A stretch of DNA of 35,923 nucleotides from positions 1-35,923 of the forward strand of contig JAHCKS010000050.1 in the NCBI GenBank assembly GCA_026125665.1, in the 5' to 3' direction. Of the stretch, positions 1-35,923 are shown piece after piece (within the stretch, counting starts at the first letter, position 1; the number at the start of each line of letters is the position of its first letter). This stretch comes from Rubrivivax sp. GTDB lineage: Bacteria; Pseudomonadota; Gammaproteobacteria; Burkholderiales; Burkholderiaceae_C. Under the pieces are notes generated by a model that was not told where the DNA came from, did no database searches, and saw nothing but the letters and a program-made list of their open reading frames with translations. Position numbers and translations under genes: made by a program.

Positions 1-118
1 CGGCTGTCCGCCGCGGGGGGCGCGGTGACCGGCATCGCGCTGAGCGTCGCGCGCGGCCGCGACCGCAACGGGCCGCTCCCGTTCGGCCCCGGCCGCGCCG
101 CGGCCGGCTGCGGCGACC

Positions 119-412
119 GTGCCGACAGCGCCGGCAGCGCCGTCAGTGCCAGGCACTCCTCCTGCGGCCACGCCCGCGCCGGCCCGGCCCACGCCGCTGG
201 ACCAGCTGGCGCCGGCGCAGCGCGCCGAGCTGCCTCAGATGCGCATCGGCGGCGCGATCTACTCCGACCAGCCGGCCAGCCGCTTCATCGTCATCAACGG
301 CCTCGTCGTGCGCGAAGGCGAGACGGCGGCACCGGGTGTCGTGCTGGAGCGCATCGCGCCGAAGTCGGCGGTGATCCGCTGGCGCGACCTGCGCATCGAG
401 ATGCCGATCTGA
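119..412 (+). CDS. gspB: Type II secretion GspB, C-terminal domain (5' end cut or frameshifted)
   Basis: The last ~60 residues (LPQMRIGGAIYSDQPASRF, then VINGLVVREGE and a final KSAVIRWRDLRIEMPI) match the C-terminal periplasmic domain of GspB, an inner-membrane partner of GspA in the type II secretion system. Before it lies an Ala/Pro-rich linker, as is usual for GspB. This frame is open only from about base 44: in-frame stops are seen at 26-28 and 41-43, so the expected N-terminal cytoplasmic part and membrane helix are not joined to it here. Frame 1 at 1-50 reads a hydrophobic stretch (GGAVTGIALSVA) that could be the end of the membrane helix, so a one-base slip near base 40-60 is possible. 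The GTG at 119 is only the first start codon left in frame, not a convincing true start. Confidence 0.6.
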   Translation: MPTAPAAPSVPGTPPAATPAPARPTPLDQLAPAQRAELPQMRIGGAIYSDQPASRFIVINGLVVREGETAAPGVVLERIAPKSAVIRWRDLRIEMPI

Positions 413-514
413 AGGTCCGGCGCCCGGCCGCCATGGCGCGCCGCGTGCCCGCGGCTGCGCCTCGGGGCACGCCGGTACCCTTCAGTGCGTGCCGGGCGTG
501 CCGAAAAGAACGTC

Positions 515-823
515 ATGCCCTCCTTCGCATCCTTGCCCGCCGTCGCCCTGTCCGGCCTCGAGGCGTCCCGGCAGACGCTCGCCGCGGCGGCCCACAACAT
601 CGCCAACGCGCACACACCCGGGTTCAGGCGGCTGGAGGTCGAACGGGCCAGCGCACCGGCCGGCGGGGTGACCGTGACCTTGTCGCAGCAGCGCGAGGAG
701 GGCAACGACCTGGTGGCCGACGTCGTGACGACGATCGAGGCTCGGGTCGAGTTCGAAGCCGGCATCGCCGTGCTGAAGGCACACGACCGCACCGTCGGGG
801 CCCTGCTCGACGCCGTGGCCTGA
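515..823 (+). CDS. Miniature flagellar basal-body rod-like protein
   Basis: This 102-residue protein starts with ALSGLEASRQTLAAAAHNIA followed by NAHTPGFRR, the N-terminal signature of flagellar rod and hook proteins (FlgB/C/E/F/G). It ends with DVVTTIEARVEFEAGIAVLK and a leucine-containing tail, the heptad helix that forms the C-terminal D0 part of the same family. Only some 35 residues separate the two helices, so it is essentially a D0-only version, shorter than FlgB or FlgC (about 130-140). The ATG at 515 is preferred over an upstream GTG at 485 because homology begins just after it. No other flagellar gene is near, so it may be an orphan rod-like protein rather than a true rod subunit. 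Family assignment is firm, function is not. Confidence 0.75.
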   Translation: MPSFASLPAVALSGLEASRQTLAAAAHNIANAHTPGFRRLEVERASAPAGGVTVTLSQQREEGNDLVADVVTTIEARVEFEAGIAVLKAHDRTVGALLDAVA

Positions 824-928
824 GCCCGCCCGGGTCCGCAGGGCCGCCCTGCGACGCCATGGCGCGGGGCGCCGCAGGGGCGAAAGCGACGCAAGGTACG
901 ATCGTCCGCAGGCAACACCACCCGGACC

Positions 929-1816
929 ATGCAGGGCGACGCCACGACAGTGAACTCCTCGCCGCCGGCGGCCGGTGAAGACACCCGGCACGGCAGCGCC
1001 GCTGCGGCGCGGCCGGGAGGCCGAAGCTGGCGCGTGGTGCCGGCCCTCAAGCTCTCTGTCGTCTGGCACGGGGCGGCCGGCGCGGCGGCGGTGCTCGACC
1101 CGCCGTTGTGGCCCTGGGCCGCGGGGGCCGTTGCCGCCAACCACCTGTGGCTTCTCTCCGGCGGCCTGAACCCGCGTTCTAGCCTGCTCGGAGCCAACCT
1201 CGTGCGGCTTCCCGCCGCGGCCGCGGCGCGGCGCCAGGTGGCGCTGACCTTCGACGACGGCCCGGACGCCGAGGCCACGCCGCGCGTGCTGGACCTGCTC
1301 GATGCCGCCGGCGCACGCGCCACCTTCTTCTGCATCGGCCACCGCGCCCGGCAGAGGCCGGCGCTGGTGCGCGAGATCGTCGCGCGCGGCCATGCGGTCG
1401 AGAACCACGGCGACTCGCACTCCAGGGCCACCGCCATGTTCGGCTACGCGCGGCTGCGCGCCGACATCGTCGCGGCCCAGGAGACGCTGGCCGACATCAC
1501 CGGGCGGCGCCCGCGCTGGTTCCGCCCGCTCGGCGGCTTCCGCAACCCGTGGCTGGACCCCATCCTGCACCAGCAGGACCTGCGGCTCGCCTGCTGGACA
1601 CGGCGCGGCCTGGACTCCGTGCGGCGCGATCCGCGGCCCGTCTACCGGCGCCTGACGCGCCGGCTGGGGCCGGGCGACATCCTGCTGCTGCACGACGGGG
1701 ACTCGGCGCGCACGGCCGCCGGCGTGCCCGTGTCGGTGGAAGTGCTGCCCCCCCTGCTGGCCGCGCTGCGCGCGGCGGAACTGCAGCCCGTGACGCTCGA
1801 CGAGGGCGCCGGGTAG
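929..1816 (+). CDS. Polysaccharide deacetylase (NodB homology), membrane-anchored
   Basis: This 295-residue protein has the NodB carbohydrate esterase 4 motifs: TFDDGP at 107-112 (catalytic Asp and metal Asp), NHGDSH at 159-164 (metal-binding His pair), RPLGGFRNP at 199-207 and LLHDGD at 253-258. Enzymes of this family remove N- or O-acetyl groups from sugars using a divalent metal. Residues 34-80 are hydrophobic and likely form one or two membrane segments, placing the catalytic domain at the envelope. A WTRRGLDS stretch (223-230) stands where many homologues have the W-S-x-D motif. It lies 116 bp upstream of a radical SAM gene on the same strand. The sugar substrate cannot be told from sequence. 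Confidence 0.85.
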   Translation: MQGDATTVNSSPPAAGEDTRHGSAAAARPGGRSWRVVPALKLSVVWHGAAGAAAVLDPPLWPWAAGAVAANHLWLLSGGLNPRSSLLGANLVRLPAAAAARRQVALTFDDGPDAEATPRVLDLLDAAGARATFFCIGHRARQRPALVREIVARGHAVENHGDSHSRATAMFGYARLRADIVAAQETLADITGRRPRWFRPLGGFRNPWLDPILHQQDLRLACWTRRGLDSVRRDPRPVYRRLTRRLGPGDILLLHDGDSARTAAGVPVSVEVLPPLLAALRAAELQPVTLDEGAG

Positions 1817-1932
1817 CGCCGCACGGGCTGGCCCGCCCTGTACGCAGGCGGCGACGGCGCGTATCGTCGGGCGCCCGGCCGGCAGACCGACAGGCTGGCA
1901 GGTCGCAAGGCGTACCGGAAACGGAGAACCGC

Positions 1933-3606
1933 ATGCGCGTCACGCTCGTTCACCCCGCGGGCTTCAACTTCGTGCCGGGCCAGCCCGACTTCGCGATGCT
2001 CGCCAACCGCATGGCGCCGGTGGGCATCATGCAGCTGGCCAGCTGGCTCGAGAAACACGGCCACCCGACGCAGCTGCACGACTGCCTCGGGCCTTTCGCG
2101 CCGCCGGGCATCGAGGCCAACGCCGAGATCGTGCTGGCGACCGACCCCGAGCTCGTCGGCTTCTCGGCCACCACCTCCAGCTTCATGGACGCGGCCGACA
2201 TGGCCGAGTACATCAAGCGCAAGCGCCCGCACGTCAAGATCGTCGTCGGCAACGTGCACGTCTCGTCGCTCGGCACGCCGGTGCTCGACCACTTCCCGGA
2301 GATCGACTACCTGATCATCGGCGAAGGCGAGGGAGCGCTGCTCGACCTGTGCGAGGGCAAGGCACTGTCCGACGTGAGCAACCTGTGCTGGCGCGACGGC
2401 ACCGGCCGCGCCATCTTCAACGAGCGGCGCAGCCGCATCATCGAGCTCGACGAGCTGCCGTTCCCGGCCTACGAGAAGCTGCGCGGCTTCCCGCGCGACT
2501 ACCACATGCCGCTGTTCACCTACGAGCTGCGCTACGGCGCGACGATGGTGGGCTCGCGCGGCTGCCCCTACACCTGCTCGTTCTGCGACCGCACGGTGTT
2601 CGAGCGCCTGTACAAGACCAACTCGCCCGAGTACACGTACGAGCACATGTTGTACCTGCGCGACCGTTTCGGCGTGCACCACATCAACTTCTACGACGAC
2701 CTGTTCACCGCCAGCAAGAAGCGCGTCGAAGGCCTCACCGAGCTGCTCATCACCAAGCCGCTGAAGATGCAGTTCAACTGCGCCATCCGCGCCGGCCACA
2801 CCTCGCCCGAGATGCTGCGGCGGCTGAAGAGGGCCGGCGCGCTGATGGTGTCGCTCGGCATCGAGTCCGCGGACCCCGAGATGATGCTGCGCCACAAGGC
2901 GGGCGTGACGCTGGACCAGGTGCGCCAGACGGTGCACGACATCCACGCCGCCGGCCTGCGCGCCAAGGGCCTGTTCATCTTCGGCATGCCCGGCGAGACC
3001 GAGCAGACCTTCCGCACCACGAGCGACTTCATCCTCGAGCTCGGCCTGGACGAGATGAACATGACCAAGTTCGCGCCGCTGCACGGCGCGCCGATCTGGG
3101 AGGAGGCGCTCTCGGGCGAATCGGGCGAGTTCGACGAGGACTGGCGGCTGATGAACTGCCTGAACTTCGTCTACAAGCCGCACGCCTTCAAGACGCGCGA
3201 GGAGATGGACGCGCTCTACAACTGGCACGTCATGCGCTTCTACAACAGCCGCCAGTACCACAGGAAGTTCGTGCGCCGGCTGTGGCAGCACCGCTGGAGC
3301 CTGTGGCACGTGGCCAAGCACCTGCCGCAGACGATTGCCGCGATGCGTTACTTCAACAAGAACAAGGCCGAGCTCGAGCGCATCAAGCGGGAGTTCAAGC
3401 GCCACCCGCGCCAGCCGGTGGGCCTGATGCCGGTGCTGAGCCCCGAGATCGCCGCCGACAACATCGCCGCGATGCAGCGCGACGGCCGGCACGAACCGGT
3501 CAACCTGAAGCCGGTGAAGATGACCTGGGCGCGCGCGCCGCTGGCCGAGGTGCCCACGGGCCGGACCGCCGCAGAGGCACAGGAGACCGGCTCGCGCGTC
3601 GCCTGA
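1933..3606 (+). CDS. B12-binding radical SAM protein
   Basis: This 557-residue protein has an N-terminal cobalamin-binding-type Rossmann fold (about 1-150) followed by a radical SAM barrel with the cluster motif CPYTCSFC (Cys211, Cys215, Cys218). The GSRGCPYTCSFCDR context and the later SLGIESADPEMM and GLFIFGMPGETEQTF stretches are typical of class B (cobalamin-type) radical SAM enzymes, which often methylate or rearrange unactivated carbons. The classical DxHxxG cobalamin motif is not obvious, as in many members. The C-terminal 140 residues are basic and helical. The ATG at 1933 is chosen because GGAG sits 7 bases upstream and homology begins at once (MRVTLVHP); a longer open frame upstream overlaps the deacetylase gene and is not used. 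Substrate unknown; the neighbour suggests envelope glycan or lipid modification. Confidence 0.85.
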   Translation: MRVTLVHPAGFNFVPGQPDFAMLANRMAPVGIMQLASWLEKHGHPTQLHDCLGPFAPPGIEANAEIVLATDPELVGFSATTSSFMDAADMAEYIKRKRPHVKIVVGNVHVSSLGTPVLDHFPEIDYLIIGEGEGALLDLCEGKALSDVSNLCWRDGTGRAIFNERRSRIIELDELPFPAYEKLRGFPRDYHMPLFTYELRYGATMVGSRGCPYTCSFCDRTVFERLYKTNSPEYTYEHMLYLRDRFGVHHINFYDDLFTASKKRVEGLTELLITKPLKMQFNCAIRAGHTSPEMLRRLKRAGALMVSLGIESADPEMMLRHKAGVTLDQVRQTVHDIHAAGLRAKGLFIFGMPGETEQTFRTTSDFILELGLDEMNMTKFAPLHGAPIWEEALSGESGEFDEDWRLMNCLNFVYKPHAFKTREEMDALYNWHVMRFYNSRQYHRKFVRRLWQHRWSLWHVAKHLPQTIAAMRYFNKNKAELERIKREFKRHPRQPVGLMPVLSPEIAADNIAAMQRDGRHEPVNLKPVKMTWARAPLAEVPTGRTAAEAQETGSRVA

Positions 3607-3892
3607 GCGATCGCGCTCCCGAGGCTGTGCGCCGGCCGCGCGGGTTGTGCCGGCGTGCGTGGCTGGCCGGGCGTGCCGGCCGGCACACCATGGGTGGCTC
3701 GTACCACGTCGCGATCAGTCGATCAGATTGGTTCTGACGAGATCGCAGTCCGATGGGCGGTGGCGGGATCGGGCCGGCGGCCTCGGCGCGCGCCACGGTC
3801 GCGGCGTTTGCGTTTCGCATGTGGCACGGCGCGCCGCGCAGGTGCGCCTTATCCGCACTCGACTTCCAGCCTCTCCGAACGCGAACTCGGGT

Positions 3893-5965
3893 TCAGGCGG
3901 CGAGCGCCTCGTGCTGCACCGCGGCGGGCGCCGACGCCGGCAAGCCCGCCATCAGCGCTGCATGCGCGGCCAGCTCCATCGGCCGGTGGAAGTGGAAGCC
4001 CTGCAGCCAGTTGCATCCCAGCCGCTCCAGCGCCAGCGCCTGCTCGGCCGTCTCCACGCCCTCGGCGATGACGGTGAGCTTGAGGCTCTTGCCGATGTCG
4101 ATGATGGCGCCCAGCGTGCTGGGCCCCAGCGCCAGGCCCTCGGTGTCGCGCACGAAGGCGCGGTCGATCTTCAGGATGTCGAACGGCAGCGACTTCAGCA
4201 TCCAGATGCTCGAGTAGCCGGTGCCGAAGTCGTCCAGCGCGAGGCGGAAGCCGAGCGAGCGCAGGTGCTGCAGCACCGCCTTGGCCTTCTCGGCGTCCTC
4301 CATCACCGCCGACTCGGTGACCTCGAGCACGATGCTCGAGGGCGGGCAGCCGGTGTGGGCGAGCACCATCTCGACGCTGCGCGCGTAGTTCACGTGCATC
4401 AGCTGGCGCGGCGAGACGTTGACGCTCACCGGCAGTGGCGTGCCCGACTCGTGCAGGCGGCGCGCATGCCGGCAGGCCTGCTCGAGCACCCAGTGGCCGA
4501 CCTGCAGGATCTGGCCCGTCTTCTCGGCCACGTCGATGAAGCCGGCCGGCGACAGCAGCTGGCCTTCGCGCGTGCGCAGCCGCACGAGCGCCTCGGCCAG
4601 CACCGGCTGCCTGCTGCGCGCGTCGACGATCGGCTGCACGTGCAGCACCAGCCGCTCTTCCTGCAGCGCCAGCGCCAGCGCGCGCTCGGTGTCGAAGTCG
4701 CGGCGCATCGAGTCGACGTGGCTGCCGTTGTAGACGATGGCGAGGTTGCCGCCCTGGCGCTTGGCGGCGTACATCGCGCGGTCGGCGCGCATCATCAGCT
4801 CGTCGGGGGCGACATCCGGCGAGTCGCCGAGCACGATGCCGATGGAGGTGCGCGGGTGCAGCAGCGCGCCTTCGCACGACCACGGCTGGCTCACCGCGTC
4901 GAGGATGCGCGCCGCGACGCCGCGCGCGTCGTCCTCGCTGGCCACGCCCTCGAACAGCGCCACGAACTCGTCGCCGCCGATGCGCGCCAGCGTGTCGCCC
5001 GGGCGCAGGATCGACTGCACGCGCCGCGCCGTCTCGACGAGGTACTGGTCGCCGGCGGCATGGCCGAGCGAGTCGTTGACCTGCTTGAACCGGTCGAGGT
5101 CGAACAGGAACAGCACGAAGGGCCGCTCGCCGCTGCCGGCGCGCAGCCGCTCCAGCGAAGCGACGAGCGCGGCGCGGTTGGGCAGCCCGGTGAGGTGGTC
5201 GGTGAGCGCGGCGCGCGTCAGTCGCTCGCGCAGCTCGTTGCGCGCCTCGACGTTGCGCGACATGCTGATCGTCTCGACGACGCGGCCGTTCAGCCCGTAG
5301 GCGTGGCGCAGCGACATCTCCAGCGTCACGTAGCGGCCGTCCTTGTGCCGCCAATGTCCTTCGAGCAGCACGGCGCAGTGCGAGCGCGCCGCGGCCTTCA
5401 ACTGCGTGTTCCAGGGCGCCTTCTCGCTGGGCAGCTGCAGGTCGGTGATGCGGGTGCCCAGCAGTTCCTCGGGCGCCCAGCCCAGGTGGTGGCGCACGGC
5501 CGGCGACACGTACTTGACGACACCCTGCGCGTCGACCTGCATCAGGATGTCCTCGGTGTGCAGCTCCATGAAGGCGTAGCGCTGCACGCGCTCGGCCAGC
5601 GCCGCTTCGCGCCGCTGCATCTCGGCGAAGACGCTCTCGTAGCCGCGCACCAGCGGCTGCAGCGGCGCGGCGAGGCCGGCCACCGAGCCTTTGGCGAGCG
5701 GCAGCCGGAACTCGGCCAGCTGCGCCAGCGAGCGCTCCATCGCCTGCCGTTCGGCCGCGTGCGAGCGCCAGGCCAGCGCGCCGACCGCGGCCGTGCCCGC
5801 CGCCAGCAGCAGCGCCAGCGCCACCGAGGCGGGCTGCGAGGCCTGCACGGCGAGCACGACGTTGAAGGCGTGCGTGGCCAGCACGGCGGCGAGCAGGAAC
5901 GGAAGCGGCTTGCGCATGGCGTTCGGCGTCGAACCCGGTGTGCGGCGCCACCTCTCGGTGGCCAT
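3893..5965 (-). CDS. PAS-GGDEF-EAL cyclic-di-GMP protein, membrane-bound
   Basis: The 690 residues run: two membrane helices (about 21-42 and 46-66), a coiled linker, a PAS domain (about 130-240), a GGDEF domain and an EAL domain. The diguanylate cyclase motif GGDEF is intact at 330-334, and the inhibitory-site motif RxxD (RPGD, 321-324) lies exactly five residues before it. The EAL domain keeps the key motifs: EAL at 458-460, NVSPRQL at 516-522, DDFGTGYSS at 578-586 and EGVET at 635-639. Both activities are therefore possible, with the balance probably set through the PAS domain. An alternative ATG at 5917 (MRKPLPFLL) starts right before the first helix; neither start has a clear ribosome site. 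The gene converges on the radical SAM gene. Confidence 0.9.
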   Translation of the reverse strand: MATERWRRTPGSTPNAMRKPLPFLLAAVLATHAFNVVLAVQASQPASVALALLLAAGTAAVGALAWRSHAAERQAMERSLAQLAEFRLPLAKGSVAGLAAPLQPLVRGYESVFAEMQRREAALAERVQRYAFMELHTEDILMQVDAQGVVKYVSPAVRHHLGWAPEELLGTRITDLQLPSEKAPWNTQLKAAARSHCAVLLEGHWRHKDGRYVTLEMSLRHAYGLNGRVVETISMSRNVEARNELRERLTRAALTDHLTGLPNRAALVASLERLRAGSGERPFVLFLFDLDRFKQVNDSLGHAAGDQYLVETARRVQSILRPGDTLARIGGDEFVALFEGVASEDDARGVAARILDAVSQPWSCEGALLHPRTSIGIVLGDSPDVAPDELMMRADRAMYAAKRQGGNLAIVYNGSHVDSMRRDFDTERALALALQEERLVLHVQPIVDARSRQPVLAEALVRLRTREGQLLSPAGFIDVAEKTGQILQVGHWVLEQACRHARRLHESGTPLPVSVNVSPRQLMHVNYARSVEMVLAHTGCPPSSIVLEVTESAVMEDAEKAKAVLQHLRSLGFRLALDDFGTGYSSIWMLKSLPFDILKIDRAFVRDTEGLALGPSTLGAIIDIGKSLKLTVIAEGVETAEQALALERLGCNWLQGFHFHRPMELAAHAALMAGLPASAPAAVQHEALAA

Positions 5966-6132
5966 GGTCGATCAGCGAGCGATATCGGCCGCTGCGGCGA
6001 AAAACGGAGACGGGTATCGCCCGAGGCCACGTTGGTGCCGCGCGGAGGGCGCCGCGGGCGTGGCGTGGGTCACGGCCGCGGCTTGCATCACCGGTCCGCG
6101 CCGCTGGCGGCGAGCGGCGCGGCCGCGCGCGC

Positions 6133-7227
6133 TCAGGCCCGTCCCGGGGCCGCCCTGCGGCGGCGCGAGGCGGCCACCGAGCGCAGCGCGGGCCCGAGGA
6201 CCGACGGCGCGAAGATCTCGCGCAGGTGGGCCAGGCTGCGGTAGGCAACGACGTCGTGCACCCAGCCGTAGCGCAGGAAGTGCTCGAACATGCCGTACAG
6301 CGGCTTGCCCTCGCGCAGCAGGGGCACCACGGGCAGAGATGGCAGGTTGGGGACGATGAAGCTCAGCTCCTGCGCCACGCTCTTCGCGTCGGTGAGGTCG
6401 ACGATGACGAACGACGTGATGTGGGCCAGACCCACCACCGTCTCGGTCAGGTCGCGGTCGGGCGCCGGCGGGAAGTCGAACACCATCGGCACCAGGTTGT
6501 GCGCCAGCAGCAGCTCGCGCAGCGTGTTCAACGCCGCGATGCGCGGGCGCGTGAAGCGGCCGAGCAGCAGCACCGTGCGCGTCGCGGTGGTGCGCAGCAG
6601 GCTGGCGATGTTGCGGTTGTCCAGCAGCACGAACAGCAGCTGTGCGGCGAGCAGGTCGTCGACGGTGATGCGCGGCGGTCCGTCCGGGCGCGCCGCCAGC
6701 GCATCGGGCGCGGCCTGGATCATCAGCCGCGACTGGCTTGCCGGCGTGCCGACGAGCGACCAGGCGCCCAGGCCGTAGACCTGCGCGCCGTCGAGGATCG
6801 CGCCGTCGAGCTGCGCTTCGACGAAGGAGGCGTGGCGCAGGTTGGCACGGCCGAGGTTGGCCTCGTGCAGGCGGCTGCGCCGGAAGCTGGCGCAGCGGAA
6901 GTCGCCGTCCTGCAGCTTCGCGCCGGCGAGGTCCGCACGGCTGAAGATCGCGAAGCGCGCGCGGCAGCGCCGCAGGTCCGCGCCGCACAGGCTGGCGGCG
7001 CGCAGCACGGCCTCGTTCAGGCTGGCGCCGGCGAGGTGCGCGCCGTCCAGGCGGGCGCCGGCCAGTTGCGCATCGGCCAGGTCGAAGCCGGCCAGCCGCG
7101 CGCCGCGCAGGTCGGCACGCCGCAGGTCGGGGGCCACGTGCACGCCGCGCGCGCGCATCGAGCGGCGCCAGCGGTTCCAGGCCTCGCGGCCCTGCGCGAG
7201 TCTGTCCAGCACCTGCCGGTCCGCCAT
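6133..7227 (-). CDS. Pentapeptide-repeat protein with C-terminal Rossmann/NDT-TIR-like domain
   Basis: This 364-residue protein has about 23 pentapeptide repeats (A[D/N]LxxA pattern, residues 36-150, e.g. ADLRGARLAGFDLADAQLAG), which form a right-handed four-sided beta-helix. After a linker comes a compact domain (about 216-335) beginning RTVLLLGRFTRPRIAAL and continuing DLTETV and FVIVDLTDAKSVAQEL. Its beta-strand, glycine turn, helix pattern and the FVIVDLTDAKS strand resemble nucleoside 2-deoxyribosyltransferase/TIR-type folds; that resemblance is my inference. No membrane helix or signal peptide is seen. The start is well supported: GGGGAGG lies a few bases upstream of the ATG. It is divergent from the acyl-CoA synthetase and upstream of the GGDEF-EAL gene (167 bp gap). 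Confidence 0.8.
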   Translation of the reverse strand: MADRQVLDRLAQGREAWNRWRRSMRARGVHVAPDLRRADLRGARLAGFDLADAQLAGARLDGAHLAGASLNEAVLRAASLCGADLRRCRARFAIFSRADLAGAKLQDGDFRCASFRRSRLHEANLGRANLRHASFVEAQLDGAILDGAQVYGLGAWSLVGTPASQSRLMIQAAPDALAARPDGPPRITVDDLLAAQLLFVLLDNRNIASLLRTTATRTVLLLGRFTRPRIAALNTLRELLLAHNLVPMVFDFPPAPDRDLTETVVGLAHITSFVIVDLTDAKSVAQELSFIVPNLPSLPVVPLLREGKPLYGMFEHFLRYGWVHDVVAYRSLAHLREIFAPSVLGPALRSVAASRRRRAAPGRA

Positions 7228-7362
7228 CGCTGCCTCCCCGGGGCTGTACGGCAGGCCCAGTCTTCTCTGTCCGCGCCGGCAGCGCAAGCGTGGTGCGCGG
7301 CGGCTCGGGCAGCTTGGGGGGCGGGCGCTAGACTCGGCGCGCTCGAGGGGGCGATCGCCTTG

Positions 7363-8883
7363 ATGGAAACGATCCTGGACGCCGTCGCTCGCCATGCCGC
7401 CGGGCGCGGCGACGCGCGCGCCTACTGGACGCCGCGGCGCACGTGGACCAACGCCCAGCTGTGGGACGCGGCGGGCCGCGTGGCGGCCGGCCTGGCGCAG
7501 CAGGGCATCGGGCGCGGCGACCGCGTCGCCTGCCTCACGAAGCACACCGCCGAGTGCGTGGCGCTCGTGCTCGGCGCCTGCCGCATCGGCGCGGTGTGCA
7601 TGCCGGTCAACTGGCGCCTGGCACCGTCTGAGATCGCGTGGATCGTCGCCGACGGCCGCGCCCGCTTCATGATGGCCGACCGCGCGTTCGCCGGCGCGGC
7701 CGGTGCGGCGCAGCTCGTGACCGAAGACTTCGACGAGTGGGTGCACGGCCTCGCGCCGCTGCCACGGTCGGCAGGCGTCGCGGCGGCGCCCGACGACACC
7801 GCGCTGCAGCTCTACTCCTCGGGCACCACCGGGTTGCCGAAGGGCGTGGAGCTGACGCACGGCAACCTGGCCAGCGGCATGATGGGCGCGGTGCCGCGCG
7901 CCATCGGCTACCTCGGGGCGCCCGACGTGATGCTGAACGTGCTGCCCACGTACCACATCGCCGGCGTCGGCGTGGGGCTGCTGACGGCGACGCTGGGCGG
8001 CGCGAGCGTCTTCTACCCCGACTTCGACCCCGCGGCGGCGATCGCCGCCATCGCCGAACATCGCATCACGCATGCCTTCCTGGTGCCGGCGATGATCCAG
8101 TTCATGCTCGCCGTGCCCGGGGCGGCCGGTGCCGACTACTCGTCGCTGAAGGGCATCTCGTACGGCGCCTCGCCGATCTCGGACAAGGTGCTCGTCGAGG
8201 CGCTTCGCACGTTCAAGTGCCGCTTCATGCAGGTCTACGGGCTCACCGAGACGACCGGCGCCATCACCGTGCTGCCCCCCGAGGACCACGACCCCGACGG
8301 CCCGAAGCGGCACCTGCTGCGCTCGGCCGGCCGGCCGATCGACAACGTCGAGCTGCGCGTGGTGGGCCCGGGTGGTGAGCAGGACTGCGCCGAGGGCGAG
8401 GTCGGTGAGGTGCTGATCCGCAGCCCGCAGAACATGTTGGGCTACTGGGGCAACCCGCAGGCCACCGCCGCGGCCTTCCTGCCCGGCGGCTGGTTCCGCT
8501 CGGGCGATGCCGGCTACCTGAAGGGTGGTTATCTGTTCCTGCACGACCGCATCAAGGACATGATCATCTCGGGCGGCGAGAACATCTACCCGGCCGAGGT
8601 GGAGAACGTGCTGATGCAACACCCGGCGCTCGCCGACGGCGCGGTGATCGGCGTGCCCGACGAGCGCTGGGGCGAGGCGGTGAAGGCCTGCGTCGTGCTG
8701 AAGCCCGGCGCGCAGGCCACGGCGGCCGAGATCATCGGGTTCATGCGCGAGCGCCTCGCGCACTACAAGTGCCCGCAGACGGTGGACTTCCTCGAGGCGA
8801 TCCCGCGCAACCCCACGGGCAAGATGCTCAAGCGCGTGCTGCGCGAGCCGTACTGGCGCGGGCACGAGCGGCGCATTCACTGA
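7363..8883 (+). CDS. Acyl-CoA synthetase (ANL superfamily)
   Basis: This 506-residue enzyme has all core motifs of the ANL adenylating family: the P-loop YSSGTTGLPKGV (151-162), the aromatic motif YGLTET (292-297), SGD (380-382), the hinge region HDRIKDMIISGGENIYP (394-410) and the C-terminal catalytic Lys in PTGKML (Lys487). It would activate a carboxylic acid to an acyl-AMP and then an acyl-CoA. Overall it resembles the fatty-acid/long-chain acyl-CoA ligases used in beta-oxidation rather than acetyl-CoA synthetase. The ATG at 7363 is preceded by GAGGGGG about a dozen bases upstream; a TTG directly before it is in frame. A TAGACT -10-like hexamer lies at 7329-7334. No catabolic partner genes are adjacent, so the chain length is unknown. 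Confidence 0.9.
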   Translation: METILDAVARHAAGRGDARAYWTPRRTWTNAQLWDAAGRVAAGLAQQGIGRGDRVACLTKHTAECVALVLGACRIGAVCMPVNWRLAPSEIAWIVADGRARFMMADRAFAGAAGAAQLVTEDFDEWVHGLAPLPRSAGVAAAPDDTALQLYSSGTTGLPKGVELTHGNLASGMMGAVPRAIGYLGAPDVMLNVLPTYHIAGVGVGLLTATLGGASVFYPDFDPAAAIAAIAEHRITHAFLVPAMIQFMLAVPGAAGADYSSLKGISYGASPISDKVLVEALRTFKCRFMQVYGLTETTGAITVLPPEDHDPDGPKRHLLRSAGRPIDNVELRVVGPGGEQDCAEGEVGEVLIRSPQNMLGYWGNPQATAAAFLPGGWFRSGDAGYLKGGYLFLHDRIKDMIISGGENIYPAEVENVLMQHPALADGAVIGVPDERWGEAVKACVVLKPGAQATAAEIIGFMRERLAHYKCPQTVDFLEAIPRNPTGKMLKRVLREPYWRGHERRIH

Positions 8884-8960
8884 GTTGAGCATCCCAGGCC
8901 CGTGCCTGTGCCCGGCGTTGGCGAAGAAGCCGTGGGCGCCCCACGATCACGGCGCGCCTG

Positions 8961-9078
8961 GCCGATGCCGTGGGGCCACTCAGGGCATGGCCCCGAACAC
9001 ACGACGAAAGTCCGGGCGAATGGCAGCGTCGCCGCCGCGCCTCGGGTGCCATGCCCTGAGTGGCCCCACAGCATCGGC
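8961..9078. repeat. Long inverted repeat, REPIN-like, between convergent genes
   Basis: Two 31-base arms (8961-8991 and 9048-9078) are reverse complements with a single mismatch (8969 against 9070), separated by 56 bases. With one bulge the pairing extends five more base pairs inward (8992-8996 with 9042-9046). The core of the arm reads GGGGCCACTCAGGGCATGG. Two inverted arms of this size flanking a ~55-base spacer resemble REP doublets (REPINs) or a small non-autonomous element; a bidirectional terminator is the simpler alternative, but no T-run follows. The rest of this 393-base gap (8884-9276) contains no gene I can support. Confidence 0.7.
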
Positions 9079-9276
9079 CCTCGACGTACGTGGGTGGCAT
9101 CCCTGCGGGCGGGGCTTCGTTGCGCCGTGCCGCGAGTGACTGTCCGCGCGCGAGGACCACGAGCGCCTCGGACTTGTGCGCCACGCTTCCGCATGAAGGA
9201 AGGTTCAGCTTCTTGAGAGCCGCGTCGACCGGCGCGCGCTGCCTGGCGCGCGTCCTGGTTGCCCGCGTGGTGCGGC

Positions 9277-10921
9277 TCAACCGGCGGGCACGCCGGCCTC
9301 CCGCAGCCCGTGCAGGTAGCCCTCGATCTGCCGGCGGTCCTTCAGGTAGAAGAGCTTGCGCCGCGCGAAGGCGCAGCTGAACTGCGGCACGTCCTGGCAC
9401 AGGCGCTGCGCGGCGCGTTGCGCCTCGTCGCGCCGGCCGAGCGCCGCCAGCGCCACCGCGCGGTGCGCCGTCGTCCAGTACTGGCAGTTGGGCAGGGCGC
9501 TGGCGCGGTCGGCCCAGCGCAAGGCCTCCTCGTGCTCGCCCATGAAGATGAGCGCCAGCGCGCCGTAGGTGAGAAAGGCCCACAGCTGCGGGTCGTTCGG
9601 GCTCAGCGCCACCGCCTTGCGGAAGCGCTCGACCGCCTCGTCGTAGCGGCACTCGTAGGCCAGCGAGTCGCCCAGGCCGCAATGCGCGGCCGCGAAGCTC
9701 GGGTTCAGCGCGATGGCGCTCTCGTTGTCGGCGATCGCCAGGTCGTACTCGCAGCGCGCCAGGTGCACGCGCGCGCGCAGCGCGACAAAGGTCGCGTTGC
9801 GGGCGTCGATCGACAGCGCCCGGTCGCACGCGGCGAGCGCCGCATCCAGGCCTTCGGGCGTCGGGTCCGTGTCCCAGTACACCATGCCCAGCACCAGCGC
9901 GTAGGCCCACCAGGCGTGCGCCTCGCCGAGCCGGGGGTCGAGCTCGGCGGCGCGCTGCAGCAGGCGCTGCGCCTCCAGGTTGTCCGCGCCGGTGAATCGG
10001 AACAGGTGGTGCATGCCCAGGTGCAGGCAGTCCCAGGCCTGCAGGCTCGCCGGGCGCGCGTGCACGACGCGGTTGCGCTCCGCCAGCCCGATCTCCGGCT
10101 CGATGCGCGCCACCACCGTCTCGGTGATCTCGTCCTGCAGCTCGAAGATGTCCTGCAGCTCGCGCTCGTAGCGCTCGCTCCAGCGCGTGTGGCCCGTGCG
10201 CGCGTCGATCAGCTGCGTGTGCACGCGCACACGGCCGCCGCCGCGCTGCACCGCGCCCTCGACGACATAGGCGACGCACAGGTCGCGGTGCAGCTCGCGC
10301 ACGTCGACGCTGCGGCCCTTGAAGCCGAAGCACGTGTTGCGCGCGAGCACGTCGATCCAGCGGTGCTTGGACAGGCGCGTGATGATGTCCGTGGTGATGC
10401 CGTCGGAGAAGTAGTCCTCCGACGGCTCGCCGGAGAGGTTGGCGAACGGCAGCACGGCCACCGCGGGCCGCTGGCAGGGCGCCGGCGCGGGAAGGGCCGG
10501 GCTGTCGGCGGCGGCAGGCGCGGCCGCTTCGGCAGGCACGCCGGCCGAGGCCAGGGCCTCCGGCGGCCCGGGCGTCGCTGTCGCGGCGTCCGGCCGCGGC
10601 GGCTCGTCGCCGAGGCGGCGGACCTCGCCGACGAAGCGGAAGCCCTTCTTGTGGATCGTGCGGATCAGCCGCTGCGACTGGCCGTCGTCGCCGATCAGCT
10701 GGCGCGCCGTCTTGATGCGGCTGCTCAGCGCCGCCTCGGAGACGACGCGGCCGCGCCAGATGGTGCGGTGGATCTCGTCCTTGCCGACCATGCGCTCGCC
10801 GTGCGCCACCAGCAGCGCGAGCAGCTCGATCACCTGCGGCTCGGCGCGCACGACCTCGCCCCCCCCGCGCCAGCTCGAAGCGCGCGGTGTCGAGCGTGTA
10901 GGCGCCGAACTGGTAACGCAT
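9277..10921 (-). CDS. OmpR-type winged-helix / TolB-like / TPR regulator, frame broken in a C8 run
   Basis: The frame-corrected protein (547 residues) has a ToxR/CadC-like winged-helix DNA-binding domain (1-100: MRYQFGAYTL, KDEIHRTIWRGRVVSEAA, LIRTIHKKGFRFVGEV). A Pro/Ala-rich linker follows, then a TolB-like domain (about 152-275: AVAVLPFANLSGE, DYFSDGITTDII) and tetratricopeptide repeats to the end. No membrane helix is seen, so it is probably cytoplasmic. In this sequence the first 20 codons are in one frame and the rest in another; the switch falls at eight C (10859-10866; G on the coding strand). With seven the frame reads ELARGGEVVRAEPQV, exactly what the family needs. The ATG at 10921 has GAGGGTGGG upstream. 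A GTG at 10926 gives a longer uninterrupted frame but a meaningless N-terminus. It is divergent from the decarboxylase operon and may control it. Confidence 0.8.
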
Positions 10922-11223
10922 CGCACCCACCCTCATGGCTGACGGCCTGCGGTGGGCAGGCCGTGGAGCCCCTCGATGCCGGCAGCGCAGCGGCGCCGGT
11001 GCACGCGCGCCGGCACGGCTGCGCCGAGCCACGTGCGGGTCGTCACCTTAGCCGGGTGCCGGCCGCCCCGGCAAGAGGGCAGGCGAGGGGCCCGCGCCGC
11101 AAACCTCCAGGGTTTCTCCCGCTCACCCCCCGATGGCCTGCAAGCCGCGTCGGGCCGCCGTTCCTAGGATTCCTCGCACCGATCGATGCCGATCGCCGAT
11201 GAACGACCGAGGAGATGCCGACC
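10922..11223. other. Divergent intergenic region
   Basis: About 300 bases separate the regulator (minus) from the decarboxylase operon (plus). I see no gene. Near the operon the base composition falls slightly (TTCCTAGGATTCCTC at 11160-11174, then several GATCG-type repeats), the likeliest place for its promoter, but I cannot define -35/-10 hexamers or an operator with confidence. Confidence 0.5.
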
Positions 11224-11655
11224 ATGTTTGCCACGCCCCCCGCTGCGGCGCGCGCGCCTGCCGCGCCTGCCATGCCCGCCACGCCACCCGCGACGGCGGC
11301 ACCTGCCGCGCCCCATGCGTCCGGTGTGCCTGTCGCCGGCGCCCCGCCTGCTAGGCCGTCCGCGGCGCCCGCCCCCGTGGTCTATCGCGTCGCGCGCGGC
11401 GCCGGCCGCCTCAGCCTGATCGCCGACGGACCCGTGCACATCGATGCGGTGCCCGGCCTCGTCGTGCTCGTGCACGCCGGGTGCCTGTGGCTGCCGCGTC
11501 CGCAGGCGCAGGGCAGCGTACCGCTGTGCGCCGGCGAGCAGGCCGAGTGGCGCGGTGCCGGGCCGCTGCGCTTCATGGCCGCGCGCGGTCTCGAGATCGA
11601 ACTCGTCTGGCCGTGGGGCCCCGGCCCCGTCGGAGCCCCCGCCGCACGCTCCTGA
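11224..11655 (+). CDS. Small Ala/Pro-rich protein with beta-rich DUF2917-like domain
   Basis: The product has 143 residues. The first ~55 are almost only Ala, Pro and Thr. From VVYRVARGAGRLSLIADGP on it becomes a compact beta-strand-rich domain ending in GLEIELVWPWG. The spacing of short strands and the CLWLPRPQ and CAGEQAEW stretches recall the small DUF2917 family, whose function is unknown; this is a tentative match. The ATG at 11224 is preferred over one at 11215 because GAGGAG lies nine bases before it, while at 11215 it would abut the start. It is the first gene of a four-gene run, 46 bases before the decarboxylase. Confidence 0.6.
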   Translation: MFATPPAAARAPAAPAMPATPPATAAPAAPHASGVPVAGAPPARPSAAPAPVVYRVARGAGRLSLIADGPVHIDAVPGLVVLVHAGCLWLPRPQAQGSVPLCAGEQAEWRGAGPLRFMAARGLEIELVWPWGPGPVGAPAARS

Positions 11656-11701
11656 TCCGCACCGCCGCACCGGCGACCCCGGCCCGGGAAGAGGAGACAC
11701 G

Positions 11702-13243
11702 ATGAGCACCGAACGCGCCGCCTGCGGCCCCCTGTCGCCCCACCTGGCGACGCTGGGCGCCCACCTCGACCGCTACCTGCGCTTCGAGCACCCCGACGCG
11801 ATGCACGAACCCGAGCGCTGGCGCCACGTGCTCGGCGGCGATCTGCCGTCCGAGGGCATCGGCATCGACGCGGTGCTCGAGCAGATCGGCCACTGGCTGC
11901 TGCCCAACGGCTCGCAGATCCCGCACCCGGGCTGCACGTCGTTCATCACCACCGGCGCGACGACGGTGGGCGTGCTGGCCACGCTGGCCGGCGCGGTGGC
12001 TTCGCCGCAGCGCCTGGGCGCGACGGCGTTCAACCACCTGGAGGAGCTGTCGCTGCAGTGGCTGGCACGGCTGTTCGGGCTGCCCGAGGGCTTCCAGGGC
12101 CTGTACAGCAGCGGCGGCTCGACGGCGAACCTGGTGGCGCTGGGCGGCGCGCGCCAGGCCGCGCTCGAGCGGCGCGGCATCGACCCGGCGCAGGGCGGCC
12201 TGCCCGGGCGCTGCAGGCTGTACGCCACCGCGGCCAGCCACCACACGATCCAGCGCGCCGCGGCCGTGCTCGGCATGGGCCGCGCGGCGGTGGTGCGCAT
12301 CGCGCAGGACGCCGAAGGCCGCATGCGCCCCGACGCGCTGCGTGCCCGCCTGTGCGCCGACGCCGGCGACGACGTCGTGCCGGTGGCGGTGGTGGCCAAC
12401 GCCGGCACCACCGCCACCGGCGCCATCGACCCGCTGCGCGCCATCGGCGAGATCGCGCGCGAGCACGGCCTGTGGTTCCACGTCGACGGTGCCTACGGCC
12501 TGCCCGGCATCCTCGACGCGCGCGTGCGCCCGCTCTACGACGGCCTGGCGCTCGCGGACTCGGTGATCGTCGACCCGCACAAGTGGCTGGGCGCGCCGGT
12601 GGGCATCGGCGCCACCTTCGTACGCGACCGGCGCGTGCTGCACCGTGCCTTCACCCAGGAGCACGCCGACTACCTGGAAGGCGCCTGCAGCGTCGAAGGC
12701 GTGCAGCACTCGATGGAGAGCCTGGGCACGCCGTACGCCGAGTTCGGCGTCGAGCTGTCGGCGCCAGCGCGTGGCGCCGTCGTCTGGGCGCTGCTGCGCG
12801 AGATCGGCACCGAGGGACTGCGCGAGCGCGTGTGCCGCCACAACACGATGGCGCGGCACGTCGCCGCGCGGGCGGCGGCGCACCCGCGGCTGCAGCTGCT
12901 GCGTGCGCCGACGCTGTCGATCTGCTGCTTCCGCTACACCAGCGACCTGCCGCTGGACCTGGACGCGCTGAACCAGCGCATCCACCGCGAGCTGCTGCGC
13001 CGCGGCCGCCACATGCCGAGCACGGCGCGCGTCGACGGTGCGCTGGCGATCCGGCCCTGCTTCATCGGTGCGCGCACCGGCGCGGCCGAGGCCGACGGGC
13101 TGGTCGACGAGGTGGTCGAGATCGGCGACCGCCTGTTGGCCGAACACGGCCTGCGCGCCTTCCAACGGCCTGGCGCGCCGGTCGCCGCCAGCCCCCGTAC
13201 CGCGGCCATCGCGGCCCCATCCACGCAACGCGCCGGCGCCTGA
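11702..13243 (+). CDS. Group II pyridoxal-phosphate decarboxylase
   Basis: This 513-residue enzyme has the fold and motifs of PLP group II amino-acid decarboxylases (aromatic amino acid, glutamate and diaminobutyrate decarboxylases). The PLP lysine is Lys294 in VDPHKWLGAP, the Asp that contacts the pyridine nitrogen is Asp262 in HVDGAYG, a stacking His lies in ASHHTIQRA (180/181), and the phosphate-contacting region is SSGGSTANLVAL (136-147). NAGTTATGAIDP (233-244) is also diagnostic. The substrate is unclear: residues that define aromatic or glutamate enzymes cannot be placed by eye. AAGAGGAG precedes the ATG. It sits between a small protein gene and a cysteine synthase-glutaredoxin fusion, which makes a sulfur amino acid (cysteine, cysteine sulfinate, cysteate) or another serine-derived amino acid an attractive but unproven substrate. 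Confidence 0.85.
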   Translation: MSTERAACGPLSPHLATLGAHLDRYLRFEHPDAMHEPERWRHVLGGDLPSEGIGIDAVLEQIGHWLLPNGSQIPHPGCTSFITTGATTVGVLATLAGAVASPQRLGATAFNHLEELSLQWLARLFGLPEGFQGLYSSGGSTANLVALGGARQAALERRGIDPAQGGLPGRCRLYATAASHHTIQRAAAVLGMGRAAVVRIAQDAEGRMRPDALRARLCADAGDDVVPVAVVANAGTTATGAIDPLRAIGEIAREHGLWFHVDGAYGLPGILDARVRPLYDGLALADSVIVDPHKWLGAPVGIGATFVRDRRVLHRAFTQEHADYLEGACSVEGVQHSMESLGTPYAEFGVELSAPARGAVVWALLREIGTEGLRERVCRHNTMARHVAARAAAHPRLQLLRAPTLSICCFRYTSDLPLDLDALNQRIHRELLRRGRHMPSTARVDGALAIRPCFIGARTGAAEADGLVDEVVEIGDRLLAEHGLRAFQRPGAPVAASPRTAAIAAPSTQRAGA

Positions 13244-13290
13244 GAGCCGGACGCCCGCCACACCCTCGACCCCAATGTCCGGAGACCCCC

Positions 13291-14856
13291 ATGGCCAAGC
13301 GACACGACTCCATCCTCTCGACGATCGGCCGCACGCCGGTGGTGCGCATCAACAAGCTCGGGCCGAGCGGCGTGCACCTGTTCGCCAAGCTCGAGTCGTT
13401 CAACCCGATGGGCTCGATCAAGGACCGGCTGGCGCTGGGGGTCATCGAGGACGCCGAACGTCGCGGTGAGCTGCAGCCGGGCCAGACGGTCGTCGAGGCG
13501 ACGAGCGGCAACACCGGTATCGGCCTGGCGATGGTGTGCGCGCAGCGCGGCTATCCGCTGGTGGTGACGATGGCCGAGAACTTCAGCATCGAGCGCCGCC
13601 GCCTGCTGCGCTTCCTGGGCGCCCGGGTCGTGCTGACGCCGGCGGCGCTGAAGGGCTCGGGCATGGTCGCAAAGGCCGAGGAGCTGGCGCGCCGGCACGG
13701 CTGGTGGCAGCCGCGACAGTTCGAGAACCCGGCCAACGCCGAGGTGCACGCGCGCACGACGGCGCTCGAGATCCTGGAGGACTTCGAGGACGTCGACCTC
13801 GACCTGTGGGTCACCGGCTTCGGCACCGGCGGCACGCTGGCTGGTGTCTCGCGCGTGCTGCGCGAGCGCAGCCCGCGCACGCGCATCGTCGTCTGCGAGC
13901 CCGACAACTCGGGCATCCTCGGCAGCGGCGTGGTGCAGCCGCGCGACGCCGAGGGCGCGCCGAGCACGAGCCACCCGGCGTTCCGCCCGCACCCGATGCA
14001 GGGCTGGTCACCCGACTTCGTGCCCAAGCTGGCCGAGGAGGTGGCGCGTGGCGGCCGCATCGACCGCTTCATGCCAGTGAGCGGCCAGGACGCGCTGCGC
14101 TGCGCGCGCGAGCTGGCGACGAAGGAAGGCATCTTCGTCGGCATCTCCGCCGGCGCGACGATGGCCGGCGCGCTGGCCATGGCGCGCGAGAGCGCGCCCG
14201 GCACGCACATCCTGTGCATGCTGCCCGACACCGGCGAGCGCTACCTGTCGACGCCGCTGTTCGACGACATCGGCGTGGACATGGACGACGAGGAGCTGGC
14301 GCTGTCGCGATCGACGCCCGGCTGCCGTTTCGATGTCGCCGCGGCGCCGGCACCGGCGCCGGCGGTGGAGGCGGTGGAGGCGGTCGCGACGGCGGCGACG
14401 GTGGTCTCGCCGTCACCTGCCGCGGCGCCCGTGCCAGGCGGCTGCCCGCCGGCCCACGCCGACGCCGAGGCCGAGGCCGAGGTCGACGCGCTGCTGTCCG
14501 ACCCGGCGCAGCCGCTGGTCGTGTTCGGCCTGGCGTGGTGCGAGTTCTGCTGGTCGGTGCGCAAGGCCTTCGCGCAGCGTCGCATCGAGCACATCGTGGT
14601 CGACCTCGACACCGCCGCCTACCAGCGCGGCGACCGCGGCGGCCGCATGCGCGAGGTGCTGCGCCGGCGCACCGGCCGCCAGACCCTGCCGCAGATCTTC
14701 GTCGGCGGCGAGTTCGTCGGCGGCTGCACCGACGTGTTCGACGGCCTGCGCAGCGGCGAGCTGCAGCCGCTGCTCGAGCGCCACGGCGTCACGCACGACG
14801 CCACCGTGCACGCCGACCCCTACGCGCTGCTGCCGCGCTGGCTGCATCCGCGCTGA
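13291..14856 (+). CDS. Cysteine synthase (O-acetylserine sulfhydrylase) fused to glutaredoxin
   Basis: Residues 1-~335 are a complete fold-type II PLP cysteine synthase: PLP Lys44 in NPMGSIKDR, substrate loop TSGNTG (71-76), phosphate loop GFGTGGT (176-182) and the family C-terminus LPDTGERYLSTPLF. An Ala/Pro/Val linker (about 349-400, ending AEAEAE) joins a glutaredoxin (about 405-500) with a dithiol site CEFC (417-420), the cis-Pro motif TLPQIF and GGCTD. Known chemistry: the CysM type of this family can use thiosulfate to give S-sulfocysteine, which glutaredoxins reduce to cysteine; the fusion would couple the two steps (inference). GGAG lies 6 bases before the ATG. The gene follows the decarboxylase by 47 bases and precedes a membrane protein gene by 31. 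Confidence 0.9.
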   Translation: MAKRHDSILSTIGRTPVVRINKLGPSGVHLFAKLESFNPMGSIKDRLALGVIEDAERRGELQPGQTVVEATSGNTGIGLAMVCAQRGYPLVVTMAENFSIERRRLLRFLGARVVLTPAALKGSGMVAKAEELARRHGWWQPRQFENPANAEVHARTTALEILEDFEDVDLDLWVTGFGTGGTLAGVSRVLRERSPRTRIVVCEPDNSGILGSGVVQPRDAEGAPSTSHPAFRPHPMQGWSPDFVPKLAEEVARGGRIDRFMPVSGQDALRCARELATKEGIFVGISAGATMAGALAMARESAPGTHILCMLPDTGERYLSTPLFDDIGVDMDDEELALSRSTPGCRFDVAAAPAPAPAVEAVEAVATAATVVSPSPAAAPVPGGCPPAHADAEAEAEVDALLSDPAQPLVVFGLAWCEFCWSVRKAFAQRRIEHIVVDLDTAAYQRGDRGGRMREVLRRRTGRQTLPQIFVGGEFVGGCTDVFDGLRSGELQPLLERHGVTHDATVHADPYALLPRWLHPR

Positions 14857-14887
14857 GGGCGCGCGACGGTGCGAGGGGGATGTGGCG

Positions 14888-15598
14888 ATGAGGCAAGCAA
14901 CCGGACCCGACGCAGGCGACCGGGCCGCGCGGCGCGAGGCAGGCGGCCGATGGATGGCCGGTGTGCATCGGCCCGATGTGGGACCGTGCGGCGTGCGGCC
15001 GCCCGGCGAACGATGGACGGGCGTGCGTGGACCGGGCTTGTGGCGATGCGCCGCCTGTGCCCTGCTCGCGATGGGCCTGGTCGTGCTGGCCGATGGGGCG
15101 GCGCGCGAGGCCGTCGGCGCGCTGCGTCAGGCCGTGGCGCCGGCAGGCCTGGCCGACCCGTGCGCGCTCGCGCTGGTGGCGTTGTACACGCTGCTGATGG
15201 CGCTGCCCTTCGTGCCGGGCATCGAGCTCGGCCTGGCGCTGATGCTGCTGCTCGGCACCGAGGGCGTGGTTGCCGTGTACCTGGCGACACAGCTCGCGCT
15301 GCTGCTGAGCTTCCTGGCCGGCTGCTGCCTGCGAGCCTCGGGCAGCCGTTGCCTCGCCGCGCTGCAGGCGCGCGCACGCGCGCGGCTGCCGGCAGTGCTC
15401 CACAGGGTGATTGCGCATCGCCATCTGAGCCTGGCGCTGGCGCTGAATCTGCCGGGCAACGCCGCGCTCGGTGGCGCCGGCGGCATCGGGCTGATCGCCG
15501 GCGCCAGCGGGCACTTCGTGCTGTGGCGCTATGGCCTGACGGTGGCGCTGGCGACGACGCCGCTGCCGCTCGTGATGCTGTGCGGCGCATGGCGCTGA
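14888..15598 (+). CDS. DedA/VTT-like small membrane protein
   Basis: This 236-residue protein has a basic, charged N-terminus (1-50) and about five hydrophobic segments from 52 onward. Two features recall the DedA/TVP38 (VTT) family: LPFVPGIELGLALMLLLGTE (106-125), the re-entrant-loop type segment with Pro and Glu, and NLPGNAALGGAGGIGLIAG (187-205), a conserved N-x-P-G-N loop. VTT proteins move lipids or small solutes across membranes in known cases, but the substrate here is unknown. GAGGGGG lies about eight bases before the ATG at 14888. It closes the operon with the cysteine synthase-glutaredoxin gene; a strong hairpin follows the stop. Confidence 0.65.
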   Translation: MRQATGPDAGDRAARREAGGRWMAGVHRPDVGPCGVRPPGERWTGVRGPGLWRCAACALLAMGLVVLADGAAREAVGALRQAVAPAGLADPCALALVALYTLLMALPFVPGIELGLALMLLLGTEGVVAVYLATQLALLLSFLAGCCLRASGSRCLAALQARARARLPAVLHRVIAHRHLSLALALNLPGNAALGGAGGIGLIAGASGHFVLWRYGLTVALATTPLPLVMLCGAWR

Positions 15599-15603
15599 CG
15601 GGC

Positions 15604-15634
15604 GGCACGGCGCCGCGCCGGCCGGCGCCGTGCC
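15604..15634. terminator. Probable bidirectional terminator hairpin
   Basis: Five bases after the stop of the membrane-protein gene, a perfect 12-bp stem (15604-15615 with 15623-15634) closes a 7-base loop, in a 79-base gap between convergent genes. There is no T-run, so its strength as an intrinsic terminator is uncertain. Confidence 0.55.
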
Positions 15635-15677
15635 CGCCGCCCACGGCGCTCAGCCCGCACACCGAGTCGACGGCCCC

Positions 15678-17090
15678 TCACCGCGGCGCGACGCGCGACT
15701 CCAGCGGCGCCGGCCGGTAGTCCGGCAGGAACCGGCAGCCGCCGTCCCAGCGCGCCGCCTGCGCCTCACAACGCTCGGCGATCGCCGCCGGCGTCGGTTT
15801 CGTGCCGCGCTCGACCCATTCCAGCAGTGCGTCCAAGAGCGGCGGGTACGTCGCGTCGCCCAGGTAGCTGTGCTCGCGCGAATCGACGAAGGTCTGCACG
15901 AGGTGGCCGCCGCGGCCGGCCGCTTCCATCGTCTGCCTGAAGGCCGACTGCAGCTCGACGAACGCCGTGGGGTCGCTGATGCCGTGCGTGGTCAGCACCG
16001 GCACGGCAATCTGCCCGGTGGGGTCGGTGTCGGCGGCGAAGCGCGCGGCCGCCGCCGGATCCGCCGCGTAGCGCGGCACGGCCGCGTTCAAGGCCGCGTC
16101 GTCGGCCGAGCCGGTGTAGCGCACGCGCTGGTTGTCGAACGGGTTGCCGCCGCCGGTGCGGTTGAGCGCGATGTCCTGGAAGTGCCACGTGGCCCAGTTG
16201 AGGTGGGCGAGCACCGAGCCCTCCGGGATGCGGATCACGTCGACGATGGTCTTCAGCCGGCGCGCCTGATCCGGCGTGCGCTGCGCCGGCGGCTTGCGCA
16301 CGCCCAGGCACTCGTCCACGCGCGCCGCGAGCTCGGCGCGCGTGAGCTTGGCGTCCTTCGGCAGGCCCATCCACAGCGGGTAGGCCGGCTCGTCGGGCCG
16401 CGGGTGGTTGTTGCACTGCGCCTGGTACACGGCGCGCAGGTCCAGCCGGAAGGCGTACGAGCGGGCGCCGCCGCCGACCACGCCGCTCGTGAGCAGCACG
16501 CCGTCCCACGATTGCGGGTACATCTCGGCCGCCTTGGCCGCGACGCCGGCGCCCCACGACTGGCCGTGCAGCAGCGTGCGACGCGGCTTCGCGACGTGCT
16601 CGACGAACATGCGGCGCACGCGCTCGGTGTCCTCGGCGGCACTGCGCACGGCCACGCCACCCCGGCGGAACACCGAGGCGGCCCAGGCATGGCCGGCACG
16701 CACGGTGATGGCCCAGCGCTTGATGTCCTCGTCGGCGCGTTCGGCCTTCGGCTCGCCGAGCGTCGGGCCGCCGTGCGCGTGCACCACGAGCACGCCGCTC
16801 CATTGCGCCGGCATGACGAGGAGCACGTGCGCGCCTACCGAGTCGCGGCCGCGCAGGCAGCGGGCACCGTCTGGCGTGCCTTCGGGGCACGCGGCGGCCT
16901 GCGGCGCGGGCTCGGCGGGCGGCGGCGTGGCACAGGCGCCGAGCAGCGCCGCGAGCGCGGCCAGCGTCGCCGCGGCGGCGCCGCGCCTCGACGCGACAGG
17001 CGCGATGGGCGCGCTCGGCGCGATCGGTGCGATGGGCGCAAGCGGCGCCGTCGGCGCATCGTGCATCGTGGTCGCCACGTCGGCCCCCAT
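15678..17090 (-). CDS. Alpha/beta-hydrolase lipoprotein
   Basis: The product has 470 residues. An Ala/Pro/Ile tandem repeat (about 13-33) is followed by a lipoprotein signal ending in the lipobox LLGAC (49-53), so the mature protein would be anchored by Cys53. The catalytic domain shows a nucleophile elbow GQSWG (Ser178), with candidate acid Asp373 (HGISDP) and His407 (DSREHSYLGD). Six Cys in the mature part suggest disulfides, fitting an exported enzyme. It resembles secreted esterases/peptidases of the alpha/beta-hydrolase fold; substrate unknown. The start at 17090 overlaps the stop of the upstream esterase gene as ATGA, arguing for coupled translation; an ATG at 17066 is an alternative closer to the signal peptide. 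Confidence 0.75.
   Translation of the reverse strand: MGADVATTMHDAPTAPLAPIAPIAPSAPIAPVASRRGAAAATLAALAALLGACATPPPAEPAPQAAACPEGTPDGARCLRGRDSVGAHVLLVMPAQWSGVLVVHAHGGPTLGEPKAERADEDIKRWAITVRAGHAWAASVFRRGGVAVRSAAEDTERVRRMFVEHVAKPRRTLLHGQSWGAGVAAKAAEMYPQSWDGVLLTSGVVGGGARSYAFRLDLRAVYQAQCNNHPRPDEPAYPLWMGLPKDAKLTRAELAARVDECLGVRKPPAQRTPDQARRLKTIVDVIRIPEGSVLAHLNWATWHFQDIALNRTGGGNPFDNQRVRYTGSADDAALNAAVPRYAADPAAAARFAADTDPTGQIAVPVLTTHGISDPTAFVELQSAFRQTMEAAGRGGHLVQTFVDSREHSYLGDATYPPLLDALLEWVERGTKPTPAAIAERCEAQAARWDGGCRFLPDYRPAPLESRVAPR
16999..17049. repeat. 9-bp tandem repeat in lipoprotein leader
   Basis: Five to six imperfect 9-base units (GGCGCGATG and variants) encode the Ala-Pro-Ile/Ser repeat before the lipoprotein signal. 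The unit is a multiple of three, so copy-number change would keep the frame. Confidence 0.6.
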
Positions 17091-18175
17091 CAACGCGTGC
17101 ACGGCTGCGCACCCCGCGCCTTCGGGCTGGCATGCAGGCAGGCGAGCGTGCGCAGCTCGTAGCCCGAGGCGCGCAACTGCGCCGAGGCCACGCGCTGCAG
17201 CTGCATCGCGTGCAGCGCGCGGATGCCGAGGTCGCCGGCCGCCTGCTCGTCGGCGCCGAACGAGGCGGGGTCGATGCCGGTGATCGCGCCGAAGAACGTC
17301 AGCGCGCTGAGGTAGGCGCCGTAGGCACTGGGGTGGAACTGGTCCTCGTGCCACCACAGGTCGAACAGGCGCGGCTCGGGCTCGTACGGGTTGCGCTGCG
17401 CGAAGCCGTCCTGCACCGCGCGCACGAAGGCCTCGCCCACGGGCACGACGCCGGCAAAGCCGCCGTGGTTGATCGCTGCCTGCGCGTAGGCGGCGCGCAG
17501 GTCCTCGGCCATCGTCTCGATCGGCTCGCCCGCGTAGGGGGCGCCGGCGGGGTAGGTCAGGTCGGGCCGTGTCCAGGTCTGGTACAGGTACAGCCGCGCC
17601 AGCGGGTTCGCGTTCGGGTTGGCCGGCAGGTTGCGCAGCGTGTTGCTGCCGCCAGCGTACAGGTCGCGCTCGCGGTAGCTGTGCGCGTCGCCCACGGTGA
17701 GGAAGCGCTTGAGCTTGCCGACGTAGGCGTCGAACTGCGCGAACTGGCCGCCGGCGCGGTCCACCGCCTCGGTGCTGTTGCCTTGCAGCACGACGATGTC
17801 CCACTTCTCGAGGGCGAGATTGGCGCGCAGGTCCCAGCCGGCCGGGTTGCTGTTCAGCAGGTGGCCGCGAAGCGTGGCGCCACCACGCAGCGAGTGGCGC
17901 ACGTCGAACTCGAGGCCGGCCTGGTCGGCGAGCGCCTTGAAGATGCCCGGCACGCCGCCCCACGGCTGCGGCAGCGCGGGGTCGCTGCCGAGCGGCATCG
18001 CGATCGCGTTCGCCTCGTTCAGGTCGACGACGTTGGCGACGTTGTATTGCAGCGCCGGCGGGCGCGTGTAGGTGAAGCTGTTGCCGACGAACAGCACCTT
18101 GGGCGGCTGTGCCGACGCCGCGCCGACGAACGCTGCGAGCAGCAGGCCGCCGATGGCGGCGAGGGTCCTGGGCAT
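17090..18175 (-). CDS. Secreted SGNH/GDSL-like hydrolase (DUF4886-like)
   Basis: The product has 361 residues with a clear Sec signal peptide (MPRTLAAIGGLLLAAFVGAA, cleaved after SAQ or nearby). Block I of SGNH hydrolases is seen as VLFVGNSFTYT (nucleophile Ser33 in GNSFT), a block III-like QGNST is at 131-135 (Asn133), and the Asp/His pair of block V lies in HEDQFHPSAYG (Asp278, His281). The V-GNSFT start is typical of DUF4886-type enzymes, probable carbohydrate or ester deacylases. The ATG at 18175 has GGAG upstream; a longer open frame to 18316 would cross the LysR promoter region and lose the signal peptide. It is the first gene of a two-gene unit with the lipoprotein hydrolase (4-base overlap). 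Confidence 0.8.
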   Translation of the reverse strand: MPRTLAAIGGLLLAAFVGAASAQPPKVLFVGNSFTYTRPPALQYNVANVVDLNEANAIAMPLGSDPALPQPWGGVPGIFKALADQAGLEFDVRHSLRGGATLRGHLLNSNPAGWDLRANLALEKWDIVVLQGNSTEAVDRAGGQFAQFDAYVGKLKRFLTVGDAHSYRERDLYAGGSNTLRNLPANPNANPLARLYLYQTWTRPDLTYPAGAPYAGEPIETMAEDLRAAYAQAAINHGGFAGVVPVGEAFVRAVQDGFAQRNPYEPEPRLFDLWWHEDQFHPSAYGAYLSALTFFGAITGIDPASFGADEQAAGDLGIRALHAMQLQRVASAQLRASGYELRTLACLHASPKARGAQPCTR

Positions 18176-18268
18176 GGGGGTGGCTCCGGTGGGTCGAGTG
18201 GGTGGGCGGGCCGCGGCATGTTCGTGGCGTCGTGACCTCAGGTCAAATATGTGGATACCGCATCTGCC

Positions 18269-18283
18269 ATATGAGGTGCATAT
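18269..18283. promoter_or_regulatory. LysR-type box (T-N11-A) in divergent promoter
   Basis: ATATGAGGTGCATAT is a dyad with a perfect 5-bp arm on each side (extended to CATATG on both flanks) and fits T-N11-A. It stands in the AT-richest spot of the 139-base gap between the esterase gene (minus) and the LysR gene (plus), the usual position for autoregulation and divergent control. Another ATATG half-site lies at 18248-18252. Confidence 0.65.
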
Positions 18284-18314
18284 GCCGCCGCCGTGCGGCG
18301 CTACGATCGCCACC

Positions 18315-19256
18315 ATGGACCTGCGACAGCTGCGCTACTTCCTCGCGGTGGCCGACGCTGGCCAGCTGACCGCCGCCGCCGCGGCGCTCGGCATGCAGCA
18401 GCCGCCGCTCTCGCAGCAGATCCAGTCGCTCGAGCAGCAGCTGGGCATGCGCCTGTTCAACCGCCACCCGAAGGGCGTGGCGCTCACCGACGGCGGGCGC
18501 TTCCTGGCGCAGGAGGCGCGGCGCCTGCTCGCCGACTTCGAAGCGATGGGCGCACGCGTGGCCGCCGTGGCGCGCGGGCGGCGCGGCATCCTGCAGGTGG
18601 CCTTCACCAGCTCGGCCGCGGCGCATGCGTTCACGCCGGCGGCCTTGCGCGCCTGCCGCGAGCGGCACCCGGGCATCGACTGGGTGGTGAGCGAACGCAA
18701 CGCCGCCGAGATCACCGAAGGCGTGGCCGGCGGTACGCTGCACTGCGGCTTCCTGCGTGTGCCGGTGGCCGAGCCCGACGGCGTGGTGCAGCGCACGCTG
18801 CTCAGCGAGCCGGTCGTCGCTGCGCTGCCGCTGGACCATGCGCTCGCGCGCCGCCGCACGTTGGCCGCGCGCGACCTGCACGAGCAGGCGCTGGTGCTGG
18901 TGCGGCGCCCCGGTGCACCGGGGCTGTATGCGCAGCTGCTGGCACGCTGCGCCGAGGCCGGCGCGCGGCCGCGTGTGGTGGCCGAGGTCGAACGCATGAT
19001 GACCGGGCTCAACCTGGTGGCCGCCGGCGTCGGCATGACAGTCGTGCCCGCGTCGATGCGCGGCGCGCACGCGCAGGCGATCGCCTATTGCGAGCTGGCG
19101 CGCGAGCTGCGCCTGGATGCGCCGCTGACGCTGCTGTACCGCGCCGACCGCAACGAGGGCGCGCTGCAGAGTTTCGTCGCGCTGGTCGGCGAGCTGGCGG
19201 CGGCCGAAGGCCCGGCGAGGTCCGCCGCGGCGCGGGCACGGCGGGGCGGGCGATGA
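18315..19256 (+). CDS. LysR-family transcriptional regulator
   Basis: The 313 residues show a typical LysR N-terminal winged helix: MDLRQLRYFLAVADAGQLT, then ALGMQQPPLSQQIQSLEQQL and RLFNRHPKGVALTDGG, with the linker helix to about residue 90. A periplasmic-binding-protein-like effector domain (about 90-295) follows. The family members closest in style (BenM/CatR type) sense aromatic or small carboxylic acids. The ATG at 18315 begins homology at once; no ribosome site precedes it, but TACGAT at 18302-18307 lies seven bases upstream, so transcription may start almost at the ATG (leaderless). It overlaps the next gene by four bases (ATGA) and is divergent from two exported hydrolases. Confidence 0.93.
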   Translation: MDLRQLRYFLAVADAGQLTAAAAALGMQQPPLSQQIQSLEQQLGMRLFNRHPKGVALTDGGRFLAQEARRLLADFEAMGARVAAVARGRRGILQVAFTSSAAAHAFTPAALRACRERHPGIDWVVSERNAAEITEGVAGGTLHCGFLRVPVAEPDGVVQRTLLSEPVVAALPLDHALARRRTLAARDLHEQALVLVRRPGAPGLYAQLLARCAEAGARPRVVAEVERMMTGLNLVAAGVGMTVVPASMRGAHAQAIAYCELARELRLDAPLTLLYRADRNEGALQSFVALVGELAAAEGPARSAAARARRGGR

Positions 19257-20365
19257 GCATGCGCCTTCCCGCGGGCAAGGCGAGCCGCCGCGAGGCACTG
19301 CGCCGGGTGGCTGGCTGCGCCGCGGCCGCCGCGACGGCGGCTGCATCCGCGGCTGCATCTGTGGCTGCATCTACGGCCACAGCGGTGAGGGCCGCTTTCG
19401 CGGTTGTCGCGGCCGGCTCGGCGAACTCGCGCCAGGCCTTCGCGGCCGGGCCACGGTGGCCGCCGCTCACGTTGCGCATCGTCGTCGCCTACCCGGTGGG
19501 TGGTGTCAGCAGCGACATCGCGCGTGAGCTGGCGCGCGGGCTCGAAGCCCGCGTGGGCGTGCCGGTGATCGTCGAGCACCGGCCCGGTGCCGGCGGCACG
19601 CTGGCGATGGACCTGGCCGCGAAAGGCCCGGCCGACGGCAGCCTGCTCGTGTTCTCGGCCATCACGCCGCTGACGCTGGCGCCGTGGCTCGGGCCGCTGC
19701 CCTACGACCCCGAACACGAGGTCGCACCCGTGGCCGCATTGATGGCCACGCCCGTGCTCGTGCTCGGCACGCCGGCGCTGCAGGCTGCGGCCGCGGCGGA
19801 CTTCGGCGCGATGCTCGAGCTAGCGCGGAGCAGACCGGGTGCCGTGCGCTGGGCCACGTCGGGCATCGGCACCACGGGGCACCTCGTGCAGCAACGTGTC
19901 GCCGCGGCGGCCGGCGTGTCGATCACGCACGTGCCGTACACGGGCGGCGGACGCCAGCTGACCGATGCGCTCGGCGGCCACTTCGAGGTGCTGTCGTCGA
20001 ACGTTGCCGCGGCGCAGCTGCGTCTGGTGCGTGAAGGCAAGCTGGTCGCGCCGGCCGTCAGCGGCGAGCGGCGCGTGCCTTCGCTGCCGCAGGTGCCCAC
20101 GCTCGCCGAGCTGGGCTTCGCGGCGGCGAACCAGGTCTCCACCTTCGGCCTGTTCGCGCCGGGCCGCACGCCGGCGGCACTCGTCGAGCGGTTGAACGCC
20201 GAGGCGGTGGCGGTGCTGCAGGCGCCCGCGTTGCGCGAGCGCCTCGAGGCCAGCGACAACGTACCGCTCGGCGGCAGCGCCGGTGAGTTCGCGCGACGCA
20301 TCGCCGCCGAGCGCGAGGTTCACCGTGCCTGGGTGGCCCGCAGCCGCGCGCAGCCGCCGAGATAG
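19253..20365 (+). CDS. Bug-family (TctC-like) extracytoplasmic solute-binding protein
   Basis: The 370 residues begin with a twin-arginine-like start (ASRREALRRVAG) and a long Ala-rich signal region, followed by the Bug fold: LRIVVAYPVGGVSSDIAREL, VIVEHRPGAGG, THVPYTGGGRQLTDALGG and LPQVPTLAELGF. Bug proteins capture carboxylates (dicarboxylates, aromatic acids, amino-acid derivatives) for TctAB transporters or signalling, and are greatly amplified in Burkholderiales. No tctAB genes are adjacent, which is common. The overlap with lysR (ATGA) implies co-expression, so the ligand may also be the LysR inducer or a product of the divergent esterases (inference). Confidence 0.9.
   Translation: MSMRLPAGKASRREALRRVAGCAAAAATAAASAAASVAASTATAVRAAFAVVAAGSANSRQAFAAGPRWPPLTLRIVVAYPVGGVSSDIARELARGLEARVGVPVIVEHRPGAGGTLAMDLAAKGPADGSLLVFSAITPLTLAPWLGPLPYDPEHEVAPVAALMATPVLVLGTPALQAAAAADFGAMLELARSRPGAVRWATSGIGTTGHLVQQRVAAAAGVSITHVPYTGGGRQLTDALGGHFEVLSSNVAAAQLRLVREGKLVAPAVSGERRVPSLPQVPTLAELGFAAANQVSTFGLFAPGRTPAALVERLNAEAVAVLQAPALRERLEASDNVPLGGSAGEFARRIAAEREVHRAWVARSRAQPPR
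19337..19372 (+). repeat. 12-bp tandem repeat in signal-peptide region
   Basis: Three 12-base units (GCGGCTGCATCC, GCGGCTGCATCT, GTGGCTGCATCT) encode Ala/Val-Ala-Ala-Ser repeats in the hydrophobic part of the Bug protein signal. In-frame copy-number variation is possible. Confidence 0.7.
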
Positions 20366-20413
20366 ACAGGGCGCCCCGGCCGCTCGCGCCGCCGCGCCCG
20401 CGGCCACCTGTCT
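20364..20413. terminator. Probable bidirectional terminator
   Basis: AGACAGG (20364-20370) pairs with CCTGTCT (20407-20413), and GGCCGC (20378-20383) with GCGGCC (20400-20405), between the convergent Bug and ATPase genes. The stem begins inside the TAG stop of the Bug gene. No long T-run. Confidence 0.5.
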
Positions 20414-20435
20414 GGGCCGGAAAGAGAGCCGGGCC

Positions 20436-21496
<1,061 letters not shown>

Positions 21497-21500
<4 letters not shown>

Positions 21501-23710
21501 CCTGCTGCCCTTCTCCTGCCGAGCTGGCGCTCGCCGACGAGGAACTGGATCGCCATCGTCGCCAGCGACATCAGCACGATCAGCACCGTGCAGTAGGCGA
21601 GCGCGACACCGTAGTCGCCGTTGCCGACGCGGCCGATGATGTAGGTGGTGGCCAGCTCGTTCTCGGCGGTGACGAGGAAGATCACGGCCGAGACGGTGGT
21701 CATGCTGCGCACGAAGCTGTAGACGAGCGCGGCGACGAGCGCCGGCTTCAGCAGCGGCAGCACGACGCGGCGCAGGGTCGTTGCGGTGCCGGCGCGCAGC
21801 ATCGTGCTCGCTTCGTCGAGGCTCTTGTCCAGTTGCTTGAAGCTCGCGGTGCCGGCACGCACGCCTACCGGCAGGTTGCGGAACACGAAGCACAGGACGA
21901 TGATGAGCCCGGTGCCGGTGAGCTCGAACGGCGGCACGTTGAAGGCGAGGATGTAGCTGACGCCGAGCACCGTGCCGGGGATGGCGAAGGCGAGCAGCGC
22001 GCCGAACTCGAACGCGCGCTGCCCGACGAACTGCGTGCGTGCCAGCAGCCAGCTGATGAGCAGGCCGACGGCGGCGCAGATCGGCGCGGCGATGGCCGCC
22101 AGCTTGATGGTGGTGAACAGCGAGTTCCACGCCGTGCCGGCCCACACGAGGCCGTGCGTGCCCCACTGGATGTCGAATGCGGTGATGAAGTGCCTGAGCG
22201 TGAGGGTGTAGTCGCGCCCCCAGGTGCGAACGAAGCCGCCGCTGAACGCGAACACGTACACCACCAGCGTGAAGGCGAGCCAGGGCCCGGCGATGCCCAC
22301 GCACCAGCGGCGCACGGCGGCCGGGAGCTCCATCGCGATGCCGGCGTCGCCCTTGCCCGAGACGGTGGTGTAGTTGGTGCGGCCGAGCACCTTCTGCTGG
22401 ATGAAGAACACCGTCAGCGCGAAGGCGGTGAGGATCAGCGCCAGGCTGGCGGCGCGCCCCTGGTCGTACTGCGCGCCGACGATGGCGAAGAAGATGTCGG
22501 TGGAGAGCACCGAGTATTGCCCGCCGACGACGATGGGGTTGCCGAAGTCGGCCATGCTCTCGATGAAGCCGACGAGGAAGGCGTTGGCCAGCCCCGGCTT
22601 CAGCAACGGCAGCGTCACGGTGCGGAAGGTGGCGACGCGGCTGGCGCGCAGCGTCTGCGCCGCCTCTTCCATGCTCGGCGCGATGCCCTGCACGACGCCG
22701 CGCATGATCATGAAGGCGATCGGCGTGAAGGCGAACATCTGCGCCAGCCACACGCCGAAGAGCCCGTAGAACCAGCGCGTGGGCGGGATGCCGAAGGCCC
22801 ATTCGAGGAACTGGTTGACGAGCCCGGCGCGGCCGAAGAGCAGGATCAGGCCGAGGCCGACGACGAACGGCGGCGTGATGATCGGCAGCAGCGCCAGCAC
22901 GTTGAGCGGCTTGCTGAGCCGGCGGCTGCCGCGCTCGGCGTAGAGGGCGATCAGCGTGCCCATCAGCGTCGTGCCGGTGGCCGTGAGCAGGGCCAGGAAG
23001 AGCGTGTTCCAGGCCACGCCGCAGTGCACGCCGCCGGCCAGGCAGCCCAGGCCCCAGACGCGCTCGTGGCCCAGGCGCCCGGCCAGCGCGCCGGGCGCGA
23101 AGCCGTCGTCCTCGCCGAGGAAGGCGCCGACGAGGCTCTTGCCCACCGGCAGCGCCACGAACAGCAGCAGCAGCGCCGAGCAGAACACCACCGCGCCGGC
23201 GACGAAGAGGTCGCCGCGGAAGTAGCCGAGCCGCGCGATGCCGGCACCCAGCAGCATCAGCAGCGCCAGCAGCACCAGCGCACCACCGAGGCCGATGCCG
23301 AACTGGCCCTGCGCGAGCGCGCCGAACCAGCCGTTCAGCACCTCGACCGACCAGCCCGTGGCGCCGATCGTGAAGCCGCTGCCCACCAGGCCCGCCAGCC
23401 CGAGCCCCGAGCCGGCGAGCAGCGCCAGGCCTTGCGCGCGGCCGGCGCCCAGGCGCCACGCCACCGCGCACAGCCCCAGCGCGGCCGCGGCCACCCACAG
23501 CCAGGGGCGGCCGTGCGAGAGGGCGTGCACGAGGCCGCTGGCCGTTTCGCTGCCGCCGAAGACGCCCGGCAGCGCCCGCCACAGCGAGACGTTCTGCGGG
23601 AAGTACCAGGGCAGCAGCGCGAAGGCCACTGCCCCGAGCAGCACCCAGCCGGCCAACACGCGCTGCGCGCGCGCGCCGCCTGCCCGCGCGCTCAGCGGCA
23701 CCGAGGCCAC
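21497..23710 (-). CDS. afuB: ABC transporter permease with two fused domains, AfuB/FbpB type
   Basis: This 737-residue membrane protein contains two binding-protein-dependent permease domains, each with an EAA loop facing the ATPase: EEAAQTLRASRVATFRTV (348-365) and DEASTMLRAGTATTLRRVV (632-650). About 200 extra hydrophobic residues precede the first domain, with several membrane helices and a GlyAla-rich stretch (80-160). The large size matches AfuB-type permeases better than the shorter FbpB (about 500). The start is a GTG at 23710, just past the stop of the binding-protein gene. The order binding protein-permease-ATPase on the minus strand is the classical operon. Confidence 0.85.
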
Positions 23711-23711
23711 G

Positions 23712-24746
23712 TCACCGGGGCAGCGAGTTGACTTCCTTCTCCCACTTGGCGATCAGCCGCCGGCGCTCGGCGCTTGCACCGTACTTCGCGTAGTCGTACT
23801 TGATGAACCTGATCTTCTTGAAGTCGGGCACGTTCGGGTCGACCTTGGCGCCCTTGTTGCTCGGCAGCTGGAACTGCTTGGCCGCGGCGCCGAACTGCTG
23901 CGCCTGCGCGGTGAGGGCCCACTCGTAGAACTTCTTGGCCGCCTCGAGGTTGCGGGCACCCTTGATGATGCTCATCGAGCCGATCTCGGCGCCGGTGCCT
24001 TCGGCCGGCGTGATGGTCTCGACCGGGAAGCCCTGGAGCTTCTCGCCCGGGCCGTCGTGCACGAAGCTGATCGACACCGTCGTCTCGCCGCGCGCCACGG
24101 CCTTGATCGGGCCGGTGCCGCTGCGCGTGTAGGTCTGGATGTTCCTGTGCAGCGCCTTCATGTAGTCGAAGGCCTTGTCCTCGCCCCACAGCTGCACGAG
24201 CGTGGCCACCATCGTGTAGGCGGTGCCGCTGGAGGCCGGGTTGGCGACCTGGATCTCGCCCTTGTAGTCGGGCTTGAGCAGGTCGGCCCAGCTCTTGGGC
24301 ACGGCGAGCTTCTTCTTGGCCAGCAGCTCGGGGTTGTAGCCGAAGCCGAGCGGCCCGCTGTAGATGCCGACGGTGCGGTAGTTGCTCTGCGCCGCCTGCG
24401 CCTGCGCCCAGTCGTGCAGTTGCGCGAGGCTCGCGCTCTTGTACTCGAGCGACAGGCCCTGCTCGGCGGCCTGCAGGTGCGGGTCGCCGGTGCCGCCGAA
24501 CCAGATGTCGGTCTTCGGGTTCGCGCGCTCGGCGATCAGCTGCGCCAGCGCCTCGCCGCTGCCCTTCAGCGACATGTTGACCTTGACACCGGTGGTCTTG
24601 CCGTAGACGGTCTGGATGAGGTTGCACCACTCGGCCTGCACCGAGCAGATGATGTTGAGCTGCTCCTGTGCGGCGGCCGGCGTGCCGGCGCAGAGCATGG
24701 CGGCGGCCAGCGTGGCCACGGGAAGGAGGGTCCTGGGGTTCGTCAC
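23712..24746 (-). CDS. afuA: ABC transporter substrate-binding protein, AfuA-like
   Basis: The 344 residues start with a Sec signal (TLLPVATLAAAMLCAG, cleaved near AAAQ) followed by a class II periplasmic binding protein. Stretches such as DIWFGGTGDP, SSGTAYTMVATLVQLWGED, the pair VHDG and PAEGTGAEIG strongly recall AfuA, first called a ferric-iron protein and later shown to bind hexose phosphates. From memory, a His-Asp pair and a Glu contact the sugar phosphate there; His230, Asp231 and Glu249 are in equivalent sequence contexts here. The adjacent Tyr pair typical of FbpA iron sites is missing, with only a looser KYDYAKYG. The GTG start at 24746 is preceded by a purine-rich GAGAGAGA. A Pho box lies upstream. 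Confidence 0.8.
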   Translation of the reverse strand: MTNPRTLLPVATLAAAMLCAGTPAAAQEQLNIICSVQAEWCNLIQTVYGKTTGVKVNMSLKGSGEALAQLIAERANPKTDIWFGGTGDPHLQAAEQGLSLEYKSASLAQLHDWAQAQAAQSNYRTVGIYSGPLGFGYNPELLAKKKLAVPKSWADLLKPDYKGEIQVANPASSGTAYTMVATLVQLWGEDKAFDYMKALHRNIQTYTRSGTGPIKAVARGETTVSISFVHDGPGEKLQGFPVETITPAEGTGAEIGSMSIIKGARNLEAAKKFYEWALTAQAQQFGAAAKQFQLPSNKGAKVDPNVPDFKKIRFIKYDYAKYGASAERRRLIAKWEKEVNSLPR

Positions 24747-24832
24747 GTCGTCTCTCTCGTCGGGCTGTGGGTCTGCTGCGGGCGGCGGGCACGCGCTGCC
24801 CTCGCATGCCACCGGTCCGGAGCATGCTAGCC

Positions 24833-24850
24833 CTGTCACATGGCTGTCAC
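24833..24850 (+). promoter_or_regulatory. Pho box (PhoB operator)
   Basis: CTGTCACATGGCTGTCAC holds two 7-base CTGTCAC repeats with a 4-base spacer, exactly the 7+4+7 architecture of a PhoB site (consensus CTGTCAT-N4-CTGTCAT). It lies between the transporter operon (start 24746, minus) and the beta-helix gene (24993, plus). The repeat polarity points to the beta-helix gene, but its position, 87 bases upstream of afuA, could serve either promoter. Confidence 0.7.
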
Positions 24851-24992
24851 ATTCAGGCCGGCGACCGGGGAAACCCGCACAGAGGTGTCCAGCCGCGCGC
24901 GCCCGATGCGCCGCGGTGGAGTGCGCAGCCCGCCACGCCCGCCCCCTGCCCGCGGGCCTTGGGCCGCGAGGACCGCCGCGATACTCGCCCCC

Positions 24993-26177
24993 ATGCCCCC
25001 CACCCTGTTCCGCCGCCTGGTGCGCGCGTGCCTCGCCGGCGCTGCTGGGCTGGCCGGGCCGCTGGCGGCCACGGCCGCCACCATCGTCATCGGCCCCGAG
25101 CGGCAACCGGCCACCTTCGCCGAGGCGCTCGACCGCGCCAAGGACGGCGACGAGATCGTCGTGCTGCCCGGCACCTACAAGGGCGTCACCGGCGTCATCG
25201 GGCAGAAGAAGCTCACCATCCGCGGTCAGGGCGAGCGCCCGGTGATCCTCTTCGACGGCAAGCTCGCTGAGGGCAAGGCGATCTTCGTCGTGAAGAACGG
25301 CGACGTGCGGCTGGAGAACCTGACCTTCCGCGGCGCGCGCGCCGCCGACGGCGACGGCGCCGGCGTGCTGCTCCAGCAGGGCCGGCTGGAAGTGGTGCGC
25401 TGCGCCTTCTTCGACAATGAGCACGGGCTGGTCACCTCCAACGCCGCCGGCGCCGAGCTGACGGTGCTGGAGAGCGAGTTCGCGCACGCCCCGCGCGAGG
25501 TGGGCGGCCTGAACCACCTGCTGTACGTGGGCGCGATCAAGACCTTCACGCTCACCGGCAGCCGGCTGCACAACGGCTTCGAAGGCCACCTCGTGAAGAG
25601 CCGGGCGCGCGACAACCACATCCTCTACAACATGATCCGCGACGGCGCGCAGGGCGAGGCGTCGTACGAGGTGGACCTGCCCGCCGGCGGCCGCGCCACG
25701 CTGATCGGCAACGTCATCAGCCAGAGCCCGCGCTCGCAGAACCCGGTGCTCATCAGCTACGGCTCCGAAGGCAAGCGCTGGGACGACAACGCGCTCGTGC
25801 TGTCGCACAACACGCTCATCAGCGAGGGCTGGCGGCCGGCGTGGTTCCTGCGCGTGCACAACGACCGCGTGTCCGGCATGGGCGAGGTGCTGGCGCTCAA
25901 CAACCTCGTCGTCGGTGCCGGCCTGTTCGAGCTCGGCGCCCTCGGCACGGGGGCCCGCTTCAAGGGCAACCGCCCGGCGATGCTCGGCATGCTGGCCGAC
26001 GTGGTGACCGGCGCGTTCGAGCTGCCGCCCGACTCGTTCTGGCGCGGCAGCGTGCCCGACCCGCGCCGCGCCTTCGGCCGCGACCTCGCGCCCAAGGCCG
26101 AGTTCGACTGGCCGGCGATCGTGCGCGCCATCCCGGCCGACCGTGTACGCTGGGCGCCCGGCGCGTTCCAGCGCTAG
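24993..26177 (+). CDS. Secreted right-handed parallel beta-helix protein
   Basis: The 394 residues begin with a signal peptide (MPPTLFRRLVRACLAGAAG, cleavage near TAATIV) and then show the repeating coil pattern of right-handed beta-helix proteins: DGDEIVVLPGTYKG, KLTIRGQGERPVILF, VRLENLTFRGARA, LEVVRCAFFDNEHGLV and so on to about 330. Pectate lyases, alginate epimerases and many surface glycan-binding proteins share this fold; no catalytic residues are identifiable by eye. The ATG at 24993 is preferred over an upstream frame extending to 24840 because the signal peptide starts here. GATACT at 24979-24984 lies eight bases upstream, so the mRNA may be leaderless. The upstream Pho box points towards it. 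Confidence 0.75.
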   Translation: MPPTLFRRLVRACLAGAAGLAGPLAATAATIVIGPERQPATFAEALDRAKDGDEIVVLPGTYKGVTGVIGQKKLTIRGQGERPVILFDGKLAEGKAIFVVKNGDVRLENLTFRGARAADGDGAGVLLQQGRLEVVRCAFFDNEHGLVTSNAAGAELTVLESEFAHAPREVGGLNHLLYVGAIKTFTLTGSRLHNGFEGHLVKSRARDNHILYNMIRDGAQGEASYEVDLPAGGRATLIGNVISQSPRSQNPVLISYGSEGKRWDDNALVLSHNTLISEGWRPAWFLRVHNDRVSGMGEVLALNNLVVGAGLFELGALGTGARFKGNRPAMLGMLADVVTGAFELPPDSFWRGSVPDPRRAFGRDLAPKAEFDWPAIVRAIPADRVRWAPGAFQR

Positions 26178-26241
26178 CAGCGGTACGGGCGAGCGGGTGG
26201 CGCTGCGCAACGGCGCAGGCCGCCACAGGAGGGCAAAGACG

Positions 26242-27414
26242 ATGGATCCGAAGCAGGTGCACCCCGAGAGCATCGCCGCGCAGGCGCTCGGGCAGGTGGA
26301 CGAGCGCACGCGCGCGATCATCCCGCCGATCCACGTCTCCAGCACCTACCTGCGCGACCCGGACAACCAGTACCGCTCGGGCCGCATCTACGCACGCGCC
26401 GACAACCCGGCCTTCGATGCCGCCGAAGGCGTGATCAACGCGCTCGAAGGCGGCCACCAGGCGATGCTGTTCGCCAGCGGCATGGCCGCGGCCACCGCGT
26501 GTTTCCAGGCGCTGGCGCCGGGCGACCATGTGCTGGCGCCCAAGGTGATGTACTGGTCGCTGCGCAACTGGCTGACGGGTTTCGCCACGCAATGGGGGCT
26601 GCAGGTCGAGCTCATCGACATGGCCGACCCGGCGGCGCTGCGCGCGGCGCTGAAGCCGGGCCGCACGAAGCTGGTGTGGGTGGAGACGCCGGCCAACCCG
26701 CTGTGGACGGTGACCGACATCGCCGATGCGGCCACCGCGGCGCACGCCGCCGGCGCGCTGCTGGTGGTGGACTCGACCGTGGCCACGCCGATGCTGACGC
26801 GGCCGCTGGCGCTCGGCGCCGACATCGTCATGCACGCGGCGACGAAGTACCTCAACGGCCACAGCGACCTCGTCGCCGGCGTGCTGGTGGCGCGCCAAGA
26901 CAGCGCCTACTGGCAGGCGTTGCGCAAGCTGCGCGCGCAGCTCGGCGGCACGCTCGGCTCGTTCGAGAGCTGGCTGCTGCAGCGCGGCCTGCGCACGCTG
27001 CACCTGCGCGTGCGCGCGGCCTGCGACTCCGCCGCGCGCATCGCCACGCACTTCGCGCAAGGCCATGCGCACGTGGCCGAGGTGCTGTACCCGGGGCTGC
27101 CCGGCTTCCCCGGGCACGAGGTGGCGAAGAAGCAGATGCACGGCGGCTTCGGCGGCATGCTGAGCATCCGCGTGAAGCCCGGTGCCGCAGGCGGCGAAGC
27201 GGCGGCGATCGCCACCGCGGCGAACGCGCGGCTGTGGAAACGTGCCACGTCGCTCGGCGGCACCGAGAGCCTCGTCGAGCACCGCGCCAGTGTCGAAGGG
27301 GCGGGCACGCCGGCGCCGGCGGACCTGCTGCGGCTGTCGGTGGGCATCGAGCATGTCGAGGATCTGATTGCCGATCTGGAGCAGGCACTGGCGCGCGCTC
27401 GAGCAGGGGGGTAG
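26242..27414 (+). CDS. Cys/Met-metabolism PLP enzyme (cystathionine gamma-synthase/lyase family)
   Basis: This 390-residue enzyme has the family's PLP lysine Lys202 in HAATKYLNGHSD, Asp177 in DSTVATP, the phosphate-contacting YxR (YARADNP, 50-56) and SGMAA (79-83). The second-subunit loop that usually reads LYGGTY is replaced by MYWSLRNWL (Tyr104 retained), which marks a subgroup distinct from classical MetB/MetZ. It could form or split cystathionine, or use O-succinylhomoserine with sulfide; the reaction cannot be fixed by sequence alone. CAGGAGGG precedes the ATG at a good distance. A hairpin just after its stop separates it from the nitrate locus. Confidence 0.85.
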   Translation: MDPKQVHPESIAAQALGQVDERTRAIIPPIHVSSTYLRDPDNQYRSGRIYARADNPAFDAAEGVINALEGGHQAMLFASGMAAATACFQALAPGDHVLAPKVMYWSLRNWLTGFATQWGLQVELIDMADPAALRAALKPGRTKLVWVETPANPLWTVTDIADAATAAHAAGALLVVDSTVATPMLTRPLALGADIVMHAATKYLNGHSDLVAGVLVARQDSAYWQALRKLRAQLGGTLGSFESWLLQRGLRTLHLRVRAACDSAARIATHFAQGHAHVAEVLYPGLPGFPGHEVAKKQMHGGFGGMLSIRVKPGAAGGEAAAIATAANARLWKRATSLGGTESLVEHRASVEGAGTPAPADLLRLSVGIEHVEDLIADLEQALARARAGG

Positions 27415-27420
27415 TTCGAA

Positions 27421-27440
27421 GCCGGTGCACCTGCACCGGC
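27421..27440 (+). terminator. Hairpin after the PLP-enzyme gene
   Basis: GCCGGTGC (27421-27428) pairs perfectly with GCACCGGC (27433-27440) over a 4-base loop, six bases after the stop. No T-run follows (GTGGGGTAGG), so it may act as a weak terminator or simply protect the 3' end. Confidence 0.5.
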
Positions 27441-27487
27441 GTGGGGTAGGGTGGGGCCAACGGCATGAAAGTTGCGCCCCGGCGGAC

Positions 27488-28129
27488 ATGGCCCATGCAG
27501 GCACTCCGATGCCCCCGCCCGGCGCCCCGCCGGCGGCCGGCGGCGCCTTGCGTGTGCTGCTCATCGACGACGGCGCGCACCGCGTCAGCCTCATCCGTGA
27601 CGAGCTCACGCGCCAGGGTCACATCGTGGTGGGCGTCATCGATTCGGCCATCGCCGTGCACGACTGCGTGCGCTCGCTGCTGCCCGACGTGGTCATCGTC
27701 GACGCGGAGTCGCCCTCGCGCGACACGCTCGAGCACCTGGCGCTCGTCTCGGCCACGCATCCGCGGCCGGTGGTGGTGTTCGCCGAGGACGCCGCGCCCG
27801 GGCCGATGCAGCAGGCGCTGGCGGCGGGCGTGGCCAGCTACGTCATCGCCGGCCTGAACCCGGAGCGCCTGGCGCCGGTGCTGCAGGTGGCCATCGCCCG
27901 CTTCGAGCAGGACCGCGCGCTGCGCGAGCAGCTCGGCGAGGCCCGCACGCGCCTGGAGGACCGCAAGGTCATCGAGCGCGCCAAGGGCGTGCTGATGCAG
28001 GAAGCGGGCATGAGCGAGGAGCAGGCCTTCGGCCACCTGCGCAAGCTGGCGATGGACCGCGGCGAGCGGTTGGTGCAGGTGGCCAGGCGTGTCGTCGAGG
28101 CGCGCGATCTGCTCAAGCCGCGCTCATGA
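27488..28129 (+). CDS. nasT: ANTAR-domain response regulator NasT (transcription antiterminator)
   Basis: The 213 residues hold a receiver-like domain (about 20-140: LRVLLIDDGAHRVSLI, candidate acceptor Asp72 in VIVDAESPSRD) and a C-terminal ANTAR RNA-binding domain (about 150-205: LEDRKVIERAKGVLMQEAGM and SEEQAFGHLRKLAMDRGERL). In the NasST system, NasT binds a leader RNA hairpin pair to prevent termination of nitrate genes, while NasS holds it back when nitrate is absent. The next gene downstream starts with exactly such a leader. Starts at 27488 and 27509 are both possible, and neither has a clear ribosome site. No cytosolic NasS is seen in the window. Confidence 0.9.
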   Translation: MAHAGTPMPPPGAPPAAGGALRVLLIDDGAHRVSLIRDELTRQGHIVVGVIDSAIAVHDCVRSLLPDVVIVDAESPSRDTLEHLALVSATHPRPVVVFAEDAAPGPMQQALAAGVASYVIAGLNPERLAPVLQVAIARFEQDRALREQLGEARTRLEDRKVIERAKGVLMQEAGMSEEQAFGHLRKLAMDRGERLVQVARRVVEARDLLKPRS

Positions 28130-28135
28130 TGCGGT

Positions 28136-28172
28136 GCACCACGAAAAGGCGCGGGTTGCCTCCGCGTGGTGC
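28136..28172. promoter_or_regulatory. Inverted repeat upstream of the sigma-54 promoter (possible activator site)
   Basis: GCACCACG (28136-28143) and CGTGGTGC (28165-28172) form an 8-bp inverted repeat with a 21-base spacer, 65-100 bases upstream of the -24 element. GCACC/GGTGC are NtrC half-site sequences, but the spacing is longer than in classical NtrC sites. It could instead be a weak terminator for nasT. Confidence 0.35.
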
Positions 28173-28237
28173 GGGCGCGGGGCGCGCGGGCCCGTCCGCG
28201 ATCGCGCGGCGCGGGCTGCCTATAGGTAGAGCAAAGC

Positions 28238-28253
28238 TGGCACGCAACGTGCA
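28238..28253 (+). promoter_or_regulatory. Sigma-54 (RpoN) promoter
   Basis: TGGCACGCAACGTGCA matches the -24/-12 consensus TGGCACG-N4-TTGCA, with GG (28239-28240) and GC (28251-28252) exactly 10 bases apart. Transcription would begin about 12 bases after the GC, near 28264, just before the first ANTAR hairpin, so the leader RNA is complete. Confidence 0.8.
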
Positions 28254-28269
28254 ATAGGGATCGGCAAGG

Positions 28270-28293
28270 GCCGCGCGCAATGGCGTGCGCGGC
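28270..28293 (+). promoter_or_regulatory. ANTAR target hairpin P1 in nitrate leader
   Basis: A 9-bp stem (28270-28278 with 28285-28293, one G-U pair) closes the hexaloop AAUGGC (28279-28284). A at loop position 1 and G at position 4 are the conserved bases of ANTAR-bound hairpins. Confidence 0.75.
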
Positions 28294-28304
28294 GCATCCA
28301 GGTG

Positions 28305-28320
28305 CGGACAAAGGCGTCCG
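28305..28320 (+). promoter_or_regulatory. ANTAR target hairpin P2 in nitrate leader
   Basis: CGGAC (28305-28309) pairs with GTCCG (28316-28320) around the hexaloop AAAGGC (28310-28315), again with A1 and G4. Its 3' arm and loop (from 28313) overlap the 5' arm of the following terminator, so the two structures exclude each other. Confidence 0.75.
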
Positions 28321-28376
28321 GCCGTTCGCTCGGAGACGAGTCTCCGAGGCGTTCGGCCGCGACGCCTTCTTGCTTT
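28313..28376 (+). terminator. Attenuator (intrinsic terminator) controlled by NasT
   Basis: GGCGTC and CGGCCG (28313-28324) pair with CGGCCG and GACGCC (28354-28359, 28361-28366). An inner perfect 8-bp stem (28329-28336 with 28341-28348) closes a CGAG loop. The tail TTCTTGCTTT (28367-28376) is the only T-rich run nearby. Together with P2 it forms a classical antitermination switch ahead of the first nrtA-like gene. Confidence 0.75.
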
Positions 28377-28437
28377 GGGTTCGGCTTCCTTCCTGCACAC
28401 GGGGGCGACGGCGATGGCGGTTCCACCAGAGGGCCTC

Positions 28438-29781
28438 ATGAGCGAAGAGCGCAGGCAGTTCATCAAGAGCTCGGCGGCAGCGCTGGCCGCGGGCGCGACC
28501 GGGGCCTCGGTGCACGCAGGCGCCTGGGCGGCCGGCTCCGACGCGCCGGAGAAGAAGGAAGTGCGCGTCGGCTTCATCCCGCTCACCGACTGCGCCAGCG
28601 TCGTCATGGCCTCGGTGCTGAAGTTCGACGAGAAACACGGCGTCAGGATCGTCCCCAGCAAGGAAGCCAGCTGGGCCGGCGTGCGCGACAAGCTCGTCAG
28701 CGGCGAGCTCGACATGGCGCACGTGCTGGTCGGCCTCGTCTACGGCGTGCACCTGGGCATCGGCGGGCCGAAGAAGGACATGGCCGTGCTGATGACGCTG
28801 AACAACAACGGCCAGGGCATCACGCTCTCGCGCAGCCTGGCCGACCGCGGCGCCGCCGACCTCGAGGGCCTCGCGCGGCGGGTGCTTGCCGGGAAGGGCG
28901 CCGAGGGAGTGGCCGCGAAAGAGGCCGCGAGAGAGGGCGCGAGAGGGGCCGCGAGAGAGGGTGAGCTCACGTTCGCGCAGACCTTTCCCACCGGCACGCA
29001 CGCGATGTGGCTGTACTACTGGCTCGCCAGCGCCGGCATCCACCCGTTCGCCGACACGCGTGTCGTCACCGTGCCGCCGCCGCAGATGGTGGCGAACATG
29101 CGCGCGGGCGCGGTGCACGGTTTCAGCGTCGGCGAGCCGTGGAACCACCGCGCGCTGATCGACGGCGTGGGCATCTCCGCGGCCACTTCGCAGGACGTGT
29201 GGCCGGACCATCCGGAGAAGGTGCTCGGCACGACCGGCGAGTTCGTGCAGAAGCATCCCAACACCTGCCGGGCCGTCGTCTCGGCCGTGCTCGAGGCCAG
29301 CCGCTGGATCGACGCCGGCGCGCGCAACCAGCGCAAGATGGCCGAGACGATCGCCGCGCGCGAGTTCGTCAACACCAGCGTCGAGGCGATCAGCCCGCGC
29401 ATCCTCGGCCACTACCAGAACGGGCTCGGCCGCACGTGGGCCGACCCGCATCACCTGCGCTTCTTCGCCGACGGCGCGGTGAACTATCCGTACCTGTCCG
29501 ACGGCATGTGGTTCCTGACGCAGCACAAGCGCTGGGGCCTGCTGAAGGACCACCCCGACTACCTCGGCGTCGCGCGTGCCGTCAACCAAGTCGACCTTTA
29601 TGCGCAGGCCGCGTCGGCGCTCGGCGTGTCGCTGCCGAAGGAGCCGATGCGCGCCTCGCGCCTGATCGACGGCGTCGTCTGGGACGGCCGCGACCCGAGA
29701 GGCTACGCCGACCGTTTCGCCATCGGCGCCGCGCAGGCCGCCCGCAGCGGCCACGGCGCCGCCGGGCTGCCGTTCGCCTGA
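28438..29781 (+). CDS. NrtA/NasF-like nitrate-binding protein, first copy (Tat signal)
   Basis: The 447 residues begin with a twin-arginine signal ([10 protein letters not shown], then an Ala-rich helix). The mature part is of the NrtA/CmpA binding-protein family: [71 protein letters not shown] and [16 protein letters not shown]. It would bind nitrate (or nitrite) in the periplasm. NasS, the cytosolic sensor partner of NasT, is a homologue without a signal; this copy has a signal, so it is more likely a transport subunit. A charged low-complexity insertion sits at 28911-28958. The ATG at 28438 has AGAGGG five bases before it; an ATG at 28414 is also possible. Confidence 0.85.
28911..28958 (+). 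repeat. 12-bp tandem repeat inside the first nrtA-like gene
   Basis: Four 12-base units (GGCCGCGAAAGA, GGCCGCGAGAGA, GGGCGCGAGAGG, GGCCGCGAGAGA) encode Ala-Ala-Lys/Arg-Glu-type tetrapeptides. They lie in a surface loop position of the binding protein, absent from the second copy. The unit keeps the frame. Confidence 0.75.
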
Positions 29782-29867
29782 CCTGCCCACACGCGCCGCC
29801 GCCCGAACCCCCCTCCTTCGTCCACCCCGTTCTTCCCGTCCTTTCCTCGAACCACCGGAGTCCCGAC

Positions 29868-31244
29868 ATGAAGATCCACCGCGCCCTCGACACGCGTCGC
29901 CGCCGCCTGCTCGCCACGTCGGCGCTCGCCGCCGGCGCCGGCCTGCTCGCCTTGCCGCAGGCTCGTGCGCAGAAGGCCGCGCGCCCCGAGAAGGAGGCGC
30001 TGAAGTTCGGCTTCATCAAGCTGACGGACTGCGCGCCGCTCGTCATCGCCTACGAGAAGGGCTACTTCGAGGACGAGGGCCTCGTCGTCACGCTCGAGGC
30101 GCAGGCCAACTGGAAGGTGCTGCTCGACCGCGTCATCGACGGCCAGCTCGACGGCGCACACATGCTCGCCGGCCAGCCGCTGGGCGCGAGCATCGGCTTC
30201 GGCACCAAGGCCGACGTCATCACCGCCTTCAGCATGGACCTGAACGGCAACGCCATCACCGTGAGCAACGCCGTGTGGCAGGAGATGAAGCCGCACCTGC
30301 CGATGGAAGGCGGCAAGCCGGTGCACCCGATCAAGGCCGACGCGTTGAAGAAGGTGGTCGACAAGTGGAAGGCCGCCGGCAAGCCCTTCAAGATGGGCAT
30401 GGTCTTCCCGGTCTCGACGCACAACTACGAGCTGCGCTACTGGCTCGCCGCCGGCGGCCTGCACCCCGGCTTCTACACCGACGGCGACATCACCGGCACC
30501 GCCAAGGCCGACGTGCTGCTCTCCGTGACGCCGCCGCCGCAGATGCCCGCGACGATGGAAGCCGGCACGATCCACGGCTACTGCGTCGGCGAGCCGTGGA
30601 ACCAGCAGGCGGTGTTCAAGGGCATCGGCGTGCCGGTGGTCACCGACCACCAGATCCAGAAGTTCAACCCGGAGAAGGTGTTCGGCGTCACGCGCGGCTG
30701 GGCCGACAAGCACCCGAACACGCACGTCGCGGTGGTGAAGGCGCTGATCCGCGCCTGCATGTGGCTCGACGCGAGCATGAAGAACCGCATCGAGGCGGTG
30801 AAGATCCTTTCCAAGCCCGCCTACGTCGGCGCCGACGAGGCCGTCATCGCCAACAGCATGACCGGCACCTTCGAGTTCGAGAAGGGCGACAAGCGCCCGG
30901 CGCCGGACTTCAACGTCTTCTTCCGCAACCACGCGACCTACCCCTTCTACAGCGACGCCATCTGGTACCTGACGCAGATGCGACGCTGGGGCCAGATCGG
31001 CGAGCACAAGCCCGACAGCTGGTACCTCGAGACGGCGAAGAAGGTCTACCGGCCCGACGTCTACCTGGCCGCGGCCAAGGCGCTGATCGCCGACGGCAAG
31101 GCCAAGGAGACCGACTTCCCGAAGACCGACGGCTTCAAGGGCCCGCAGGACGGCTTCATCGACGGCATCGTCTACGACGGCCGCAAGCCCAACGAGTACC
31201 TGGGCAAGTTCAAGATCGGCCTGAAGGCCGCCGACCGCGGCTGA
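29868..31244 (+). CDS. nrtA: NrtA nitrate-binding protein, second copy
   Basis: The 458 residues start with an Arg-rich Tat-like signal ([20 protein letters not shown], cleavage near ARAQ) and continue as Nrt[86 protein letters not shown] and [10 protein letters not shown]. It is nearer to standard NrtA than the first copy. It would deliver nitrate to the permease that follows. CCGGAG precedes the ATG at 29868. It is 86 bases after the first copy and 21 before nrtB. Confidence 0.9.
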
Positions 31245-31265
31245 CGCGCGACAGGAGCGAGCACC

Positions 31266-32234
31266 ATGCAAGCCCTCCTGCAACGTTTCGGCGCCGGCGC
31301 CAGGCTGCCGAGCCTGCCCGACGCACGCACGCTGATGATGTCGCTCGGCGTGCCGCTGATCGCCTTCGCGCTCTTCCTCGTGCTGTGGTCGGTGGTCGCC
31401 TCGCGCATCCAGACGAGCCTGGGTGCCGTGCCCGGCCCGGCCGCCGTCGTCGAGCAGGCCCGGGGCCTGTGGGAAGAGCACCAGGCCGAACGCGAGCGCG
31501 CCGCGCGCTTCTACGAGCGCCAGGAAAAGCGCATCGCCGAGCGCCTGGCCGAAGACCCGGCCTACCAGCCCGAGCGCCACCGCTATACCGGCAAGGCGAC
31601 CTACCTCGACCAGATCCGCACCAGCCTGCTGACGGTGTTCACCGGCTTTCTGATCGGCGCCGCGCTGGCGGTGCCGCTGGGCATCCTCGCCGGCGCGTCG
31701 AAGATCGTGCAGGCGGCCATCAACCCGCTGGTGCAGATCTTCCGGCCCGTGTCGCCGCTCGCGTGGCTGCCGATCGTCACGCTGGTGGTGAGCGCGCTCT
31801 ACGTCACCACGGGCACGCCGATGTTCGAGAAGAGCTTCCTCATCTCGGCCATCACGGTCACGCTGTGCTCGCTGTGGCCGACGCTGATCAACACCGCCAT
31901 CGGCGTCACCTCGGTCGACAAGGACCTCGTCAACGTCGGCCGCGTGCTGCAGCTGCCGCTGGCCACCCGTGTGCGCAGGATCATCCTGCCCTCGGCGCTG
32001 CCGTTCATCTTCACCGGCATGCGGCTGTCGCTCGGCGTGGGCTGGATGGTGCTGATCGCCGCCGAGATGCTGGCGCAGAACCCCGGCCTCGGGAAGTTCG
32101 TCTGGGACGAGTTCCAGAACGGCAGCTCCGATTCACTGGGCCGCATCATGGTCGCCGTCTTCACGATCGGCCTCATCGGCTTCGCGCTCGACCGCGTGAT
32201 GCAGCTGCTGCAGCAGCTGGCGAGCCACAAGTGA
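31266..32234 (+). CDS. nrtB: NrtB nitrate ABC transporter permease
   Basis: This 322-residue inner-membrane protein has a BPD-transport domain (about 115-315) with the EAA loop [20 protein letters not shown] and the family end [16 protein letters not shown] cytoplasmic segment rich in Arg and Glu (about 68-105) follows the first helix, as is usual in NrtB of proteobacteria. It forms the channel for nitrate together with the fused ATPase. ACAGGAG lies before the ATG. The operon continues 40 bases on. Confidence 0.92.
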
Positions 32235-32274
32235 ACAGGGCAGTGAACAGGGAAGCGAGCGGGAGGGTGATGCG

Positions 32275-34221
32275 ATGAATGCGGTCGTCCTGGAGCGCGA
32301 TGACGCGCGCGAGGCGCAGGCCGCCGCGGCACCGCCGCGGCTGCAGGCGGTGCCGGCGCCGGCGGCGCTGGAGCTGCGCGGCGTGCACAAGGGGTTCGGG
32401 CAGGGCGCGCGGCGCACGCAGGTGCTCACCGACGTCAACCTGCGCATCGAACGCGGCGAGTTCGTGGCCATCGTCGGCTTCTCCGGCAGCGGCAAGACGA
32501 CGCTCGTCAACCTGCTGGCCGGCCTGGGCGCGGCCGATCGCGGCGAGGTGCTGATGGACGGCCGGCCGATCGCCGGGCCGGGCCCGGACCGCGGCATCGT
32601 CTTCCAGAGCTACTCGCTGATGCCGTGGCTCACCGTCGGCGAGAACGTGGCGCTGGCGGTGGACCGCGTGCGCGCCGATGCCGACGCGGCGACACGTGCC
32701 GAGCTCGTGAAGCGCTACGTGGCCATGGTCGGTCTCAGCGCGGCGATCGACAAGCGCCCGGCGCAGCTGTCGGGCGGCATGCGCCAGCGCGTGAGCGTGG
32801 CGCGCGCGCTCGCCACCGACCCCGAAGTGCTGCTGCTCGACGAGCCGCTGTCGGCGCTGGACGCGCTGACACGCGCGCAGCTGCAGGACGAGATCGTCGG
32901 CATCTGGTCGAACGACGGCGGTGAAGCACTCGACGCCACGGCAAGCGCCGCCGGTGCGGCCGAGCGCAAGACGGTGCTGATGATCACCAACGACGTCGAC
33001 GAGGCGCTGATCGTGGCCGACCGCGTGATCCCGCTGACGATCCCGCAGAAGAACGGGCCCGGCGCGACGCTCGGCCGCGCCTTCGCCGTCGACCTGCCGC
33101 GGCCTCGCGACCGCGGCGCGATGAACCACGACCGGCGCTTCCGCGAGCTGCGCGCCGAGATCACGCAGACGCTGCTGAACATGGCGCACGCGCGCGGGAG
33201 CCAGGTCGGCGCGCGGCTCATCTCGCTGCCGACGATGGTGCCGCGCGAGCTGCATGCACGTGCCGCGCCGACGCTGGCCAAGGTGCTGCGCCTGCGCCAT
33301 GCCGATCTGGCCGAGCGCATCGAGCGTGAAGGCGCGGTGGCGGGGCCGCCGCCACTGGCCGCCGTCACCGCGGCCGCGGCGCGTGGCCCGGCTTCACCGC
33401 AGGGCGGCGCCGGGGCCGCCGCTGCACCGGCGATCAGCGACGAGCGTTTCGTCGAGTTCTCGCGCGTCGTCAAGGTCTACCCGACGCCCAAGGGCCCGCA
33501 GACCGTCGTCGACGGCTTCGACCTGCGCATGGCCAAGGGCGAGTTCGTCTCGTTGATCGGCCACTCGGGCTGCGGCAAGAGCACGGTGCTGTCGATGATC
33601 GCCGGCCTCGTCGACGCCACCGAAGGCGTCATCGTGCTCGGCGGTCGCGAGGTGAAGGACGCCGGCCCCGACCGCGGCCTCGTGTTCCAGTCGCCGAGCC
33701 TCGTGCCGTGGCTCTCGGCGTTCGACAACGTGATGCTCGGCGTGGCGCGCGTGTTCCCGCACGCCGGCGCGGCCGAGCGGCGCGACGCCGCGGCCTACCA
33801 CCTGCAGCGCGTGGGCTTGGCCGACGCGATGCACAAGAAGGCGAGCGAGCTGTCCAACGGCATGAAGCAGCGCGTGGGCATCGCGCGCGCCTTCGCGCTG
33901 CAGCCCAAGCTGCTGCTGCTCGACGAGCCCTTCGGCATGCTCGATGCGCTGACGCGCTGGGAGCTGCAGGAGGTGCTGATGGAGGTGTGGGCGAGGAACC
34001 GCGTCACCGCCATCATGGTCACGCACGACGTCGACGAGGCGATCCTGCTCGCCGACCGCGTGGTGATGATGACCAACGGCCCGCGTGCGCGCATCGGCAA
34101 GGTCATGGACGTGCCGCTCGAACGCCCGCGTTCGCGCGAGGCGCTGCTGGCGCACCCGCGCTACTACGAGCTGCGCGAGGACCTGATCGGCTTCCTCGCC
34201 GCCTGCGGCCACCAGCACTGA
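32275..34221 (+). CDS. Fused NrtC/NrtD-type double ATPase of the nitrate transporter
   Basis: This 648-residue protein joins two ABC ATPase domains. Domain 1 (about 33-285): Walker [10 protein letters not shown] (68-76), signature LSGGMRQR (165-172), Walker B VLLLDEP, D-loop ALDALT. Domain 2 (about 393-640): Walker [10 protein letters not shown] (429-437), signature LSNGMKQR (526-533), Walker B LLLLDEP, H-loop VTHDVDEA. In domain 1 the switch His is replaced by Asn239 (ITNDVDEA), and in domain 2 the second Gly of the signature is Asn. A helical linker (285-390) joins the domains. In cyanobacteria NrtC and NrtD are separate; the fusion fits proteobacterial loci. GGGAGG precedes the ATG at 32275. 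Confidence 0.9.
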
Positions 34222-34264
34222 GCGCGCGGCAGCGCCGTCGTCCCCGTCGAGAGAGCACCCCACG

Positions 34265-35923
34265 ATGAAGAAACCCCGACTCGTCCTGATCGGCAACGGC
34301 ATGGCCGGCGTGCGCACGCTCGAGGAGCTGCTGGCGATCGCGCCCGACCTCTACGACATCACGGTGTTCGGCGCCGAGCCGCACCCGAACTACAACCGCA
34401 TCCTGCTGTCGCCGGTGCTGGCCGGCGAGCAGATGCTGGACGAGATCGTGCTGAACCCGGTCTCGTGGTACCAGGAGCATGGCATCACGCTGCACCTGGG
34501 CAAGAAGGTCACGAAGGTCGATCGCGTGCGCCGCGTCGTCACCGCCGAGGACGGGCAGGGCGGCCAGGTGCAGGCCGAGTACGACCGGCTGCTCGTCGCC
34601 ACCGGCTCCAACCCGTTCGTCCTGCCCGTGCCGGGCAAGGACCTGCCGGGTGTGCTCGCCTACCGCGACATCGCCGACACGCAGGCGATGATCGACGCCG
34701 CGGCGAAGCACAAGCACGCGGTGGTCATCGGCGGCGGCCTGCTCGGGCTCGAAGCGGCCAATGGCCTCAAGGCGCGCGGCATGGACGTGACGGTCGTGCA
34801 CATCATGCCGTGGCTGATGGAGCGCCAGCTCGACAAGACGGCGGCCGACCTGCTGCAGCGCTCGCTCGAGGACCGCGGGTTGAAGTTCGAGATCGGTGCG
34901 CAGACCGAGGCGCTGCTGCCGGGCGACGACGGCCGCGTGGCGCGGGTGCGCTTCAAGGACGGGCGCGAGATCCCGGCCGAGCTCGTGGTGATGTCGGCCG
35001 GCATCCGGCCGAACACCGCGCTGGCCGAATCGATGGGCCTGCTGTGCAACCGCGGCATCGTCGTCACCGACACGCTGCAGACGGTGACCGACCCGCGCAT
35101 CTACGCGGTGGGCGAGTGCGCGGCGCACCGCGGCGTCGCCTACGGCCTGGTGGCGCCGCTGTTCGAGCAGGGCAAGGTGTGCGCCAACCACCTGGCGCAG
35201 TTCGGCATCGGCCGCTACAGCGGCAGCCAGACGTCGACCAAGCTGAAGGTCACCGGCATCGACCTGTTCTCGGCCGGCAACTTCATGGGCGGCGACGGCT
35301 GCGAGGAGATCGTCATGAGCGATCCCTCGGGCGGCGTGTACAAGAAGCTCGTCATCCGGGGCGACAAGCTCGTCGGCGCGTGCCTGTACGGCGACACGGT
35401 GGACGGCAGCTGGTACTTCAAGCTGCTGCGCGAAGGGCGGCTCGTCGGCGACATCCGCGACAAGCTGATGTTCGGCGAGAGCAACATCGGCGACACCGGG
35501 CACCAGGGCCAGAACCGGGCCGCGGCGATGGCCGACAGCGACGAGGTCTGCGGCTGCAACGGCGTGACCAAGGGTCGCATCTGCAAGGCGATCAAGGACA
35601 AGGGCCTCTTCACGCTCGAGGAGGTGCGCAAGCACACCAAGGCGAGCGCGAGCTGCGGCTCGTGCACGGGCCTGGTCGAGCAGCTGCTGATGGTGACCGC
35701 CGGCGGCGACTACAGTGCCGCCCCGAAGCTGAAGGCGATGTGCGGCTGCACCTCGCACGGCCATCAGGCGGTGCGCGACGCGATCCGCGAGCAGCACCTG
35801 CTGAGCATCGACGACGTGTACCGCGCGCTCGAGTGGCGCACGCCCAACGGCTGCGCCAGCTGCCGGCCCGCCGTCAACTACTACCTCATCAGCACCTGGC
35901 CGAAGGAGGCCGAGGACGACCCG
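34265..35923 (+). CDS. nirB: Assimilatory nitrite reductase NirB (NADH), large subunit, 3' end outside window
   Basis: The first 553 residues are present; the frame is open to the last base. They show an FAD-binding Rossmann motif VLIGNGMAG (7-15), an NAD-binding motif VIGGGLLGLEAA (154-165), an FAD-closing motif IYAVGECA, and two BFD-type [2Fe-2S] domains. The first BFD domain has Cys429, Cys431, Cys464 and Cys467 (CGC, CGSC); the second begins CGCTSHGHQAV and ends NGCASC. The siroheme/[4Fe-4S] domain lies outside the window. NirB passes electrons from NADH through FAD to siroheme, reducing nitrite to ammonium in the cytoplasm. It is 43 bases after the transporter ATPase gene, so import and reduction are co-transcribed. 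Confidence 0.93.
   Translation, partial: MKKPRLVLIGNGMAGVRTLEELLAIAPDLYDITVFGAEPHPNYNRILLSPVLAGEQMLDEIVLNPVSWYQEHGITLHLGKKVTKVDRVRRVVTAEDGQGGQVQAEYDRLLVATGSNPFVLPVPGKDLPGVLAYRDIADTQAMIDAAAKHKHAVVIGGGLLGLEAANGLKARGMDVTVVHIMPWLMERQLDKTAADLLQRSLEDRGLKFEIGAQTEALLPGDDGRVARVRFKDGREIPAELVVMSAGIRPNTALAESMGLLCNRGIVVTDTLQTVTDPRIYAVGECAAHRGVAYGLVAPLFEQGKVCANHLAQFGIGRYSGSQTSTKLKVTGIDLFSAGNFMGGDGCEEIVMSDPSGGVYKKLVIRGDKLVGACLYGDTVDGSWYFKLLREGRLVGDIRDKLMFGESNIGDTGHQGQNRAAAMADSDEVCGCNGVTKGRICKAIKDKGLFTLEEVRKHTKASASCGSCTGLVEQLLMVTAGGDYSAAPKLKAMCGCTSHGHQAVRDAIREQHLLSIDDVYRALEWRTPNGCASCRPAVNYYLISTWPKEAEDDP

Follow-up and report, generated by a model that had tools for sequence, protein, structure and literature searches.

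A probable two-lock control region, NtrC/sigma-54 followed by NasT antitermination, in front of an operon for nitrate uptake and nitrite reduction in Rubrivivax sp.

We analyzed a stretch of 35,923 nucleotides of DNA from Rubrivivax sp. (contig JAHCKS010000050.1), referred to here as the window. It contains a nasT gene, a leader region with hairpins and an intrinsic terminator, and the operon nrtA1-nrtA2-nrtB-nrtCD-nirB (Table 1). The initial annotation of this DNA, made from the letters alone, had placed a NasT gene directly upstream of the leader, and the gene is there. Its product has receiver-like and ANTAR domains, and it adjoins the nitrate operon, as in NasS-NasT systems. At a threshold of 1e-6, this NasT was the sole ANTAR match in its own genome, and it is presumably the antiterminator of the leader. 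Immediately 5' of nasT lies a gene for a Cys/Met metabolism PLP enzyme (26143-27414, forward strand), and no nasS-like gene was found on the upstream side of nasT in the window.

Table 1. Positions in the window of the regulatory elements and genes discussed in the text.
Feature	Position	Strand	Description
nasT	27488-28129	+	REC-like domain and C-terminal ANTAR domain; Pfam ANTAR 4.6e-21, Response_reg 1.8e-7
Candidate NtrC enhancer half-sites	28136-28172	+	GCACCA 28136-28141 and TGGTGC 28167-28172; 31 nt start to start
Sigma-54 promoter	28238-28253	+	TGGCACGCAACGTGCA; GG at -24 is 28239-28240, GC at -12 is 28251-28252
P1 hairpin	28270-28293	+	9-bp stem; hexaloop AAUGGC 28279-28284
P2 (antiterminator) hairpin	28305-28320	+	5-bp stem; hexaloop AAAGGC 28310-28315
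Intrinsic terminator	28311-28376	+	Arms 28311-28324 and 28354-28368; U-rich tract to 28376
SBP1 (nrtA1)	28438-29781	+	First operon gene; NMT1_2 1.9e-91; 2g29 (NrtA structure) 4.9e-71; nitrate-site letters kept
SBP2 (nrtA2)	29868-31244	+	Second nitrate-binding protein; N-terminal arginine-rich signal
nrtB permease	31266-32234	+	BPD_transp_1 1.3e-22; TIGR01183 150.3 bits, below the cut-off of 209
nrtC-nrtD fused double ATPase	32275-34221	+	TIGR01184 (ntrCD) 583.9 bits, above cut-off, two stretches
nirB, nitrite reductase large subunit	34265-35923	+	TIGR02374 587.4 bits, above cut-off; contig end cuts the gene

The two substrate-binding proteins of the operon are of different types. SBP1 is a betaproteobacterial-type nitrate-binding protein with a Tat-like signal (RRQFIK) that scores marginally below the Pfam cut-off for TAT_signal (22.4 vs. 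22.7 bits). SBP2 is 37% identical to SBP1 and clusters with gammaproteobacterial NrtA. In its nas region, a close relative encodes another ANTAR protein, which carries a PilJ domain (L042:10082-11509, reverse strand; L numbers designate individual loci); no second ANTAR match was found in the genome of the window.

We found a sigma-54 promoter downstream of nasT, as the initial annotation had proposed. The sequence TGGCACGCAACGTGCA matches TGGCACG-N4-TTGCA at 11 of its 12 fixed letters and keeps the GG-N10-GC spacing. By itself the motif is not significant, because the window contains one match when a single mismatch is allowed, compared to 0.40 expected. In comparisons among relatives, the site is convincing by its position and conservation and not by its motif score. 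We chose 39 nasT loci from betaproteobacteria, a set in which one genome is represented twice (L013 and L043). In 38 of them, the best site within 330 nt 3' of nasT has at least 10 of the 12 letters; L069 is the only one of the 39 without a sigma-54 site in that interval. Counting from the GC at -12, the transcript is expected to start at approximately 28264, six bases 5' of P1.

The region between nasT and the promoter also contains a candidate enhancer. The hexamers GCACCA and TGGTGC occurred 41 times in 38 nasT-to-promoter intervals (one genome entered twice) compared to 3.5 times in letter shuffles, and 31 of the 38 intervals had at least one. By comparison with the NtrC consensus, we take these hexamers to be candidate sites for NtrC. 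Matches to the full NtrC palindrome were not above chance (34 loose matches vs. 35 expected), and we therefore claim half-sites only. Both proteins needed at such a promoter are encoded in the genome of the window, with scores over the curated cut-offs: RpoN (424.3 bits, in two pieces) and NtrC (627 bits, positions 1-389 of 463, cut by a contig end).

The leader contains two hairpins, P1 and P2, separated by a linker of 11 nt. Their hexaloops are the ones that had been read from the sequence initially, AAUGGC and AAAGGC, each with A at position 1 and G at position 4 (A1 and G4). ANTAR dual-hexaloop leaders are defined by two tandem stem-loops whose hexaloops have A1 and G4 (PMC3369931). The leader in the window has two tandem stem-loops of at least 3 bp with these letters, an overlap between P2 and the terminator, and a short linker. 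In the eut leaders of E. faecalis, the linker is 5-12 nt long and linkers of 3 or 14 nt are harmful (PMC3369931).

The terminator shares sequence with P2. Its 5' arm consists of the P2 loop from the second A onward plus the P2 3' arm, in agreement with the overlap claimed initially; a simple terminator scan gave a shorter stem (28346-28368). The predicted fold of 28264-28380, a calculation that the initial annotation had named as a check, has a free energy of -76.2 kcal/mol (z = -5.6). In minimum-energy folds of the growing RNA, P1 and P2 were present when the RNA ended at 28321. A different local hairpin replaced P2 at ends 28330 and 28340, P2 was back at 28350, four of its pairs were left at 28360, and the terminator was found from 28370 onward. 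The terminator state (-76.2 kcal/mol) is approximately 15 kcal/mol more stable than the state in which P1 and P2 are held (-60.9 kcal/mol). As modeled, P2 and the terminator are mutually exclusive and P2 is able to form first, so that something would have to hold P2 for read-through. Compared to most of nine close leaders, the terminator in the window has a poorer U-tract (UUCUUGCUUU), and this weak tract may make termination leaky.

Pairing in the leader is conserved. In the nine close leaders, P1 and P2 were paired in 90.0% of alignment cells, compared to 79.4% in shuffled and 30-62.5% in slid controls, with six two-sided pair changes, every one of them in P1; P2 alone had no two-sided change among these nine. 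The terminator was paired in 95.2% of cells (shuffled, 88.9%; slid, 27-60%) and had five two-sided changes. Across the nine aligned leaders, the P1 loop lies 37-41 nt past the start of the sigma-54 site, a distance that shows tight coupling of promoter and P1.

We scanned nasT loci more widely for similar leaders. The set of 106 comprised the window, relatives and named loci (best 80 of 584); L033 was on the wrong strand, L011 and L013 were dropped as duplicates, and L026 and L073, which are from one genome, were both kept. A sigma-54 site with at least 10 of the 12 letters was present in 96 of the 106 loci. At least two AANG hexaloop hairpins followed within 130 nt of the site in 57 of these 96 (two hairpins in 40, three in 17, one in 22 and none in 17). 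No shuffled region (0/1,920) had two or more; the count takes the site with the most hairpins in each locus, and the shuffles use only that chosen region. If the structure in the window were a common attenuator or a fold formed by chance that operates without NasT, a sigma-54 motif that by itself is near chance would be unsurprising. However, the frequency of paired hexaloop hairpins after the promoter in nasT loci relative to shuffles and the covariation in P1 and the terminator argue strongly against this explanation, and we regard it as highly improbable.

A covariance search, also named initially as a check, succeeded in part. A P1-P2 model made from 12 leaders, the window's own among them, matched 26 of 91 unused loci at E ≤ 0.01, but matches to the Rfam families P11 and narK RNA stayed below their gathering scores. 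With the P1-P2 model, the site in the window was the only strong match in its own genome (62.4 bits; next, 22.0 bits). We rejected the next matches (22.0 and 20.6 bits) as a second NasT target; both are without a close upstream sigma-54 site of at least 10/12 letters.

Some leaders in the scan have a different layout. Three A1/G4 hexaloop hairpins in tandem were found in L049:7879, L051:8483, L081:8009, L100:6732, L020 and 12 more loci, and in these 17 of 96 leaders the first loop is 32-45 nt past the start of the sigma-54 site. The three may be two recruitment hairpins and one antiterminator hairpin. Such leaders lend themselves to testing the model in which ANTAR proteins bind successively (PMC8934654). 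Titles and abstract openings on three-hairpin ANTAR leaders and on NasT/NasS, from a literature set with few subscription journals, contained no three-hexaloop nas leader. In part of the genus of the window (L024, L025, L026/L073, L027, L028 and L029), P1 and P2 are separated by 38-40 nt, and in folds of L025 and L073 this long gap contains an additional helix. Antitermination by EutV was abolished by a 20-nt extension of the linker (PMC8934654).

Control by NtrC and sigma-54 combined with ANTAR antitermination is an established scheme, to which the window adds a new member from the betaproteobacteria. Two Herbaspirillum loci, L064 and L068, share the layout of the window. The initial description of the control as complete was right but not new, because the same scheme is known from Klebsiella nasF/NasR, Pseudomonas nalA/NasT and Paracoccus nas. 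The ANTAR antitermination model has been described (PMC3369936, PMC3369931). The Pseudomonas nalA/NasT system has a sigma-54 promoter, NtrC, a short leader, a terminator and antitermination by NasT (PMC12830290, PMC3973561). The window follows this scheme, as found at P. aeruginosa nalA (nirBD operon), but differs in operon order and in that no NasS was found in its genome. In Klebsiella oxytoca nasF/NasR, dual A1/G4 hairpins, with P2 overlapping the terminator, precede a nitrate operon (PMC3369936), and the window shares all three features. In contrast to NasR, which senses nitrate with its own NIT domain, the regulator in the window is a NasT with a receiver-like domain. The NasS-NasT system of Paracoccus denitrificans has a hairpin leader and NtrBC input (PMC5424462, PMC3795266). 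The window resembles it in having NasT, a hairpin leader and, presumably, NtrC input. P. denitrificans NasS is signal-less and cotranscribed with nasT, whereas the NrtA-like proteins of the window all have arginine-rich export signals.

Sub-threshold matches to two Rfam families point to the same kin. The alignment of P11 (RF00625), which we take to be the P. aeruginosa nalA leader, runs from the promoter through the terminator (28226-28366), and the P11 consensus contains the P2 motif GGACAAAGGCGUCC; its score was 28.3 bits, short of the gathering score of 70. The 72-position model of narK RNA (RF03032) aligned to 28239-28320 with matching loop positions, at 25.1 bits compared to a gathering score of 43.2, and its first positions correspond in the window to the sigma-54 promoter and not to RNA. 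The 5' ends of RF00625 and RF03032 appear to hold the non-transcribed sigma-54 promoter (UUGGCACA...UGC and GGCaCA...UUGCU in the consensus). Because both families seem to include the promoter, part of their 'RNA' conservation may be conservation of DNA. Matches to the families mir-341, mir-354 and P18 in the window were taken as chance.

We propose that the region upstream of nrtA1 is a two-lock control region for the nitrate uptake and nitrite reduction operon, opened by NtrC/sigma-54 and then by NasT antitermination, and we consider this very likely (probability roughly 0.86). The proposal builds on the sequence elements, their conservation and covariation, the predicted folds, and the genes for RpoN, NtrC and NasT found here; we infer the binding of NtrC, the binding and activity of NasT, and the nitrate signal at this leader. 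At the first lock, nitrogen limitation would lead phosphorylated NtrC to activate sigma-54 RNA polymerase at 28238-28253. RNA would begin near 28264, and P1 and then P2 could fold on the emerging transcript. At the second lock, NasT would bind the A1/G4 hexaloops and hold P2. Without this hold, the P2 loop and 3' arm would be taken up into the more stable terminator, ending transcription near 28376; with active NasT, polymerase would proceed into nrtA1-nrtA2-nrtB-nrtCD-nirB. In Acidovorax citrulli, a strain with ntrC deleted did not grow on nitrate and its 'nasS' was down (PMC10052978). In the same mutant nasT was up, not down (PMC10052978), which counts against the two-lock reading.

The initial annotation had assigned nitrogen status to RpoN/NtrC and nitrate to NasT. 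The promoter and RNA part of this logic is well supported by the sigma-54 site, the RpoN and NtrC genes, the dual hexaloops, the exclusive pair of P2 and terminator, and the conservation and covariation. The assignment of nitrate to NasT fared less well, as we found no signal-less NasS in the genome of the window, which is 88.6% complete. In the systems studied, NasS has no export signal and nitrate reaches NasT through NasS (PMC3795266). The only matches to the NrtA family in the genome of the window at 0.001 were SBP1 and SBP2; the two are encoded in this operon and carry arginine-rich signals (export signals were assigned by eye).

We found that the lack of a detectable NasS extends to relatives. 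Among 61 genomes searched, 26 (the window's own included) had a NasT match at 1e-15. None of the 22 genomes with NasT and a Tat-type SBP1 (again including the window's own) had a signal-less homologue at E 1e-20, a threshold that weaker homologues in relatives would escape. The same query recovered the canonical NasS of G039 (G numbers designate genomes), which served as a positive control. G041 has a different Tat-type protein. The NasT matches of G038 and G056 are partial, and neither of these genomes has an ANTAR match. Because 22 of the 26 NasT genomes have a Tat-type SBP1 and no signal-less homologue, NasT without NasS appears to be the common state among these relatives. Titles and abstract openings on NasT/NasS in Burkholderiales, on Herbaspirillum and on nalA, from the same literature set with few subscription journals, contained no NasT system without NasS. 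How NasT senses nitrate becomes a testable question in this group of systems, which are apparently without NasS. We also considered distant NrtA homologues as a hidden NasS and rejected them; 11 from NasT-bearing genomes (L151-L161) show an N-terminal RR tail and, by their sequences, look like another subfamily.

With NasS missing, NasT may be constitutively active, in which case every activation by NtrC would give read-through of the leader and control by nitrate would be weak or lost. In the published complex, NasS keeps NasT inactive without nitrate (PMC3795266), and loss of NasS should therefore free NasT. However, the leader, both loops and the terminator are conserved in relatives, which would be odd for a switch without a signal, and we think an ungated NasT rather unlikely. 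A different partner or ligand might gate NasT instead, for example c-di-GMP, an undetected protein, or a NasS encoded in the missing part of the genome. An effect of c-di-GMP on P. putida NasT has been reported (PMC12830290), and the incompleteness of the window's own genome (88.6% complete) leaves room for a missed gene. In contrast, 15 of the 22 NasT genomes without detected NasS are at least 90% complete, which makes an assembly gap unlikely as a general cause. We hold gating by another partner to be doubtful.

The window also encodes a GGDEF-EAL protein (c-di-GMP turnover; 3893-5965, reverse strand), which may be relevant given the reported action of c-di-GMP on P. putida NasT.

Another possibility, to which we give clearly less than an even chance, is that SBP1, with its Tat-like signal, is itself the nitrate sensor of NasT; on this view, Massilia, Janthinobacterium and Xanthomonas derived their cytoplasmic NasS-like proteins from SBP1 by loss of the signal. 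SBP1 would fold in the cytoplasm before Tat export, bind NasT when empty and release it with nitrate. The absence of signal-less homologues from the 22 genomes with NasT and Tat-type SBP1, with the control NasS found in G039, is consistent with this. So is the distribution of SBP1 among the named loci (best 80 of 584 relatives; the broken SBP pieces of L061 and the short pieces of L065, L088 and L094 were left out before counting). Tat-type SBP1 has nrtB and nrtCD downstream in 29 of 30 tree-set loci, and the thirtieth, L091, ends at a contig edge. Signal-less SBP1 was found in 12 loci (Massilia, Janthinobacterium, Pseudoduganella, Xanthomonas, Lysobacter and others) and adjoins nasT in all 12, and within the available stretch none of them has nrtB or nrtCD downstream. 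An MFS transporter is present in six of the seven signal-less loci scanned; in the seventh, the ORF scanned sits before the second leader of that locus. Upstream of the signal-less SBP1, an ABC system of weak similarity is present in L101, L108 and L118, and in L118 this SBP1 still lies downstream of its own leader.

The phylogeny of SBP1 is compatible with loss of the signal. The 12 signal-less rows form a single clade (100/100) nested in Tat rows (99/95 and 96/94). However, these trees flag long branches that meet, and Tat monophyly was not rejected in an AU test with all rows (p = 0.08). It was rejected only without the long rows (p = 0.034), in a tree that covers six of the 12 signal-less rows and whose bootstrap is not settled. 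Loss of the signal is also one evolutionary event, and its association with the transporter genes is therefore not a statistical correlation.

SBP1 has persisted in the window beside a transporter of another type. Among the best 80 of 584 relatives, the window's nrtB scored 345-414 bits against 12 SBP2-type loci and 129-156 bits against 29 Tat-type SBP1 loci. SBP2-nrtB-nrtCD of the window is thus of another type than SBP1, and SBP1 is nevertheless in place; the only nrtB-like matches in its genome were the window's own (44%) and one at 30%. One reading of these comparisons is that SBP1 may have been kept for NasT. The letters W, Q, H and K, which line the nitrate site of NrtA, are kept in 31/31 Tat rows and 12/12 signal-less rows, also in line with a sensor role. 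Several points weigh against SBP1 as the sensor. Export should deplete the cytoplasm of it, and the signals were called by eye. Letters common to SBP1 and canonical NasS (26:20, 18:17 and 13:9 at three thresholds) lean slightly at most over the control (31:30, 23:26 and 19:20), and we did not retain them as a sign of a common NasT interface.

An extended form of the sensor proposal, which we find rather unlikely, makes SBP1 both an exported uptake receptor and a pre-export sensor that holds NasT, with NasS having arisen a second time in an Oxalobacteraceae lineage that lost the transporter and the Tat signal. If SBP1 did have this dual role, there would be a negative feedback loop, because its gene is inside the operon that NasT opens. 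SBP1 could then be an example of an uptake receptor that also acts as a sensor in the cytoplasm or has turned into one.

The SBP1 of the window has a long end branch (0.33, compared to 0.026 for L044). It contains an Ala/Arg/Glu/Gly-rich insert of approximately 20 residues (encoded at about 28890-28965), a few residues before a conserved GTH motif, that is missing from L044 and L042. L072, L105 and L119 had no SBP match within the available stretch. RR signals are visible in L088 and L094, which are cut by contig ends, and in L070 (Acidovorax) SBP1 is the sole NrtA-like protein in the available stretch.
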